From the NCBI GenBank assembly GCA_000509225.1, contig BAOK01000001.1, positions 434,001 through 498,000 on the forward strand: 64,000 nt of DNA, in the 5' to 3' direction. The notes beneath the pieces were generated by a model. It was given only the letters and a program-made list of their open reading frames with translations. It did not search any database and was not told the origin of the DNA. The position numbers were made by a program, and so were the translations under genes. The stretch comes from Parvibaculaceae bacterium Mf 1.05b.01 (GTDB lineage Bacteria > Pseudomonadota > Alphaproteobacteria > Parvibaculales > Parvibaculaceae). Shown piece by piece: positions 1-64,000 of the stretch. The number at the start of each line of letters is the position of its first letter. Position 1 is the first letter of the stretch.

Positions 1-785
<785 letters not shown>

Positions 786-794
786 TGCGCGCCC

Positions 795-2609
795 TCAGAT
801 CGTGCGTGTCGCTTCTTCCAGCCAGGTCTTTTCCTCTGCGCTGAGCGCTGGGCTCACCTTTTCGCGCACGTCGGCGTGGTAGGCATTAAGCCATGCTTTT
901 TCGTCTTCCGTTAAAAGGCTCGGTTCAACGAGTGACAGGTCGATTGGTGCGAGGGTCACGGTTTCAAACCCCATCATATCGCGTTCTCCGCCTTCAATAG
1001 GGGCGGGCGGCGTGACAACGAGCAGGTTTTCAATACGAATGCCGAAGGCGTCGGTTTTGTAGTAGCCCGGCTCGTTAGAGACGATCATACCTGGATCAAG
1101 AGGCACATGACCCGCCTTGGAAATGCGTTGCGGGCCTTCATGTACAGAGAGATAAGAGCCGACGCCGTGGCCTGTTCCATGGTCGAAATCGAGGCCTGCC
1201 TGCCAGAGTGCCATGCGCGCAAGGGCGTCCAGCTGGGCGCCGGACGTCCCTTTGGGGAAACGGGCTGCGGCAAGGCCGATATGGCCTTTCAGGACCCGCG
1301 TGAACCGGTCCTTCATCTCTTGGGTGGGTGTTCCGATAGCAATGGTGCGGGTGACGTCGGTCGTGCCATCAAGATATTGCGCGCCGGAATCAACGAGATA
1401 GAGCTCTCCTTGTCCAAGGGCGCGGTCTGTATCGGTGGTGACGCGATAATGCACAATGGCGCCATTGGGCCCTGCACCTGAAATCGTGTCGAAGCTTACC
1501 TCTTTGAGGGCGCCTGTTTCCTGGCGAAATGTTTCCAGTTGTTTAGCGGCGGAAATTTCCGTGACCGTGCCGCCTGGTGCCTCCCGGTCCAACCAGGCGA
1601 GGAAGCGGCTCAATGCTTGGCCGTCACGAATGTGAGCGGCGCGGGTTCCTGCTACTTCGGTTTCGTTTTTCCGCGCTTTGGGAAGCTCACAGAGATCAGC
1701 CCCTTGTTTGAGGGTTGCACCGGCTTTTGTAAGACGGGTTGCGATCCAGTCGCTGCAGGTTGCGGGATCGATCCGCACTTCGCGTCCCCAGGTCCCCAGC
1801 TTGTCGAGGATTGGTCCGAATTCTTCTGGTGGCAGGAGGGTAACGACATTGCCCAGATGAGCGCGGGTCTTTGCAGAGATTTTGTCCTCATGGACGAAAA
1901 GTTCTGCGTGTCCTTCCTCATACACAATTGCAAATGAGAGCGGCAGAGGAGAGTGCGCCACGTCGCCGCCGCGAATATTGAACAACCAGGCGATGCTGTC
2001 GGGCATGGTCACAATGGCCGCATCTGCATCCGATGATTGAAGCTCACTGGTAATGGTTGCAAGTTTTTCAGCGGCAGGCGCGCCCGCATAGGCCAGATCG
2101 TGGGGTTCCACAGGGGCTTTTGGTGCTTCTGGTTGATCGTCCCAGACCGCGTCGACGATATTTTCCTCGACGGCGACCAGCTCACCGCCCGCCTTATCGG
2201 TGGCTTGCTTAAGCCGTTTGACGCTCTCCACCGTGTGCAGCCAGGGATCGTAGGCAAGCTTTGCGCCTGCCAAGAGGTTTTCTTCCACCCATTGCGCTGG
2301 TGGCATGCCCATCAGGGATTGGGGCTCGAACACATCGATGTCGACCTGGTAGCGCACCTGAAGCGTGTAGCGACCGTCGATGAAGATCGCTGCTTTGTCC
2401 TGTAGGACAATGGCAAGCCCGGCGGATCCAGAGAAGCCGGTCAGCCACCGCAAACGTTCTGCGTGCGGCGGGACATATTCCCCCTGGTGTTCATCGGCGC
2501 GAGGAATGATGAAGCCATCAAGCCCGCGGGCTTTCAGCTCGGCGCGGAGTTTGGCTGCTCGGCCAGCACCCAGAGTCGGGTCGGCCACATCGTCATAGGT
2601 CTGAAACAT
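795..2609 (-). CDS. pepP: Xaa-Pro aminopeptidase, M24B family
   Basis: Cytosolic metallopeptidase that removes an N-terminal residue next to proline. The 604-residue protein has an N-terminal creatinase-like domain, a second creatinase-like domain and a C-terminal pita-bread M24 domain. Five metal ligands are visible: D407 (VDSGAQY), D418 (TTDVTRT), H481 (GTGHGVG), E513 (SNEPGYY) and E527 (RIENL). The length fits the long ~600-residue APP1-like aminopeptidases, not the ~440-residue E. coli PepP, so the symbol is approximate. It lies 158 bases downstream of prmA on the same strand, and that gap holds a palindromic repeat. Confidence 0.93.
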   Translation of the reverse strand: MFQTYDDVADPTLGAGRAAKLRAELKARGLDGFIIPRADEHQGEYVPPHAERLRWLTGFSGSAGLAIVLQDKAAIFIDGRYTLQVRYQVDIDVFEPQSLMGMPPAQWVEENLLAGAKLAYDPWLHTVESVKRLKQATDKAGGELVAVEENIVDAVWDDQPEAPKAPVEPHDLAYAGAPAAEKLATITSELQSSDADAAIVTMPDSIAWLFNIRGGDVAHSPLPLSFAIVYEEGHAELFVHEDKISAKTRAHLGNVVTLLPPEEFGPILDKLGTWGREVRIDPATCSDWIATRLTKAGATLKQGADLCELPKARKNETEVAGTRAAHIRDGQALSRFLAWLDREAPGGTVTEISAAKQLETFRQETGALKEVSFDTISGAGPNGAIVHYRVTTDTDRALGQGELYLVDSGAQYLDGTTDVTRTIAIGTPTQEMKDRFTRVLKGHIGLAAARFPKGTSGAQLDALARMALWQAGLDFDHGTGHGVGSYLSVHEGPQRISKAGHVPLDPGMIVSNEPGYYKTDAFGIRIENLLVVTPPAPIEGGERDMMGFETVTLAPIDLSLVEPSLLTEDEKAWLNAYHADVREKVSPALSAEEKTWLEEATRTI

Positions 2610-2657
2610 GGGCGTATCTTAGCTCTCTCTCGGATTTCTGGGTAGGCCTGTGAACCG

Positions 2658-2680
2658 CTTTGATGTGGGCAGCATCAAAG
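2658..2680. repeat. Small inverted repeat between prmA and the aminopeptidase gene
   Basis: CTTTGATG (2658-2665) and CATCAAAG (2673-2680) form a perfect 8-bp stem with a 7-base loop. No T-run follows on either strand, so it is not a clear intrinsic terminator. It could be a processing hairpin or an operator for the aminopeptidase gene. Confidence 0.45.
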
Positions 2681-2704
2681 TGGATTCTTGATCTGTTATT
2701 TGGT

Positions 2705-2754
2705 CGCATTTTCGAACGACAAAAGTCTGCAACTTTGATTGAAAATGCTCCGGT
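2705..2754 (+). repeat. Intergenic palindromic repeat, copy A (GCATTTTC subtype)
   Basis: Terminal inverted repeats GCATTTTC (2706-2713) and GAAAATGC (2741-2748) are followed by TCCGGT. An inner dyad AAAGT-CTGC-AACTTT lies between them. The sequence is nearly the same as copy B at 42896, differing at only a few positions over about 50 bases. It lies between prmA and the aminopeptidase gene, about 100 bases upstream of the latter's start. Confidence 0.8.
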
Positions 2755-2767
2755 CATCAAAGATAGG

Positions 2768-3667
2768 TCATCCCCTAAGGCGCAGCGTGACCCATTCGTC
2801 GATGCGCAGTCGATCAAGGAGGTATAGGCCTTGGTCGCGGTAGGCCGATAGCACCATCTGCTCCTGTTCATGCAGAATGCCAGACAGGATCAGGGTTCCA
2901 CCTCGGGCAAGTTGGTGCTCAACGTCAGGGGCGATCTGTGCGAGGGGCCGCGCCAATATGTTGGCGATGAGGAGGTTATAGGGACCATGTGCCTTGAGGT
3001 CGGGATGGTCGGTCCCTTTGGCGGTGATCGTCTTGATGAGCGGGTGTACTTTATTCGCTCGGGCATTGTCGCGTGTTACTCGTGTGGCGATGGGGTCAAT
3101 GTCGCTGGCGATCACTTGTCTGCCTGTGAGCTTTGCTGCGGCAATGGCGAGAAGGCCTGTGCCACATCCGAGATCCAGGACCCGCGCAGGGGGTCGCCGC
3201 TGACATTCCTTCTCGATGAACTTGAGGCAGGCCAGTGTGGTGCCGTGATGACCAGTGCCAAAGGCTTCACCGGCATCAACCAGAAGAGGAATGCGGGCGG
3301 TAGGACATTTGTCTGCGTCATGGGCGCCGTGAACGAAAAAGCGGTCGGTCACAATCGGGGCGAGCCCCTCCAGTGATTTTGCAACCCAGTTAATGTCAGG
3401 CAGGGCTTCTATCGTGACACTCGGCAGCTGCATCTCCAGCTCATCTGCCAGTGGGTGAATGATTTTTTCGATCTGCTCAGCGGTGGGTTCTTCCTGGTAA
3501 TAAGCCTCAACTGACCAGGACACATGTTCTTCGACCTCCGCCGTGGCAACGGCCTGAGCATCTGGGTGGAAGGCGTCAGACAGGAGGGTGGCGAAAGCCT
3601 CGGCGTGGGTCACCGGGGTGACGAACCTGACTTTCCAGACTTGGGCGGCAGTGTGACCTGGGTTCAT
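2768..3667 (-). CDS. prmA: Ribosomal protein L11 methyltransferase PrmA
   Basis: SAM-dependent methyltransferase that trimethylates ribosomal protein L11. In 299 residues it has the PrmA N-terminal L11-recognition domain, then the family signature EAFGTGHHGTT (about 134-144). The Rossmann motif I VLDLGCGTG is at about 163-171 and NLLIANILARPL (catalytic Asn region) at about 231-242. Length and motifs are standard. It lies 24 bases downstream of the helicase gene on the same strand, so the two are probably co-transcribed. Confidence 0.95.
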   Translation of the reverse strand: MNPGHTAAQVWKVRFVTPVTHAEAFATLLSDAFHPDAQAVATAEVEEHVSWSVEAYYQEEPTAEQIEKIIHPLADELEMQLPSVTIEALPDINWVAKSLEGLAPIVTDRFFVHGAHDADKCPTARIPLLVDAGEAFGTGHHGTTLACLKFIEKECQRRPPARVLDLGCGTGLLAIAAAKLTGRQVIASDIDPIATRVTRDNARANKVHPLIKTITAKGTDHPDLKAHGPYNLLIANILARPLAQIAPDVEHQLARGGTLILSGILHEQEQMVLSAYRDQGLYLLDRLRIDEWVTLRLRG

Positions 3668-3691
3668 TTTGCGCTCCTGACAGCGTGGGTG

Positions 3692-6028
3692 TCAGGCATG
3701 GCGCTCTACAAATGTGTCGATAACTTTTTTTCGGCCTGAATGTTCAAAATCTACAGTGAGTTTGTTTCCGTCAATGTCGGACACGCGTCCGTACCCGAAT
3801 TTCTGGTGGAAGACACGTTCTCCCACATCAAAGCTGGAGGCGGCCGGGTCGGATGTGGCGACGAGTTCCGCGTGGCCCTCCAGATCCGGCGCGCGGGTTT
3901 TCATCGCGCCTGAGCGGGCGTTGGCCTGCGCGCGCTGCCAGCCGGGGCCGCCATAATTGCTTTGGGAAAACTCATGGTCAAAGCGGCTTTGCGAGAAAGA
4001 GCCGTAGCCGCCAAAATTCGTATCCCCTTCAACGACGTCCACATGGTCTTTGGGAAGTTCATCGACAAAACGGGAGGGGAGGGATGATTGCCAGAGATTG
4101 TGTATACGTCGGTTTGAGGCAAAGGAGATGCGCGCGCTTTTCTTGGCCCGCGTAATGCCGACATAGGCAAGACGGCGTTCTTCTTCGAGGCCCGCCAAAC
4201 CGCTTTCGTCGAGTGAGCGCTGGTGGGGGAAAAGACCTTCTTCCCAGCCGGGCAGGAACACGGTGTCGAACTCCAGCCCCTTCGCAGAGTGAAGGGTCAT
4301 CAGATTGACCTTGTCGGCTGTGTCCGCCTGCTCAATTTCCATCACGAGCGAAATATGTTCCAGATAGCCTGCGAGGTTCTCGAAATGCTCCATGGAACGG
4401 ACAAGTTCCTTCAAATTGTCTAAGCGACCAGGCGCATCTGCCGAGCGATCATTCTGCCACATCTCTGTGTAGCCGCTTTCATCGAGGATCGTTTCCGCCA
4501 ACTCAATGTGACCCATGCCAGGCGCAAGAGCCCGCCAACGATCGACAGTGTCGATGAAGTCTTTGAGGTTGCGTCGTGCTGGTTGTCGAAGTTCTTCTGT
4601 TTCCGTGATGAGACGTGCCGCACGGCTCAGTGAGATACCTTGCTGGCGGGCAAGCTGATGGAGAGTCTGAAGAGCCTTGTCACCGAGCCCCCGCTTTGGC
4701 TTGTTCATGATGCGCTCGAACGCGAGATCGTCGTCCGGCTGCGCGACGAGACGCAGATAGGCATTTGCGTCGCGTATTTCCATGCGTTCATAGAAACGGG
4801 GTCCACCGACAACCCGATAGGGGAGACCCAGATTGATGAACCGGTCCTCAAACTCCCGCATCTGGAAAGAGGCGCGAACAAGGATGGCCGTCTCGCGGAG
4901 GAGGTGCCCATCGCGCTGCAATTGTTCAATGTCTTCGCCGATGACGCGGGCTTCTTCCTCGCCGTCCCAAAGACCTCGCAGAGTGACCTTTTCGCCTTCG
5001 TTCATTTCTGTCCAAAGGGTTTTGCCGAGCCTGCTTTCGTTCGCAGTGATAAGCCCGGAGGCGGCGCCCAGAATATGGGGTGTGGAGCGGTAATTTTGTT
5101 CCAGCCGGACGACTTTTGCGCCGGGGAAGTCTTGTTCAAAACGCAGGATGTTGTCGACTTCTGCGCCGCGCCAGCCATAGATCGACTGATCATCATCGCC
5201 AACACAGCAGATGTTTTTGTGCTTTTGTGCAAGGAGCCGGAGCCACAGATATTGCGCGACGTTGGTGTCCTGATACTCGTCCACCAGCATGTATTTAAAC
5301 CGATCCTGATACTCGTTCAGTACTTCCGGGTTTTCCTGGAAGAGGCGCAGGCATTCCAGGAGGAGATCACCGAAGTCAGCGGCGTTCAGGATCTTGAGAC
5401 GTTCTTGATAGGCGGCATAGAGGCTTACCCCTTTGCCATTGCCGAAATGTTCGGCATCGCCAGCCGGGACTTTGTCAGGCGTGAGTCCTCTGTTTTTCCA
5501 CCCATCAATATGGGAAGCCAGCTGACGCGCCGGCCAGCGCTTTTCATCAATGCCTTCCGCCTTGATCAGCTGCTTCAAGAGACGGTGCTGATCATCCATG
5601 TCGAGAATGGTGAAGTCGGATCGCAGGCCCACAAGCTCTGCGTGGCGTCGCAGGATTTTCGCACCGATCGAATGGAAGGTGCCGAGCCAGGGCATGCCTT
5701 CAACAACACCGCCGATCAGAGAACCGATCCGGTGCTGCATTTCCTTCGCTGCTTTGTTGGTGAAGGTCACTGCCAGGATCTGTCCTGGCCAGGCCTTCCG
5801 AGTCGACAATGCGTGCGCAAGGCGAGTTGTGAGGACGCGGGTTTTTCCCGTCCCTGCACCGGCGAGCACCAGCACCGGGCCGTCGAGGGCCTCGATTGCT
5901 TCCTGCTGCGCTTCGTTCAGACCGCGAAGATAGGGCGGACGCATACCGCCCATGGCCTGGGCGCTCAATGAGCGGGCCGTCTCCTCTTCCGGGATATCTC
6001 CCAGATCAAATGGGTCCGAATCTGACAT
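3692..6028 (-). CDS. uvrD: UvrD/PcrA-type superfamily 1 DNA helicase
   Basis: 3'-5' DNA helicase acting in nucleotide-excision and mismatch repair and in displacing proteins from DNA. In order it shows the Q-motif region (LNEAQQEAIEALDGPVLVLA), Walker A GAGTGKT, Walker B-type VDEYQDTN, GDDDQSIYGWRGA, the TLHSAKGLEFDTVFLPG motif and the motif VI stretch EERRLAYVGITRAKK. A basic C-terminal tail of the UvrD/PcrA kind ends in a folded segment (FGYGRVSDIDGNKLTVDFE). I chose the ATG at 6028 (MSDSDPFDLGD), giving 778 residues; a GTG at 6064 in the same frame would add 12 residues and cannot be excluded. Confidence 0.95.
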   Translation of the reverse strand: MSDSDPFDLGDIPEEETARSLSAQAMGGMRPPYLRGLNEAQQEAIEALDGPVLVLAGAGTGKTRVLTTRLAHALSTRKAWPGQILAVTFTNKAAKEMQHRIGSLIGGVVEGMPWLGTFHSIGAKILRRHAELVGLRSDFTILDMDDQHRLLKQLIKAEGIDEKRWPARQLASHIDGWKNRGLTPDKVPAGDAEHFGNGKGVSLYAAYQERLKILNAADFGDLLLECLRLFQENPEVLNEYQDRFKYMLVDEYQDTNVAQYLWLRLLAQKHKNICCVGDDDQSIYGWRGAEVDNILRFEQDFPGAKVVRLEQNYRSTPHILGAASGLITANESRLGKTLWTEMNEGEKVTLRGLWDGEEEARVIGEDIEQLQRDGHLLRETAILVRASFQMREFEDRFINLGLPYRVVGGPRFYERMEIRDANAYLRLVAQPDDDLAFERIMNKPKRGLGDKALQTLHQLARQQGISLSRAARLITETEELRQPARRNLKDFIDTVDRWRALAPGMGHIELAETILDESGYTEMWQNDRSADAPGRLDNLKELVRSMEHFENLAGYLEHISLVMEIEQADTADKVNLMTLHSAKGLEFDTVFLPGWEEGLFPHQRSLDESGLAGLEEERRLAYVGITRAKKSARISFASNRRIHNLWQSSLPSRFVDELPKDHVDVVEGDTNFGGYGSFSQSRFDHEFSQSNYGGPGWQRAQANARSGAMKTRAPDLEGHAELVATSDPAASSFDVGERVFHQKFGYGRVSDIDGNKLTVDFEHSGRKKVIDTFVERHA

Positions 6029-6104
6029 GATGGGCTCAAGATAAGCATTTAGACGCACCGGCACTAGGTCCGTGGGGCTTTCATCTCAATATGAAATTGT
6101 CGTT

Positions 6105-7778
6105 TTAGTGGTGTTCTTCGCGGGACGCCGCAATTAGGCCGTCAGCGAGGGCCTTTAGCGCGGAAACGCGGGTGATGCGCCCCACCGCCAAGTCACTTTT
6201 GCCTGGTTCGCAAACAGGCAGATGCTCAAGGTCGTGAGCGTCCATCAGATCGAGAGCCTGGTTCAGACGATCATAAGGGTAGATCCGTATGGATTCTGAT
6301 GCTGCGTTGAGCAGCCTCGGTGCGTCCTCTGAATAGGGATGCGCCTGATCAAACCGGGTCATCACGTCGCGGACATGAATGTTCATCATCACGCGCCTGT
6401 GGGGACCTTCTTGCAGATGAACCTCTCGTTGCTCTAGTTGCCAATGGAAGAAGCTTTTGCCAATGGTCGCCTGGGTCAGGGCTGTGGCGATGGCATTGGC
6501 CAGGAGGAGGGCAATGGTGACTTCATAGTCGCCGGTCAGCTCAAACACGATGAGGGTCGTTGAGAGCGGCGCGCCCAACACGGCTGCAGCAACAGCGCCC
6601 ATGCCGACAATGGCATAAAGGCCGTGGGCTGATGCCATGCCAGGGAAAATATATGCAGCGACAATGCCGAAGGCGCCACCTGCCATGGCGCCAAGGTAGA
6701 GGGATGGCGAGAAGACTCCGCCGCCAAAGCGGCTGGCGAGGGTTACGGCGGTTGCTACGGTTTTAGCGATTAGAAGGGCGATCAGGAAGGGGAGCGTGTA
6801 GCTCTGCTTCAGGGCATTGTCAGTCGCTTCATACCCGACGCCCAAAACTTCAGGCACCATGAGCGCGATCAGGCCAACTACGAATCCACCCAAGACAGGC
6901 CGAAGCCAAACCGGCATGTCAACAGCCCGCGCAACTTTGTCGGCATAAATGACCGAAGCCATGAAGCTGATGGCTACGAGTGCGGCGATGATGCCCAGGA
7001 GGGCAAAGGCAGGGAACTCAAAATAGGACGCGATAGAATAGTCCGGCAGGGTGAATGCCGGGAAATCGCCTAGATGAAACCGAGCGACAGATGTTGCGGC
7101 AACAGATGCGATTGACACCGGCACAAAGGCCCGCAGCGCATAGTGCCCGAGGATAATTTCGTGGGCGAACAACACACCCGCGATCGGTGCGTTAAAGGAC
7201 GCAGTGACGGCGCCAGCGACACCGCACGCCAGCAAAATGCGGCCCCATTCCGGATTGAACTTAAAGCGCTCGGCCACATAGGCAGAGATTGTTGCGCCCA
7301 AATGAACGGCGGGGCCCTCCCGTCCTGCACTGGCTCCGCCGCCCAGCGAAATGGCGGTGAGGATTGAGGAATAGATGCCTGTTTTGAGGGGCATGCGGCC
7401 TGCTTTCAGGGCAGCGGCCTCAATGACATCTGAAACGCTTTCCGTGCGGTTCAGCGGCATAAGATATTTGATGCCAAGGCCAACGATGAGACCTGCCCCG
7501 ATGGGCCCCGCCATCAAGAGCCACCAGGGAACGCCGGCGGCTGCACTCGCCGTGCCTTCATCAAAGGTGCCGATCCAGATCCACTGGGCACCGGCGATGG
7601 CCATGCGAAATAGAATGGTGGCATAGGCTGCCGCGATGCCAAGCGCTGCCGCCAGCACCCACCCGGTCAAGCTTCGAGACTCCCAGAACTCGCGCCAATT
7701 TTCCTCGATTGGACGATCAATCACCGCTTCGAATATTTTCGCGAGGATTTTGACGAGTTTGGATAGGAGGGATTTCAT
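6105..7778 (-). CDS. ClC-family chloride channel / H+-Cl- antiporter with C-terminal CBS region
   Basis: Integral inner-membrane ClC protein of 557 residues with about ten to twelve hydrophobic segments. The anion-pathway motifs are GREGP (about 152-156, gating glutamate present), FNAPIAGVLFAHE and GGGVFSPSLYLGA. A proton-coupled exchanger is likely because the gating glutamate is kept, but that is inference. The last ~95 residues look like one full and one degenerate CBS half (HVRDVMTRFDQ; DLMDAHDLEHLPVCE). The start codon overlaps the stop of the pentapeptide-repeat gene by 4 bases (ATGA), so translation is probably coupled. Confidence 0.92.
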   Translation of the reverse strand: MKSLLSKLVKILAKIFEAVIDRPIEENWREFWESRSLTGWVLAAALGIAAAYATILFRMAIAGAQWIWIGTFDEGTASAAAGVPWWLLMAGPIGAGLIVGLGIKYLMPLNRTESVSDVIEAAALKAGRMPLKTGIYSSILTAISLGGGASAGREGPAVHLGATISAYVAERFKFNPEWGRILLACGVAGAVTASFNAPIAGVLFAHEIILGHYALRAFVPVSIASVAATSVARFHLGDFPAFTLPDYSIASYFEFPAFALLGIIAALVAISFMASVIYADKVARAVDMPVWLRPVLGGFVVGLIALMVPEVLGVGYEATDNALKQSYTLPFLIALLIAKTVATAVTLASRFGGGVFSPSLYLGAMAGGAFGIVAAYIFPGMASAHGLYAIVGMGAVAAAVLGAPLSTTLIVFELTGDYEVTIALLLANAIATALTQATIGKSFFHWQLEQREVHLQEGPHRRVMMNIHVRDVMTRFDQAHPYSEDAPRLLNAASESIRIYPYDRLNQALDLMDAHDLEHLPVCEPGKSDLAVGRITRVSALKALADGLIAASREEHH

Positions 7779-8275
7779 TTGCAGCGGCCAATCGACCCTT
7801 CAGCGCAGATCCGATTGCCATCTGTCCAGGTGGCGCCGGTCAGATCGGCATTCAGCAGGTCAGTTTGGTCCAGCAGCGCGCCAGTAAAGTTAGCACCTCT
7901 TAAGTTCGCTCTGAAGAGACGGGTGCGACGTAGGTTGCTTTCGGAAAGATCCGCACCTTCAAGGTTGGCTTTGGTCATGTCAGCCTTGCGCAGGTTGGCG
8001 CCAACGAAGCTTGCGCCACTCAGCTCTGCACCTACGAATTTGGCGTCTCTTGCATCTACACCATTGAAGATGGTGCGAGAGAGGTCTGCCCGTTGTAACC
8101 TTGTGTCAACAAGCTTTGCGTCCGTCAGATCACTGTCTATGAAGGTGGATTCTTCAAGGAAACATCTGGACCAGTCGACGCCTGGCGCGGGAACGGCAGA
8201 ACAGTCTGCGAAGGCGAGCGCGGTTGTCGGCGATCCCAGGAGACAGAAAGCGAGAAGGGCAAGCAGTTTTCGCAT
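7775..8275 (-). CDS. Secreted pentapeptide-repeat protein
   Basis: The 166-residue protein has a Sec signal peptide (MRKLLALLAFCLLGSPTTALA) followed by runs of A(D/N)LXX-type pentapeptides such as ADLSR, ADMTK, ANLEGADLSESNLR and ANLRGANFTGALLDQTDLLNADL. These fold as a right-handed quadrilateral beta-helix. Four cysteines flank the repeat block (DCSAV, SRCFL, RICAE, GRCK) and could form disulfides in the periplasm. The function is unknown. The start overlaps the thioesterase stop by one base and its stop overlaps the ClC start, so it sits in the middle of a three-gene operon. Confidence 0.88.
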   Translation of the reverse strand: MRKLLALLAFCLLGSPTTALAFADCSAVPAPGVDWSRCFLEESTFIDSDLTDAKLVDTRLQRADLSRTIFNGVDARDAKFVGAELSGASFVGANLRKADMTKANLEGADLSESNLRRTRLFRANLRGANFTGALLDQTDLLNADLTGATWTDGNRICAEGSIGRCK

Positions 8276-8778
8276 CAGGCTGTTTGTTCCTTTTTACGTC
8301 GGATACCGATCACACGGCCTGCCTGCTCCGGCTGCTCGAGAGATGTATGATCTTTCATGATTGCCGCCGCGACTTCCTGCACGCTTTGCGGCATGGGAGC
8401 CGCCCGCCTGGATTTCATGTCTACGTGAATGGCCATCTGCTCGGATGTGGCAGCGAGGTAGCCTTCGGTGGCGTGGTACATGCGCCCAAAGAGATGTAGT
8501 CGCTTCTCATCCCAATCCAATAGTTGGTAAGTGACGCGAACAGGCTCCCCTTCACTGAGTTCATCGAGATAGGTGACATGGATCTCTGCGGTAAAGCAGG
8601 AGCCTTCGCCCTGTTTGGTGTATTCCCAGCCGATGCCCAGCTCGTTGAACAGGGCGTCTAGTCCCTCGTCAAAGAGCAGGTTGTAGTAGGCCATATTCAT
8701 GTGGCCGTTCAGGTCTATCCAGTCGCTTTCCACTTTCCGCAAAGGGGCTTCAAAAGGCTCTGAATAGGCTCCGGGCAT
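8275..8778 (-). CDS. Acyl-CoA thioesterase, hotdog fold (4HBT family)
   Basis: Probable acyl-CoA thioesterase of 167 residues. The family signature DWIDLNGHMNMAYYNLLFDEG is near the N-terminus, followed by the hotdog-fold strand pattern (GSCFTAEIHVTYLDEL, VTYQLLDWDEKRLHLFGRMYH). The start at 8778 (MPGAYSEPFE) is set by a strong ribosome-binding site, AAGGAGTTAT, 2 bases upstream. A longer in-frame reading would run into the divergent flavoprotein gene. It is the first gene of the operon with the pentapeptide and ClC genes. The substrate cannot be told. Confidence 0.88.
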   Translation of the reverse strand: MPGAYSEPFEAPLRKVESDWIDLNGHMNMAYYNLLFDEGLDALFNELGIGWEYTKQGEGSCFTAEIHVTYLDELSEGEPVRVTYQLLDWDEKRLHLFGRMYHATEGYLAATSEQMAIHVDMKSRRAAPMPQSVQEVAAAIMKDHTSLEQPEQAGRVIGIRRKKEQTA

Positions 8779-8901
8779 CGATAACTCCTTACCGTCACTT
8801 CCACCTTTGGGTGGCTTTTCCTGATCATAGCCTGAGTACAGACCCATGCCAAAGGCCAGAGGTGATCTGATTGTCGTCATATTCCGTGCTAAAGTGACCG
8901 A
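8779..8901. promoter_or_regulatory. Divergent promoter region, thioesterase operon / flavoprotein
   Basis: This 123-base gap separates two divergent genes and must hold both promoters. The only clear structure is a short dyad CCACC-TTTG-GGTGG near 8801-8814. No convincing -35/-10 pair was picked out. Confidence 0.4.
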
Positions 8902-10305
8902 ATGGATGAGGCATCGACAATAAACGCTGACCAAGACCGTCTTGTCGGTGTGGTTTCTGATTTGAAGGATTTGCTGGGCAACCGTCTTCAGCTGGGCGTT
9001 GCCGTACGCGATGCCCACGGGCACGACGAAAGCTGGCATGAAACCCACGCGCCGGATGCGGTGGCGTTCGCCGCCTCAACGGAAGAAGTGGCGCAGATCG
9101 TCAAGATTTGTGCGGCCGCTCAAGTGCCGGTTATTGCGTTTGGTACTGGCACGTCTCTTGAGGGACAGGTGAGTGCTGTTCACGGTGGCGTCACCGTTGA
9201 CCTATCCCAAATGAACGAGGTGCTGGAGGTGCACGCGGTGGATTTAGACTGCCGTGTTCAGCCAGGGGTGACGCGCAAACAGCTCAACGCCTATCTGCGG
9301 GACACTGGTCTCTTTTTCCCTATTGATCCTGGGGCGGATGCAAGTCTCGGCGGTATGGCCGCGACACGGGCATCTGGCACGAATGCGGTGCGGTATGGCA
9401 CCATGCGGGACAGTGTGTTGAGCGTCACTGCGGTGCTGGCCACTGGCGAGATTGTTACCACCGGTGGGCGGGCTCGCAAATCGGCTGCCGGATATGATCT
9501 GACCCGTTTGCTGGTTGGTTCGGAAGGGACCTTGGGGATCATTACCGAGCTCATGCTTCGGCTGCAGGGTATCCCCGAAGCGATTGCTGGCGGTATCTGT
9601 CCATTTGAGAGTCTCGACGGGGCAATCGACGCGGTGATTGAAACCATTCAATCCGGTTTGCCGGTTGCCCGGATTGAAGTGTTGGATGAGGTTCAGGTTG
9701 CAGCCTGCAATGCCTATTCAAACTTGGATTTGCCAACGAGCCCGATGCTGTTTCTGGAGTTTCATGGCACTGACACGAGTGTCAAAGAGCAGTCCGAACG
9801 TTTTGCGGCAATCGCGTGCGAGCATCAAGGCGGGAGTTTTACCTGGACGACGGAGGCGGAAGAGCGAACCCGCCTCTGGGAAGCGCGGCATAATGCCTAC
9901 TACGCGTCACTGGCACTGGAGCCGGGAAAAAAGGGCATGACAACGGATGTTTGTGTGCCGATTTCCAATCTTGCTCGTTGCCTTCGGGAAACCAAAGCGG
10001 ATCTGGACGCGTCCTTCCTCACTGCGCCGATTGTCGGCCATGTAGGCGACGGCAATTTTCACACGATCATGCTGATCGACCCGGAGAACCGACGCGATAT
10101 GGCCGAAGCGCGCCGGCTGCATGATCGCATGGTGCGTCGCGCCTTAGCGCTTGAAGGCACCTGTACCGGTGAGCACGGGATCGGTCTCGGCAAGATGGCC
10201 TTCCTTGAAGAAGAGATCGGTCAGGGTGTCAATATGATGCGGACCATCAAACGGGCCTTGGACCCTCAGAACATCCTCAACCCGGGCAAGATCGTTTCCC
10301 TATGA
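8902..10305 (+). CDS. FAD-linked oxidase, D-lactate dehydrogenase (cytochrome)-like / GlcD family
   Basis: Flavoprotein of 467 residues that probably oxidises a 2-hydroxyacid such as D-lactate or glycolate and passes electrons to the respiratory chain. The N-terminal PCMH-type FAD domain shows VIAFGTGTSLEGQ, FPIDPGADASLGGMAATRASGTNAVRYG and KSAAGYDLTRLLVGSEGTLGIITE. The C-terminal oxidase domain shows VGHVGDGNFH, the CTGEHGIGLGK motif and the ending ALDPQNILNPGKI. This matches the DLD1/GlcD family; the exact substrate cannot be read. No strong ribosome-binding site precedes the ATG. It is convergent with the dehalogenase gene with a single base between stops. Confidence 0.9.
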   Translation: MDEASTINADQDRLVGVVSDLKDLLGNRLQLGVAVRDAHGHDESWHETHAPDAVAFAASTEEVAQIVKICAAAQVPVIAFGTGTSLEGQVSAVHGGVTVDLSQMNEVLEVHAVDLDCRVQPGVTRKQLNAYLRDTGLFFPIDPGADASLGGMAATRASGTNAVRYGTMRDSVLSVTAVLATGEIVTTGGRARKSAAGYDLTRLLVGSEGTLGIITELMLRLQGIPEAIAGGICPFESLDGAIDAVIETIQSGLPVARIEVLDEVQVAACNAYSNLDLPTSPMLFLEFHGTDTSVKEQSERFAAIACEHQGGSFTWTTEAEERTRLWEARHNAYYASLALEPGKKGMTTDVCVPISNLARCLRETKADLDASFLTAPIVGHVGDGNFHTIMLIDPENRRDMAEARRLHDRMVRRALALEGTCTGEHGIGLGKMAFLEEEIGQGVNMMRTIKRALDPQNILNPGKIVSL

Positions 10306-10306
10306 T

Positions 10307-11296
10307 CTAGGCCTGCACCTTCGGGATCCATTTTTCGAGTGCCGCTCCGATCTCGTGGGGGCTGTCTTCTTGAATGAAATGGATGCCGCGCACGGTGATC
10401 TCTTCCTGGTTCTTCCAGGTTCTCACGAAGTCGCGGACCTCACCTTGGATCAATGCGCCTGGCTCGGCATTCACAAACAGCTTGGGCAGGTCGTTGGTCT
10501 GCAACCATTCTGACAATTGTACGACCATGCCGTGCGTGTCTTCCGGTTCCCCATCGAAAGGCACTTCGCGGGGCCAGGTAAGGGTGGGGCGCCTGTCTTC
10601 ACCTGCATTCAAATAGGGAGCGCGGTAGTGACCCATTTCTTCTTCGCTCAACTCTCTCAGCACAGAAGCAGGCAGGACCTGGTCTACAAACATGTTTTGT
10701 TCCAACACCATCCAATCGCCGAGGCCGGATTTGAATGATTTGAACATGATCCATGGAAACCAATCCATCTCTGAATAGGAGAAAGGTCTCGTGAAGCCCT
10801 CCATGAAGCAAATGCCTTTGACCTTGTCCTCGTTGCGACGGGCCCAGTCGAAGCCGAGCGCCGATCCCCAATCGTGGATTACCAGGGTGACGTTTTCCGT
10901 CACCCCAAGGTTTTCCAACAGAGCGTCCAAATATTTCTGATGCTCGAAAAATCCATAGCGGGCATCTGGGTCTTCGCCTTCGACCAATGGTCGCTTGTCT
11001 GACCCGCCCATGCCGATGAGATCTGGTGCGATGCACCGGCCAAAGGGTGCGGCATAGGGCATAATGTTGCGCCACAGATAGGACGAGGTTGGATTGCCGT
11101 GGAGGAAGAGAATGGGATCGCCTTCACCAATCTCGACATAGGACATTTCCAGATCGAGGGCCTTGCCGCGTTTTGAAGCGAGGGGCTCTGCGCTGATGGG
11201 TTTTTCACTCGCGTGTGCTGGGAGTGCGGTGGCGGCACCGGCTGCAGCACCTGCTGTTAGTATACCCCGGCGTGTGAGTTCAAAATCCAGTGCCAT
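10307..11296 (-). CDS. Haloalkane dehalogenase (HLD-II type) with twin-arginine signal
   Basis: Alpha/beta hydrolase of 329 residues closely matching subfamily II haloalkane dehalogenases. Visible active-site elements are H66-G-N68-P (halide-binding Asn), nucleophile D142 followed by halide-binding W143 (VIHDWGSALGF), acid E166 (CFMEGF) and catalytic H306 (GIHFIQEDSP). The N-terminus is a Tat-type signal: TRRGILTAG, an alanine-rich stretch, then a likely cut after PAHAS near residue 30. That implies export to the periplasm, unusual for this mainly cytoplasmic family. A palindrome and a promoter-like pair precede it, with a TetR gene just upstream on the same strand. True haloalkane activity is unproven. 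Confidence 0.9.
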   Translation of the reverse strand: MALDFELTRRGILTAGAAAGAATALPAHASEKPISAEPLASKRGKALDLEMSYVEIGEGDPILFLHGNPTSSYLWRNIMPYAAPFGRCIAPDLIGMGGSDKRPLVEGEDPDARYGFFEHQKYLDALLENLGVTENVTLVIHDWGSALGFDWARRNEDKVKGICFMEGFTRPFSYSEMDWFPWIMFKSFKSGLGDWMVLEQNMFVDQVLPASVLRELSEEEMGHYRAPYLNAGEDRRPTLTWPREVPFDGEPEDTHGMVVQLSEWLQTNDLPKLFVNAEPGALIQGEVRDFVRTWKNQEEITVRGIHFIQEDSPHEIGAALEKWIPKVQA

Positions 11297-11326
11297 GTGT
11301 CATCCCCCAGTTCTGCTCTCGTTCGG

Positions 11327-11380
11327 GTTGCAAATTGCAACTCTCTAGCAGATCAGAGCAGGGAGGGAGAGAGGGGTCAA
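11327..11380 (-). promoter_or_regulatory. Putative promoter and operator palindrome of the dehalogenase gene
   Basis: On the minus strand TTGACC (11380-11375) and TCTGAT (11357-11352) form a -35/-10-like pair with 17-base spacing. About ten bases further, over the expected start point, lies GTTGCAAATTGCAAC (11341-11327), a palindrome with perfect 7-bp arms around a central A. The position suits a repressor site. The palindrome differs from the one in front of the neighbouring TetR gene. Confidence 0.5.
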
Positions 11381-11415
11381 GCTGACTTATTGCCGTGCAC
11401 AGAAATGTGAAGCGC

Positions 11416-12051
11416 CTAGGTGCTCAACCCGCGAATGAAATTCTCGCAATGGAAGGTAATCGTGGCGTCCGGATCGATGATGTCGTCAGGGCCAACGGAA
11501 TTCATCCAGATGCCCATCATAAGCAAAGGAGAGATGAACGCTGCAGCGGCGGCTTTGGTGTCACACTCGCGAAACTCACCAACGTCGATCCCTCGTTGGA
11601 TCACTTGAGAGAGGTTTTCAAGACCGCGCGCTGGTACTTCTCTTCTGTAATATTCTGCGAGTTCCGGGAAACGGCGCGCTTCAGAGATGACCAGTTTTAA
11701 GATTGCGCCTTGTTCAGAATGAGCAAGAAGACGGCCAAACCCGTGCGCCTTCATTCTCAAAAATTCCGACGCCGGACCGCTGAAGGCGTCTGCTTGGGCA
11801 ATGGTCTGTTCGAGCATAGGCACGACTTTTTCCCGAATTAGCGCGAAAAAAAGGTCTTCTTTGCTTTCGAAATAAAGATAGATCGTGGCCTTGGAGACGC
11901 CTGCCTTATCGGCCACGTCCTCAAGACGTGTTGCCTCAAACCCCCGGTCCCGAAAAAGCTCGACTGCGGCCCTTAAAATCTGTTTGGGCCGCTCATTGTT
12001 CCGCTTGATGGTTTTTGGTTCAGGTGACGTTTCGACAAGTTTGAGATCCAT
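11416..12051 (-). CDS. TetR/AcrR family transcriptional regulator
   Basis: DNA-binding repressor of about 211 residues. The N-terminal TetR helix-turn-helix is clear: ILRAAVELFRDRGFEATRLE, then DVADKAGVSKATIYLYFESKEDLF. A divergent ligand-binding C-terminal half follows. I chose the ATG at 12051 (MDLKLVETS) because GGAGAG lies 4 bases upstream; an ATG at 12063 would add MESA. A perfect dyad (12077-12090) lies just upstream, so autorepression is likely. It lies between the CoA-transferase and the dehalogenase on the same strand and may control either or both. Confidence 0.88.
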   Translation of the reverse strand: MDLKLVETSPEPKTIKRNNERPKQILRAAVELFRDRGFEATRLEDVADKAGVSKATIYLYFESKEDLFFALIREKVVPMLEQTIAQADAFSGPASEFLRMKAHGFGRLLAHSEQGAILKLVISEARRFPELAEYYRREVPARGLENLSQVIQRGIDVGEFRECDTKAAAAAFISPLLMMGIWMNSVGPDDIIDPDATITFHCENFIRGLST

Positions 12052-12076
12052 GGCGCTCTCCATCTTGCAAAAATAC

Positions 12077-12090
12077 TGACTGGTCAGTCA
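12077..12090. promoter_or_regulatory. Operator-like dyad upstream of the TetR gene
   Basis: TGACTG-GT-CAGTCA has two perfect 6-bp arms around a 2-base centre. It lies 26 bases upstream of the chosen TetR start, between that gene and the stop of the CoA-transferase gene. Short, tight dyads of this form are typical TetR-family binding sites. Confidence 0.65.
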
Positions 12091-12123
12091 TGTTCTGTCA
12101 AATGGGACGCACAAATGGCTTTA

Positions 12124-13299
12124 TCAAGCTTTGGGGGCGGCAGATTCTGACAGTATGGCATCCCGGTCACCATCCAGCGCAGGGGCGGCGGGGCGTTCAG
12201 ATGGGTCGGGAAAGGCTGAGAATTTGATGGGGTTTCCGGGCATTTTGATTGGGCCAATGTCTGGATCGTTTGCCTGGATGACCATATTGCGCGCGATGAC
12301 CTGGGGGTCTTGCAGAACTTGTTCGACATTGTTTATCGGCCCACTAGGGATGCCAGCGTCGTCCAGAATTGTGAGCCAATGCTCTGCGGGCTGTGTCCTC
12401 AGTGTCTTTTCCATAGCTTCCGACAGGGCATCGACATTGTGCCGTCGCAAATCATTGTCAGCGAAGCGGTCATCATCAATCAGGTCCAGTGCTCCGATGG
12501 CCTTTGCCATGCGGGCAAACAGAATGTCATTCCCGGCTGCGATGACGATGTGGCGGTCGGCTGTGGCAAATGCCTGGAACGGGGCGATTGAGGGATGTCT
12601 GGAGCCCAGGCGGCCTGGGATCTGGCCCGTGGCCAGATAGCGCGCAATCCCGTTTTCGAGGATGGCTACCTGACAATCCAGCATTGCGACATCAATGCGG
12701 GTTGCTTCGCCGGTTTTTTCGCGATGGTAGAGGGCAGAGGCCACTCCAATGGCGGTAAAGAGCCCAGCGCCGATGTCTCCAATGGATGATCCCACGCGGG
12801 TGGGCGGATCTCCTTCATGGCCTGTCAGGCTCATAATGCCGCCCATTGCTTGCACGACCATGTCATAGGCCGGTCTCTTGCTATAGGGGCCGGTCTGTCC
12901 GAAGCCACTGGCGGAGGCAAGGATGAGAGACGGATATCTTTTATGAAGTGTTTCCCAGTCATAGCCCAGTTTGTCAAAGGCACCTGGACGGTAGTTTTCC
13001 ACGACCACATCTGCTGTTTCCAGAAGTGTCTCGAAGGTTTTGCGGTCTTCATCATCTTTCAGGTTCAGGGCAATAGAGCGTTTTCCCCGATTGAGCGACA
13101 TAAAATAGGTCGATTTGTCTTCAATGAAGGGACCGATATGCCGCGCATCATCTCCCCGTTCAGGTACCTCAACTTTGATCACGTCAGCGCCAAAGTCGGC
13201 CAAAAGCATGGTGCAATAGGGACCGGCCAGGACACGGGTCAGATCAATTACTTTGAGGCCAGCAAAGGGACCAGGTGTCGGGGAGGTGGTTGAGCTCAT
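12124..13299 (-). CDS. Class III CoA-transferase (CaiB/BaiF family)
   Basis: Protein of 391 residues that would move CoA between carboxylic acids. The N-terminal family block KVIDLTRVLAGPYCTMLLAD and FGADVIKVEVPERGDDAR are clear. They are followed by SLNRGKRSIALNLKDDEDRK, ADVVVENYRPGAFDKLGYDW and the glycine-rich ILASASGFGQTGPYSKRPAYD. The acid partners are unknown; family members include formyl-CoA and carnitine-CoA transferases. Its start overlaps the stop of the DUF4169 gene by 4 bases (ATGA), so the two are translationally coupled. Confidence 0.92.
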   Translation of the reverse strand: MSSTTSPTPGPFAGLKVIDLTRVLAGPYCTMLLADFGADVIKVEVPERGDDARHIGPFIEDKSTYFMSLNRGKRSIALNLKDDEDRKTFETLLETADVVVENYRPGAFDKLGYDWETLHKRYPSLILASASGFGQTGPYSKRPAYDMVVQAMGGIMSLTGHEGDPPTRVGSSIGDIGAGLFTAIGVASALYHREKTGEATRIDVAMLDCQVAILENGIARYLATGQIPGRLGSRHPSIAPFQAFATADRHIVIAAGNDILFARMAKAIGALDLIDDDRFADNDLRRHNVDALSEAMEKTLRTQPAEHWLTILDDAGIPSGPINNVEQVLQDPQVIARNMVIQANDPDIGPIKMPGNPIKFSAFPDPSERPAAPALDGDRDAILSESAAPKA

Positions 13300-13538
13300 T
13301 CTTTTGGATCCTGTGATGGGGCCGGAAACAGCGGTTCTATCTTGCTTCCGTCATGCCGCTTCTGGTTTTGGTGTTTCGCTTGTTTGTCTCGGCTTTTTTC
13401 AGCTTTCGTCCGGCCAAACTTCACTCGGTTCTCTTCTGCCTGTTTTTCCTTCGAAGCGCGTTGGTCTGCCTTCTTCTTGTTTTTCAGGTTTTTTCGCGCT
13501 GACCCGAAATCGACTATATTTTTGCCTTTAGAATCCAT
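13296..13538 (-). CDS. DUF4169 family small basic protein
   Basis: An 80-residue, very basic and helical protein (MDSKGKNIVDFGSARKNLKN onward) carrying the DUF4169 hallmark RVKFGRTKAEKSRDKQAK. The family is common in Alphaproteobacteria and its function is unknown. In alphaproteobacterial genomes I recall it is often near fumC and an RHH protein. Here those two genes are 3.5 kb away beyond asmA, and this gene is coupled to the CoA-transferase. The start was set at the ATG at 13538; the upstream ribosome-binding site is weak. Confidence 0.82.
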   Translation of the reverse strand: MDSKGKNIVDFGSARKNLKNKKKADQRASKEKQAEENRVKFGRTKAEKSRDKQAKHQNQKRHDGSKIEPLFPAPSQDPKE

Positions 13539-13658
13539 AGTTTGTCTACCAATTGGCTCTGCGTGGCACTGGGTGTGGACCAGTGTCGATGAGAGCAAAA
13601 ATAAAGCAAGTAAGACACCGATAAATGACGGTGTCTCGGGGGCGCGGAGCGGTCGTTA

Positions 13659-16600
13659 GTGAATTCGGTTCTTTCTTATATAGCGGGCTTTGTCATTCTG
13701 CTTTTGTTCGCTGCACTGGTGGGGCCGAGCATTGTAGACTGGAATGCGTTTCGCGCAGAGATTGAGTCTCAGATCTCAGAGACAGTTGGACGCGATGTCA
13801 CGATCGGTGGAGACATCAACTTCGTGATTCTGCCGGCGCCCCGTTTCAGCCTGCGGGAATTGTCGATTGGTGGTGACAACGCTGATGTGCCCCTCGCACG
13901 CGTTGGTACACTGGAAGGCGAGGTTGCCCTCGCGCCATTGCTACGTGCAGAGATTGATGTTGTGCGGGTCCGCGCGCTGGATTTCAGCGCTCATGTCAGT
14001 CGCGATGAGAATGGAAAATTTAACTGGGCGAGCAACGGCACGCGTACACTTGATGTTGCCATCGACCCGCAAACCATCAGTCTCGACTCCATGGTGTTTG
14101 AAAATGGTGAGATTTTCCTCACCAACGCCACTTCGCCTGAGACTGCTCGACTTCAAAATGTCACAGGTGAGTTGACGGCCACCTCGCTTGTTGGACCTCT
14201 GAAATTTGATGGGCGGTTTGAGTACGATAGTGCTCCATACGTCCTGTCCATTAGTACCGGTGCTTTTGGCGGCGACAGGGCGTTTCCTGTCAATATTGAT
14301 ATCGCTGCGCCAGACCATGGTTGGGCCAGTTCGTTTTCTGGCCTGTCAACGGAGGCGACGGCGTCTGCGCGCCTAGACGGCACATTTGAATTCCGTCTTG
14401 GGCAATCGGAAGTTGAAGGGGAAGTCTCACCTTTTCTCCAAATGACGGCCGGTTTTGTTGGGAACAGCGAAACAATTTCACTTCGCGATGTGGAACTCGT
14501 CGTAGCCGACGCGACTTTTAAGGGCGAGATGGAAGTTGGTCTTGAAGGCGGGCCCAGTGTTGCAGCGGACCTTTCAGGCGCCCGACTTGCAGTGGACCGG
14601 GTGTTGGAGCGGCTCCAAGCCGCTGCACTGCCTGTTGACAACCTTCGGATTCCCGAAGCGCTTGTTGGCGCGCTTCAGTTGCATTTCGTCGACCTGAGCT
14701 TTGGAGCTGCTCACACATCTAATGTGCAAGCAGATGTTCGGATTGAGGACGGTGCGTTGCTGTTTGACTCCCTGTCCGCTGAATTTCCCGGTGATACAAC
14801 AACCCAGGTCAAAGGAACCCTCAGCGTGGTGCAGGGAACCCCCCGGTTTGACGGGTCGCTGGAAGCTGCAATCGGCAACCCGTCTGCTTTGGCACATTGG
14901 CTGGGTGAGCTGGCTCAAGCTGAGCCGTTGACAATTGGCGTGGCGGAGAATGAACCAGGGCCCATTCGTCTTCAGACTGAGCTGGCTCTGCAACCCACGC
15001 TGCTGCAGGCCTATTCCCTATCAATGGAATCCGGTGATGAGGGAGAGGCGAGCGTGCCGGTGACTGGCGGTCTTTCGTTTGCGTTCAGGGGGCGACCGGC
15101 GTTGAGCGTCGAGCTGCGTGGTGCGTTCATGGATATTTCTTGGCTGAATGGCTTTCTTGATGCCCAGAAAGTCTCCGATAGCTTGGATCCCTCTGCGTTT
15201 GATGCCATTGCGATCCTTGGGTTCGACAGGCTTCTGTTGGCGGATACGGTCCTGACGGATGTTGATGTCTCTGCCTCGCTCGCTGAGGGTGTGTTGTCCA
15301 TTGAGCGGTTTGCATCTGTTCTCAATGGTACGGATAAAATTTCAGCGGTGGGTACGGTCTCAAACATTGGGCCGCTTGCTATTGGCGATCTCGAAGGAAC
15401 CATCAATGCAGGATTGGCAATGTCGATTGGGAGCTTCCTGCTTGACGTCGACGTTCCTTCTCCAGATGACGGTGCGCTTGCTTACGTTCTTCGTGGCGAA
15501 GAGGCAGAAGGAGGGCATGTCGCTTCTCTGAACATGTCTGGCGAGGCCGGTGGTTCTGCGGTCTCTCTTGTGCTCAATCGCCAGCGCGTTAGCTCGTCTC
15601 CGCCTGCAGATAAGTTGGACCTCGCCTTCACACTGGAAAACCCAAATGCGCAAAGCCTGTTGGCGCAGTTAGGTGTTGAGCCGACGGCACCGGTGGACGG
15701 AGCTGGGCGCTTAAGTGTCGAGCTTTCCGGCCAAACTGACGACACTCTTGATACCAGTGTGCGATTTGCTGCTAGCGACTTTACCGGATCGTTCACCGGC
15801 AAAACGGACACACCACTCGATGCGCCACAGTTTGCGGGCAGATTTGAAGTCTCGGCGCCGACATTTGGAGCAGCGAGCCAAGTCGTTGGATGGCAGGGCG
15901 GTATGGTTGACCTCATATCGGCTAACGCCCGTGATGGTGCGGTTGTCGCTGGTGGTGACTTGGAGTGGGCATCTGACCGTATTGTGTTGAGCGATGTCGA
16001 AGGCATTGCCGGTGCTTTCAGAGCGTCAGGCGGTGGCTCAGTCGAATTCGGGGGAGGAGTACCTTCGGTGGAGGCAAACATCAGCCTGGGTTCAGTTGTG
16101 CTTGATCCGTTGTTTGTCACGGACGGGGCAGACACTTGGTCAGCCGATCCGTTGGATTGGTCGTCCCTGGCTGGGTTCAAAGGGTCACTGTCACTCACCG
16201 TTTCAAAAGCCAGTATTGCAGATCTTGTTCTGGAGGATATTGCGGCCAAGGGATCCTTGGCAGATGGCGTTCTGTCCTTCACACCGGTAACGGCTGAATT
16301 GGCGTCTGGTCGCTTGACCATGGGGGCTCGCTTTGAAGGAGGCGACGGCGTGCCAGGCTTGGGGCTGACGCTTGCCGCGGAGAATGTTTCTGTTGACCGG
16401 GCCACCGAGATGCTGTTCGGCGAGGAACTGGCCAGTGGTGAAGCAACGGCAAGCCTTCAATTGGAAGGGCAGGGGCGCAGTCTTTTGGGATTGGTTTCGA
16501 CCCTGTCTGGCAAAGGATCTCTTGCGTTGGCAGAAGGCGCGCTTAGCAGCTTCGACCTTGAAGCGTTTCGGACGGCCTTGGATGGCTTGTCCACAATGGA

Positions 16601-17096
16601 TGATTTTGATGCGGTTGCGGCTGTGCACCTGAACAATGGTCGTGCCAGCCTCAGTGAGATCAATGGCGATTTCTCTATCGACGAAGGCATCTTGAAATAT
16701 GTCCCAAACGAGGTGGTGGTCTCTGGCGCCAATGGCATTGAAGTCACGGCGCTCGCCGACCTGGTGCGGCTGGAAGCCGACGTGGAAACAGATATCACTC
16801 TGACGGGCGACAAACCGTTGCCGCCTATGAATATGGTTTTGGCAGGACCCTTCCAAATGCTTGAGCGTCGAAACGACACATTGGCGATTCAGCAGGCTGT
16901 GTCGCAAATGCTGTTAATCCGGGATATTGAAGAAGCGGGGATCGATGATCTGCCCGACGAGCTTCGCGATCTCATTGTTGGGCCGGATGCCGGATCTGAA
17001 TTGGATGCGCCGCTCGAGGGTGTCGTTGAAGATCTGGTTCCAGAAGAAGGCCAGGACCCAGCGGCGCCGACGCCGGTTGAACGACCAACGAATTAG
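13659..17096 (+). CDS. AsmA-family envelope protein
   Basis: A 1145-residue protein with one N-terminal membrane anchor (VLSYIAGFVILLLFAALVGP). The AsmA N-terminal domain follows (VDWNAFRAEIESQISETVGR, DVTIGGDINFVILPAPRFSL). A long, repetitive beta-strand-rich body runs to an AsmA C-terminal region near 985-1100 (SLQLEGQGRSLLGLVSTLSG, KGSLALAEGALSSFDLEAFR). Such proteins form long bridge-like grooves that carry phospholipid across the periplasm. Translation starts at a GTG with GGAG 9 bases upstream. The acidic C-terminal tail is Pro/Glu-rich. The 3' end overlaps the convergent RHH gene by 4 bases. Confidence 0.9.
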   Translation: MNSVLSYIAGFVILLLFAALVGPSIVDWNAFRAEIESQISETVGRDVTIGGDINFVILPAPRFSLRELSIGGDNADVPLARVGTLEGEVALAPLLRAEIDVVRVRALDFSAHVSRDENGKFNWASNGTRTLDVAIDPQTISLDSMVFENGEIFLTNATSPETARLQNVTGELTATSLVGPLKFDGRFEYDSAPYVLSISTGAFGGDRAFPVNIDIAAPDHGWASSFSGLSTEATASARLDGTFEFRLGQSEVEGEVSPFLQMTAGFVGNSETISLRDVELVVADATFKGEMEVGLEGGPSVAADLSGARLAVDRVLERLQAAALPVDNLRIPEALVGALQLHFVDLSFGAAHTSNVQADVRIEDGALLFDSLSAEFPGDTTTQVKGTLSVVQGTPRFDGSLEAAIGNPSALAHWLGELAQAEPLTIGVAENEPGPIRLQTELALQPTLLQAYSLSMESGDEGEASVPVTGGLSFAFRGRPALSVELRGAFMDISWLNGFLDAQKVSDSLDPSAFDAIAILGFDRLLLADTVLTDVDVSASLAEGVLSIERFASVLNGTDKISAVGTVSNIGPLAIGDLEGTINAGLAMSIGSFLLDVDVPSPDDGALAYVLRGEEAEGGHVASLNMSGEAGGSAVSLVLNRQRVSSSPPADKLDLAFTLENPNAQSLLAQLGVEPTAPVDGAGRLSVELSGQTDDTLDTSVRFAASDFTGSFTGKTDTPLDAPQFAGRFEVSAPTFGAASQVVGWQGGMVDLISANARDGAVVAGGDLEWASDRIVLSDVEGIAGAFRASGGGSVEFGGGVPSVEANISLGSVVLDPLFVTDGADTWSADPLDWSSLAGFKGSLSLTVSKASIADLVLEDIAAKGSLADGVLSFTPVTAELASGRLTMGARFEGGDGVPGLGLTLAAENVSVDRATEMLFGEELASGEATASLQLEGQGRSLLGLVSTLSGKGSLALAEGALSSFDLEAFRTALDGLSTMDDFDAVAAVHLNNGRASLSEINGDFSIDEGILKYVPNEVVVSGANGIEVTALADLVRLEADVETDITLTGDKPLPPMNMVLAGPFQMLERRNDTLAIQQAVSQMLLIRDIEEAGIDDLPDELRDLIVGPDAGSELDAPLEGVVEDLVPEEGQDPAAPTPVERPTN

Positions 17097-17329
17097 CCCG
17101 GACGTCGTTCGGATCGCTGCTTTTTCAGCTGCTCAAGAATGTAGACCCGAATAGCGCTTGTCAGTGACCCTGATGCGTCTCTGCGGGAATCGATTTGGCG
17201 CACAAGCTCGGTGACAGAAACCTTTTCCCGGCAGGCGATCTCTTTCAATTCGTCCCAGAACGGCCGCTCCAGGGTAATCGACGTGCGATGGCCGGAGATG
17301 GTGATGGACCGTTTGATCTGACCTGACAT
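17093..17329 (-). CDS. Ribbon-helix-helix protein (RHH_4, PF13467-like)
   Basis: A 78-residue protein with the ribbon-helix-helix layout: a strand KRSITISGHRTSITLERPFW, then helix LKEIACREKVSVTELVRQID and helix SLTSAIRVYILEQLKKQ. It is probably a small DNA-binding or regulatory protein of the kind found near fumC in Alphaproteobacteria. It lies 10 bases downstream of fumC on the same strand, so they are likely one transcript. Confidence 0.85.
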   Translation of the reverse strand: MSGQIKRSITISGHRTSITLERPFWDELKEIACREKVSVTELVRQIDSRRDASGSLTSAIRVYILEQLKKQRSERRPG

Positions 17330-17339
17330 TCTTATCCGC

Positions 17340-18731
17340 TTACTTTGGCCCGATCATGTCTTCTGGGCGGACAACAGCGTCGAATTCTTCCTCTGAAACA
17401 AATCCACCGCCAACAGCTTCTTCACGGAGCGTTGTGCCGTTCTTATGCGCCGTTTTCGCGATTTTGGCCGCATTGTCGTAGCCAATGGTTGGAGCGAGTG
17501 CGGTGACGAGCATCAAAGAGCGTTCAAGCGCTGTCTTGATATTGTCCTCTCGTGCCTCGATGCCCACCACGCAATTGTCGGTGAAACTGACGGCTGCATC
17601 GCCCAGAAGCTGTACGGATTGGAGGAAGTTATAGGCCATCATTGGGTTGTAGACGTTGAGTTCAAAGTGACCCTGGCTTCCCGCGAAAGTAAGCGCGGCG
17701 TTGTTGCCGGCAACATGAGCGCAGACCTGTGTCAGCGCTTCACACTGGGTGGGGTTCACCTTGCCCGGCATGATGGATGAGCCAGGCTCATTTTCAGGAA
17801 GCGCGAGCTCGCCAAGACCGGAGCGGGGTCCGGAGCCCAGCAGACGAATGTCATTGGCGATCTTAAAGAGGGCAGCGCCCGCTGCATTGATTGCGCCATG
17901 TGAAAACACCATGGCGTCATGGGCCGCGAGGCTTTCAAACTTGTTTGGCGCCGTGATGAAAGGCAGGCCAGTAATGCTCGCGACATTTTCGGCGACTTTT
18001 TCAGCAAAGCCGATGGGTGCATTGAGGCCCGTGCCGACAGCCGTTCCACCTTGAGCCAATTGCAGAAGACCAGGAAGGGTCAGTTCGATCCGCTCAATGG
18101 CTGACGCGACCTGTGCTGCATATCCGGAGAATTCCTGGCCCAGTGTCAGCGGTGTCGCGTCCTGAGTGTGTGTCCGTCCGATCTTGATAATGTGATCGAA
18201 GGCCTTCTGCTTGGCGACGAGCGCTGCATAGAGATGTTTGAGGGCAGGGATGAGACCATGCACGATGCGTTCCGCGCAGGCGATGTGCATTGCTGTCGGG
18301 TAGGTGTCATTTGAGGACTGGCTCATGTTCACATGATCGTTCGGGTGCACAGGATCCTTTGTTCCCATGGTGCCGCCGAGAATTTCAATTGCCCGGTTTG
18401 AAATCACTTCGTTTGAATTCATATTGGACTGGGTGCCGGAGCCGGTTTGCCAAACGACCAGAGGAAAGTGGTCGTTCAATTTGCCGTCGATGACTTCCTG
18501 AGCCGCTTCGACTATCGCGTTGCCGATCCGCTCATCGAGGTTGCCCAGTGACATATTCGCTTCGGCACATGCGCGTTTCACGATCCCGAGCCCACGTACA
18601 ACCGACATAGGCTGTTTTTCCCAACCAATCTTGAAGTTCCCCAGTGACCTTTGAGCCTGAGCCCCCCAATATTTGTCGGCAGCGACCTCAATAGGACCAA
18701 AAGTATCAGTTTCTGTGCGTGTCTGGCTCAT
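17340..18731 (-). CDS. fumC: Fumarate hydratase, class II
   Basis: Interconverts fumarate and malate in the TCA cycle; an iron-independent homotetramer. The 463-residue protein shows the class II signature [16 protein letters not shown]. Other conserved blocks are [20 protein letters not shown] (substrate-site region), [20 protein letters not shown] and [18 protein letters not shown]. Length and motifs are standard. It is followed closely by the RHH gene and lies 130 bases downstream of sspB. Confidence 0.97.
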
Positions 18732-18861
18732 ATCGGGCTCTCCGGCTGTCGGGCATTGTATCTGATTGCGGGGAGGCTCCCCCAGATGTCTTTCATAGCG
18801 GGCTCATTTAGCATGCCTTTCAGGGCAGGCCAAATCCGGCAGATGTGAGGATGGATCTCGC

Positions 18862-19350
18862 TTATCGGTCTTTACGGAAGGCGTCCAGGTTGACCACTTC
18901 GCCGCTATGGTCTTCGTCACCAGGCTCTGATTTCTGTTCCGTTGGCACGATGGGTGTTTCGAACACGTCCGGCGGTGTGTCGGCGCCTTCTTCTCCGTCT
19001 GGCACGAATTGAAGGCCAAACTGAACACTGGGATCGAAAAAGCCGACCAAAGCTGAATAAGGTACAATCAGCCGCTCAGGTGTTTTGTCGAACGATAAGC
19101 CGACGGTAAAGCCTTCGTCGCCAACCTTCAAATCCCAAAACTGGTGTTGGAGCACGATCGTCATTTCTTCGGGATATTGGCTCTTCAGACGATCAGAAAT
19201 GTCGACGCCTGGTGCTTCAGTACGAAACGAAATGTAGAAATGATGCTCGCCGGGAAGGCCTTCGGTTGCCGCAATATTGAGGGCGTCGCGAACAACGGCG
19301 AGCAGAGCTTTCTGCGTCAGCACGTCATATCGCATTTGGTCGTCGGCCAT
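18862..19350 (-). CDS. sspB: ClpXP adaptor SspB, alphaproteobacterial type
   Basis: Binds the ssrA tag on stalled-translation products and delivers them to ClpXP. The 162-residue protein has an SspB-like core (YDVLTQKALLAVVRDALNIA, EHHFYISFRTEAPGVDI, EEMTIVLQHQFWDL). A flexible acidic linker follows, ending in VVNLDAFRKDR, which matches the ClpX-docking tail of alpha-type SspB. A clear GGAG precedes the start. The tmRNA gene lies about 2.2 kb away on the same strand, so both halves of the tagging pathway are in this window. Confidence 0.92.
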   Translation of the reverse strand: MADDQMRYDVLTQKALLAVVRDALNIAATEGLPGEHHFYISFRTEAPGVDISDRLKSQYPEEMTIVLQHQFWDLKVGDEGFTVGLSFDKTPERLIVPYSALVGFFDPSVQFGLQFVPDGEEGADTPPDVFETPIVPTEQKSEPGDEDHSGEVVNLDAFRKDR

Positions 19351-19424
19351 TTGGCACTCCTAACTGGTTACGTCCCATTCAATCAGCGATTCGAGAGGGC
19401 GTCCAGTGTTACGGGATTTGTGGT

Positions 19425-20597
19425 TCAGCTTTGCGGCAAGAGATCTCTAAGAAGTCTTACAGCATTTTCGCCCATCACTTTTCTGATCTCTTCTTCAGTG
19501 AAGCCGGCTTTCAGCATTTCATGGGTAAGCGCCGGGATTTCTGACGCGTCCATGAGGACTGTCGTGGTCCCGTCATAGTCCGATCCGAGCGCAACATGAT
19601 CGACACCCAATAAGTCAATGCCATAGCGAACGGATCTGACGATACCTGCAGGTGTATAATCGCATACCGCTGCATCCCAGAAGCCGATACCGATCAATCC
19701 ACCTTTGGCAGCAATTTCTTTCATTAAGTCGTCTTCAAGATTGCGCTTTGTATGGCACGCGCCCTTCAGCCCTGTATGGGAAACAATGATCGGGCGGTTT
19801 GAGAGGGCCAGCACATCGCGCACGACTGCAGGTGAGGAGTGGGCGACGTCGATGATGATGCCAAGGCGTTCCATCTCGCGTACAGCTGCTTTGCCAAACT
19901 CGGTCAGGCCTTCGCCGGACTGGCCGTGAAGAGACCCTCCCAGCCGATTATCAAAGAAGTGTTGAAGGCCCATGATGCGGTACCCCTCATCATAGAGTTT
20001 CTGGACGTTCGCCAATTCTCCTTCAAGCGGGTGGCTGCCTTCGGTGAGCAGGATGCCGCCGACAATGGGTTTGCCTTCGGTTCTTGCGTCCAAAAGTGCG
20101 TCCAGGTCGCTGCGTGAGGTTACAATCATCAGTGCTTCGGGATCTTGTTCCTCTGCTGCGTATAGTTCGCGAGCCTGATGGACTGCTCGTTCATAGATGC
20201 TGGTCCAGCTGCTAATGGGCCAGAGCCCCAAGACAGTGACAATGGTCAGCTGATCTGGTGCGTCGGCTGAGTTGCTCTCGTAGTTTTGTCCAGATGGCGA
20301 TTTTGTCGTTGATGAAAATACCTGCAGGGCCATGTTGCCCTCCACCATGCGGGGCACGTCCACATGACCTGTGGCGCTCCGGTCGAGCGGATTTCGGCCC
20401 CACAGCATTGTATCGGAATGGAGATCAATAATGGTGAGCGTGCTGTGAAGCTCGCGGGCTTCATCGGCAATATTGTAGGGCTCGTGTTCCTCAACAAGAT
20501 TGACACTGGCCTCTATGAGGCTCGGTGCGAAGAAGTAGATGCCGACATAGACCGCTAACAGGAGAACGCCAAACCCGATCGCTACACGCTTCATCAT
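19425..20597 (-). CDS. Membrane dipeptidase, M19 family (renal dipeptidase-like), membrane-anchored
   Basis: Zinc dipeptidase of the amidohydrolase superfamily, about 390 residues. The N-terminus is an uncleaved-type anchor (KRVAIGFGVLLLAVYVGIYF). The M19 elements follow: TIIDLHSDTMLWGR (HxD zinc ligands), EGSHPLEGELANVQKLYDEG, QHFFDNRLGG, GIIIDVAHSSPAVVRDVLAL, PIIVSHTGLK and HVALGSDYDG. I chose the ATG at 20597, preceded by GGGGGA; an in-frame ATG further upstream at 20639 lacks a better site. It probably acts on the periplasmic face. Confidence 0.9.
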   Translation of the reverse strand: MMKRVAIGFGVLLLAVYVGIYFFAPSLIEASVNLVEEHEPYNIADEARELHSTLTIIDLHSDTMLWGRNPLDRSATGHVDVPRMVEGNMALQVFSSTTKSPSGQNYESNSADAPDQLTIVTVLGLWPISSWTSIYERAVHQARELYAAEEQDPEALMIVTSRSDLDALLDARTEGKPIVGGILLTEGSHPLEGELANVQKLYDEGYRIMGLQHFFDNRLGGSLHGQSGEGLTEFGKAAVREMERLGIIIDVAHSSPAVVRDVLALSNRPIIVSHTGLKGACHTKRNLEDDLMKEIAAKGGLIGIGFWDAAVCDYTPAGIVRSVRYGIDLLGVDHVALGSDYDGTTTVLMDASEIPALTHEMLKAGFTEEEIRKVMGENAVRLLRDLLPQS

Positions 20598-20662
20598 CCC
20601 AATCCCCCCAAAAGAACTTTCTCTCATTTCAGGGGTCACCCTATTGAGACGAGGGTCTTAAC

Positions 20663-21490
20663 TCAACCGGATTGAATGTCGGCCGCGTACCAGGTGCGCC
20701 ATTTGGCGACGAGCGCATCGGTATCCCTGTCATTTGGGTGGAAGGAGGGGCGGTAGTAGGTCGGTATGCCCGCAAGGACACGGCGCCAGACCCCGGGCTT
20801 TCCCCAAAAATACGACATTGCCTCTGACCAGGCGCCGCCATTGAAGAGATCGCCAGACTGTTTCAGCAGATAAAGCACATGGAAGAACGCGATCAGATTG
20901 AAATTGATGGCTGTGACAGTCATGGCAACGCTGCGACGCAGGTAGCCGCCGATCCCAGGATCAACAGTTTTTGAGACATCGAAGGCGACAGCTTTATGTT
21001 CAGATTCTTCCATCGCATGCCAGCGCCAGACATTAGCGATATCAGGGTGTGCATTTTCCAGAACGCGCGGGTCTGAGAGAATGACCTCCGCAAAGAGAGC
21101 CGTGAAATGTTCAATGGCACAGGTGATCGCGAGCTGCATTCGTTTTGGCAGTTTTCGCGATAGGATCATGCCAAATCGAACGCCTGCTTCGAGCGGCTCG
21201 GGCCGGAGGCCATTGGCAGCTAAGTATTTATTGTAGGCCACGTGCTCACGGGAATGAATGTTCTCTTGAATTGTGAAGCGGCGCACATCCTCAACCAAGT
21301 CTGGATCTGTAATCTCATCACGGAAGTGACGTACGCTGTCCACGAAAAACCGTTCGCCTTCCGGGAAAGTAACGGACAGACCGTTGTACATATGCGAGAT
21401 GACAGGATTTTCTGAATGCCAGTTTACCGGGAGCTGATCGGAAAACTCAAAACCTGGGTCGCGGGGGGTGATCTTTTGGGTGTCAGACAT
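20663..21490 (-). CDS. PF10118 family predicted metal-dependent hydrolase
   Basis: A 275-residue helical protein of the family annotated as predicted metal-dependent hydrolase. Conserved Glu/His pairs look like a di-metal site: FTIQENIHSREHV (about 92-104), AIEHFTALFAEV (about 125-136) and RWHAMEESEHKAVAFDV (about 153-169). A hydrophobic segment (INFNLIAFFHVLYLL) follows. The substrate is unknown. The start has GGAGATATGA immediately upstream. It lies about 30 bases downstream of the estimated 3' end of the tmRNA gene. Confidence 0.82.
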   Translation of the reverse strand: MSDTQKITPRDPGFEFSDQLPVNWHSENPVISHMYNGLSVTFPEGERFFVDSVRHFRDEITDPDLVEDVRRFTIQENIHSREHVAYNKYLAANGLRPEPLEAGVRFGMILSRKLPKRMQLAITCAIEHFTALFAEVILSDPRVLENAHPDIANVWRWHAMEESEHKAVAFDVSKTVDPGIGGYLRRSVAMTVTAINFNLIAFFHVLYLLKQSGDLFNGGAWSEAMSYFWGKPGVWRRVLAGIPTYYRPSFHPNDRDTDALVAKWRTWYAADIQSG

Positions 21491-21519
21491 TCATATCTCC
21501 GTCGGTCCTCCCTGGGAGA

Positions 21520-21850
21520 AAAGTGGAGGCTTCTGTTGCCAGGTGCCTCCGAACCCCGCCTCCAAGCGCTAACTTACAGGACTAGATTCGAAACAGTCGA
21601 ACCGCTTACGCAGCTAGACGTGCCTCAGCGTAGTTGTCATTTGCAACTATCAAACGGCCCGATAACGGCGGAACCATGCCGAGCAAAAGAAGATCCTTTA
21701 CACCCTCGTCGATCCTATTTCGCCCCCATGAAAAACCCAGGCTTCCTGACATCAGGTCTTGGGCTTTTGGTGGAGGCGCCGGGTACCGCCCCCGGGTCCG
21801 AATGGTTTATTACGAAATCCGTTTATCGCCATAGTCGGTTTCCCGACAGG
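21520..21850 (-). ncRNA. ssrA: tmRNA, circularly permuted two-piece form
   Basis: Rescues stalled ribosomes and tags the nascent protein. Reading the minus strand, the acceptor piece comes first and ends GCGCCTCCACCA at 21768. A spacer of about 40 bases follows, then the coding piece begins GGGGGCGAAATAGGATCGAC at 21727. GGGGGCG pairs with CGCCTCC to give the 7-bp acceptor stem. The tag frame GCA...TAA at 21644-21606 encodes ANDNYAEARLAA. Downstream, GGAGGC/GCCTCC form a pseudoknot-like stem near 21525-21565. This order (3' part before 5' part) is the permuted alphaproteobacterial arrangement. The outer ends are estimates. It fills the otherwise gene-free stretch 21491-21955. Confidence 0.95.
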
Positions 21851-21853
21851 ACT

Positions 21854-21882
21854 AATATAGGGCCTTAAACCCGTGAATTAAA
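21854..21882 (-). promoter_or_regulatory. Probable ssrA promoter
   Basis: On the minus strand TATATT (21859-21854) lies at the right distance to start transcription near 21848, just before the acceptor piece. A weak TTTAAT at -35 is spaced 17 bases from it. Confidence 0.5.
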
Positions 21883-21904
21883 GGTGTATGGCGGGTTATG
21901 AACG

Positions 21905-21927
21905 GGGCAGAATGCCGCGTTCTGCCC
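21905..21927 (-). terminator. Hairpin downstream of the aquaporin gene
   Basis: GGGCAGAA (21905-21912) and TTCTGCCC (21920-21927) make a perfect 8-bp stem with a 7-base loop. It lies 28 bases after the aquaporin stop and before the ssrA promoter. No strong T-run follows on the minus strand, so termination may be weak. Confidence 0.5.
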
Positions 21928-21955
21928 TGATTTTGAGCCTTTAGCTCCTTGTTTT

Positions 21956-22648
21956 CTAACCTTCTTCAGAAAGCAGCGTCTTCCAGAGGAGGGCGCCGAT
22001 CGCCGCCCCAATGATCGGAGCCACCCAGAAGAGCCAGAGTTGGCCCATTGCGCCGTTGTCAGCAAAGAAGGCAACCGCAGTCGACCGGGCAGGGTTAACA
22101 GACGTGTTGGTGACGGGAATAGAAATTAGATGAATGAGCGTGAGGCCCAGACCGATCGCGATGGGGGCGAAATTCTCTGGCGCGAGCTTGCTGGTCGACC
22201 CCAGAATGATGATCAGGAAAAAAGCCGTCATGACAATCTCTGCGATAAGCGCCGACGTCATGGAAAAGCCACCGGGTGAATTGGCGCCATATCCGTTGGA
22301 CGCAAAGCCGCCTGTGGTTGTGAAGTCGGCTTTACCGGTGACGATGAGGTAGAGAACAAGGGCTCCCAAAGTGCCGCCAACGACCTGAGCAAGGACGTAT
22401 GCGCCGACGTCTTTCCACTCAAATTTGCCAGCAACGGCAAGCCCGACAGAGACGGCGGGGTTGAAGTGACCGCCTGAAATGCCGCCTACGGCATAGGCCA
22501 TGGTGAGGACGGTGAGGCCGAACGCGAGCGACACGCCGAGCAGGCCAATGCCGACTTCGGGAAAAGCGGCAGCGAGAACAGCGCTCCCACAGCCTCCAAG
22601 AACCAGCCAAAACGTTCCAAATGCTTCTGCAGACAATTTGTTGAGCAT
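21956..22648 (-). CDS. aqpZ: Aquaporin, AqpZ-like MIP channel
   Basis: Inner-membrane water channel of 230 residues with six hydrophobic segments. It has both NPA half-helix motifs, GGHFNPAVS and [10 protein letters not shown]. The AqpZ pattern ([20 protein letters not shown] at the N-terminus; [16 protein letters not shown] near the C-terminus) favours water over glycerol. The start at 22648 ([10 protein letters not shown]) has GGGGAG just upstream; a longer in-frame reading has no such site. The start of the repeat element E lies about 67 bases further upstream. Confidence 0.94.
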
Positions 22649-22714
22649 TTCAACTCCCCCTGGAGCCTGCTCGGTTTTGATGGTCATCAAAACCGGACTC
22701 CATATTTGTTTCGT

Positions 22715-22774
22715 CACGTTTCCGGACGGAAAACTGCCAAGTTAGCTTTGGCCGCTTTTCCTGGAAACGCTCTC
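22715..22774 (+). repeat. Intergenic palindromic repeat, copy E (CGTTTCC subtype)
   Basis: CGTTTCC (22717-22723) and GGAAACG (22763-22769) are the terminal arms. Read on the minus strand it begins GAGCGTTTCCAGGAAAAG and ends GTTTTCCGTCCGGAAACG, a form I recognise from many Rhizobiales genomes. An inner dyad GGAAAA/TTTTCC is also present. It is related to the four GCATTT-type copies in this window. Confidence 0.75.
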
Positions 22775-22843
22775 AATGTTCCGTGCCCCACACATATTGG
22801 AGGGCGAGTCTGATCTGAACTCAAGGTTTGTTTTGTGAGGCTT

Positions 22844-23515
22844 TCACCAGCCAGCAGGTGGATCCGGTTTCCAGGACATCGCCAAGAGAGAATCGCCTCT
22901 GTCGCGGTTCACATTCTCGAAAAGGACCTTCTCTTCGTCCGTGGCTTCATAGGAAATACGGGGGTAGCCAATGGGTGCCCCTTTGCCGATCACAACAGAG
23001 GTTTTTGGGTCAATTCTGACGTTGTAGAGATCAGCCAGATGCAAAAGCACTTCCTTATGCCAATCCGAAATCGGTTGTCGCGCACTCGGCACCGAATTGT
23101 TGCCGTTATTGTGCATGGTTCGATATGTGATGGCATGTGCCATGCGGCCGCAAAACAGAAAAGGTTGTCCGGGCTTGATGAGGTCGCCTTGCATGAGTGT
23201 TGCGAGTGCAAGTTTTGTGAACAGCCCGTGCCGTCTGAAGCTGCTATTGATGCAGCTAATCCCGGCCATCGCCACTGTCTGCTGACCCTCCATTCTCGGA
23301 AGCTCCGTCCGTTTGCTTTCGCCAATGGCGAAGCCCGCCATGGCGTCCTTCGTTGTGGCGAGCGCAATCCATTGCATCGTCTCAAATGATTTTAGGAAAT
23401 AGGCGTGGTTTGCGTTTTCATAATTTGCGTCGAAGAGTTCAAGCAGCTGGTCAATCTGACACGAGGTGAGGTCATCGCCCTTCAGGACGTTTACCTGGAT
23501 TTCAGAATCCGCCAT
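22844..23515 (-). CDS. GNAT-like protein of unknown function
   Basis: A 223-residue soluble protein I do not recognise with certainty. Residues 80-105 read TVAMAGISCINSSFRRHGLF, which resembles the beta4-alpha3 acetyl-CoA pyrophosphate loop of GNAT acetyltransferases, though the usual RxxGxG/A is not exact. Later it has YRTMHNNGNNSVPSARQPIS and a Tyr/Pro-rich segment. It follows the acyl-CoA synthetase by 31 bases on the same strand and is probably co-transcribed, hinting at CoA-linked chemistry. Confidence 0.6.
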   Translation of the reverse strand: MADSEIQVNVLKGDDLTSCQIDQLLELFDANYENANHAYFLKSFETMQWIALATTKDAMAGFAIGESKRTELPRMEGQQTVAMAGISCINSSFRRHGLFTKLALATLMQGDLIKPGQPFLFCGRMAHAITYRTMHNNGNNSVPSARQPISDWHKEVLLHLADLYNVRIDPKTSVVIGKGAPIGYPRISYEATDEEKVLFENVNRDRGDSLLAMSWKPDPPAGW

Positions 23516-23546
23516 TTTTTACTCCACATATTGGAGGCGTGCCTGC

Positions 23547-25115
23547 TTAGGATACACGTCTTGTATGGCCCTCCCAATAGGGCTCCCGCAGGTCCTTTTT
23601 CAATACTTTGCCGCTGGCATTGCGGGGCAGCTCATCCATGAAGGAGACCTTTCGCGGGATCTTGTAGCCGCCGAGCTTGGTGCGGCAGAAGTCGATGACT
23701 TCTTCCTCTGTAAGACTTTCGTTTTCTTTGAGAACAACCGTTGCCATGACGTCCTCCCCAAACTTCGCTCCGGGAATACCAAAGACAGCGGCATCCGCAA
23801 TGGCGGGATGTTCGAAGAGTGCGTTTTCGACTTCGCGCGGATAGACATTTTCACCACCTGACACGATCATGTCTTTGATGCGGTCCTGGATATAGACATA
23901 GCCTTCCTCATCCATGCTGGCGGCATCGCCTGTATGCATCCAGCCATCCCGCAGGGCGTCGGCGGTTGCCTCTTCCATGTTCCAATAGCCCTGCATGATT
24001 TGCGGGCCACGACAGATGATCTCGCCAACTTCTCCGACGGGCACGTCATCATCATTCTCATCGACAATGCGCACATGGGTGCCGGTGATGGCGCGCCCAG
24101 CGGCGAGCAGAAGTTCCGGCTTCTCTTTCAAAGCCCGAATGTGATCCTCGGCGTTCAGATACACGACAGACGAGGTTGTCTCTGTCATGCCAAAGGCTTG
24201 ATAGAAATCACACTCAAAAGTTTCCATGGCGCCGCGCAATGTTTCTTCGGCAATGGGAGACGCGCCATACACCATGGCTTTGAGAGACGAGTAATCGCGG
24301 TCTTTTACATCCGGCACCATGACGAGACACGCCTGGATCATCGCAGGCACGAGCACTGTCGTCGTAATACCGTCATTCGCCAACGAGTCGACCACATCGC
24401 CGGGGACGAAATCCTCGTGGATGACAATGCCGGCGCCGGAATGCAGTCCATGCAGACTGACCATGGTTCCCGCCGCGTGGTACATGGGGGCCGCAACCAG
24501 GATTTTGTCGCCCAAAGTCATGCGCGCGGAAATCACATTCCGCATCTGTTCCAGATTTGAGAGAATGTTGCCGTGGGTGAGGATTGCGCCTTTTGGTCGA
24601 CCGGTCGTGCCAGACGTGTACATCTGATAAAGCGCGTGGTCGGCTGTCACACCCCGGTCTGGAATATTTGCGGTGTCCTGGGCAGCCAGGGCGGCGGCAT
24701 AATCTTCCCAGCCAGCGGGCGGCGTGACATCGATGGCGTAGCAGGTCTCGACGGATTTCAGATCCGCTCGGACCGTATCCACAGCGGGTGCAAGGTCTTT
24801 ATGGGCAAAGAGCAGTTTCGCGTCTGCATCATTGATGATGTAGGCCCATTCAGCTGGGGCCAGTCGGTAATTGAGCGGAACCGGCACCGCGCCTGCTTTC
24901 CCAGCGGCGTGGTAGAGGATCGACATTTCAAGGGAGTTTTTGGAGAGATAGGCAAAGCGGTCGCCGACCTCCAACCCCTGCGAAATCAGCAGGTTAGCCA
25001 GCCTGTTGGCCTCTTCATTGGCTTCCGCATAGGTCAAGGTGCGATTGCCACAGCGGGCGAAAAAGGCGTCCCCATGGATACGGGCGTAATATTCGAAATT
25101 GTCCTGTAGGCGCAT
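23547..25115 (-). CDS. Acyl-CoA synthetase (AMP-forming), fatty-acyl-CoA ligase type
   Basis: ANL-superfamily ligase of about 522 residues that activates a carboxylic acid with ATP and CoA. Visible motifs in order: the P-loop YTSGTTGRPKGAILTHGN, YQAFGMTETTSSVVYL, HTGDAASMDEEGYVYIQDR, KDMIVSGGENVYPREVENAL and the C-terminal PRNASGKVLKKDLRE with its catalytic lysine. It resembles FadD/FadK-like medium- to long-chain ligases; the exact acid is unknown. The start at 25115 is chosen for the AGGAAG upstream. It is divergent from thyA. Confidence 0.92.
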   Translation of the reverse strand: MRLQDNFEYYARIHGDAFFARCGNRTLTYAEANEEANRLANLLISQGLEVGDRFAYLSKNSLEMSILYHAAGKAGAVPVPLNYRLAPAEWAYIINDADAKLLFAHKDLAPAVDTVRADLKSVETCYAIDVTPPAGWEDYAAALAAQDTANIPDRGVTADHALYQMYTSGTTGRPKGAILTHGNILSNLEQMRNVISARMTLGDKILVAAPMYHAAGTMVSLHGLHSGAGIVIHEDFVPGDVVDSLANDGITTTVLVPAMIQACLVMVPDVKDRDYSSLKAMVYGASPIAEETLRGAMETFECDFYQAFGMTETTSSVVYLNAEDHIRALKEKPELLLAAGRAITGTHVRIVDENDDDVPVGEVGEIICRGPQIMQGYWNMEEATADALRDGWMHTGDAASMDEEGYVYIQDRIKDMIVSGGENVYPREVENALFEHPAIADAAVFGIPGAKFGEDVMATVVLKENESLTEEEVIDFCRTKLGGYKIPRKVSFMDELPRNASGKVLKKDLREPYWEGHTRRVS

Positions 25116-25265
25116 GAGCTTCCTCCCCAAGATGCTCTATTCTCCCCGATCGGGTATGGAGCCAATTAGAGCGAAGGGCAGGCGTTCTATCAAGTGGCAT
25201 CAATGCCAAGTGGCACGAATCGAAGAGCTTGCTAGAATAGCCTTCAAGTTTAGGAACAGACCCTC

Positions 25266-26060
25266 ATGCAGCAATATCATGACCTCATGCGCCGGATCCG
25301 AGACACGGGCGCTGAAAAGACCGACCGGACCGGCACAGGCACGCGCTCTGTGTTCGGGCATCAGATGCGCTTTGATCTGGTCGACGGGTTTCCCATGGTC
25401 ACGACTAAGAAGCTGCACTTGAAGTCCATCGTGCATGAGCTGCTCTGGTTCATCGCCGGCGACACAAATATTGCCTATCTTAAAGCAAATGGGGTGAGCA
25501 TTTGGGACGAATGGGCGGATGAGAAGGGCGATCTCGGGCCCGTCTACGGGCACCAGTGGCGCAGCTGGCCCACGCCCGACGGCGGCACGATTGATCAGAT
25601 CAAAAACCTGGTCGACCAGATTGAGAACAATCCGGACTCGCGCAGGCTTATCGTTTCCGCCTGGAATGTGGCAGATGTAGATAATATGGCGCTACCGCCC
25701 TGTCACTGTCTGTTCCAGTTCTATGTGGCGAACGGCAGGCTCTCCTGCCAGCTCTATCAGCGCTCAGCCGATGTGTTTCTGGGCGTGCCCTTCAATATCG
25801 CGTCCTATGCGCTGCTCTTGCAGATGATGGCGCAGGTGACGGGGTTGGAAGCGGGTGAGTTCATCCACACGTTTGGGGATGCGCATCTCTATCTCAATCA
25901 TCTGGAGCAGACGGATTTGCAGCTCTCGCGTGAGCCGCGCGCCCTGCCACAGATGAAAATCAATCCGGATGTGAAGAGCCTGTTTGATTTCACCTATGAT
26001 GATTTTGAACTGGTCGGCTACGACCCGCACCCGCATATCTCAGCGCCTGTGGCGGTTTAA
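25266..26060 (+). CDS. thyA: Thymidylate synthase
   Basis: Converts dUMP to dTMP using methylene-tetrahydrofolate. At 264 residues it is the usual length. Visible features: [18 protein letters not shown], the phosphate-binding R126-R127 ([11 protein letters not shown]), the catalytic cysteine C146 in LPPCHC and [20 protein letters not shown]. The gene is 5 bases upstream of folA, which recycles the dihydrofolate it makes. Confidence 0.98.
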
Positions 26061-26065
26061 GCCCC

Positions 26066-26572
26066 ATGCATATCTGTCTCTTTGTAGCCATCGCTGAGAA
26101 CGGCGTGATTGGTAAAGACAATGCCATGCCCTGGCGTCTCTCTGGTGATCTGCAATATTTGAAACGCATGACCATGGGAAAGCCCATCATTATGGGACGG
26201 AAGACCTGGGAGAGTTTCCCGCGGCGGCCGTTGCCGGGGCGGCCCAATCTCGTTGTGACCCGCGATCCTGACTATGATGCGTCGGGTGGGGAAGTGTTTA
26301 CGAGTGTTGAGGCAGCGCTCGCACGTGCCGAGGCGCTTTGCAGCGAGCTGGGTGTTGATGAGATCATGATCCTTGGTGGCGCGGAGATCTATGCGGCGAC
26401 CCTCAACAAAGCGACCCGGATCTATCTCACAGAGGTGCATGCCTCGCCGGAGGGGGACACGACATTTCCAGAGTTTGACCGCTCGGAATGGCGTGAGGTG
26501 CGCAATGTCCGTCAGCCGCGCGATGAGCGCGATAGTGACGACTATTCGCTTCTGGTGCTGGAACGGGTGTAG
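26066..26572 (+). CDS. folA: Dihydrofolate reductase
   Basis: Reduces dihydrofolate to tetrahydrofolate with NADPH. The 168-residue protein has the N-terminal VAIAENGVIGKDNAMPWRLS, the folate-site segment DLQYLKRMTMGKPIIMGRKT and the nucleotide-binding MILGGAEIYAATL. It is tightly coupled to thyA and followed by a DUF1499 gene 24 bases downstream. Confidence 0.97.
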   Translation: MHICLFVAIAENGVIGKDNAMPWRLSGDLQYLKRMTMGKPIIMGRKTWESFPRRPLPGRPNLVVTRDPDYDASGGEVFTSVEAALARAEALCSELGVDEIMILGGAEIYAATLNKATRIYLTEVHASPEGDTTFPEFDRSEWREVRNVRQPRDERDSDDYSLLVLERV

Positions 26573-26596
26573 CCTCGGCGACAAAGGAGACCATCC

Positions 26597-27001
26597 ATGG
26601 ATTTCAAGACCTTTAAGCTGACCGGTAAACCCAATCAGTTTTTGATTGCACCAGAGGGCTATTGCCAGAATGCGACGCCTCATGCGACGCCCAAAATCTT
26701 CACGGCTGATCCACAGACGCTGGAGGACGCGTTTGCAGATGTGGCGCTGGCGGAGCCGCGGGTCACCAGACAACAGGCGGATGATGGGCAGCGAGAATTT
26801 GTGCAGCGCTCTGCGCTGATGCGTTTTCCCGACACGATCACCTTTGAGGCGATCGATCTCGGCGATGGGACGTCGACCTTCGCGATTTACAGCCGCTCGA
26901 AGGTTGGGCACTCTGACCTCGGCGTAAACAGAAAGCGCATTGAAGCGTGGCTAGCGAAGTTCGACGCGGCCCTTCGAAAGATAAGCAAGAAGACGGAGTG
27001 A
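26597..27001 (+). CDS. DUF1499 family protein
   Basis: A 134-residue protein whose C-terminal half carries the DUF1499 hallmark [20 protein letters not shown]. An upstream pattern [20 protein letters not shown] also fits. The function is unknown; no signal peptide is seen. GGAG lies 8-10 bases before the ATG. It follows folA and precedes the formaldehyde dehydrogenase gene by a few bases, so all four could share a transcript. Confidence 0.82.
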
Positions 27002-27005
27002 ATTG

Positions 27006-28115
27006 ATGGACGTGCGTGCGGCGGTGGCATTTGAGGCAGGCAAGCCTCTGGAGATAGAAACGGTTCAGCTGAATGGACCCCGTGCGGGCGAAGTGCTGGT
27101 TGAGATGAAGGCGACCGGTATCTGTCATACCGATGCGTTCACCCTGTCTGGGGATGACCCTGAAGGCCTTTTCCCGGCGATCCTTGGTCATGAAGGGGCC
27201 GGGGTTGTTGTGGAAGTGGGTGAGGGCGTTACCTCCCTTGCGGTGGGTGATCATGTGATCCCGCTCTATACGCCAGAGTGTCGAGAGTGCGACTATTGCC
27301 TCAACCCGAAAACCAATCTCTGCCAGTCGATCCGGGAAACGCAAGGTCAAGGCCTGATGCCGGATGGGTCGAGCCGCTTTTCCTATAAGGGCAAGCCTGT
27401 GCTGCATTATATGGGCTGCTCAACTTTCGCGAATTATTCCGTGGTACCGGAGATTGCGCTTGCAAAAATCCGTAAAGATGCGCCGTTCGATAAGGTCTGT
27501 TACATCGGTTGTGGGGTGACTACCGGCATTGGTGCGGTCGTGAACACGGCCAAGGTGGAGCCGGGATCCACCGTTGTCGTGTTTGGATTGGGTGGCATCG
27601 GTCTCAATGTGATCCAGGGTGCCCGCATGGTGGGTGCCAAGCAGATTGTCGGTGTTGATCTCAACAATGACCGCAAGGCGCTGGGTGAACAGTTCGGGAT
27701 GACCGACTTCGTCAATCCGAAAGAAATCAAAGGGGACATTGTTGGACACCTTGTGGAACTCACGGGCGGCGGTGCGGACTATTCCTTTGAGTGTATAGGA
27801 AACACCACCACGATGCGGCAGGCGCTGGAATGCGCGCACAAAGGATGGGGTGAGAGCATCATCATTGGTGTTGCCGGTGCAGGCCAGGAAATCTCTACGC
27901 GTCCCTTCCAGCTGGTCACAGGCCGCAGCTGGCGCGGTACGGCTTTTGGCGGTGCCCGTGGCCGGACGGATGTGCCTGCCATTGTCGACTGGTATATGGA
28001 CGGCAAGATCAATATCGATGATCTCATTACTCACACCATGCCGCTCGAAGACATCAACAAAGGCTTTGACCTGATGCACGAAGGCACATCTATCCGGTCT
28101 GTTGTGATCTATTGA
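27006..28115 (+). CDS. frmA: S-(hydroxymethyl)glutathione dehydrogenase / class III alcohol dehydrogenase
   Basis: Oxidises S-hydroxymethylglutathione to S-formylglutathione in formaldehyde detoxification. The zinc medium-chain dehydrogenase of 369 residues has the catalytic zinc ligands C40 (GICHTD), H62 (GHEGAG) and C169 (YIGCGVTTG). The structural zinc cysteines are C92, C95, C98 and C106. The Rossmann motif is [20 protein letters not shown]. The downstream gene is not the usual S-formylglutathione hydrolase but an SMP-30 protein. I use the ATG at 27006 rather than a TTG one codon earlier. Confidence 0.95.
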
Positions 28116-28182
28116 GTTGACGGCTTCTTTTCTCTGACCGACCCTCTCCGCATCAAAACAAAATGCTCAGGGAGTTAGAGTG

Positions 28183-29094
28183 ATGCAGATGGAAGAGGTT
28201 GCCAGCGGGCTGGAGTTTCCCGAAGGGCCCATCGCGATGGCAGACGGAAGTGTGCTGCTTGTCGAAATCAAGCGGGGCACGCTGACACGGGTGCAGCCGG
28301 ACGGATCTACGGAAGTCATCGCGGATCTCGGCGGTGGGCCGAACGGTGCAGCCATCGGTCCAGATGGCGCGGTCTATATTTGCAATAATGGCGGGTTTGA
28401 GTGGCACGATGTGGGCGGGCTCACGGTCCCAGGCGGAAAGCCGGACAATTATTCCGGCGGGCGTATTGAACGCGTAGACCTTGAAACCGGCGATGTGACG
28501 GAGCTTTATCGGGAGTGCGATGGCATTCCGCTGAATGGTCCCAATGACATCGTGTTTGATAAAGAAGGCGGCTTCTGGTTTACCGATCTTGGCAAGACCC
28601 ACGGCCGCGTGAAGGATCTGGGTGCGCTCTATTATGCTCAGCCGGACGGCTCCTCTATCACTCAAGTCGTGTTCCCCATCGAGACTCCAAATGGTGTGGG
28701 CCTCTCGCCGGATGAGAAGGTTGTCTATGTGGCAAGTACGGAGGCAGGACGTCTCTGGGGGTTTGATATTGAAAAACCAGGCGCCATCATTTCCGCCGGG
28801 CCGCCGAACCATGGGCGCATGATTGGCAACCCAACGGGCCTCAATTATTTCGACAGTCTGGCGGTGGATGCAGAGGGCAATGTCTGCGTTGCCACCATCT
28901 TCAATGGTGGCATCACCTCAATTTCGCCCGATGGAAATATCGAGCATTTCCCGACAGATGATTTCATCACCACAAATATCTGTTTCGGCGGGGATGATCT
29001 TAGGACAGCCTATCTGACGCTTTCCTCCTCAGGTCGGTTGGTCAAGTGTACCTGGCCTCGGGCAGGGTTGGCGCTCAACTATCTCAATACATAG
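28183..29094 (+). CDS. SMP-30/gluconolactonase/LRE family protein
   Basis: A six-bladed beta-propeller hydrolase of about 303 residues; family members hydrolyse lactones or related esters using a bound divalent metal. Features: SGLEFPEGPIAMADGSVLLV (metal-site Glu), NNGGFEW, PLNGPNDIVFDKEGGFWFTD, PNGVGLSPDEKVVYVAST and NYFDSLAVDAEGNVCVATIF with the DSLAVD metal/catalytic Asp. No signal peptide is present. The ribosome-binding site AGGGAG fits the ATG at 28183, though a GTG one codon earlier is possible. The substrate is unknown. Confidence 0.88.
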   Translation: MQMEEVASGLEFPEGPIAMADGSVLLVEIKRGTLTRVQPDGSTEVIADLGGGPNGAAIGPDGAVYICNNGGFEWHDVGGLTVPGGKPDNYSGGRIERVDLETGDVTELYRECDGIPLNGPNDIVFDKEGGFWFTDLGKTHGRVKDLGALYYAQPDGSSITQVVFPIETPNGVGLSPDEKVVYVASTEAGRLWGFDIEKPGAIISAGPPNHGRMIGNPTGLNYFDSLAVDAEGNVCVATIFNGGITSISPDGNIEHFPTDDFITTNICFGGDDLRTAYLTLSSSGRLVKCTWPRAGLALNYLNT

Positions 29095-29218
29095 GCGGGA
29101 AAGGGCGCGACCTTGAGAAAAGGACGTGGGCGGATTTTTTCTTCCCAAGCCCATGTTGCTTGTGTCAGCATTCGTTTCTCAAACGGGGTGCGAGCAACTA
29201 TTTTCTTGGGAGGAAAAG

Positions 29219-29560
29219 ATGCGACTAGTGATCAGTTTTATGGTGGCCATGTTTGCGATGACTGGGGCGGCGCTGGCGGACCCTTTCGCGAACTTTTATG
29301 GCAACACAGTGAGTATTGAAAACCCAGCGGGAACCCGCTCGGTGCTCATCAATGATGATGGCACCTATAGTCAGGTTCTGCCCGATGGCACATCTGCTGA
29401 CGGGACCTGGTCTGTGGATGGGGCCAATGCGTGTTTTGCGACGGGTCCGGATACGCCGCCTTACTGTGTTGAAGCGGTATCGCGGAACGTAGGCGACAGT
29501 TGGGATCTCACTGCGCCTGACGGGACAGCTGAAAAGGCGACGCTCGTCGCTGGCCGCTAA
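29219..29560 (+). CDS. Small secreted protein of unknown function
   Basis: A 113-residue protein with a Sec signal peptide (MRLVISFMVAMFAMTGAALA, cut before DPFANF). The mature part is small and beta-rich, with YGNTVSIENPAGTRSVLIND and GTYSQVLPDGTSADGTWSVD, and has two cysteines (NACFAT, PYCVEA). The start is fixed by GGGAGGAAAAG upstream. A terminator follows. I do not recognise the family with certainty. Confidence 0.8.
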   Translation: MRLVISFMVAMFAMTGAALADPFANFYGNTVSIENPAGTRSVLINDDGTYSQVLPDGTSADGTWSVDGANACFATGPDTPPYCVEAVSRNVGDSWDLTAPDGTAEKATLVAGR

Positions 29561-29585
29561 TAGAGGTCAGAAACACGTTAGGACT

Positions 29586-29613
29586 TGGCCGAGCTTTTCA
29601 GCTCGGCCATTTT
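29586..29613 (+). terminator. Intrinsic terminator after the small secreted protein
   Basis: TGGCCGAGC (29586-29594) and GCTCGGCCA (29601-29609) form a perfect 9-bp stem with loop TTTTCA, followed by TTTT. It ends the plus-strand unit and lies just before the convergent mrp stop. Confidence 0.88.
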
Positions 29614-29627
29614 CATTCTCGGCATCT

Positions 29628-30746
29628 CTATTCAATGACGATTTTGGGTGCCGCCCGTTCTGAACTGCTTTCGGTCAGGGATGCTGACACCTTTCTTGCG
29701 AGTTGTGCGAAGGGGGATGCTTCTTCACTCTGGGGGGCGATTGCCGTGATGGGTTTTCCCTCATCAAGCCCTTCGCGAATGGCGGGGTAGATCGGGATCT
29801 CGCCCAAGAAGGGGACGCCTAGGGCTTCGGCTGTCCGGCGCGCGCCACCTTCACCAAAGATGAACGTCTTCTCGCCGGATCCAGGGCTTACGAAATAGGC
29901 CATGTTCTCCACGATCCCGAACACCGGCACGTGGGTTTTTTCGAACATGGCGATCCCCCGGCGGACGTCTGCCAGAGCGATCTCCTGAGGCGTGGAGACG
30001 ATGACGGAGCCTGCGAGGGGTACTTTCTGAGCCATGGTGAGCTGGGCGTCCCCGGTGCCAGGCGGCATGTCGACAACAAGCACATCAAGTTCGCCCCAAA
30101 CGACGTCATTCATCATTTGCATTAGAGCGGACTGAACCATAGGCCCACGCCAGATCATGGCTGTATCTTCGTCCACCATGTAGCCGATGGACATGGTTTT
30201 GATGCCGTATTTTTCGTGAGGGATCAGCTTTTTGCCGTCTGTGGTGTCAGGTTTTTCAGCGATCCCCATCATGCGAGGGACGGAGGGGCCATAAATGTCC
30301 GCATCCAAGAGGCCGACTTTGAGACCTTGATTGCCCAACGCGATTGCCAGATTGATGGCAACCGTTGATTTCCCTACGCCGCCTTTACCGCTGGCGACCG
30401 CGATGATCTTTTTGACACCAGGAATGTTGAGCTCCTGAGCGCTCGCGGTCTTTGGGGCGGCTTTGGGAGCAGACTTCGCTGTCTGCGGAGCTTCGCCACT
30501 ATGGGCGGTGAGAACAGCGGTAACAGAGAGTACGCCTGGAACCTTATAGACAGCGTCTTCGCAGGCCTTTCGGACTGGTTCCAATGCTGGACCGCGAGAG
30601 GGATCAACTTCCAGTGAGAAGAGAACGTGCCCCTCTTTGATGACCAGCCCCTGGACCATGTCAGCCGCGACCACGTCCACACCCTTGTCGGGGTCTTTAA
30701 CGGTGGCAAGTGCATTCAGGATGTTTGATTTGTCGAGCGAGGCCAT
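29628..30746 (-). CDS. mrp: Mrp/NBP35 (ApbC) family P-loop ATPase, Fe-S cluster carrier
   Basis: A 372-residue ATPase implicated in iron-sulfur cluster loading. An N-terminal DUF59/MIP18-like domain (about 1-85) is followed by a linker of Ala/Lys/Pro. The MinD-type ATPase has the deviant Walker A ASGKGGVGKSTVAINLA, then LLDADIYGPSVPRMMG and VDMPPGTGDAQLT. At the position where many Mrp proteins have a CxxC motif (ENM...CPxC), this protein reads ENMAYFVSPGSG, with no cysteines. Cluster binding by the usual pair is therefore not possible here. It is divergent from hflK. Confidence 0.93.
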   Translation of the reverse strand: MASLDKSNILNALATVKDPDKGVDVVAADMVQGLVIKEGHVLFSLEVDPSRGPALEPVRKACEDAVYKVPGVLSVTAVLTAHSGEAPQTAKSAPKAAPKTASAQELNIPGVKKIIAVASGKGGVGKSTVAINLAIALGNQGLKVGLLDADIYGPSVPRMMGIAEKPDTTDGKKLIPHEKYGIKTMSIGYMVDEDTAMIWRGPMVQSALMQMMNDVVWGELDVLVVDMPPGTGDAQLTMAQKVPLAGSVIVSTPQEIALADVRRGIAMFEKTHVPVFGIVENMAYFVSPGSGEKTFIFGEGGARRTAEALGVPFLGEIPIYPAIREGLDEGKPITAIAPQSEEASPFAQLARKVSASLTESSSERAAPKIVIE

Positions 30747-30939
30747 TTTAGGGGCTTTCTTTGCATTTCTTTCAGCTGAGAGGGTGGCGAAGGGACCCTT
30801 TCAACCCAATTTAGGGAGAGTGGCGCGCGTTGCGTCGCCTAGGTGAGTGTCATATAACGCCGAGGCAGTCGAATTACTATCGGTGAGCCGTGTAATGCGA
30901 CAATAGAGCAGTTATCATGAGATGAAGAACGGCAGAGGA

Positions 30940-30957
30940 TTCGCCAATCTTGGCGAA
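30940..30957. promoter_or_regulatory. 18-bp palindrome upstream of hflK
   Basis: TTCGCCAA-TC-TTGGCGAA has perfect 8-bp arms and a 2-base centre. It lies about 40 bases upstream of the hflK start in the 249-base mrp-hflK gap. The short centre favours a protein-binding site over a hairpin. No regulator gene is adjacent. Confidence 0.55.
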
Positions 30958-30995
30958 CTCGGCAGCAACTAGATTTTACGGACAAAGGAAGTTCC

Positions 30996-32174
30996 ATGCC
31001 CTGGAGCAATCAGAACGGTGACGGCAACGGCGGTTGGCAAGGCGGCGGCAATGGCGGCGGTCGCGGCCCTTGGGGTCAACCCCCCTCAGGCGGCGGTGGG
31101 GGTGGTGGACAACAACCACCGGACCTAGAAGAGCTGATCCGGAAGGGCCAAGAACGCCTTCGTGATTTTATTCCAGGTGGCGGCGGTGGCGGTGGTTCCA
31201 CCGGAACCGGTGCTGGTGGGAGCCCGGGCGTTTGGCTTGTGCTTGCTTTGGTCGTCCTCGGACTTCTGGCTTATAGCTCAGTTTACCGGGTCAACACGGA
31301 TGAAGAGGGCGTTGTCCTTCGCTTTGGGAAGTATGTCTATTCCCAACCTCCTGGGCTTCATTTCAAGCTTCCATACCCCATTGAAACCGTTCTCACGCCG
31401 CAGGTTACAGTGGTGAATACGGTGGATGTGGGTGGCAATGCATCGGCACAGTTTGCTAACCGCGCTGCCCGTACGTCTCCAGCCCTTGGCAAAGAAGGCT
31501 TGATGCTGACAGGTGATGAAAACATCGTTGACATCAATTTCTCCGTCCTTTGGCGGATTGGTGATGCGGCGGAGTATCTCTTTAACGTTGAAGATCCTCA
31601 GCGCACGGTTAAGGCCGTTGCTGAAAGTGTGATGCGCGAAGTGGTGGGCCAGTCGACCTTCCAAGTGCTTCAGACGTCCGGTCGATTGCAGGCACAGGTC
31701 ACAGTTCAAGAGCGCATGCAGGAAATTCTGGATGCCTATGGTGCGGGTGTCATCGTGACGGAGGTCAAACTTCAGAAGGTGGACCCACCAGCTGCAGTTA
31801 TTGATGCCTTCCGCGATGTACAGGCAGCCCGAGCTGACCAGGAGCGGCTGCGAAACGAAGCCGAAGCGTATGCAAATACCGTTGTTCCAAAGGCTCGTGG
31901 GGACGCTGAGAAGCTGATCCAGGAAGCAAGTGCATATCGGGAGCAGACGGTGGCCCAGGCACAGGGTGAGTCTCAACGCTTCCTCTCAATCTACAATGAG
32001 TACAAAGACGCCAAAGATGTGACCCGGGAACGTATGTTCCTGGAAACCATGGAACGTGTTCTGGGTGGCATGAACAAAGTTCTGATGGGTGAAGGCGCCG
32101 GCGGCGCTGTTCCGTATCTGCCGCTCAATCAGTTGTCGCCGGGTAGCGGCGCACGCAATGAGGAGAACCGCTAA
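30996..32174 (+). CDS. hflK: Membrane protease modulator HflK
   Basis: SPFH/prohibitin-family protein that forms a cage with HflC around the FtsH protease. At 392 residues, it has a glycine-rich cytosolic N-terminus (runs of GGG over about residues 10-75) and one membrane segment (PGVWLVLALVVLGLLAYSSV). The SPFH domain follows (YRVNTDEEGVVLRFGKYVYS, PPGLHFKLPYPIETV), then a long coiled-coil region with AQGESQRFLSIYNEYKDA. The stop overlaps the hflC start by one base. Confidence 0.96.
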   Translation: MPWSNQNGDGNGGWQGGGNGGGRGPWGQPPSGGGGGGGQQPPDLEELIRKGQERLRDFIPGGGGGGGSTGTGAGGSPGVWLVLALVVLGLLAYSSVYRVNTDEEGVVLRFGKYVYSQPPGLHFKLPYPIETVLTPQVTVVNTVDVGGNASAQFANRAARTSPALGKEGLMLTGDENIVDINFSVLWRIGDAAEYLFNVEDPQRTVKAVAESVMREVVGQSTFQVLQTSGRLQAQVTVQERMQEILDAYGAGVIVTEVKLQKVDPPAAVIDAFRDVQAARADQERLRNEAEAYANTVVPKARGDAEKLIQEASAYREQTVAQAQGESQRFLSIYNEYKDAKDVTRERMFLETMERVLGGMNKVLMGEGAGGAVPYLPLNQLSPGSGARNEENR

Positions 32175-33052
32175 TGAACCGGGCAATTGGACTAGGTGGT
32201 GCGATCCTTCTCCTTGTGGGAGTGGTCGTCGCATATTCGACTTTCTTTACAGTTCGGATGACCGAGCAGGCTTTGGTTCTTCAGTTTGGTGATCCTCGGG
32301 TCGCTATAACGGAGCCCGGCCTTAACTGGAAAATTCCGTTCATTCAGAACGTTGTCTATTTCGATAAGCGCATATTGAACCTCGATTCTCCTGAAGAAGA
32401 GATCATTGCAGGTGACCAGAAGCGTCTCGTCGTGGATGCGTTCGCGCGTTACAAGATTGTCGATCCGTTGAAATTCTTTCAGTCGGTGCGTGATGTTGCG
32501 CTGGCTGAGCGGCGGCTCAATCCGATCTTCGTGTCTTCGCTTAGAAACGTTTTGGGTGAAGAGAGCCTTGAGACGCTGGTCCGGGATGACCGTAGTGGCA
32601 TGATGATCCGCATTAAAACCGAGTTCAACACGGCGAGCGCCAATCTGGGTATCGAAGTGGTGGACGTGCGGATCAGGGCGGCGGATTTGCCGGAGGCAAA
32701 CAGTCAGGCTGTTTACCGTCGGATGCAAACCGAACGTGAGCGGGAAGCCCAAGAGCTTCGTGCGCAGGGTGCAGAAACGGCTCAGCGGATCCGGTCACGG
32801 GCCGACCGCGATGTGACGGTGTTGGTTGCTGAGGCACAACGTGAGTCAGACACCATTCGCGGTGAGGGCGATGCGAAGCGGAACGAAATCTTTGCCGAAG
32901 CGTATGGTAGAGATCCAGAGTTCTTCTCTTTCTATCGCTCCATGCTTGCCTATGAAGAAGGTCTGAATGGAGACACGACGACCATGGTCATGTCGCCTGA
33001 GAGCGATTTCTTCCGCTATTTCGGTGACTCAAGTGGCAGGGGCGGGCGCTAA
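32174..33052 (+). CDS. hflC: Membrane protease modulator HflC
   Basis: Partner of HflK in the FtsH-associated membrane complex. The 292-residue protein has an N-terminal membrane segment (GLGGAILLLVGVVVAYSTFF) and an SPFH domain (QALVLQFGDPRVAITEPGLN). The coiled-coil AEAQRESDTIRGEGDAKRNE and FFSFYRSMLAYEEGL, typical for HflC, follow. It is translationally coupled to hflK and followed by a DUF2065 gene. Confidence 0.96.
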   Translation: MNRAIGLGGAILLLVGVVVAYSTFFTVRMTEQALVLQFGDPRVAITEPGLNWKIPFIQNVVYFDKRILNLDSPEEEIIAGDQKRLVVDAFARYKIVDPLKFFQSVRDVALAERRLNPIFVSSLRNVLGEESLETLVRDDRSGMMIRIKTEFNTASANLGIEVVDVRIRAADLPEANSQAVYRRMQTEREREAQELRAQGAETAQRIRSRADRDVTVLVAEAQRESDTIRGEGDAKRNEIFAEAYGRDPEFFSFYRSMLAYEEGLNGDTTTMVMSPESDFFRYFGDSSGRGGR

Positions 33053-33085
33053 GGCGCCCCCTCAGGTGGTCATCACGAGTGATAC

Positions 33086-33271
33086 ATGTCTGATCTGATC
33101 ACCGCCATTGGGCTGGTTCTGGTTCTGGAAGGCCTCGTTTATGCGGCCTTTCCGGGTGGACTGAAGCAAATGATGGCCATGGCGCAATCCACACCTGACG
33201 AAACGCTGCGCCGTTTCGGCCTTGGGGCCTTGGCTCTCGGGGTTGTGATCGTGTGGCTGGTGCGCGGATGA
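33086..33271 (+). CDS. DUF2065 family small membrane protein
   Basis: A 61-residue protein with two hydrophobic stretches (LITAIGLVLVLEGLVYAAFP and LGALALGVVIVWLVRG) joined by a loop containing TPDETLRRFG. It matches DUF2065, a family found next to hflKC in many proteobacteria. Function unknown, but the location suggests a role with the HflKC complex. Confidence 0.88.
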   Translation: MSDLITAIGLVLVLEGLVYAAFPGGLKQMMAMAQSTPDETLRRFGLGALALGVVIVWLVRG

Positions 33272-33476
33272 AATTTGACGCCTTTGACGCCTCAATTCGT
33301 CCACAATCTCTGTCAAAATGCGGTCTAACTTATCCCCTAGGCCGAAATGGGCTCTATTCTGGGAAAATTGACTTTATTAACTCTGATTGAACGGGCTTCA
33401 GGCCATGTTCAGGCGAATTGTGAATATTGCACCATGGGCCAAACGCGTGCTCGGGTGGATCAGGAGTTTAGGTGAC

Positions 33477-34979
33477 ATGCTGGTGAGGGCTAAGAACACG
33501 ATGATGGGTCAGGGAAAAACCACTCGGAATGCCTGGTTGGGCGCTGTTTTCGCTCTTGCCATAGTTTTTGCTCTCCAACCTCTCAGTGCTGATCCAGGCT
33601 TTGCGCGTGGTGCGCCAGACAGTTTTGCGGACCTTGCGGAGCGCCTGTCACCCGCGGTTGTGAATATCTCCACCTCACAGACGGTGAGCGGTCGCAATAC
33701 CCGCCAACAGGTGCCTGGCCTTCCTGAAGGCTCACCCTTTGAAGATTTTTTTGAAGACTTTCTTGAGCGTCAGGGACGTCAGGGTGCTCCACGCCGTGTT
33801 CAGTCGCTTGGTTCTGGTTTTGTCGTCGACCCGTCTGGCTATGTGATCACGAACAATCATGTGATCGCTGAGGCAGATGAGATCAAAGTGATCTTCGCGG
33901 ATGGCGAGTCACTTGATGCTGAGTTGATTGGCCGTGACCCGAAGACAGACCTTGCTGTGCTCAAAGTGGAGCCTGAAGGTGATCTGCCATACGTGTCTTT
34001 TGGTAAATCAAGCGACGCACGTGTTGGTGATTGGGTGATGGCGATCGGTAATCCGTTTGGTCTTGGTGGCACGGTGACAGCGGGCATCATTTCCGCGATC
34101 AATCGCGACATTAATGCCGGTCCTTATGATGATTTCATTCAGACCGATGCGTCAATCAACCGGGGGAACTCCGGCGGTCCGCTTTTCAACATGGATGGCG
34201 AAGTTGTTGGAGTGAATACAGCCATCATCTCACCGTCTGGTGGATCGATCGGGATTGGCTTCTCTGTTCCCTCCGACACAGCGGTTTCCGTGATTGAACA
34301 GCTCCGTGAATATGGGGAAACCCGCCGTGGGTGGCTTGGTGTCCGCATTCAATCTGTGAATGAAGAAATTGCGGAAGGTCTCGGCCTCGATACGCCCAAA
34401 GGGGCCTTGGTTGCGGGCGTGAATCCTGACGGCCCTGCAAGTGATGGCGGTGTTGAGCCAGGTGACGTGATCGTGGAATTTGACGGCAAAGCAGTGCCTG
34501 AGATGCGTGATTTGCCCAAGCTGGTTGCCGAAACGTCCATTGGCCGCACCGTTGATGTGGTTGTGATCCGCGATGGCAAAGAAAAGACGCTTAAGGTGAA
34601 GATCGATCGGTTGGATGAAACCGAAACTGCAGATGCCAGCGGCGGAGATGATGGCAAGGAAGACGACAAGGGAACCGCAGAGGTTCTAGGTCTTGGTCTT
34701 TCAAGCCTCAACTCAACTACCCGCAGTCAGTACAGTGTGCCAGATGATGTGGAAGGTGTTGTGGTCACTTTTGTTGACCCTGGGAGTGCCGCCGCGGAAA
34801 AGGGCATTCGCCGTGGCGATGTGATTGTCGAGGTTGCCCAGAATGATGTGCGCAGCCCATCTGATGTGAAAACCTATGTGGAAGAAGAAAAGGCGTCAGG
34901 CCGGAAATCTGTTCTTCTCCTGCTCGCCACCAATGGCGACCTGCGGTTTGTCGCGGTCCGCATCAAAGAAGACGAATAG
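33477..34979 (+). CDS. degP: DegP/DegQ-type periplasmic serine protease (Do family)
   Basis: Protease/chaperone of the cell envelope. A signal or anchor segment (NAWLGAVFALAIVFALQPLS) precedes a trypsin-like domain with H128 (TNNHVI), D158 (KTDLAVLKV) and S232 (RGNSGGPL), numbered from the start chosen here. Two PDZ domains follow (GWLGVRIQSVNEEIAEGLGL; GVVVTFVDPGSAAAEKGIRR). The start is uncertain: I chose the ATG at 33477, preceded by AGGAG and AGGTGAC; an ATG at 33405 or TTG at 33387 would extend it by 24-30 residues. The gene closes the hflKC block. Confidence 0.93.
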   Translation: MLVRAKNTMMGQGKTTRNAWLGAVFALAIVFALQPLSADPGFARGAPDSFADLAERLSPAVVNISTSQTVSGRNTRQQVPGLPEGSPFEDFFEDFLERQGRQGAPRRVQSLGSGFVVDPSGYVITNNHVIAEADEIKVIFADGESLDAELIGRDPKTDLAVLKVEPEGDLPYVSFGKSSDARVGDWVMAIGNPFGLGGTVTAGIISAINRDINAGPYDDFIQTDASINRGNSGGPLFNMDGEVVGVNTAIISPSGGSIGIGFSVPSDTAVSVIEQLREYGETRRGWLGVRIQSVNEEIAEGLGLDTPKGALVAGVNPDGPASDGGVEPGDVIVEFDGKAVPEMRDLPKLVAETSIGRTVDVVVIRDGKEKTLKVKIDRLDETETADASGGDDGKEDDKGTAEVLGLGLSSLNSTTRSQYSVPDDVEGVVVTFVDPGSAAAEKGIRRGDVIVEVAQNDVRSPSDVKTYVEEEKASGRKSVLLLLATNGDLRFVAVRIKEDE

Positions 34980-34998
34980 ATCTCAAGACTATTACCGG

Positions 34999-35886
34999 TC
35001 AGGTGGGGTTCACGATCTCGTCTGACCGATATCCCTGGATATAGAGCAGAGCTGACAGGTCACCGTGGTTGATCTGTGCCGGCGCTGCCGCGGCGACCAC
35101 GGGTTTTGCGTGAAAAGCGACACCTAGGCCCGCTTCGCCAATCATGCCCAGATCATTGGCGCCATCGCCGACGGCCATGGTTTCAAGCGCATTGATCTTG
35201 AGGTCTGAGGCGAGGCTTTTCAGGGCAGAGACTTTCGCCTCGCGCCCTAGAATTGGGTCAGATACTTCCCCTGTCAGTGCGCCATTTTCCACAAGCAGTG
35301 TGTTCGCCTGGTTGGATGTAAAGCCAACGGATTTTGCGACCCGTTCAGTGAAGAAGGTGAAACCGCCAGAAACGAGAGCACAGGTGCCACCATGTTTGCG
35401 CATTGTTGCGCAGAGCGTTCTGCCTCCCGGCGTTTCTGTGATTTGTGTCTCATACACCCGTTGCAGTTCGCTTTCTGCAAGACCCTTCAAGAGGCCCACG
35501 CGTTCGCGCAGGGCAGGCTCAAATTCCAACTCGCCGCGCATGGCGCGTTCTGTGATCTCTGAGATGGCGTTCCGGATGCCCAGAGCGTCTGCCAATTCGT
35601 CGATGCATTCCTGCTCAATAATGGTGCTGTCCATGTCAGCCACCAGCAGCTTTTTCCGGCGATGGGCAACGGGCTGACAAACCACGTCAATAGGTGTGCT
35701 GTTCAGCGCGGATCGGGCGGCATCCAGAAGTGCTGTGTCGCTTGTGATGCCCGAAAAATCGCAGGCATGGTTTTGTTTAAGCCAGGTCGGCGCAGATTTG
35801 GTGCCGATGGCAGCGGCAACGGCGTCCACGTGATCTTGGGTGAGCTCAGTGTCAGAATTGCCTATAAGGGTCAGAACGTGGGACAT
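34999..35886 (-). CDS. serB: Phosphoserine phosphatase SerB
   Basis: Last step of serine synthesis from 3-phosphoglycerate. The 295-residue HAD-superfamily enzyme has the DxDST motif with nucleophile D84 and D86 (LLVADMDSTIIEQE). The SGGFTFF motif and the GDGANDLGMIGEAGLG motif near the C-terminus are present. The N-terminal ~75 residues form an ACT-like regulatory extension. It is convergent with degP and divergent from miaA. Confidence 0.96.
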   Translation of the reverse strand: MSHVLTLIGNSDTELTQDHVDAVAAAIGTKSAPTWLKQNHACDFSGITSDTALLDAARSALNSTPIDVVCQPVAHRRKKLLVADMDSTIIEQECIDELADALGIRNAISEITERAMRGELEFEPALRERVGLLKGLAESELQRVYETQITETPGGRTLCATMRKHGGTCALVSGGFTFFTERVAKSVGFTSNQANTLLVENGALTGEVSDPILGREAKVSALKSLASDLKINALETMAVGDGANDLGMIGEAGLGVAFHAKPVVAAAAPAQINHGDLSALLYIQGYRSDEIVNPT

Positions 35887-35923
35887 GAGTTAAGCGACAG
35901 AACCTCGTTTGCGGGAGCACAGC

Positions 35924-36868
35924 GTGAGCCAGACCGGCAAAGACCAGAATGACCCATTGGCGGTCCTTATCGCAGGGCCGACGGCCAGCGGCAAGTCTGC
36001 TTTGGGGCTCGCTTTGGCTGATCGCCTGGATGGGGAGATCGTCAATGCCGATTCCATGCAGGTCTATGGTGATCTGCGGATTGTAACGGCTCGGCCCTCC
36101 GCTGAAGAAGAGGCGCAGGCGCCGCATCATCTCTATGGGCATGTCGCGGCTGATACGGTCTATTCAACCGGGCAGTGGCTCACTGAGGCGATTTCTGCAA
36201 TCGGCCAAGTGCAAGACCGAGGCAAGGTCCCCATCGTTTTGGGAGGCACCGGGCTCTATTTTCGTGCTCTGACGGAAGGGTTTGTGGAAATCCCTGATAT
36301 CCCGGATGACGTGCGGACAATGACCCGAACGGAGGTGGAGGAAATCGGGCCAGTGGCTGCGCATGGCCTTCTTCGGGAGGTTGATCCAGATTGGGCGGCT
36401 CAGGTGCACGAAAATGATCCGCAGCGCATCGCGCGGGGGCTTGAGGTCTTTCGGGCCACAGGGCGGCCGCTGACAGCCTGGCAGGCAGAACCTGTTGCTG
36501 CGCGAGAACTCGGACCTGTTGCCAAGATTGTGCTGGAGCCAGATCGCGACTGGCTCATTGAGAGGATTCACCGGCGGTTCCGCCTGATGGTTGAAGCTGG
36601 GGCGGTGGATGAGGTGGAGGCTCTCCTCAAACTGGGCTTAGCCCCGTCCCTGCCAGCTATGAAGGCCTTAGGGGTGCCTGAGCTTGGGGGCTATCTTGCG
36701 GGGGAGATGTCACTGGAAGACGCGATTGAGGCCGGGGCGATCAAGAGCCGTCAATATGCCAAACGCCAATCGACTTGGTTTCGACAGCAGATGATTTCGT
36801 GGAATAAGGTTTCTGCGCAAGATTTGGAAAGCCAAATTACCAAAATCTTTTCATTTATTGACGAATAA
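35924..36868 (+). CDS. miaA: tRNA dimethylallyltransferase MiaA
   Basis: Adds the dimethylallyl group to A37 of tRNAs that read UNN codons. The ~314-residue protein has the P-loop IAGPTASGKSALGLALADRL, the substrate motif IVNADSMQVYGDLRIVTARP and GGTGLYFRAL. The C-terminal KSRQYAKRQSTWFRQQM is highly characteristic. The start is taken as GTG at 35924 with GGGAG six bases upstream; a TTG five codons earlier is less likely. Confidence 0.94.
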   Translation: MSQTGKDQNDPLAVLIAGPTASGKSALGLALADRLDGEIVNADSMQVYGDLRIVTARPSAEEEAQAPHHLYGHVAADTVYSTGQWLTEAISAIGQVQDRGKVPIVLGGTGLYFRALTEGFVEIPDIPDDVRTMTRTEVEEIGPVAAHGLLREVDPDWAAQVHENDPQRIARGLEVFRATGRPLTAWQAEPVAARELGPVAKIVLEPDRDWLIERIHRRFRLMVEAGAVDEVEALLKLGLAPSLPAMKALGVPELGGYLAGEMSLEDAIEAGAIKSRQYAKRQSTWFRQQMISWNKVSAQDLESQITKIFSFIDE

Positions 36869-37038
36869 TCCTTGACCCTGAAGCAGCGAGTGGATAGATT
36901 GCCCTCGTTTTCCGCGGCTTTGCGCCAAAAACCCTGAAAATCTCTTGTTTTCATCGGTTTCGTGCAATTTAGGCCGCGGTTTGTCTGTTTCACGGGGGCT
37001 CGACTAGCGATCCTCCTAGAATAAAGGAAGGAAGCCCC

Positions 37039-38799
37039 ATGTCCGGCCAGGAGATGACAGGCGCTCAAATCGTCATCCGCGCATTGTTGGATCACGGTGT
37101 CGATACCATTTTCGGGTATCCCGGGGGTGCTGTCCTTCCCATCTATGATGAAATCTTCAAGCAGGAAGGCATCAAGCATATTCTGGTGCGCCATGAGCAG
37201 GGGGCTGTTCATGCGGCGGAAGGCTATGCGCGCTCTACAGGGAAGCCCGGTGTTGTTCTGGTCACATCAGGACCTGGCGCCACCAATGCAGTCACCGGTC
37301 TCACCGATGCTTTGATGGATTCCATCCCGCTTATTTGTCTGACAGGGCAGGTACCGACGCATCTCATAGGCTCTGACGCGTTTCAGGAATGCGACACGGT
37401 TGGCATCACGCGCCCCTGCACAAAACACAATTGGCTGGTCAATTCCGTTGATGAACTGACGCGGGTTATGCACGAGTCCTTCTATGTTGCCACCAACGGG
37501 CGTCCTGGACCGGTTGTTGTCGATATTCCAAAGGATGTTCAGTTCGCGAGTGGCACCTATGAGGGCCCGGCAAACGTTGTTCACAAGACCTATCGTCCGC
37601 AGATCAAGGGGGATGCGTCTGCGATCACCCGTGCGGTTGAGCTTATGGCCGGTGCCAAAAAGCCGATCTTTTACACAGGCGGTGGGGTGATCAATTCAGG
37701 TCCGAATGCGAGCCTGCTTCTGCGCCAGCTGGCGGAAATGACCGGCTACCCGGTAACCTCTACGCTGATGGGCCTTGGTGCCTATCCGTCGCATGAAAAC
37801 CAGTGGCTTGGCATGCTCGGTATGCACGGGACCTATGAAGCCAACAATGCGATGCATGATTGTGATGTCATGATCTGCGTTGGCGCACGCTTTGACGACC
37901 GTGTCACGGGCCGTTTGGATGCGTTCTCGCCGAACTCAAAGAAAATCCACATCGACATTGATCCCTCGTCGATCAATAAGAATGTTCATGTTGATGTCCC
38001 GATTATTGGTGATTGCGCGCATGTTCTCGAAGACATGATCCGCATCTGGAAGTCCAAGGTTGCGCAGCCAGACAAGGAAGCTCTTGCAGACTGGTGGCGT
38101 CAGATCGATACTTGGCGAGGCCGGAAATCACTTGGGTTTGTCCAGGGCAAAGAGGGGCCGATCAAGCCGCAACAGGCTATTCAGCGTCTCTATGAGCTGA
38201 CGAAAGATCGTAAGACGTTCATTACGACGGAAGTCGGTCAGCACCAGATGTGGGCGGCGCAGCACTATCATTTTGATGAACCGAACCGCTGGTTGACGTC
38301 GGGTGGTCTTGGCACGATGGGCTATGGCCTGCCGGCTGCCATTGGAGCTCAGATTGCCCATCCGGATGCCTTGGTTATCGACATTGCTGGTGAAGCCTCT
38401 ATCCAGATGTGCATGCAGGAAATGTCGACCGCCATCCAGTTCCGGCTGCCGGTCAAGATCTTCATCCTGAACAATGAATATATGGGCATGGTGCGTCAGT
38501 GGCAGGAGCTGCTTCACGGTGGGCGCTACAGCCATTCTTACTCAGAAGCGCTGCCTGATTTTGTGAAACTTGCAGAAGCCTATGGCGGGACCGGTATTCG
38601 GGCGAGCAAGCCTGAAGAGCTGGACGCGAAAATCACAGAGATGCTGGATGTGCCTGGGCCGGTCATTTTTGATTGTCTCGTCGATCCAGCGGAGAACTGC
38701 TATCCGATGATCCCGTCGGGGGCGCCCCACAATGAGATGATCCTCGGCGAAGATCCCAATGCGCCTACGGTCACAGAAGAGGGCAAAATGCTCGTCTAA
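37039..38799 (+). CDS. ilvI: Acetolactate synthase, large (catalytic) subunit
   Basis: First common step of valine/leucine and isoleucine synthesis, making acetolactate or acetohydroxybutyrate with thiamine diphosphate, FAD and Mg. The 586-residue protein has DTIFGYPGGAVLPIYDEIF, the catalytic Glu region (RHEQGAVHAAEGYAR), GPGATNAVTGLTDALMDSIP and the C-terminal TPP-binding part (TSGGLGTMGYGLPAAIGAQI). The metal motif there is the AGEASIQM/LNNEYMGMVRQWQ form. The 170-base leader holds no obvious attenuator peptide. Confidence 0.97.
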   Translation: MSGQEMTGAQIVIRALLDHGVDTIFGYPGGAVLPIYDEIFKQEGIKHILVRHEQGAVHAAEGYARSTGKPGVVLVTSGPGATNAVTGLTDALMDSIPLICLTGQVPTHLIGSDAFQECDTVGITRPCTKHNWLVNSVDELTRVMHESFYVATNGRPGPVVVDIPKDVQFASGTYEGPANVVHKTYRPQIKGDASAITRAVELMAGAKKPIFYTGGGVINSGPNASLLLRQLAEMTGYPVTSTLMGLGAYPSHENQWLGMLGMHGTYEANNAMHDCDVMICVGARFDDRVTGRLDAFSPNSKKIHIDIDPSSINKNVHVDVPIIGDCAHVLEDMIRIWKSKVAQPDKEALADWWRQIDTWRGRKSLGFVQGKEGPIKPQQAIQRLYELTKDRKTFITTEVGQHQMWAAQHYHFDEPNRWLTSGGLGTMGYGLPAAIGAQIAHPDALVIDIAGEASIQMCMQEMSTAIQFRLPVKIFILNNEYMGMVRQWQELLHGGRYSHSYSEALPDFVKLAEAYGGTGIRASKPEELDAKITEMLDVPGPVIFDCLVDPAENCYPMIPSGAPHNEMILGEDPNAPTVTEEGKMLV

Positions 38800-38944
38800 C
38801 GAGAGTGGGGTGATAAAGGTTCGCCTTTGGGCCCTGATCCGCTATAAGCCCCTCACTTAATAAGCTTTGGGGGGCGGGCTTCTGGTCCGCTTTCCCTTTC
38901 CACTACTGCCCTCCGGGTGTTTTCAAGATTTGGCATGAAACGCA

Positions 38945-39460
38945 ATGAGTGATCTGAGTAAATCCGAACGACATGTGCTTGCTGTCCTGGTGGACAATGA
39001 GGCAGGCGTGCTTGCGCGCGTCATCGGGCTCTTTTCGGGTCGGGGTTACAATATTGAAAGCCTGACGGTGGCTGAGGTCGACTCCGCAGGGCATATGTCG
39101 CGGATCACCGTGGTTACGAATGGAACGCCTGGAGTCATTGCACAAATTTTGGCGCAGCTTGATCGCCTGGTGCCGGTGCATAAGGTGGTTGACCTCTCCG
39201 TCGACGATGTCCCTTCTGTAAACCGGGAAATGGCGCTGATCAAAGTTGCCTCAACCGGGGAGAAGCGGGTGGAGGCGTTGCGGCTTTCTGAAGCGTTCCG
39301 CGCGAGGGTGATTGATACGACGCACAGCTCGTTCGTTTTCGAAGTGACGGGCACACCGGACAAGATTGAAGCCTTCATAAATCTCATGCGGCCGTTGGGC
39401 CTCGTGGATGTGTCGCGCACTGGCGTTGTTGCCATCGCCCGCGGCGCGGAAGGCATGTGA
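38945..39460 (+). CDS. ilvH: Acetolactate synthase, small (regulatory) subunit
   Basis: Regulatory partner of the catalytic subunit; gives valine feedback inhibition. The 171-residue protein starts with an ACT domain (VLVDNEAGVLARVIGLFSGR, GYNIESLTVAEVD). The C-terminal domain has VNREMALIKV and FVFEVTGTPDKIEAFINLMR. The 145-base gap after the large subunit is longer than usual for this pair. Confidence 0.96.
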   Translation: MSDLSKSERHVLAVLVDNEAGVLARVIGLFSGRGYNIESLTVAEVDSAGHMSRITVVTNGTPGVIAQILAQLDRLVPVHKVVDLSVDDVPSVNREMALIKVASTGEKRVEALRLSEAFRARVIDTTHSSFVFEVTGTPDKIEAFINLMRPLGLVDVSRTGVVAIARGAEGM

Positions 39461-40552
<1,092 letters not shown>

Positions 40553-40580
40553 AGCGACCTCGCTTAGCCACAAAATTAAA

Positions 40581-40615
40581 GGGGCTTTCGTGAGGTTCAC
40601 GAAGGCCCCTTTTTT
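40581..40615 (+). terminator. Intrinsic terminator after ilvC
   Basis: GGGGCTTTCGTGA and TCACGAAGGCCCC pair over 13 positions (one G-U) around a 3-base loop, followed by TTTTTT. It marks the 3' end of the ilvI-ilvH-ilvC unit and separates it from ilvD. Confidence 0.92.
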
Positions 40616-40692
40616 ATGATCAACTGAGACTTATCTGGTTCTGTGGAGCTTTCTCGCAAAATGGGATTATGAGAACGCTCTGATTTTTTACC

Positions 40693-40732
40693 GCATTTCC
40701 AGTTGAAGTCCTGCAACTTCAACTGGAAATGC
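40693..40732 (+). repeat. Intergenic palindromic repeat, copy C (GCATTTCC subtype, perfect hairpin)
   Basis: GCATTTCCAGTTGAAGT (40693-40709) and its exact reverse complement (40716-40732) give a perfect 17-bp stem with a 6-base loop CCTGCA, followed by TCTGAG. It ends 28 bases before the ilvD start. No T-run follows, so it is not an intrinsic terminator. The core AAGT.CTGCAACTT is shared with copies A and B. Confidence 0.85.
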
Positions 40733-40760
40733 TCTGAGACCACATTGTGAGGAGACAGAG

Positions 40761-42605
40761 ATGATCCCCTATCGCTCCCGGACGACGACCCATGGTCGCA
40801 ATATGGCAGGCGCGCGCGGCCTTTGGCGCGCGACAGGAATGAAAGACGAAGATTTCGGCAAGCCGATTATCGCGGTGGTGAACTCTTTCACGCAGTTTGT
40901 GCCGGGCCACGTACATCTAAAAGACCTTGGCCAGATGGTGGCCCGTGAAATCGAAGCCGCCGGTGGTGTCGCCAAAGAGTTCAATACGATCGCTGTTGAT
41001 GACGGGATCGCGATGGGGCATGACGGCATGCTCTATTCGCTCCCTTCGCGTGATCTGATTGCGGACTCCGTTGAATATATGGTCAACGCGCACTGCGCGG
41101 ACGCGATGGTCTGTATCTCCAATTGTGACAAGATTACGCCGGGCATGATGATCGCGACCATGCGTCTCAATATCCCAACCATCTTTGTGACGGGTGGGCC
41201 CATGGAAGCGGGCAGGGTTGTGATTGACGGCAAAGAAATTGCTGTCGACCTTGTGGATGCAATTGTCGAGGCGGTTAATCCTGACCGGACAGATGCCGAA
41301 GTTGAAGAGATTGAAAAAAATGCCTGCCCGACCTGTGGGTCGTGTTCGGGCATGTTCACGGCGAACTCCATGAACTGTTTGGCAGAGGCGCTGGGCTTGG
41401 CGCTTCCCGGCAATGGTACTGTTGTGGCTACACATGCGGACCGTAAAGAACTTTTCCTTGGTGCTGCTCGGCAGATAGTTGAGCTGACCCGTCGGTACTA
41501 TCAGGAGGAAGATGCAAGCGTTTTGCCTCGGGGTATCGCCACGTTCAAAGCCTTCCAAAATGCGATGGCGCTTGATATTGCGATGGGCGGCTCGACCAAT
41601 ACGATCCTTCACTTGCTCGCGATCGCGCGCGAAGCTGAAGTTGATTTTACACTGAAAGATATGGATGAGCTTTCGCGGCGCGTTCCCTGTCTTTCAAAAG
41701 TTGCACCCGCTGTTCCGGACGTCCACATTGAAGACGTACATCGCGCAGGTGGCATCATGTCTATCCTGGGGCAATTAGAACGCGGCGGCCTTTTGCACAG
41801 GGACGTCTCGACTGTTCACACGCCGACCATGGGTGAGGCGCTGGATCAATGGGACATCACACGCACCAATGATGAAGATGTCCGTACGCTTTATAAGGCC
41901 GCACCGGGCGGTGTACGCACAACTGTCGCCTTTAGTCAGCAAAGCCGTTTCAAAGAGTTGGACACGGATCGGGAGACCGGTGTTATTCGATCTGTTCCCA
42001 CTGCTTTCACAAAAGAAGGTGGACTGGCGGTGCTGTCCGGCAACCTGTCTGAAGAAGGTTGCATTGTGAAGACGGCCGGTGTGGACGAAAGCATCTGGAA
42101 ATTCTCTGGTCCCGCACGGGTGTGTGAGAGTCAGGATGAGGCGGTGAAACGCATCACCACCAAGGACATCAAAGCAGGTGACGTGGTCGTCATCCGCTAT
42201 GAAGGTCCCAAAGGTGGCCCAGGTATGCAGGAGATGCTCTATCCAACCTCGTACCTCAAGTCGATGGGTCTGGGAAAAGAATGCGCGCTCGTTACTGATG
42301 GTCGTTTCTCTGGAGGCACGTCCGGCCTTTCTATCGGGCATGTTTCCCCTGAAGCAGCTGAAGGGGGTCTCATCGGGCTGATCGAAGAGGGCGATCTCAT
42401 CGAGATCGACATCCCTAATCGGTCCATTAATGCGGTTCTGTCGGATGATGAGATCGCAAAACGCCGTGCAGCGATGGATGCGAAAGGCTGGAAACCAGTG
42501 GAGCCGCGCGAGCGGAAAATCTCTCCGGCATTGCGGGCTTATGCTGCGATGGTCACGAATGCATCCAAGGGTGCTGTCCGTGATGTCACACAAATTGAAC
42601 GCTAA
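40761..42605 (+). CDS. ilvD: Dihydroxy-acid dehydratase
   Basis: Fe-S dehydratase, third step of valine/isoleucine synthesis. At 614 residues it is the long [4Fe-4S]-type length. Cluster cysteines are visible in [11 protein letters not shown] and [20 protein letters not shown], and the signature [18 protein letters not shown] is present. The C-terminal block [20 protein letters not shown] carries the catalytic serine region. GAGGAGACAGAG precedes the ATG. It is separated from ilvC by a terminator and repeat copy C. Confidence 0.97.
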
Positions 42606-42655
42606 TAATTGAAAAGTGTCGTGACATCTCGATAGAAGCAGCTTAAGAGAGACCT

Positions 42656-42823
42656 ATGAACAACGAGATCACATTTGATGGCCTGACAACATGCGGTGCG
42701 TGCACCGCACCCGTTGCGCTTGCGACCATGACACCAGCTACCACGGTAGCAGGGGCGCTCGTGGTGGCGAAATTCGTCAACAAACTTGTGGTGGCCAAAA
42801 TTGTGGGAGCCACCCCGACATAG
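42656..42823 (+). CDS. Orphan 55-residue peptide gene
   Basis: Starts MNNEITFDGLTTCGACTAP and ends VVAKIVGATPT. The N-terminal part is polar and has a CGAC pair; the C-terminal part is a Val/Ala/Lys-rich hydrophobic-cationic segment (AGALVVAKFVNKLVVAKIVG) that could form an amphipathic or membrane-active helix. AAGAGAGACCT precedes the ATG and a strong terminator lies 28 bases after the stop, so it looks like a real, discrete gene. The codon choice (many G/C-ending codons) resembles its neighbours. I do not recognise it. Together with the terminator and repeat copy B it fills the stretch 42606-42967. Confidence 0.6.
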   Translation: MNNEITFDGLTTCGACTAPVALATMTPATTVAGALVVAKFVNKLVVAKIVGATPT

Positions 42824-42850
42824 TGTGATCTAGCGACAAGCCGACTTTCT

Positions 42851-42885
42851 AAAGGCCCTCCGCGAAGATCGCGGGGGGCCTTTTT
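42851..42885 (+). terminator. Strong intrinsic terminator after the 55-residue peptide
   Basis: AAAGGCCCTCCGCG pairs with CGCGGGGGGCCTTT (one G-U) over 14 bp around a short AAGAT loop, then a T-rich tail. It lies 28 bases after the stop of the small gene. Confidence 0.92.
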
Positions 42886-42895
42886 CTTTATCTGT

Positions 42896-42945
42896 CGCAT
42901 TTTCGAACCGCAGAAGTCTGAAACTTTTGTTGAAAATGCTCCGGT
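42896..42945 (+). repeat. Intergenic palindromic repeat, copy B (GCATTTTC subtype)
   Basis: GCATTTTC (42897-42904) and GAAAATGC (42932-42939) then TCCGGT. It closely matches copy A at 2705. It ends about 22 bases before the start of the racemase-like gene. Confidence 0.8.
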
Positions 42946-42967
42946 GCTGACCTGAAAGGATAGACTC

Positions 42968-43672
42968 ATGACCAGCACGTCACAGCTCAATACGCCTCGA
43001 ACACAGCGGCCGAGCCTTGTGTTCTTGCATACATCGCCTGCGCATATCGCGACCTTTAATCGGTTGCGTGATCAAATCGCACCAGGCATGCCAATCGGAC
43101 ATATTGTTCGTGAAGACCTGCTTTGCGCGGTGCAGAAGGCAGGAGCGGTCAGTATTGCGGTTGAGCTCAAGCTGGAGGAAGCCCTTAACGAAGCAGTGCG
43201 CGCAGGGGCGACACGGATTGTCTGTACCTGTTCAACCCTTGGTGGCGTCGCCGAGCGCGCAGATGTGCCGGGTGCCCACGTGATGCGTATTGATCGTCCG
43301 ATGGGTGAGCAGGCTGCCTGGATCGGCGGGCGTATTGCCGTGTGCGCGGCATTGCCGGAGACCATCGGGCCGACTTTGTCGCTGGTTGAGGAAGAGATTT
43401 CCAAGACCGGCCGGTTCACGACGGTGCAGGCCCGTGTGTTTGATGGTGTCTGGGAAGATTTTCGCGAAGGGCGTTTGCGCGATTATCACGAGGGGATCGC
43501 GGTGCGGCTTCGCGATGTCGCCATGACGGCAGACGTCGTTGTGCTCGCCCAGGCCTCCATGGCGCCTGCTGCCGAGATCTGTGGTGATATTGGTGTGCCG
43601 GTTCTTTCCAGTCCTGTCACCGGCTTTAAAGCCGCGATTGCTGAGATCGCGCCGGAAATGCTGTCCGCTTAG
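42968..43672 (+). CDS. Asp/Glu/hydantoin racemase-family protein
   Basis: A 234-residue protein of the cofactor-independent racemase superfamily. The first catalytic-cysteine block is present (RIVCTCSTLGG, C86 and C88). The second block, where active racemases usually have a cysteine in a VLACT/G-like turn, reads VVVLAQASMAPAA, so the paired cysteine is missing at that place (C205 is nearby). It may therefore be a hydrolase, isomerase or non-racemising member. The substrate is unknown. Repeat copy B sits directly upstream. Confidence 0.8.
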   Translation: MTSTSQLNTPRTQRPSLVFLHTSPAHIATFNRLRDQIAPGMPIGHIVREDLLCAVQKAGAVSIAVELKLEEALNEAVRAGATRIVCTCSTLGGVAERADVPGAHVMRIDRPMGEQAAWIGGRIAVCAALPETIGPTLSLVEEEISKTGRFTTVQARVFDGVWEDFREGRLRDYHEGIAVRLRDVAMTADVVVLAQASMAPAAEICGDIGVPVLSSPVTGFKAAIAEIAPEMLSA

Positions 43673-43689
43673 GTGTTAAACCTTGAAGA

Positions 43690-44610
43690 TCAATGGGCAC
43701 ATGCTTCCGTCTCAATTTGGACGGTGGCATGGTCTATCTGGAATTTGTGGCGAAGGCGGTCATTGATCGCCGCCAGAACCTGATCCGGATTAACTCCTCC
43801 GGCGATGCGCGCGTGAAGGGTCATCACATCTCGCGTCGCGGTCAGGGACCAGGCGTGGAGATGATGAACGTCTTCCACACCTGTAACGTTGTTGAGGAGG
43901 TCTTTCTTGATCTCCTCAATGTCCAAGCCCATCGGTGTGCCTTCCATCAGGATGTGCCCTGATTGGCGCGCAAGGGCGATGGCCGAGCGCAGGATGAGCA
44001 GTGCCACGAAGACAGAGAGAAGCGGATCGATGGGCATCCAGCCGGTATAGAGGATGACCACCGCGGCTGCGATGGCAGCCACCGAGCCCAATAAGTCCCC
44101 CAGCACATGCACGGCAGCGCCTTGCATATTGAGGTTTTCTTTTTCGCCTGAGTGCAGAAGCCAGAAGGCCAGCACGTTTACAAGTAAGCCGCCGACAGCG
44201 ACCCACAGCATGAGGCCGCCGAGGATTTCAACGGGTTCAAAGAAGCGCTGGACCGCTTCAAACAAGATCCACCCAACCAGGGCGATCATGGTGAGGGCAT
44301 TGACGAACGCGGCCAGGGTTTCTGCCCGGTGATATCCATAGGATTGATTGACGTCGGCGGGCCGGTTTGAAAGCCGAAAGGCGATATAGGCGAGAAAAAG
44401 AGCGGCGGCGTCTGTCGCCATATGGCCGGCGTCGGCAATGAGGGCGAGTGATCCGGATAATATCCCGCCTATGACTTCTGCTACCATGAAGCCTGCCGTC
44501 AGGCACATGGCGGCGAGCACGCGGCGCTGGTTGCTGCGGTTCACATCTGGCGCATGGCTGTGTGTATGACCCGCCCCGTGATCATGCTCGTGACTATTGG
44601 AATGGCTCAT
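43690..44610 (-). CDS. Zinc-type cation diffusion facilitator (CDF) efflux pump
   Basis: Inner-membrane divalent-metal/H+ antiporter of 306 residues. It starts with a His-rich tail (SHSNSHEHDHGAGHTHSHAP), followed by six membrane segments. Both transport-site motifs are the HxxxD form (H63-D67 in AGHMATD; H168-D172 in VHVLGD), which is associated with zinc. A C-terminal cytosolic domain follows (HHLHAWSLTATRDVMTLHAR). It overlaps the upstream ArsR gene by 4 bases (ATGA), so the two form a coupled metal-resistance unit. Confidence 0.94.
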   Translation of the reverse strand: MSHSNSHEHDHGAGHTHSHAPDVNRSNQRRVLAAMCLTAGFMVAEVIGGILSGSLALIADAGHMATDAAALFLAYIAFRLSNRPADVNQSYGYHRAETLAAFVNALTMIALVGWILFEAVQRFFEPVEILGGLMLWVAVGGLLVNVLAFWLLHSGEKENLNMQGAAVHVLGDLLGSVAAIAAAVVILYTGWMPIDPLLSVFVALLILRSAIALARQSGHILMEGTPMGLDIEEIKKDLLNNVTGVEDVHHLHAWSLTATRDVMTLHARIAGGVNPDQVLAAINDRLRHKFQIDHATVQIETEACAH

Positions 44611-44918
44611 GACCGGTCACCTTCGCGGATGTGGTCCAGCATGTCTTTCACGACATGTTCAATGTGATGGTCATGGATGGAATAGCGGACGGTGCGTCCC
44701 TCCCGTTCGTGGCGCACGAGCCGCGCAGCGCGAAGCAGGCGCAGATGATGGCTCACAAGCGAGGGGGAGAGGTCGAGCTGTTCGGCGATGGCCCCAACGG
44801 CGACGGGCTCGTCCATGACGGCAAGCGCAATACGCAGGCGGCTTGGGTCGCCCAGCAATTTGAATGTTTCTGCAACGAGGATCGTTTCCTCATCATCTGG
44901 TTGATCCCGCTTCTTCAT
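44607..44918 (-). CDS. ArsR/SmtB family zinc-responsive repressor
   Basis: A 103-residue winged-helix repressor with LLGDPSRLRIALAVMDEPVA and recognition helix LSPSLVSHHLRLLRAARLV. The C-terminal helix has D83-x-H85-x10-H96-x2-E99, the same spacing as the alpha5 zinc site of SmtB/CzrA, and there is no CxC site for arsenic or cadmium. It is therefore most likely a Zn(II) sensor. A 24-bp operator lies directly upstream and the CDF pump gene overlaps its end. Confidence 0.92.
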   Translation of the reverse strand: MKKRDQPDDEETILVAETFKLLGDPSRLRIALAVMDEPVAVGAIAEQLDLSPSLVSHHLRLLRAARLVRHEREGRTVRYSIHDHHIEHVVKDMLDHIREGDRS

Positions 44919-44929
44919 GCATAACCTCT

Positions 44930-44953
44930 ATATATGAATATGTGTTCATATAT
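44930..44953. promoter_or_regulatory. ArsR/SmtB-type operator
   Basis: ATATATGAA (44930-44938) and TTCATATAT (44945-44953) are perfect 9-bp arms around TATGTG. The ATATGAA...TTCATAT form is typical of SmtB/CzrA-family operators. It lies 12 bases upstream of the repressor start, inside an AT-rich promoter region. Confidence 0.85.
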
Positions 44954-45062
44954 TTATATAATTCCTCAGAGTCAAGCCTGAGTCTGGCTACGCTCAAAAA
45001 GGTGCTAAAAGGGCGGAAAAGAAGGGCACACCTTCAGAGTTTGCATGCAAAGGAGAGCAGTC

Positions 45063-46259
45063 ATGCGTATCGGAACACCTCTAAGCCCGTCGGCAACAAA
45101 AGTCATGATGTTGGGCGCGGGCGAGCTGGGCAAAGAAGTGGTGATTGAGCTGCAACGGTTTGGGGTCGAGGTGGTTGCCGTGGACCGCTATCCGAATGCG
45201 CCGGCGCATCAGGTTGCGCACAGAGCCCATGTGATCGACATGACTGATGGAGCCGCTCTAAAAGCCCTCGTAGAAAGCGAAAGGCCCAATCTGATTGTTC
45301 CTGAGATCGAGGCGATTGCCACTGACATGCTGGCGGAAATTGAAGCGGAGGGTCTCGCAGAAGTTATTCCAACTGCGCGCGCCACCCAGCTCACCATGAA
45401 CCGTGAGGGCATCCGCAAGCTCGCCGCCGAAGAGCTTGGGCTGCCCACATCCCCTTACGCATTTGCGTCCAGTGCTGCTGAGATGCGGGCGTCGATTGAG
45501 GAGATCGGGTTTCCCTGCTTTATCAAGCCGGTCATGTCGTCTTCCGGCAAGGGCCAAAGCCTGGTGAAGTCCGCGGATGAGATTGATGGTGCCTGGGAAA
45601 CGGCGCTGTCGGGCGGTCGGGTGGAGCAGGCGCGGGTGATCGTGGAAGGGCTGGTGGATTTTGATTATGAGATCACTTTGCTCACGGTCCGGGCTGTCGG
45701 CACCAGCGGCACTGTCGAAACCAGTTTCTGTGCGCCGGTCGGGCATATTCAGCAAAGCGGTGACTATGTGGAAAGCTGGCAGCCTCAGCAGATGAGTGAC
45801 GCGGCTTTGGCGCGGGCGCAGGAAATCGCGGCAAAAGTCACAGGTGATCTGGGCGGGCGTGGCCTCTTTGGGGTTGAGCTTTTCGTGAAGGGAGATGATG
45901 TCTGGTTCTCGGAGGTGAGCCCCCGGCCACATGACACCGGGCTCGTCACTCTGGTCAGTCAACGGCAGAGCGAATTTGCACTGCATGCGCGCGCTATTCT
46001 GGGCCTGCCGGTCAACACGGAAACCCGTGAGCCGGCGGCCTCTGCGGTGATTTATGGCAGGATGGACGAGAAGGGTATCGCGTTTGAGGGGCTGGATGAG
46101 GCGCTGCAGGTCGCGAATGCCGAGGTTCGGCTGTTTGGAAAACCCGAAGCCTATGAGCGCCGACGTATGGGGGTCGCGTTGGCACCGGGCAAGGATTCAG
46201 ACGCTGCGCGGGCGGCTGCAAAGCTTGCTGCAGGCCGTGTGACACCCGTAAAGCCTTGA
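45063..46259 (+). CDS. purT: Formate-dependent phosphoribosylglycinamide formyltransferase PurT
   Basis: ATP-grasp enzyme that formylates GAR with formate and ATP in purine synthesis. The 398-residue protein has [20 protein letters not shown], the ATP-grasp segment [40 protein letters not shown] and [17 protein letters not shown]. The start at 45063 (MRIGTPLS) has AGGAGAG upstream. It lies about 110 bases past the ArsR operator and points the other way. Confidence 0.96.
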
Positions 46260-46379
46260 AATAACTGGTTCTTTTATGAAAATTCTCCTATTGCAATTTC
46301 GCATAGTGATTTTTGCAAAAATAGGGTGATGACCACCTGAAAGCCCGCTAAGTTTCGGGGGCTTAAGAGGTGGCGGCAC

Positions 46380-47327
46380 ATGAATTGGGATGATCTTCGA
46401 TATTTTCTGGCGGTTTCTGCGGCGGGATCGCTGTCAGGGGCCGCAGCGCAGTTGGGTGTGAACACGACCACTGTGCTGCGCAGGGTTGCGTCTCTGGAAG
46501 AAGATCTGGATGCCCGTCTCTTTGACCGGGAGCGGACGGGATACAAGGTGACGGCTGCAGGCGAGCGGTTGCTTCAATCTTTGGAGCCTGTCGATCAGCG
46601 ATTGTCCTCTCTTGCACGCGATTTTGCGGCGTCAGGTGCTGGCTCTGAGGGGCAGGTGCGGATGGCGGCAACGGAGATTATCGCCGCACATGTGATTGCC
46701 CCGGCGGTTCCGGCCTTTCGGGTGGCCCATCCTGCTCTCGATATGGAATTGCTAACAGATCCGACACTGATGGGGCCGACGAAGGCACCCCGGATCATGA
46801 ACCCGTTGAAGGATGTGGACGTGGCGATCCGTGCAGCGCGGCCGACACAGGGCGACATGTTGATGCGCAAAGTCGGGGAAATGGCCTATGGGCTCTATGC
46901 CACGCCTGAATATCTCTCAGGCCACAATAAGCCGTCCGATATGAGCGGTTTGAAGGGGCACCTGCTGATCGGTTTTCCGCGGACAGAAAGCCCTTTGGGA
47001 CCTATCTGGTGGCTATCGCGGGCCGAGAAGGCTTGCGATACAGCGTTGCGCTCCTCCAGCGCCATTGCGCGGGCAGAGGCGGCCCGTGGGCATCTAGGGC
47101 TTGCAGCATTGCCCTGTGTTTTGGGAGACCGTGACCCGAACCTGGAGCGAGTCATTGGCCCTGATCAGCTTGGTTCCTTTGAGCTATGGCTCATGGCTCG
47201 AAATGATTTGGCGCAGATGGCCCATGTGCGGGCGGTAATGGATTTTGCCGTAGATGCCATCAGGGCCGCCAAGGGCGCGCTGTCCGGCAACCTGCGCACA
47301 ATCACGGAGCATGCCCCGAGCACGTGA
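46380..47327 (+). CDS. LysR family transcriptional regulator
   Basis: A 315-residue protein with an N-terminal LysR winged helix (NWDDLRYFLAVSAAGSLSGA, AAQLGVNTTTVLRRVASLEE, LDARLFDRERTGYKVTAAGE). A periplasmic-binding-protein-like effector domain follows. The target is unknown. Upstream, TTGCAA occurs at 46291 and 46313 within a 28-base AT-rich dyad that could be its own site. purT is upstream on the same strand, so there is no divergent target gene. Confidence 0.9.
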   Translation: MNWDDLRYFLAVSAAGSLSGAAAQLGVNTTTVLRRVASLEEDLDARLFDRERTGYKVTAAGERLLQSLEPVDQRLSSLARDFAASGAGSEGQVRMAATEIIAAHVIAPAVPAFRVAHPALDMELLTDPTLMGPTKAPRIMNPLKDVDVAIRAARPTQGDMLMRKVGEMAYGLYATPEYLSGHNKPSDMSGLKGHLLIGFPRTESPLGPIWWLSRAEKACDTALRSSSAIARAEAARGHLGLAALPCVLGDRDPNLERVIGPDQLGSFELWLMARNDLAQMAHVRAVMDFAVDAIRAAKGALSGNLRTITEHAPST

Positions 47328-47400
47328 TTCTCACGCGGCCAAAACCGTTGCGTGGCCTGGCTCGTCGGCTTAAAACAGCCAAATACAGCCCGGTCCGTTA

Positions 47401-47449
47401 TGTTTAACAGATCGTTAAACAGACACTTCCTATCGTTGTTCAGGAAGTG
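47401..47449 (+). promoter_or_regulatory. Two inverted repeats in the leuA leader
   Basis: TGTTTAAC-AGATC-GTTAAACA (47401-47421) and CACTTCCT-ATCGTTGTTC-AGGAAGTG (47424-47449) are two perfect 8-bp dyads side by side. They lie about 110 bases upstream of leuA. The first resembles a protein-binding dyad; the second could be a hairpin. No leucine-rich leader peptide was found. Confidence 0.5.
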
Positions 47450-47483
47450 ATTCTCTGTGACGGAAGCTGGGTTGTCTATTAGA

Positions 47484-47545
47484 CCGCATTTCCGCCCAAT
47501 GGCCTTGGCGATGAACCGGGGCCCACTTCACCTGGAAATGCTCGT
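47484..47545 (+). repeat. Intergenic palindromic repeat, copy D (GCATTTCC subtype)
   Basis: GCATTTCC (47486-47493) and GGAAATGC (47534-47541) then TCGTAG. Read on the minus strand it starts GAGCATTTCCAGGTGAAGTG and continues GGCCCCGGTTCATCGCCAAG, close to the standard Rhizobiales repeat with its GAAGTGG-ACCGGTTC core. It ends about 16 bases before the leuA start. Confidence 0.78.
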
Positions 47546-47560
47546 AGAAGGACGAGGCCA

Positions 47561-49126
47561 ATGAGCCAATCTCAGACCGACCAATCTGCCAATCGCGTAT
47601 TGATTTTCGATACGACGCTTCGCGATGGTGAGCAATCTCCAGGTGCTTCCATGACATTGGAAGAGAAGCTGCAGGTTGCTGAGCTTCTGGACGACATGGG
47701 CGTCGACGTGATTGAAGCAGGATTCCCCATTGCCTCCAACGGTGACTTCGAGTCCGTGCAGGAAGTGGCTCGGGTGGTGAAGAACGCTGTGGTCTGTGGT
47801 CTCGCACGCGCTGGTGAAAAAGATATCGACCGGGCAGGTGAGGCGCTGCGCGACGCAAAGCAAGGCCGTATTCATACGTTTATCTCTACAAGCCCGGTCC
47901 ACATGAAGCACAAACTTCAGATGGAACCCGAAGATGTGCTGGATGCGGTGATCTCCAGCGTGACGCGAGCGCGCAACTGGACGGACAATGTCGAATGGTC
48001 ACCGGAAGATGCAACGCGTACGGAGCATGACTATTTGTGTGCGTGTGTCGAAGCCGCGATCAAGGCGGGTGCCACAACGATCAATATTCCAGACACAGTT
48101 GGCTACACCGTGCCGGAAGAATATGGCGCGTTGATTGCCATGCTGAAGACGCGGGTGCCGAACATCGATAAGGCTGTGATCTCCACCCATTGTCACAATG
48201 ATCTGGGTCTTGCGGTTGCGAATTCGCTGGCGGGTGTTGCCAACGGTGCGCGTCAGATTGAGTGCACGATTAACGGAATCGGCGAACGTGCAGGGAATGC
48301 GGCGCTTGAAGAGATTGTTATGGCGCTCAAAGTACGTAGTGACGCTATGCCTTTTGAGACAGGTATTAAGAGCGAGATGATCGCACGGGCATCGAAACTT
48401 GTCTCATCTGTGACCGCTTTTCCGGTGCAATATAACAAAGCCATTGTCGGCCAGAATGCATTCGCCCATGAGAGTGGTATTCATCAGGACGGAATGCTGA
48501 AGAACACGCAGACTTATGAAATCATGACACCTGAAAGTGTCGGTATTTCAAAGTCCTCTTTGGTCATGGGAAAACACTCCGGTCGCCACGCTTTCCGGAA
48601 AAAGCTCGAAGAGCTGGGCTATGATCTGGGGCAGAATGCGGTTGAAGATGCGTTCCGCCGTTTCAAAGACCTCGCCGACAAAAAGAAACATGTGTTTGAC
48701 GATGACATTGTCGCGCTCGTTGATGATGGAATGGCGAGCGGTGAAGGTGTGCTGAAAGTCGTGGCGCTCAAGATTGTCTGCGGTACAGAAGGCCCGCAGG
48801 AAGCAACCCTCACACTTGAGATTTCTGGCGAAGAGAAAACTGTCGTCGCTACTGGCGATGGCCCTGTGGATGCGACATTCAATGCGATTGGGGTGCTTTT
48901 CCCTCATAAAGCTCATCTTCAGCTCTATCAGGTGCACGCCGTAACGGAAGGGACGGATGCCCAGGCAGAGGTGAGCGTTCGTCTGGAAGAAGATGGGAAG
49001 ACGGTGACCGGGCGTGGGGCAGAAACCGATACGCTGGTGGCTTCCGCCAGGGCCTATGTCAGTGCGCTCAACAAGCTCATCGTGAAACGTCGGAAGTCGG
49101 CGCCGGAAGCTCTTCAGGCTTCTTGA
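47561..49126 (+). CDS. leuA: 2-Isopropylmalate synthase
   Basis: Commits 2-ketoisovalerate and acetyl-CoA to leucine synthesis. The 521-residue protein has the TIM-barrel start IFDTTLRDGEQSPGASMTLE, the metal motif STHCHNDLGLAVANSLAGV and GIGERAGNAALEEIVMAL. The subdomain helix HESGIHQDGMLKNTQTYEIM is present. A C-terminal allosteric leucine-binding domain follows (about 390-510). It lies just upstream of mreB, an arrangement common in Alphaproteobacteria. Confidence 0.97.
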   Translation: MSQSQTDQSANRVLIFDTTLRDGEQSPGASMTLEEKLQVAELLDDMGVDVIEAGFPIASNGDFESVQEVARVVKNAVVCGLARAGEKDIDRAGEALRDAKQGRIHTFISTSPVHMKHKLQMEPEDVLDAVISSVTRARNWTDNVEWSPEDATRTEHDYLCACVEAAIKAGATTINIPDTVGYTVPEEYGALIAMLKTRVPNIDKAVISTHCHNDLGLAVANSLAGVANGARQIECTINGIGERAGNAALEEIVMALKVRSDAMPFETGIKSEMIARASKLVSSVTAFPVQYNKAIVGQNAFAHESGIHQDGMLKNTQTYEIMTPESVGISKSSLVMGKHSGRHAFRKKLEELGYDLGQNAVEDAFRRFKDLADKKKHVFDDDIVALVDDGMASGEGVLKVVALKIVCGTEGPQEATLTLEISGEEKTVVATGDGPVDATFNAIGVLFPHKAHLQLYQVHAVTEGTDAQAEVSVRLEEDGKTVTGRGAETDTLVASARAYVSALNKLIVKRRKSAPEALQAS

Positions 49127-49150
49127 TCTCCTAATTGTCAAAAAAAGCAC

Positions 49151-49186
49151 GGGCTTCGGGGCAGATAACGCCCGATCGCCCTTTTT
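49151..49186 (+). terminator. Probable intrinsic terminator after leuA
   Basis: Nested GGGC/GCCC stems (GGGC-TTCG-GGGC-AGATAAC-GCCC-GATC-GCCC) are followed by TTTTT. It lies 25 bases after the leuA stop and ends that transcript before mreB. Confidence 0.75.
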
Positions 49187-49314
49187 ATGCCGCCTTTTTG
49201 GCGCTATTAACCATTTGGCCACCATGTTTGGTGACACTTCATTGGTAATTGAGGGGCTTTGCGGCCACCCCCATGCTTGCGGGGTCGCCTGTACAACCAC
49301 AACGGACGAGATAA

Positions 49315-50361
<1,047 letters not shown>

Positions 50362-50404
50362 GCCGATCTGGATATGGGAGCCCCCTGTGGGGCGTTGATC
50401 TGTG

Positions 50405-51343
50405 ATGGATCAGACAAACAGACCTGCGCTTCCTATCCGAGATGTCTCCGGACGGGTATCCTTGATCTTTATGGTGACCCTTGCGGCCGCGCTTTTACTG
50501 CTCGGCCGGGCGGAGACCTATGTTGTTGATCGGGCACGTCAGGTTGTTACTGATTTGGCGGCGCCTCTTCTGGAGCTGGCCTCGCGGCCGGTGTCTGCCG
50601 CGCGCCGGGTTGTCGAAAGCACCGACCAATACGCCTATGTGTTCGACGAGAATGAACGGCTGCGGGAGGAGAATGCGCGTCTCCTCGCCTGGAAGGAAGC
50701 GGCCCTCAAGCTGGAAGCAAAAGTTGCCCGCTTTGAAGCTCTCTTGAATGTGCAGGTCGATCCTAGCATCAATTATGTCACTGGGCGCGTGGTAGGCGAC
50801 AGCGGCGGGCCATTCGTTGAAACCATCATTGCCAATGTCGGTTCGAGCCAGGGTGTGGAGAGCGGGCAGGCGGTTATCGATTCTGATGGGCTGATTGGCC
50901 GTATCGTCGCTACTGGATCCGAAGCAAGCCGAATTCTGTTGCTCACCGACCTGAACAGTCGGGTGCCCGTTGTGGTTGAACCATCGCAGACCCGGGCTGT
51001 GCTCGCCGGAGACAATAGTATTTGGCCGCGCCTGGAGTTTCTTCCGGCGCTTGCGTCAGTGTCGGCTGGCGACCGGGTTGTCACCTCCGGGGATGGTGGG
51101 CTGCTACCGCCGGGTCTTCCCATCGGTTCACTTGTTCAGGCTGACGATGGTTTTCTGCGTGTGCAAACTTTCTCTGATCGGTCACGTCTCGATATGATCC
51201 GTGTCCTCCAATATGAGTTCCCCAGAGAAATTGATGCACAGGATGCACCGGCTGCTCTGCAGCCCGTCACCTCTGAGGTTCAAAGCGAAGCTCCGTCCGC
51301 GTCAACACCGGCTGCAACACCAACGACGGAGGGTGGTACATGA
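50405..51343 (+). CDS. mreC: Rod-shape-determining protein MreC
   Basis: Periplasmic scaffold of the elongasome, bridging MreB/MreD to PBP2. The 312-residue protein has one N-terminal membrane segment (VSLIFMVTLAAALLLLG), a coiled coil (DENERLRELNARLLAWKE-like heptads, about 80-115) and the beta-rich MreC core (GRVVGDSGGPFVETIIANVG, LTDLNSRVPVVVEPSQTRAV). An alanine/proline-rich tail follows. The stop overlaps the mreD start by 4 bases. Confidence 0.95.
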   Translation: MDQTNRPALPIRDVSGRVSLIFMVTLAAALLLLGRAETYVVDRARQVVTDLAAPLLELASRPVSAARRVVESTDQYAYVFDENERLREENARLLAWKEAALKLEAKVARFEALLNVQVDPSINYVTGRVVGDSGGPFVETIIANVGSSQGVESGQAVIDSDGLIGRIVATGSEASRILLLTDLNSRVPVVVEPSQTRAVLAGDNSIWPRLEFLPALASVSAGDRVVTSGDGGLLPPGLPIGSLVQADDGFLRVQTFSDRSRLDMIRVLQYEFPREIDAQDAPAALQPVTSEVQSEAPSASTPAATPTTEGGT

Positions 51344-51870
51344 GCTTTGAACCGATTACCCCTTCATCGGCAGGTCGCGCCGGCAAGATCGCGCTCCTTG
51401 TGCTGCCTTTCCTTGCGGGCTTTCTCTGTATGTTGCTTAGCTTTGTGCCCTTTTCTCGGATTTTTGGCGTGGAGATTGCCCCGGCCTTTGGGCTGATTGC
51501 CATTTATTACTGGGCTGTGCAGCGACCAGACGTGTTTCCGCCATACGGCGTTTTTGCGATCGGTCTCTTTTATGACCTTCTTTCTGCGGGACCATTGGGA
51601 CTGTGGGCGCTTGTTTACCTAATTGTGTTCGGCTTGGTGGTCTCGCAACGACAATTGATGATTGGCCGGACGTTTAGCTTGTTTTGGCTAGGTTTCCTGG
51701 TTTCTTCGATCATTGCCGGGTTCCTGGGCTGGGTCCTGGCGACGCTCTATTTTGGACAGGTTCTTTCGCCCGCGCCTGTCCTTGTGCAGATGGCCGCAAC
51801 AGTGGCGCTTTTTCCTGTTTTTGCTAAACTTTTTGAACAGCTGCTGCGGCGGCTATTGGTACAGGGTTAG
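51340..51870 (+). CDS. mreD: Rod-shape-determining protein MreD
   Basis: Small integral membrane protein of the elongasome, 176 residues and about five or six hydrophobic segments (LLVLPFLAGFLCMLLSFVPF; FGLIAIYYWAVQRPDVFPPY; GLFYDLLSAGPLGLWALVYL). The D-V-F-P-P/LFYDLLSAGPLG pattern is characteristic of MreD. It overlaps mreC and lies 6 bases before the PBP2 gene. Confidence 0.93.
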   Translation: MSFEPITPSSAGRAGKIALLVLPFLAGFLCMLLSFVPFSRIFGVEIAPAFGLIAIYYWAVQRPDVFPPYGVFAIGLFYDLLSAGPLGLWALVYLIVFGLVVSQRQLMIGRTFSLFWLGFLVSSIIAGFLGWVLATLYFGQVLSPAPVLVQMAATVALFPVFAKLFEQLLRRLLVQG

Positions 51871-51876
51871 GGATCC

Positions 51877-53769
51877 ATGCTGACTGACGGCACGGACAAT
51901 GCGAGGTTTAAAACCTTTTCGCGGCGCGCGGCTATTCTTGGCGGTGCGCAGCTCATCGTGTTCGGTGGGCTGGCGAGCCGCATGTACTATCTGCAGGTTC
52001 TTAAAAGCTCTGAATATCAGATGCTCGCGGAAGAAAACCGTGTGAACATGAGGTTGCTTGCGCCCCTGCGCGGAGAGATTGTTGATCGCTTCGGGACAGT
52101 GCTTGCCTCAAATCGACAGAATTTCCGCGTTCTTCTTATTCCAGAACAAACCCCTGACATTGAGGAAACGCTGACCAAACTCAATCGCGTTGTGCCGCTT
52201 TCTGAAACACAGTGGAAGCGGGTGCTACGGGATGCGCGCCGGTCTCCTGCTTTTCTGCCTATTACGGTTTCGGAAAACCTTTCTTGGGCGCAGTTTGCCC
52301 AGGTCAATATTCACGAGCCAGACCTGCCGGGCATAGAACCTGATGTGGGGGAGACACGACATTATCCCCATGGTCCAGCATTGGCGCATGTGGTTGGTTA
52401 TGTTGCCCCAGTCTCAGAGAACGATCTCGATGATGAAGACCCGCTTTTGAAACTGCCGGGTTTCCGGATCGGCAAGAGCGGGTTGGAACGGCGGCTTGAT
52501 GGAGAATTGCGTGGTGCTGCCGGGGCGAGCCATGTTGAAGTCAATGCCTATGGCCGTGTGATCAGAGAGCTTTCGAAAGACCCGGGTACGCCAGGGTCTA
52601 AGGTCGTTCTAACTCTTGATATGGATCTGCAGAAATTTGCGACCGAGCGGCTTGCCGGTGAAGCCGCGGCGGCTGTGGTTATGGATATTCACACCGGCGA
52701 CGTGCTGGCAAGTGTGTCGACACCTGCTTATGACCCGAATGATTTCAATGTTGGGCTCAGCCAGGCAACTTGGGATGGTTTGATCAAAAACCCGTACAAG
52801 CCCCTCGTCAATAAAACAATTGCGGGCCAGTACCCTCCAGGGTCAACGTTCAAAATGATCGTGGCTGCAGCGGCGGTTGAACATAAGGTTATGCGGCCGA
52901 CCGAGCGGATCCGCTGCACGGGGAAAACAACTCTCGGAAACCACGAATTCCATTGCTGGAAACGGAGAGGTCATGGGTATGTCGATATGCGCCAGGCCAT
53001 CATGCATTCTTGTAATACCTATTTCTACGAGGCTGCCAAACGTCTGGGCATTGATCGCATCAACGAGATGGCCCATCGGTTTGGACTGGGTGAGTCCTAT
53101 GGGTATGAAGTTCCAGGTGAGAAGTCTGGACTTGTCCCAAGTCGAGGCTGGAAGCGGGCAACGACAGGGGCCCCATGGCAGCAAGGCGAGACGCTCATTG
53201 CCGGTGTAGGTCAGGGATATCTTCTTGCGACACCGTTACAACTTGCGGTGATGACATCGCGACTTGCCAATGGTGGACGCGCCGTGAAACCACACTTGGT
53301 GCGTTCTGTAGGTGAAGAGATAATGGAGTCGCCTCCTGCTCCTTCAATGGGGGTTTCAGACGCCGCGCTGGCAGTCGCCCGCGATGGGATGAATATGGTG
53401 TCAAATGTTCCCGGTGGAACGGCCTATCGTTCACGGCTGACAGAGCCTGGCATGCAGCTCGCTGGCAAAACAGGGTCCGCGCAGGTTCGTCGTATCAGTC
53501 GGGAGGAGAGAGAGTCCGGCGTTCTTACAAACGAAGAACTGGAATGGAAACAGCGTGAGCATGCTCTCTTTGTCGCTTTTGCGCCGGTCAAGGACCCGAG
53601 ATATGCAGTGTCGGTGGTCGTTGAACATGGCAGCAGTGGCAGTCGAACAGCAGCTCCCATTGCGCGCGACATTATGAGATTGGTCCTGGAGCGAGACCCT
53701 TCCAATACGCTGGCAGAGGGGCCTCAGGCGCCCGCCAATTCCCTAGTTTCACCGTTGCGGGAAGGATAG
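51877..53769 (+). CDS. mrdA: Penicillin-binding protein 2 (elongation transpeptidase)
   Basis: Crosslinks peptidoglycan during cell elongation. The 630-residue protein has a membrane anchor (AILGGAQLIVFGGLASRMYY), a dimerisation/pedestal domain and a transpeptidase domain. The transpeptidase has the nucleophile S323 in STFK, S378-C-N380 (HSCNTYF) and K531-T-G (AGKTGSAQ). It is followed 3 bases later by rodA, its polymerase partner. Confidence 0.97.
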   Translation: MLTDGTDNARFKTFSRRAAILGGAQLIVFGGLASRMYYLQVLKSSEYQMLAEENRVNMRLLAPLRGEIVDRFGTVLASNRQNFRVLLIPEQTPDIEETLTKLNRVVPLSETQWKRVLRDARRSPAFLPITVSENLSWAQFAQVNIHEPDLPGIEPDVGETRHYPHGPALAHVVGYVAPVSENDLDDEDPLLKLPGFRIGKSGLERRLDGELRGAAGASHVEVNAYGRVIRELSKDPGTPGSKVVLTLDMDLQKFATERLAGEAAAAVVMDIHTGDVLASVSTPAYDPNDFNVGLSQATWDGLIKNPYKPLVNKTIAGQYPPGSTFKMIVAAAAVEHKVMRPTERIRCTGKTTLGNHEFHCWKRRGHGYVDMRQAIMHSCNTYFYEAAKRLGIDRINEMAHRFGLGESYGYEVPGEKSGLVPSRGWKRATTGAPWQQGETLIAGVGQGYLLATPLQLAVMTSRLANGGRAVKPHLVRSVGEEIMESPPAPSMGVSDAALAVARDGMNMVSNVPGGTAYRSRLTEPGMQLAGKTGSAQVRRISREERESGVLTNEELEWKQREHALFVAFAPVKDPRYAVSVVVEHGSSGSRTAAPIARDIMRLVLERDPSNTLAEGPQAPANSLVSPLREG

Positions 53770-53772
53770 GTC

Positions 53773-54924
53773 ATGGTTGATGCATTTCTGAATGCCAGTG
53801 GCCGGGAAATGAGCCTCAAAGACAAGTTCTTTGAATTCAATTGGGGCTTCCTTCTTCTCATCTTTGCTATCGCTGCGATGGGGCTGGCGATGCTCTATTC
53901 CGTGGCTGAGGGGAATTTCGATCCCTGGGCGTCCCGTCAGGCTGTTCGCTTTGGTATTGGTGTTTGTGTTCTCTTTGTTGTCGCCTTTGTTGATATCCGC
54001 GTTTGGATGAACCTGGCCTACCCAGCTTATGGGGTGGCACTTGCGCTGCTGGTGGGCGTTGAGTTTATTGGCTTCCGGGGCATGGGTGCGCAGCGTTGGA
54101 TCGATCTGGGCTTTATTCAGCTGCAACCATCGGAACTTATGAAGATCACCTTGATTCTGGCGCTTGCGCGTTACTTCCATGGTTTGACGCTCGATCAGGT
54201 TTCTCGTCTTCGCTTTCTCGTTGTGCCTGCCTTGATGATCGGGGCGCCATTTTATCTCACCCTTCGGCAGCCGGACCTTGGAACGGCGATGCTGATCGCG
54301 ATTGTAGGTGTGGTGCTTCTTTTTATGGCTGGGCTCGCCTGGCGATACTTCATTATTGGTGGTTTGGCTGCGATAGGGGCTGTCCCTGTAGCCTGGGGCA
54401 TGCTGCATGAGTATCAGAAGCAGCGTGTGTTGACCTTCCTCGATCCCGAAAGTGACCCACTGGGCTCGGGCTATCATATCCTGCAATCCAAGATTGCGCT
54501 TGGGTCTGGCGGCGTGTTTGGCAAAGGCTTTATGGAAGGCACGCAATCCCACCTGAACTTCCTGCCTGAAAAACACACTGACTTTATTTTCACGATGCTT
54601 GCAGAAGAACTGGGCCTTGTCGGTGGGCTGACGCTGCTTGGGCTTTATGTCATGGTGCTGATGTTCGGCCTCACTGTTGGTCTGCAGACGCGCAACCAGT
54701 TTGGTCGTTTGCTCGCTATCGGCATCACTGTGAATTTCTTCCTCTACATCTTCATCAATACAGCTATGGTGATGGGCCTGGTTCCCGTTGTTGGGGTTCC
54801 GTTGCCGCTGGTATCCTATGGTGGGACAGCCATGCTCACTTTGATGCTCGGATTTGGTTTCCTGATGAGCGTCTACATTCATCGAAACTATGAGATCACG
54901 CGCAACCCTGGCGCTTTCTGGTAA
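53773..54924 (+). CDS. rodA: Peptidoglycan glycosyltransferase RodA (SEDS family)
   Basis: Polymerises glycan strands of the lateral wall together with PBP2. The 383-residue protein has ten hydrophobic segments and the SEDS signature blocks GMGAQRWIDLGFIQLQPSEL, QPDLGTAML, FLPEKHTDFIFTMLAEELGL and GVPLPLVSYGGTAMLTLMLG. All are typical of RodA rather than FtsW. Confidence 0.96.
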   Translation: MVDAFLNASGREMSLKDKFFEFNWGFLLLIFAIAAMGLAMLYSVAEGNFDPWASRQAVRFGIGVCVLFVVAFVDIRVWMNLAYPAYGVALALLVGVEFIGFRGMGAQRWIDLGFIQLQPSELMKITLILALARYFHGLTLDQVSRLRFLVVPALMIGAPFYLTLRQPDLGTAMLIAIVGVVLLFMAGLAWRYFIIGGLAAIGAVPVAWGMLHEYQKQRVLTFLDPESDPLGSGYHILQSKIALGSGGVFGKGFMEGTQSHLNFLPEKHTDFIFTMLAEELGLVGGLTLLGLYVMVLMFGLTVGLQTRNQFGRLLAIGITVNFFLYIFINTAMVMGLVPVVGVPLPLVSYGGTAMLTLMLGFGFLMSVYIHRNYEITRNPGAFW

Positions 54925-54933
54925 GGCTGTTTC

Positions 54934-55362
54934 ATGGAACGTGAAGTCCCTGACGATGCAATGATGGCAATACCAAATAGCGTTGCGCGTTTCATTGCCA
55001 GCTTAGATGAAGCTCATTTGAGCAATATCTTTTCAGATGTTGGCACCACAATCATCGAGAACTTTGCGCCGTTTCTTTTTGCCGGACCGAACGCGATTGA
55101 GGCCTGGATGCTGGGTATGAGGGATCATGCTGAGGGGCTGGAAGACCTCAAATACACCTTCGGCGACCCTCAAGATTTCTCCGTGATGGGGGACCAAGCC
55201 TTTTTCACCTTGCCGACAAGCTGGAGGGGGCTGGTTCACGGCACGCCTTTTTACGAAGAAGGCGGGTGGGCCTTTCTCCTGGTCCGAGAAGCTGACAGCT
55301 GGCGGCTGCGGTCCTATGGCTGGGCTGTTACCCATATGGCGCTTCTGGAAGATCCGGAATAG
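54934..55362 (+). CDS. NTF2-like (SnoaL/DUF4440-type) protein
   Basis: A 142-residue soluble protein with the cone-shaped NTF2-like pattern: an N-terminal helix pair (VARFIASLDEAHLSNIFSDV), ENFAPFLFAGPNAIEAWMLG, then strands QAFFTLPTSWRGLVHGTPFY and GGWAFLLVREADSWRLRSYG. The role is unknown. It lies 9 bases after rodA and may be the last gene of that operon, although nothing in the sequence links it to wall synthesis. Confidence 0.72.
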   Translation: MEREVPDDAMMAIPNSVARFIASLDEAHLSNIFSDVGTTIIENFAPFLFAGPNAIEAWMLGMRDHAEGLEDLKYTFGDPQDFSVMGDQAFFTLPTSWRGLVHGTPFYEEGGWAFLLVREADSWRLRSYGWAVTHMALLEDPE

Positions 55363-55410
55363 GGCGTTAAAAACACCTGTTTGCGGCGAATTTCTTTCTA
55401 TTTCAGAGAC

Positions 55411-55439
55411 TTGCTAGTAGGGGACCGCTCGCCTATAAC
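55411..55439 (+). promoter_or_regulatory. Promoter of tRNA-Lys
   Basis: TTGCTA (55411-55416) and TATAAC (55434-55439) with a 17-base spacer; the expected start near 55446 is about 34 bases before the tRNA. It is one of the clearest sigma-70-type pairs in the window. Confidence 0.75.
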
Positions 55440-55479
55440 ACGGCCTCTATCCGGTTGGGCGCCGTTCCAATCGTCGGTG

Positions 55480-55555
55480 GGGCCGTTAGCTCAGTTGGTA
55501 GAGCGGGTGACTCTTAATCACTAGGTCGTAGGTTCGAATCCTACACGGCCCACCA
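55480..55555 (+). tRNA. tRNA-Lys, anticodon CTT
   Basis: A 76-base cloverleaf with encoded CCA. Acceptor stem GGGCCGT/ACGGCCC, D arm GCTC...GAGC, anticodon stem GGTGA/TCACT with loop CTCTTAA (anticodon CTT, reads AAG), and T arm GTAGG-TTCGAAT-CCTAC. With its promoter it occupies the gap between the NTF2-like gene and the MFS gene (55363-55680); nothing else is seen there. Confidence 0.97.
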
Positions 55556-55680
55556 AGCCCAAAATCTCCTATATCTGCGGTACCCGATCCAAAGTGATTT
55601 GTATCTTTGCACTCATCTGTTTCGACGATTAGGTTGAGCGCACTTTTTCACCTCGGTTTCCACTTGAGTCTTAATCCCCC

Positions 55681-57054
55681 ATGAGCACGCCTGACGCTGA
55701 CATAGGAAAGCGAGTCCGCTCCCGCCGGGTTCTCTATGTAACCCTGATTGGCATGTTGGCGACTGGGTTCCCGTTCACGATCCTTACGGTTGCCCTTGGA
55801 CAGATTGCCGAAGAGTTTAACGTCACAGAAGCGTTGGCGACCTGGTCCGTCTCCGCACCGATGCTCATCAGCGCAGTGTGCCTTCCACTGCTTGGCAAGT
55901 TGGGAGATATGTATGGGCACCGCCGGCTGTTTATCTTTGGCATAGCGGGCTCCACGGTTTTCGCCGCGCTCTGCTTTTTTGCCTGGGATATCTGGTCACT
56001 CATTGCGTTTCGTGTGATTTCCATGGTGCTGGCCGGCGCCACGACACCCTCTGCCATGGCGCTGCTCTTTCATGTGTTTACTGATGATGAGCGGACGCGG
56101 GTTATTGGCTGGTGGTCAATGGGCGGCCCCGGCTCGGCGGCCCTGGGGTTGATCTTGGGCGGCCCCTTGGTTGATTTTTTCGGGTGGCGGTCTGTTTTTA
56201 TGTTTCAGATTGTCTCCGGTGTTATCGCCTGGATCATTGCTGTCAGAGCCTTGCCGGAGACAGAAGCACGACCGGCAGCCTTCGATCATCTGGGAAACTT
56301 TGCTCTCATCGTCTCTCTGCTGTTTCTGCTCTTCTCGGTCGGTTCAATCTCGGAAGAGGGGGTTGCCGCCTGGATGAAGTGGAGCGCACTTGTCCTCGGC
56401 GCTCTCGGGCTTCTCGCTTTCTTCAGGTTTGAAAGGCAGGTGGCACATCCCATTGTCCCGCCAATGCTTCTCAAAGCGCGGAATTTCAATGCGCCGGTCG
56501 CGACATCGTTTCTTCTGCAAGGCTCGTATCTGGGTGGTCTTGTTGCCACGCCTTTGGTGTTGATCGGACATTTTGGATATAGCGTTTCGGTTGCTGCGGC
56601 CATGATGTTGGTGCGGACCGCGAGCCTCACGATTGCGACCCCTATGGGGGGCGCCCTGTCTGCGCGGCTTGGAGAGCGTTTTGGCGCGCTCGCGGGGACT
56701 ACCCTCCAGTCTATAGGCTTATTGTTGGTTGGACTGGGGGTCTATCTGTTTAGCGTGCCGGTGCTCGTGGCGGGCTTGGTTTTACAAGGGGTGGGGCATG
56801 GATTTGCTCAGCCACCACTCACTTCAGTGATTGCAACGGCGGTGCCGCCGTCAATGTTCGGAACGGCGTCAGGTGTCAGTCGGTTGGCCAGTCAGATCGG
56901 ATCGTCGCTCGGGCTCAGTCTTTTCGGGGCGCTGTTGTCCGTTCCCGCGGAAGATCTCGGCCTACCGATGATCTTTGTGATCGGCATGGCCATCTCGTTT
57001 CTGGGTCTGGTGCCAGCCTTCTTTATCCAATCAAGCAAAAAGAGGCATAGCTGA
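55681..57054 (+). CDS. Major facilitator superfamily transporter, drug:H+ antiporter type
   Basis: Integral membrane transporter of 457 residues with about fourteen hydrophobic segments, as in the DHA2 (EmrB/QacA) group. It has the MFS loop motif GKLGDMYGHRRLFIFG after TM2 and a motif C-like stretch (GGPGSAALGLILGGPLVDFF). The substrate is unknown; multidrug or metabolite export is likely. The 3' end contains the hairpin that terminates the convergent coq4 gene. Confidence 0.88.
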   Translation: MSTPDADIGKRVRSRRVLYVTLIGMLATGFPFTILTVALGQIAEEFNVTEALATWSVSAPMLISAVCLPLLGKLGDMYGHRRLFIFGIAGSTVFAALCFFAWDIWSLIAFRVISMVLAGATTPSAMALLFHVFTDDERTRVIGWWSMGGPGSAALGLILGGPLVDFFGWRSVFMFQIVSGVIAWIIAVRALPETEARPAAFDHLGNFALIVSLLFLLFSVGSISEEGVAAWMKWSALVLGALGLLAFFRFERQVAHPIVPPMLLKARNFNAPVATSFLLQGSYLGGLVATPLVLIGHFGYSVSVAAAMMLVRTASLTIATPMGGALSARLGERFGALAGTTLQSIGLLLVGLGVYLFSVPVLVAGLVLQGVGHGFAQPPLTSVIATAVPPSMFGTASGVSRLASQIGSSLGLSLFGALLSVPAEDLGLPMIFVIGMAISFLGLVPAFFIQSSKKRHS

Positions 57055-57064
57055 CTATGCCTCT
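57036..57064 (-). terminator. Intrinsic terminator of the coq4 gene, inside the MFS 3' end
   Basis: AGAGGCATAG (57041-57050) and CTATGCCTCT (57055-57064) form a perfect 10-bp stem with loop CTGA. On the minus strand it is followed by TTTTT. The MFS stop codon TGA lies in the loop region, so the hairpin overlaps the MFS coding end. Confidence 0.8.
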
Positions 57065-57098
57065 CTGCGACAGTTGAAAGGCCGGACTTGAGCCCAGG

Positions 57099-57869
57099 TC
57101 AGGCAGCTACTGCTGCCGGATCGAGTTCATATTCTGAGAAAACTTCCAGTGCGCGTTTGTAGAGCACAGGTTCGTTGATACCCAGGCGCGCACGGGCGTC
57201 TGCGATTGGCTCGCGCAGCAATGCGTCAATATCCTGATCAACGATGCGCGCGGCGGCCTTTCCGTTACGCCGTCCTTCGGCGATTACCGCTTTGATGTTT
57301 GCGCTGCGTGGCGCTTCCTTGGCGATCGTTCGTCCGCCCATAAAGGCGATGAAGTTGATGCCCAATCCGCCGTGCTGGCTATGCGTGTAGCCAAGAAGGG
57401 CTGCTTCTCCCAGCGCGTCGCGGCCATAGCCGGTGAGCACGTGATAAAGGTCATGGGTGTCTCGGCCACGGTTCATGTACCAGCTGAGATCATCATCGAA
57501 CTGTTGACGATGGGCATTGTTCGTTTCGCTTTCCGCCACGAGGCCTGCAGCGCTCAAACCTTCGCTTTCCATAAACTCAACATATGCGCGTCCGACTGTG
57601 CCTTGGGGCAGGCTTTTCAGTGGGGCATGATTGTCGAGCATGGTTGGAAGGTCAGCGCGTTTGGCGAGCAGGGCAGGACCGTTTTCGGAATTCATAAAGC
57701 GTTCGAAGTCTGAGAGTTTTACGTCGCCGTTCAGCGCTTCAATGATGTGGAAGACCTGTGATGTGTCTTCCTTGTCCGCGATCAGCTTCTGCATATGCCC
57801 CCAGGCTTTCAGCGGCTTGATACGCGAGCGCTGGCGGGCAGGGTCAATATATGGAGTAGGACTTGTCAT
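57099..57869 (-). CDS. Coq4 family ubiquinone biosynthesis protein
   Basis: A 256-residue protein with the Coq4 signature H-D-L-Y-H-V-L-T-G-Y-G (RDTHDLYHVLTGYGRDALGE), the HDxxHxxxG metal site of the family. Coq4 is required for ubiquinone synthesis in eukaryotes and has homologues in Alphaproteobacteria; a role in C1 modification of the benzoquinone ring has been proposed. Here it is divergent from a monooxygenase and has its own strong operator-bearing promoter, which suggests regulated rather than housekeeping use. GAGGAG precedes the start. Confidence 0.88.
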   Translation of the reverse strand: MTSPTPYIDPARQRSRIKPLKAWGHMQKLIADKEDTSQVFHIIEALNGDVKLSDFERFMNSENGPALLAKRADLPTMLDNHAPLKSLPQGTVGRAYVEFMESEGLSAAGLVAESETNNAHRQQFDDDLSWYMNRGRDTHDLYHVLTGYGRDALGEAALLGYTHSQHGGLGINFIAFMGGRTIAKEAPRSANIKAVIAEGRRNGKAAARIVDQDIDALLREPIADARARLGINEPVLYKRALEVFSEYELDPAAVAA

Positions 57870-57910
57870 AATGTGCTCCTCATCGCATTCTGTAATGACA
57901 AACTGTCACC

Positions 57911-57939
57911 TTTGTAGATGTTACTTACATCTATGTCAA
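57911..57939 (-). promoter_or_regulatory. coq4 promoter with embedded operator
   Basis: On the minus strand TTGACA (57939-57934) and TACAAA (57916-57911) are spaced 17 bases. The spacer is the dyad TAGATGT-AAGTA-ACATCTA (57933-57915), so a bound repressor would cover the promoter. A second, related box lies 33 bases upstream. Confidence 0.7.
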
Positions 57940-57952
57940 TACACAGGTGGCT

Positions 57953-57975
57953 ATTGCTGACATTAATGTCAATAC
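57953..57975. promoter_or_regulatory. Second operator box between coq4 and the monooxygenase
   Basis: TGACATTAATGTCA (57958-57971) is a perfect 14-bp palindrome. On the minus strand GTATTGACATTAATGTCAG matches the proximal GTATTGACATAGATGTAAG at 16 of 19 positions, and the two are 33 bp apart, about three helical turns. It lies between the divergent coq4 and monooxygenase genes and could serve both. Confidence 0.65.
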
Positions 57976-58077
57976 CTGCGTTTCCAATAAGTGCGCCTAA
58001 ATCAAGAATGGCCTGTAAACGCTCAAGAAAAAGCCAAGAAACGGCGTTAAAAAAGCGTCACGAGGGAGAGAACGTCA

Positions 58078-59688
58078 GTGCAGGATCAAAAATCATCGAG
58101 TCAACAGGTGGATGCCATCGTCGTGGGGGCAGGCTTTGGCGGCATGTATATGACCCATCTGCTCGTGGAAAAGGGCTTGTCCGTTCAAGGTTTCGAACGC
58201 GGTGATGATGTTGGAGGTACCTGGTACTGGAACCGCTATCCCGGTTGTCGCTGTGACGTTGAAAGCACGGAATATTCTTACAAGTTTTCAGATGAGTTGC
58301 AGCAGGAGTGGGAATGGAGTGAGCGCTACTCACCACAGCCAGAGATCCTCGCCTATGCCAACCATGTAGCAGACCGGTTTGATCTCAGACGGCACTTTGC
58401 TTTCCAGTCCAGCGTCACTTCGGCTAAATATAATGAGGCCGACAAGCTTTGGACGGTAGAGACAGATGCAGGTGATCAGGTAAGCGCGCGCTACCTCATC
58501 ATGGCGACAGGGTGTTTATCTGCTGCCAACACTCCCGACTTTCCGGGATTAGACGGCTTTTCAGGTGCCACCTACCACACTGGTGCCTGGCCAAAAGAGG
58601 GCGTCGATTTTTCTGGCCAGCAGGTTGCCGTGATTGGCACCGGTTCTTCGGGTATCCAATCCATTCCGTTTATTGCAGAACAGGCGAAACATCTCACCGT
58701 GTTTCAGCGGACACCGAACTTCAGCGTGCCTGCGCGTAATATGCCGCTTGATGCGAACCTGGCTGCATCGATCAAAGCTGATTATGCGCAATTTCGCGCT
58801 GCCGCTTATCAACAGCCTGCCGCCTTCGGAGCCCATTTCCCGAGGCGCGAAGACTCAGTTCTTGATGTGACGCCTGAGGAGCGGGATGCGCGGTTTGAGG
58901 AATATTGGGGGCATGGGGGCTTTATGTTCTTGTCAGCTTTCGGTGACATTGGGGCCAGCCCGGAGACAAACAAATTCGCCGCCGAATTTGTGCGAAAGAA
59001 GATCCGCGAGATTGTGAAGGATCCTGAGACGGCAGATATCCTTTGTCCGGACAGCATTATTGGGTGCAAGCGGCTGGTTGCCGATAGTGGATATTTCGAA
59101 ACGTACAATCGCACCAATGTCGACCTGGTTGATGTGAGTGCTTCGTCCATTGAACGCTTTACCGCGGCGGGCCTGGAGACGAAAGGGCAGTCGTTTGAGT
59201 TTGACGCAGTTGTTTTCGCAACTGGCTTTGATGCGATGACAGGCGCACTTCTGCAGATCGATATTCAGGGCAGAGCAGGGTTATCGCTCAAAGAGAAATG
59301 GTCTGCGGGTCCTCGGACCTATCTGGGGCTTGCCTCGGCAGGGTTTCCAAACCTGTTCATGATGACGGGCCCCGGCAGCCCGTCGGTGCTTGCCAATATG
59401 GTGACAGGGATTGAACAGCATGCCGAATATATCGCAACAGCAATCAGTTGGGCTGATGAGCGCAACCTCTCAAGTTTTGAGGCAGAGACTGATGCGGAGA
59501 GTAAATGGGTTGAGGTTGTGAATATGCGCTCAGAAGCGACGCTCTATCCGCAATGCAATTCTTGGTATCTCGGTGCAAACGTTCCAGGAAAACCTCGCGT
59601 GTTTATGCCCTTCATCGGCTTTCCTGATTATGTGGCAATGGCTGACGACGTCGCCGTGAAAGACTATGAAGGATTTGCCAAAGCGTGA
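58078..59688 (+). CDS. Flavin-containing Baeyer-Villiger-type monooxygenase
   Basis: NADPH- and FAD-dependent monooxygenase of 536 residues. The FAD Rossmann motif is VVGAGFGGMYMTHLLVEKG, then GDDVGGTWYWNRYPGCRCD. The Baeyer-Villiger fingerprint FSGATYHTGAWP is at 161-172 and the NADPH Rossmann motif AVIGTGSSGIQSIPF at 184-198. This matches the cyclohexanone monooxygenase group, which inserts oxygen next to a ketone; the native substrate is unknown. Translation starts at GTG with GGGAG upstream. Confidence 0.93.
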   Translation: MQDQKSSSQQVDAIVVGAGFGGMYMTHLLVEKGLSVQGFERGDDVGGTWYWNRYPGCRCDVESTEYSYKFSDELQQEWEWSERYSPQPEILAYANHVADRFDLRRHFAFQSSVTSAKYNEADKLWTVETDAGDQVSARYLIMATGCLSAANTPDFPGLDGFSGATYHTGAWPKEGVDFSGQQVAVIGTGSSGIQSIPFIAEQAKHLTVFQRTPNFSVPARNMPLDANLAASIKADYAQFRAAAYQQPAAFGAHFPRREDSVLDVTPEERDARFEEYWGHGGFMFLSAFGDIGASPETNKFAAEFVRKKIREIVKDPETADILCPDSIIGCKRLVADSGYFETYNRTNVDLVDVSASSIERFTAAGLETKGQSFEFDAVVFATGFDAMTGALLQIDIQGRAGLSLKEKWSAGPRTYLGLASAGFPNLFMMTGPGSPSVLANMVTGIEQHAEYIATAISWADERNLSSFEAETDAESKWVEVVNMRSEATLYPQCNSWYLGANVPGKPRVFMPFIGFPDYVAMADDVAVKDYEGFAKA

Positions 59689-59705
59689 TCAGGACATTCT
59701 ATAAT
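59675..59705 (+). promoter_or_regulatory. Possible promoter before the YHS gene
   Basis: A perfect TATAAT at 59700-59705 follows TTGCCA at 59675-59680 with a 19-base spacer, slightly long. It lies just past the monooxygenase stop and about 100 bases before the YHS start. Confidence 0.4.
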
Positions 59706-59807
59706 TGCAGGTGGTCACTCATGCTCACGGGCTTGTGCACAGCGGTTATTCGCTAAGGCTGGGTTGGGTGCCTAGATTTCCAGGTGACTACTTGGAGAGG
59801 TGCCCTC

Positions 59808-60308
59808 ATGACCCGTATGATTAAAAAAACAACACACAGCCTTAACCGCGTGATTGGCCTTTTTGTCATTGCCTTCGCGGCGATTATCGTTGGAACAAAT
59901 ACATTCGCTGCCGCCGATGCCAACGAGCACATTCCGGTTTTCACTGAGAGCGGCGTTGCCATTCGTGGCACAGATGCTGTCGCCTATTTCACCCAGGCCA
60001 AACCGGTGCAGGGTAAAGAGGAATTCGCGGCAGAATATCAGGGCGCGACCTGGCATTTTTCTTCGGCGGAAAACCGCGACACATTTCTGAGTGACCCTGA
60101 AAAATATGCCCCTGCCTATGGTGGGTATTGCGCCTATGCGCTGTCGCTGGGGACATACAAAGTCGAAACGGATCCTCATGCTTGGAGCATTGTGGATGGG
60201 CGCCTTTACCTCAACAAAACGCCCGTTGTTCGGTCTATCTGGGAGACGGATATTCCTGGGAACATCGTCAAGTCCGAAGAAAACTGGGCTGCAGTTATTT
60301 CCGAGTAG
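59808..60308 (+). CDS. Exported YHS-domain protein
   Basis: A 166-residue protein with an N-terminal hydrophobic signal (VIGLFVIAFAAIIVGTNTFA) and a YHS domain. The domain reads VAIRGTDAVAYFTQAKPVQG, then YQGATWHFSSAENRDTFLSD and PEKYAPAYGGYCAYALSLG. YHS domains are often linked to metal binding; this single-domain secreted form is common in proteobacteria and not well understood. GGAGAGG lies before the ATG. Confidence 0.85.
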   Translation: MTRMIKKTTHSLNRVIGLFVIAFAAIIVGTNTFAAADANEHIPVFTESGVAIRGTDAVAYFTQAKPVQGKEEFAAEYQGATWHFSSAENRDTFLSDPEKYAPAYGGYCAYALSLGTYKVETDPHAWSIVDGRLYLNKTPVVRSIWETDIPGNIVKSEENWAAVISE

Positions 60309-60335
60309 GCTGGCGTCCGTTTAGGAAACAGTGAG

Positions 60336-60374
60336 AGCCGCGACCTGAAACGTTCGGGTGGCGGCTTCGTTTTT
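60336..60374 (+). terminator. Probable intrinsic terminator after the YHS gene
   Basis: AGCCGC-G-ACC and GGT-G-GCGGCT pair around a loop with one mismatch, followed by TCGTTTTT. It lies 27 bases past the stop. Confidence 0.72.
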
Positions 60375-60383
60375 ACCGGATAA

Positions 60384-60441
60384 AAGATCAATCATTCTTG
60401 AAAAAGATGCCGGCTTGACCATGTATAAGATTGAATGATCT
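60384..60441. promoter_or_regulatory. Two operator-like boxes upstream of the 58-residue gene and TetR gene
   Basis: AAGATTGAATGATCT (60427-60441) is, in reverse complement, AGATCATTCAATCTT. This matches the perfect dyad AAGATCATTCGATCTT at 61294 at 14 of 16 positions over the full box. A weaker box AAGATCAATCATTCTT lies at 60384-60399. They sit before the operon that contains the TetR gene, so autoregulation is likely. Confidence 0.65.
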
Positions 60442-60458
60442 AGAAAGGTCGGTAAACT

Positions 60459-60635
60459 ATGAAAGACGAAGCCATCTCCCGTCTTAGTCGGGCGAAACTG
60501 TGGATTGAGCAATTGGATAGGGTCATGCACGAGCGGCCGGAAGAGGTGTTGGCAGTGAATGTGGCACGACAGCAGGCAGAGATCGACGCGCTGCGGGACC
60601 GTGTCGCTGCGCTTGAGCTTGATCTAAAGACCTGA
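60459..60635 (+). CDS. Small coiled-coil protein of 58 residues
   Basis: MKDEAISRLSRAKLWIEQLD starts the protein and ARQQAEIDALRDRVAALELD forms its C-terminal part. The whole chain reads as heptad repeats rich in Leu, Glu and Arg, i.e. one or two coiled-coil helices. It has no cysteines or membrane segments. The gene lies directly after two TetR-type operator boxes and 42 bases before the TetR start, so it is probably in the same operon. I do not recognise a family. Confidence 0.6.
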   Translation: MKDEAISRLSRAKLWIEQLDRVMHERPEEVLAVNVARQQAEIDALRDRVAALELDLKT

Positions 60636-60677
60636 CACATCAGAAATAGTGGATTGGTCGAACGGAAGGGAGAAGGT

Positions 60678-61259
60678 TTGGCGCGCAAAAGAGAGTTTGA
60701 TCCAGACGAGGTCGTCGAAAAAGCGATGCATCTTTTCTGGGAGAAGGGGTATTCAGAAACTTCGGTGAGGGATCTCGTTGATGCGACTGGCGTAGCGCAT
60801 GCCGGTCTTTACGCTGCCTTCGACGATAAAGAGGGCCTCTACGCCGCCGCTCTGACAAAGTACCAGAAGCTTGTGTCAGAGACACTCTATGCCAAATTGT
60901 TGTGTGCTGATGCAGGGCTGGCTGCTATCCGAGAATTTTTCGGGTTTATCAAAATGGCGTCGAAGGCTGCACCGTTTAGCAATGGCTGCATGATGGCCAA
61001 CACGTCCGTTGAGTTTGGAGACGGTAATGACCGTCTTAATAAACTTGTGCATGCTAGTCTGAAGAAACTAACCAGTGCTTTCAAGAACGCTTTGGCAAAC
61101 GCTCAGGCCGCAGGGGACCTGTCTGCTGACCGTAATGTCGACGATCTCGCAGCGGGACTTGCTGCCAGCTTTCAAGGTTTGTCAATTCTTGCCAGGGCCC
61201 GCGCTCCTCAAAAAATTATCACCGGGGCGGTGCACGCCGCGCTCGCACAATTGGACTAA
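60678..61259 (+). CDS. TetR/AcrR family transcriptional regulator
   Basis: A ~193-residue repressor with the TetR HTH FDPDEVVEKAMHLFWEKGYS, then VRDLVDATGVAHAGLYAAFD. The ligand domain has a FSNGCMMANTSVEFG segment seen in many TetR members with this layout. I chose a TTG start at 60678 because GGGAGAAGG precedes it; there is no closer ATG. It is flanked by matching operator boxes at 60427 and 61294, which points to control of itself and of the following methyltransferase gene. Confidence 0.87.
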   Translation: MARKREFDPDEVVEKAMHLFWEKGYSETSVRDLVDATGVAHAGLYAAFDDKEGLYAAALTKYQKLVSETLYAKLLCADAGLAAIREFFGFIKMASKAAPFSNGCMMANTSVEFGDGNDRLNKLVHASLKKLTSAFKNALANAQAAGDLSADRNVDDLAAGLAASFQGLSILARARAPQKIITGAVHAALAQLD

Positions 61260-61293
61260 TAGGACTTGTCGCTCGGCTAAGGTTACCCAATTA

Positions 61294-61309
61294 AAGATCA
61301 TTCGATCTT
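61294..61309. promoter_or_regulatory. TetR-type operator upstream of the methyltransferase gene
   Basis: AAGATC-ATTC-GATCTT is a perfect dyad of 6-bp arms, about 15 bases before the methyltransferase start and next to its AAGGAGG ribosome-binding site. It matches the box at 60427. Confidence 0.7.
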
Positions 61310-61323
61310 AAAAGGAGGATCCC

Positions 61324-62142
61324 ATGACAGATTTTGCAATAGCGCAGGAAGAAAATTTGCAAACACGGATCGCGCAGGCGCTCTCGGCGCAGGGCAAAAC
61401 GACCGACGCGCTCGTGTTGGAAGATTTAGCAGGAGTGGATGAGATTCACATTGGTGGCCTTGAGACCATTCGGCCGATTGTCGGGTCGCTTGGTGTTGGC
61501 TCGGGGGATGTGACTCTCGATCTGGGCTCAGGATTGGGCGGTCCGGCGCGATTTGTCGCGAGAGAAACAGGCAGCCGGGTGGTGGGTGTTGATCTTAGCG
61601 CCGATACCACGCTGGCAGGTAACGAGCTCTCTGGCTGGGTCGGTGCTGACGAGATGGTTCAACTTGAAGTAGCGGACGTATGTCATGTTCCCCACAAATC
61701 CGAGAGTTTCGATGCCGTCCTCTCTGTTCACGTGCACATGTTTCTTCAAGCGCCAGCGCAGATGTTTGCGGAAGCCTTCAGACTTCTCAAGCCAGGCGGG
61801 CGCTTTGTTGTCCTAGATCCAGTCAGATGTGGAGACGGGGATCTCCATTATCCGGTTCCGTGGGCGTCGGTCGCTGACGCCGACAATATTCTTCGTGAAA
61901 CTGAACTAAAAACACTGGCAGCGACCACAGGGTTTCGACCTCACACGCGAAGCGACTTCAGTGCGCTGGCTATCGACTGGTTTAGTGCAACCTTCGCGCG
62001 CATTTCCGAAATGGGTGGGCCGCCTCCGCTGGGTCTTCATCTGGTCATGGGGCCGGACTTTCCGACCTTTGCGTTGAATGCATTTCAAAACCTGCAAGAA
62101 GAGAAGATCGCGCTTCTGCATCTTGTGTTTGAAAAACCGTGA
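61324..62142 (+). CDS. Class I SAM-dependent methyltransferase
   Basis: A 272-residue methyltransferase with the SAM motif I LDLGSGLGGPARFVARETGS, acidic VGVDLS, then VADVCHVPHKSESFDAVLSV (motif III/IV region) and LLKPGGRFVVLDPV. The layout resembles small-molecule (sarcosine/ubiquinone/sterol-type) methyltransferases, but the substrate cannot be told. It is preceded by an AAAAGGAGG site and a TetR operator, and followed by an NmrA-like gene 37 bases later. Confidence 0.87.
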   Translation: MTDFAIAQEENLQTRIAQALSAQGKTTDALVLEDLAGVDEIHIGGLETIRPIVGSLGVGSGDVTLDLGSGLGGPARFVARETGSRVVGVDLSADTTLAGNELSGWVGADEMVQLEVADVCHVPHKSESFDAVLSVHVHMFLQAPAQMFAEAFRLLKPGGRFVVLDPVRCGDGDLHYPVPWASVADADNILRETELKTLAATTGFRPHTRSDFSALAIDWFSATFARISEMGGPPPLGLHLVMGPDFPTFALNAFQNLQEEKIALLHLVFEKP

Positions 62143-62179
62143 TGGCTCACATGTGCTGCAAAAAGCGAAAGGAAAACCC

Positions 62180-63277
62180 ATGAAACCCAAGATCCTCGTG
62201 ACATCGGCTGCTGGTAAAACCGGCATGGCCACCGCCCTACAATTGCTCAAAAAAGATTTTCCGGTGCGCGCTTTGGTTCATCGAAAGGATGCGCGATCAC
62301 AGTTTTTGCACAAGGCAGGCGCTGAAATAGTCATCGGCGAAATGCACGACATTGACAGCCTGCGGGAAGCTTTCAAAGGATGCCAGCGGGCCTATTGGTG
62401 CACTCCCGTTGAATCGCACCCACTCCACAAAATGTCGCTCTTTGCGATCGCCGCTGCTGAGGCGAAGGTTGAACATATTGTTCATCTGAGCCAATGGCTC
62501 TCGTCCTCTTCCCATCCATCCCTTGCGACGCGAGAGATGTGGATGATGGATCATATCCTCGACTGGATCCCGGGAGCGACCATGACGATCAACAATACGG
62601 GATGGTTTGCCGACAATTACGCATTGGTCATGCTGCCTATGGCACAACTTGGCATGATGCCGATGCCTCTGGGGGAAGGAAGGAATGCGCCGCCGTCGAA
62701 CGATGATATAGCTGCCGTCAATGTAGGCGCATTGATCAACCCAGAAGACCATGCAGGTCGGACATACCGACCGACAGGTCCGGAGCTTCTGACGCCCCAG
62801 GAAATCGCTGATGCATTTGGTCGGGCCTTAGGTCGGACTGTTCGGTATGACAATGCGTCGATGAAGATGTTCTTGAAAGCGCTGGCAGCGCAAAAGCGGC
62901 CTGAGTTTGCCCAATCCCAACTGGCCCATTATGTGGTTGATTATCAACAGGATGCGTTTGCTCTCGGCGCTCCCACTGATGCAGTGGAAAAGGTCGGTGG
63001 ACGCCGTCCGCAAACAATGGATGAGATTGCACGCCATTATGCGCAAACCGATCCAGACGCTCGGCAGACCGTGATCAACAAGGTTCGTGCTTTTTCATTT
63101 CTGGTGAAAATCATGACGGCAACGCCGCTGGACAGAGAAAAATTTGAGAGCTCCCGGGAATTTCCAAGTTCGCGCACACCAGAATATGCAGTGAGTGATG
63201 ATGCCTGGTTAGCGGCACATCCGGACAACTCTCAATTGAGAAGTGCCAGTATTACGACCATCAATGCAGCCGAATAG
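62180..63277 (+). CDS. NmrA-like NAD(P)-binding protein
   Basis: A 365-residue protein of the atypical short-chain dehydrogenase (NmrA) group. The Rossmann motif is ILVTSAAGKTGMATALQLLK, followed by VRALVHRKDARSQFLHKAGA and AEAKVEHIVHLSQWLSSS. The catalytic Tyr/Lys of classical SDRs is not seen, as is usual for this family. The substrate-domain block GRTYRPTGPELLTPQEIADA is present. The start at 62180 has AAAGGA upstream. It probably shares the transcript of the methyltransferase. Confidence 0.85.
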   Translation: MKPKILVTSAAGKTGMATALQLLKKDFPVRALVHRKDARSQFLHKAGAEIVIGEMHDIDSLREAFKGCQRAYWCTPVESHPLHKMSLFAIAAAEAKVEHIVHLSQWLSSSSHPSLATREMWMMDHILDWIPGATMTINNTGWFADNYALVMLPMAQLGMMPMPLGEGRNAPPSNDDIAAVNVGALINPEDHAGRTYRPTGPELLTPQEIADAFGRALGRTVRYDNASMKMFLKALAAQKRPEFAQSQLAHYVVDYQQDAFALGAPTDAVEKVGGRRPQTMDEIARHYAQTDPDARQTVINKVRAFSFLVKIMTATPLDREKFESSREFPSSRTPEYAVSDDAWLAAHPDNSQLRSASITTINAAE

Positions 63278-63311
63278 AAATCACTGCGTTGAAGCCGGTG
63301 GTGAACAAGGC

Positions 63312-63348
63312 AAAAAAAGACCGCAAGATGTGGGAGCATCTTGCGGTC
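63312..63348 (-). terminator. Intrinsic terminator of the chemoreceptor gene
   Basis: GACCGCAAGATG (63319-63330) and CATCTTGCGGTC (63337-63348) form a perfect 12-bp stem. On the minus strand the hairpin is followed by TTTTTTT (63318-63312). Confidence 0.93.
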
Positions 63349-63376
63349 ACACTCGGCCGGTCTCAGAAATCCGGGA

Positions 63377-64000
63377 CTACTTCTTTGCTCCGACCTGTTT
63401 CAGGAACGTATCGACGTAACCAGTCATTTTTTCTGACTGCTCGCTGAGTTCATTTGATGCCTGACGCACCTGGTCAGCAACGCTGCTTGTTTCTTGAGCT
63501 GCTTGCATGACGCCCTGGATGTTCTGATTGACTTCCTTGGTAGACGCGCCTTGTTCTTCTACAGCAGCAGCGACTGACTCTGTGATCTCGCCCATTTTTT
63601 CAATGGTCGCCGTTACGGACTGAATCGAATCTACCGACTCACCCATACTGTTCTGGATTTCACTGATCTGCAGTGAAATGTCTTCGGTGGCTTTCGCCGT
63701 CTGGTTGGCGAGTGCCTTCACCTCAGAAGCAACAACCGCAAAACCCTTGCCGGCTTCTCCCGCGCGGGCGGCTTCGATTGTTGCGTTCAATGCCAACAGG
63801 TTGGTCTGACTAGCGATGTCCTGAATGAGTGTCACGACCTGGCCGATTTTCTGAGCGCTTTCGGATAGTTCGTTGATGGACTCATTGGACCGTTTGGCTT
63901 CTGCTACAGCATCTCGGGCAATGTCAGAAGACTGATGCACCTGGCGGGAGATTTCGGTGACCGTCGCCTCCAGCTGCTCTGTTGCTGCCGCCACAGATGA
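63377..64000 (-). CDS. Methyl-accepting chemotaxis protein, C-terminal signalling domain (5' part outside window)
   Basis: The reading frame is open at the right edge, so only the last ~207 residues are seen. They form the MCP signalling hairpin: an adaptation helix, then the highly conserved hairpin tip [20 protein letters not shown] and [20 protein letters not shown]. The return helix has [20 protein letters not shown]. The protein should interact with CheA/CheW. The sensor domain cannot be described. A strong terminator follows the stop. Confidence 0.95.

Follow-up and report, generated by a model that had tools for sequence, protein, structure and literature searches.

A candidate ribosome-gated attenuator between the ilv genes and a racemase-family gene in Parvibaculaceae

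A short open reading frame followed by a strong terminator hairpin lies between the branched-chain amino acid genes and a racemase-family gene of Parvibaculaceae bacterium Mf 1.05b.01. This arrangement raises the question of whether the frame is a gene, and of what the RNA beyond its stop codon does for the gene that follows. The window analyzed here is a stretch of 64,000 nucleotides of contig BAOK01000001.1, from a genome of 3.8 Mb (G000). Features are on the + strand of the window unless stated otherwise.

The open reading frame, here called pep, has 55 codons from ATG to TAG (42656-42823) and a hydrophobic second half rich in valine, alanine and lysine. It is considered here as a candidate leader ORF. 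It starts 50 bases past the stop codon of ilvD (40761-42605), the gene upstream on the same strand, which is also placed by synteny; ilvC is found at 39476-40552. The names ilvC and ilvD are those we take to be correct from the translations and from established knowledge of both families. The next gene downstream is rac (42968-43672), the presumed target, which is placed by synteny and is assigned to the racemase family by a PF01177 match with an E value of 2e-06 and 28.2 bits, against a gathering score of 31. No solved structure was related to rac by profile at E 0.01. The neighbors of pep in the window are the ilv genes, rac, a cation-efflux gene located downstream of rac on the opposite strand, and an ArsR-type regulator. 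The initial annotation of this DNA described an unannotated gene of 55 residues between ilvD and a racemase-family gene, and both the frame and its position are confirmed. A search for a sigma-70-type promoter at pep found none. The motif TGACA (42622-42626) is invariant in six of six close copies and has a fixed distance to the TAAGA motif closer to pep; speculatively, it could be part of a promoter.

Conservation and coding character of pep

The distribution of pep is narrow. Comparisons were made among seven genomes of the window's genus (g1), a sister genus that includes Tepidicaulis marinus (g3), Parvibaculum (g5) and further genera (g2 and g4); the names for g3 and g5 were inferred from matching sequences. 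A profile of six copies finds pep in six of the seven g1 genomes with E values of 8.5e-21 or better and one match per genome, and the order ilvC-ilvD-pep-rac is kept in G000-G005. The six close copies are 55, 55, 50, 50, 58 and 47 codons long. Frames of 55-56 codons occupy the pep position in the seventh g1 genome (G006) and in two g3 records. They are 15-18% identical to pep, so their homology to it rests on position and composition. A pep homologue or positional counterpart is therefore present between ilvD and rac in all seven g1 genomes and the two g3 records. The same profile gives two weak matches only in the 33 other genomes of the family (E 0.025 and 0.087), both in longer frames, and weak peptide matches outside the genus, the best of them at E 0.008, were attributed to chance. 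When a viral collection was searched with the peptide, 89 stretches fit the pattern and none was confirmed. The metagenome-assembled genome SP61 has two contigs (L044 and L045) with nearly identical pep-rac regions, possibly because two strains are present in one bin.

The comparisons point to pep being a translated, fast-evolving and lineage-restricted small gene under moderate selection. The argument for translation combines in-frame gaps, substitutions that tend to be conservative, and a peptide much more hydrophobic than those from shuffled DNA. In a codon-blind nucleotide alignment, the gaps inside pep are 3, 3, 12, 15 and 27 bases long, and single-base gaps are confined to the pep stop codon or beyond. 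In a second alignment, G005 has two gaps of 20 and 6 bases in place of its one large gap, and neither length is a multiple of three. In the conservative-change test, the observed substitutions are put at random sites and amino-acid similarity is compared. The p values are 0.0002-0.022 in seven of eight g1 pairs, which share sequences, and 0.14 in the remaining one. The pair of g3 records gives p 0.049, and two near-identical copies of G006, with two differences between them, give 0.93. Judged only by the number of synonymous codons, six of the eight g1 pairs reach 0.05. The dN/dS comparison proposed in the initial annotation was run and gives 0.21-0.74 for pep (15 pairs), compared to 0.01-0.05 for ilvD and 0.04-0.07 for rac (10 pairs each). 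An open frame of the size of pep survives 11-24% of base shuffles, so its openness by itself means little; the conservation of the frame in relatives, on which the initial annotation had staked its claim of a gene, is found.

The composition of the peptide is distinctive. Its hydrophobic maximum lies above that of base-shuffled open frames in ten of ten copies, the fraction of 200 shuffled frames that reach it being 0-0.005. Over the C-terminal 30 residues, the share of valine plus alanine is 40-53% in every one of the ten copies, a level reached by at most 1.9% of windows in eight proteins encoded in the window, and valine, isoleucine and leucine together are enriched only slightly. The ribosome-binding site attributed to pep is supported in part. 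The motif TAAGA (42644-42648) is invariant in six of six close copies, but it is a weak Shine-Dalgarno-like site and falls short of the earlier description. The predicted anti-SD pairing is -4.4 kcal/mol for pep and -8.6 for ilvD, while random 17-mers have a median of -2.5 and their strongest 5% are at -7.2 kcal/mol. On the - strand opposite pep, a frame of 115 codons is open (42643-42990). One minus-strand frame is stop-free within pep in all ten copies, which is probably a by-product of codon use.

The terminator and a predicted antiterminator

The RNA beyond the pep stop codon contains an intrinsic terminator of 15 pairs (42851-42883). A strong hairpin was expected here from the initial annotation, but its dimensions differ from those given there, with 15 pairs rather than 14 bp and a distance of 27 rather than 28 bases from the stop codon. 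Covariation across 23 distinct sequences supports the terminator, with double changes at nine pairs, and none of 500 shuffles has as many. A search for the exact terminator sequence finds one copy in this genome.

Folding of the nascent RNA predicts a second structure that uses the same bases. The segment P1 (TGTGATCT, 42824-42831) starts right at the end of the stop codon and is the predicted 5' strand of an antiterminator. In the minimum-free-energy fold of the nascent RNA from this genome, P1 pairs with the terminator core AGATCGCG (42866-42873), which consists of the loop and inner 3' arm. Two further strands, GCG at 42833-42835 and GCC at 42840-42842, pair with CGC at 42861-42863 and GGC at 42854-42856. 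The predicted antiterminator is thus nested and joins the 27-base spacer to the 5' arm, the loop and the inner 3' arm of the terminator. It occupies part of the terminator 5' arm, which would explain why GCC recurs in the spacer. The match of P1 to the core in this genome includes five consecutive Watson-Crick pairs, which is within chance (26% of shuffles); when G-U pairs and energies are counted, none of 100 shuffled spacers matches it. The full terminator has a predicted stability of -28.3 kcal/mol versus -17.6 for the antiterminator. The complete RNA folds into the full terminator whether the first 12 bases are hidden or free, so that the antiterminator can win only kinetically. With the first 12 post-stop bases hidden, the nascent RNA of four tested elements forms the terminator tip instead. 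A small hairpin of P1 and the bases following it also shows covariation (3 of 500 shuffles), suggesting a competing local structure for P1. Among the distinct elements after pep, five of eight beat 95% of shuffles in the spacer gain test and the other three are at 0.06-0.07. The nascent fold of the pep element of G005 lacks the pairing between P1 and the core.

Searches for known RNA families and for further copies gave little. Near the locus, Rfam yields seven matches with E values of 0.5-3.8, all far under the gathering scores, and a search of the whole window with Rfam 15 at gathering scores finds only tmRNA and tRNA, both elsewhere. The post-stop sequence pattern gives counts in 41 genomes that are similar to those of a reversed control.

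Similar elements are found after ilvC in the family. In the Parvibaculum records and g2, neither pep nor ilvD occupies this place, and a similar terminator separates ilvC from rac. An ilvC match is present in 35 family genomes; the ilvC ends of 30 were read, and 21 of these 30 are outside g1 and g3. In 19 of these 21 loci rac is downstream of ilvC, while the contig of G021 ends too early and G014 has another gene. The element is carried twice in g1 and g3, after ilvC and after pep. In this genome the element between ilvC and ilvD spans 40553-40612, with GACCTCGC at 40556-40563 and GTGAGGTT in the terminator at 40578-40612, and it is weak, as 47 of 100 shuffled spacers equal it. In the nine g1 and g3 genomes that were read, the ilvC terminator element is upstream of ilvD and may gate it.

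The comparison of elements shows that P1 and the core change together and are complementary in most of the family. Matching pairs of variants are GCGATCT/AGATCGC, GCGATCA/TGATCGC, AACCTC/GAGGTT, GCGATTTC/GAAATCGC, GCAAACGC/GCGTTTGC and, in G012 where the pair was read by eye, CGCTCTTA/TAAGAGCG. Over 18 distinct cores the mean score of P1 with its core is 18.1, compared to 14.4 after partner exchange, with none of 2000 exchanges reaching it; identical cores were collapsed in this test and kinship was not, so the relatives are not independent. Shuffling the upstream side gives a score of 11.8, with 0 of 500 as high as 18.1. The core of G012 was misplaced by the scoring script and was counted as a poor match. 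A score of at least 16 is reached by 32 of 40 elements, in which P1 begins 0-3 bases past the stop codon, and by 25 of the 33 distinct ilvC or pep elements found by script. The controls, terminator-like hairpins elsewhere in these loci that also lie close to a stop codon, have a mean of 10.7. Eighteen of these 19 controls score 14 or less, and the nineteenth, the one scoring at least 16, is a missed ilvC element. Outside the family, 28 ilvC ends were taken from 78 genomes with a match; two of the 22 hairpins that are terminator-like by a loose rule score at least 16.

Folding was also compared across the family. In the nascent folds of 34 distinct elements, the first 12 post-stop bases pair with the core in 28, and the pairing is missing in six. 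In 20 of 32 distinct elements, the folding gain from the spacer is above that of 95% of its 100 shuffled versions, versus 2 of 60 control hairpins. These controls, like the 19 used for scoring, are script-called rather than verified terminators and include some in coding sequence and some on the reverse strand of an ilvC element. The elements of G008 and G012 were not called terminators and were dropped from this test, leaving the 32. For ilvC elements, 15 of 24 distinct ones pass 0.05. Those that fail are from G000 (an element common to four g1 genomes), G004, G005, G009, G014, G017, G020, G025 and G034. The presence of G014 on this list fits attenuation, since a gene other than rac follows ilvC there, but this is one locus on a list that also has several with rac. 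When alignment columns are held fixed, the support for the helix of P1 with the core is moderate: 76% of positions are paired versus 71% (3 of 500 shuffles) and covariation is at 8 of 500, while 88 of 500 shuffles equal its number of pairs with double changes. This weakness is partly due to elements that pair in a shifted register.

The location of rac suggests that the terminator is not simply an end point. Distances from the T-tract were examined in 29 loci, seven of which were dropped (four with no start, one with no T-tract and two misassigned). In 11 of the 22 usable loci, the rac start codon is 11-24 bases past the T-tract. A gap of this size offers a promoter hardly any space, and rac would have to be transcribed by readthrough there. 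The hairpin had been regarded as a discrete transcript end, and it reads better as one half of an attenuator. The gap is 24 bases in G001 and G005, and 76-78 bases in G000 (where it is 78), G002, G003 and G004 (as L042), in which a repeat of about 45 bases intervenes. This palindromic repeat of 45-47 bases, GCATTTTC...AAAATGCTC, is found in the window at 42897-42941 and 2706-2750. By exact pattern it has nine copies in the genome, all on the contig + strand. G000, G002, G003 and G004 have it in the interval from the terminator to rac, and G001, G005 and G006 lack it there.

Attenuation and the alternatives to it

The sequence comparisons and predicted folds are consistent with pep and the post-stop RNA forming a ribosome-gated transcription attenuator for rac, in which pep would be the leader ORF. 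The probability of this reading is put at roughly 0.5. A ribosome at a stop codon would cover the bases just after it, and the choice between a hidden and a free antiterminator strand is the logic of classical leader attenuators. A ribosome on the pep stop codon would cover P1, allowing the terminator to form and turning rac off. If translation of pep stalls, lags or fails, P1 would be free, the antiterminator would form first, and polymerase would continue into rac. For most of the family, the gene that ends at the element is ilvC itself, and pep would hold the place of ilvC in the two genera where ilvD intervenes. As a guess from its Val/Ala-rich end, pep may sense the supply of valine or alanine. 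The initial annotation had listed a regulator among several roles for the peptide, and on comparative and thermodynamic grounds this role fits best, acting in cis on rac.

A broader proposal about the family is tentative. The elements may be attenuators that report a ribosome that has just finished a biosynthetic gene, with P1 located at the ilvC stop codon and gating rac. After ilvD broke this gene order in two genera, a new pep would have supplied the terminating ribosome. If this is true, pep arose as a leader ORF that took over from a full-length gene in an RNA switch. A structural gene could then act as its own leader, and small genes may originate so that a ribosome-dependent switch survives a change in gene order. 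Searches for leader ORFs usually target operon starts; the conserved pep sits at the end of the ilv genes. The proposal would also give a role to a family-wide element that is covered by no Rfam model, and it points to a link between a racemase-family enzyme and the genes for branched-chain amino acids. No Rfam family fits the element, but its logic is of a known kind.

The main alternative, which is doubtful, is that pep is a small membrane or membrane-associated peptide acting in trans and that the element merely ends the ilvD transcript. A small membrane peptide was among the roles first suggested. A 19-residue stretch with a Kyte-Doolittle mean of 1.67-2.32 is present in all ten copies, above nearly all shuffled open frames, and hydrophobic composition is retained at 15-18% identity. 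AlphaFold2 predicts a single helix at residues 28-50, but with a mean pLDDT of only 51.7, which is low confidence. Clustering of the hydrophobic residues beyond composition is not clear (p 0.01-0.41). Furthermore, leader peptides can also be hydrophobic, and a peptide acting in trans leaves the antiterminator unexplained. The small size and cationic-hydrophobic second half of pep could also suit a toxin, a bacteriocin or the precursor of a modified peptide, as had been proposed earlier, but this idea is hardly credible. Cys13 is found in two of ten copies, three copies have no cysteine, and no cysteine position is common to all. The peptide has no match in Pfam or NCBIfam. The six genomes found by profile have one match each, and no modification, immunity or peptide-export gene adjoins pep in the window, in agreement with the earlier observation on modification and export genes.

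Two other explanations take the peptide itself to be unimportant. It is unlikely that pep is a relic or filler from the insertion of ilvD between ilvC and the element with rac, so that translation brings ribosomes to the element while the peptide and its length are irrelevant. The order ilvC-element-rac in other genera agrees with such an insertion, as does the presence of two elements in the two genera with pep. A few of 60 DNA pairs of pep with an ilvC 3' end beat at least 99% of 200 codon shuffles (G003 and G002), but most are within chance, and a protein profile gives E 32 or worse for nine of nine copies tested. A test anchored on the final 45 bases finds control gene ends that equal G000, G003, G002, G001, G005 and L061 in 4-13% of cases, L060 in 16%, G004 in 48% and G006 in 91%. 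Taken together, these results do not support an origin of pep in the ilvC 3' end despite the few good DNA scores, and the conserved frame and composition suggest more than filler. It is very unlikely that pep is untranslated, with a structured RNA or regulatory DNA being conserved and the frame incidental. In several close pairs, third positions differ less than they do in ilvD (9 of 50 versus 302 of 614 in one of them), which hints at an extra constraint on the RNA, but the effect vanishes with G004. RNAalifold pairs the pep 5' region with P1 in six close genomes, and pairing of the start region with post-stop bases is at 0.003-0.05 relative to shuffles in seven of nine genomes (with another segment in G001), but it is at 0.43 and 0.76 in G005 and G006. 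The weak ribosome-binding site and the G005 gap that one alignment splits also agree with an untranslated sequence, while the conservative replacements, in-frame gaps and hydrophobic composition argue against it. Pairing of the pep 5' region with P1 was considered as a third alternative structure and was rejected, being absent in two genomes and equaled in duplex energy by 24-91% of ilvD windows.

Comparison with known systems

The candidate attenuator shares features with several known systems, and among the open-access titles listed for this subject none concerns the element or pep. The enterobacterial ilv leaders are leader-peptide attenuators. For Corynebacterium, the ilvB-II motif is described as a leader-peptide (uORF) attenuator of an ilv operon (PMC10272879). 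Like such leaders, pep is a short hydrophobic ORF of variable length divisible by three, with predicted terminator and antiterminator alternatives and a stop codon near the antiterminator strand. In contrast to them, pep is located at the end of the ilv genes and not at the front, and its presumed target is rac. It has 47-58 codons, whereas ilv leaders usually have 15-17, and no run of control codons is seen beside its stop codon. Also unlike the ilv leaders, the ORF ahead of the element in most relatives is ilvC itself.

The frd-ampC region of E. coli provides another parallel. The terminator of the upstream gene lies in the ampC leader, and the ampC promoter is within the upstream gene. As in that case, the terminator of one gene would double as the gate of the next. 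In contrast to frd-ampC, no promoter was found here, and two genera have a short ORF in between.

Two systems from Alphaproteobacteria are also similar. The uORFC-8-2 element is described as a candidate cysS attenuator of Rhodobacterales in which the Cys codons match the Cys-tRNA synthetase target (PMC8632094). Like pep, it is a candidate for a ribosome-mediated attenuator in Alphaproteobacteria that was proposed from comparison, but pep has no codon that can be matched to rac in this way. The peTrpL peptide of Sinorhizobium meliloti is reported to be a leader peptide that acts in trans (PMC7298713), which suggests that leader peptides of Alphaproteobacteria may take on a further role in trans.
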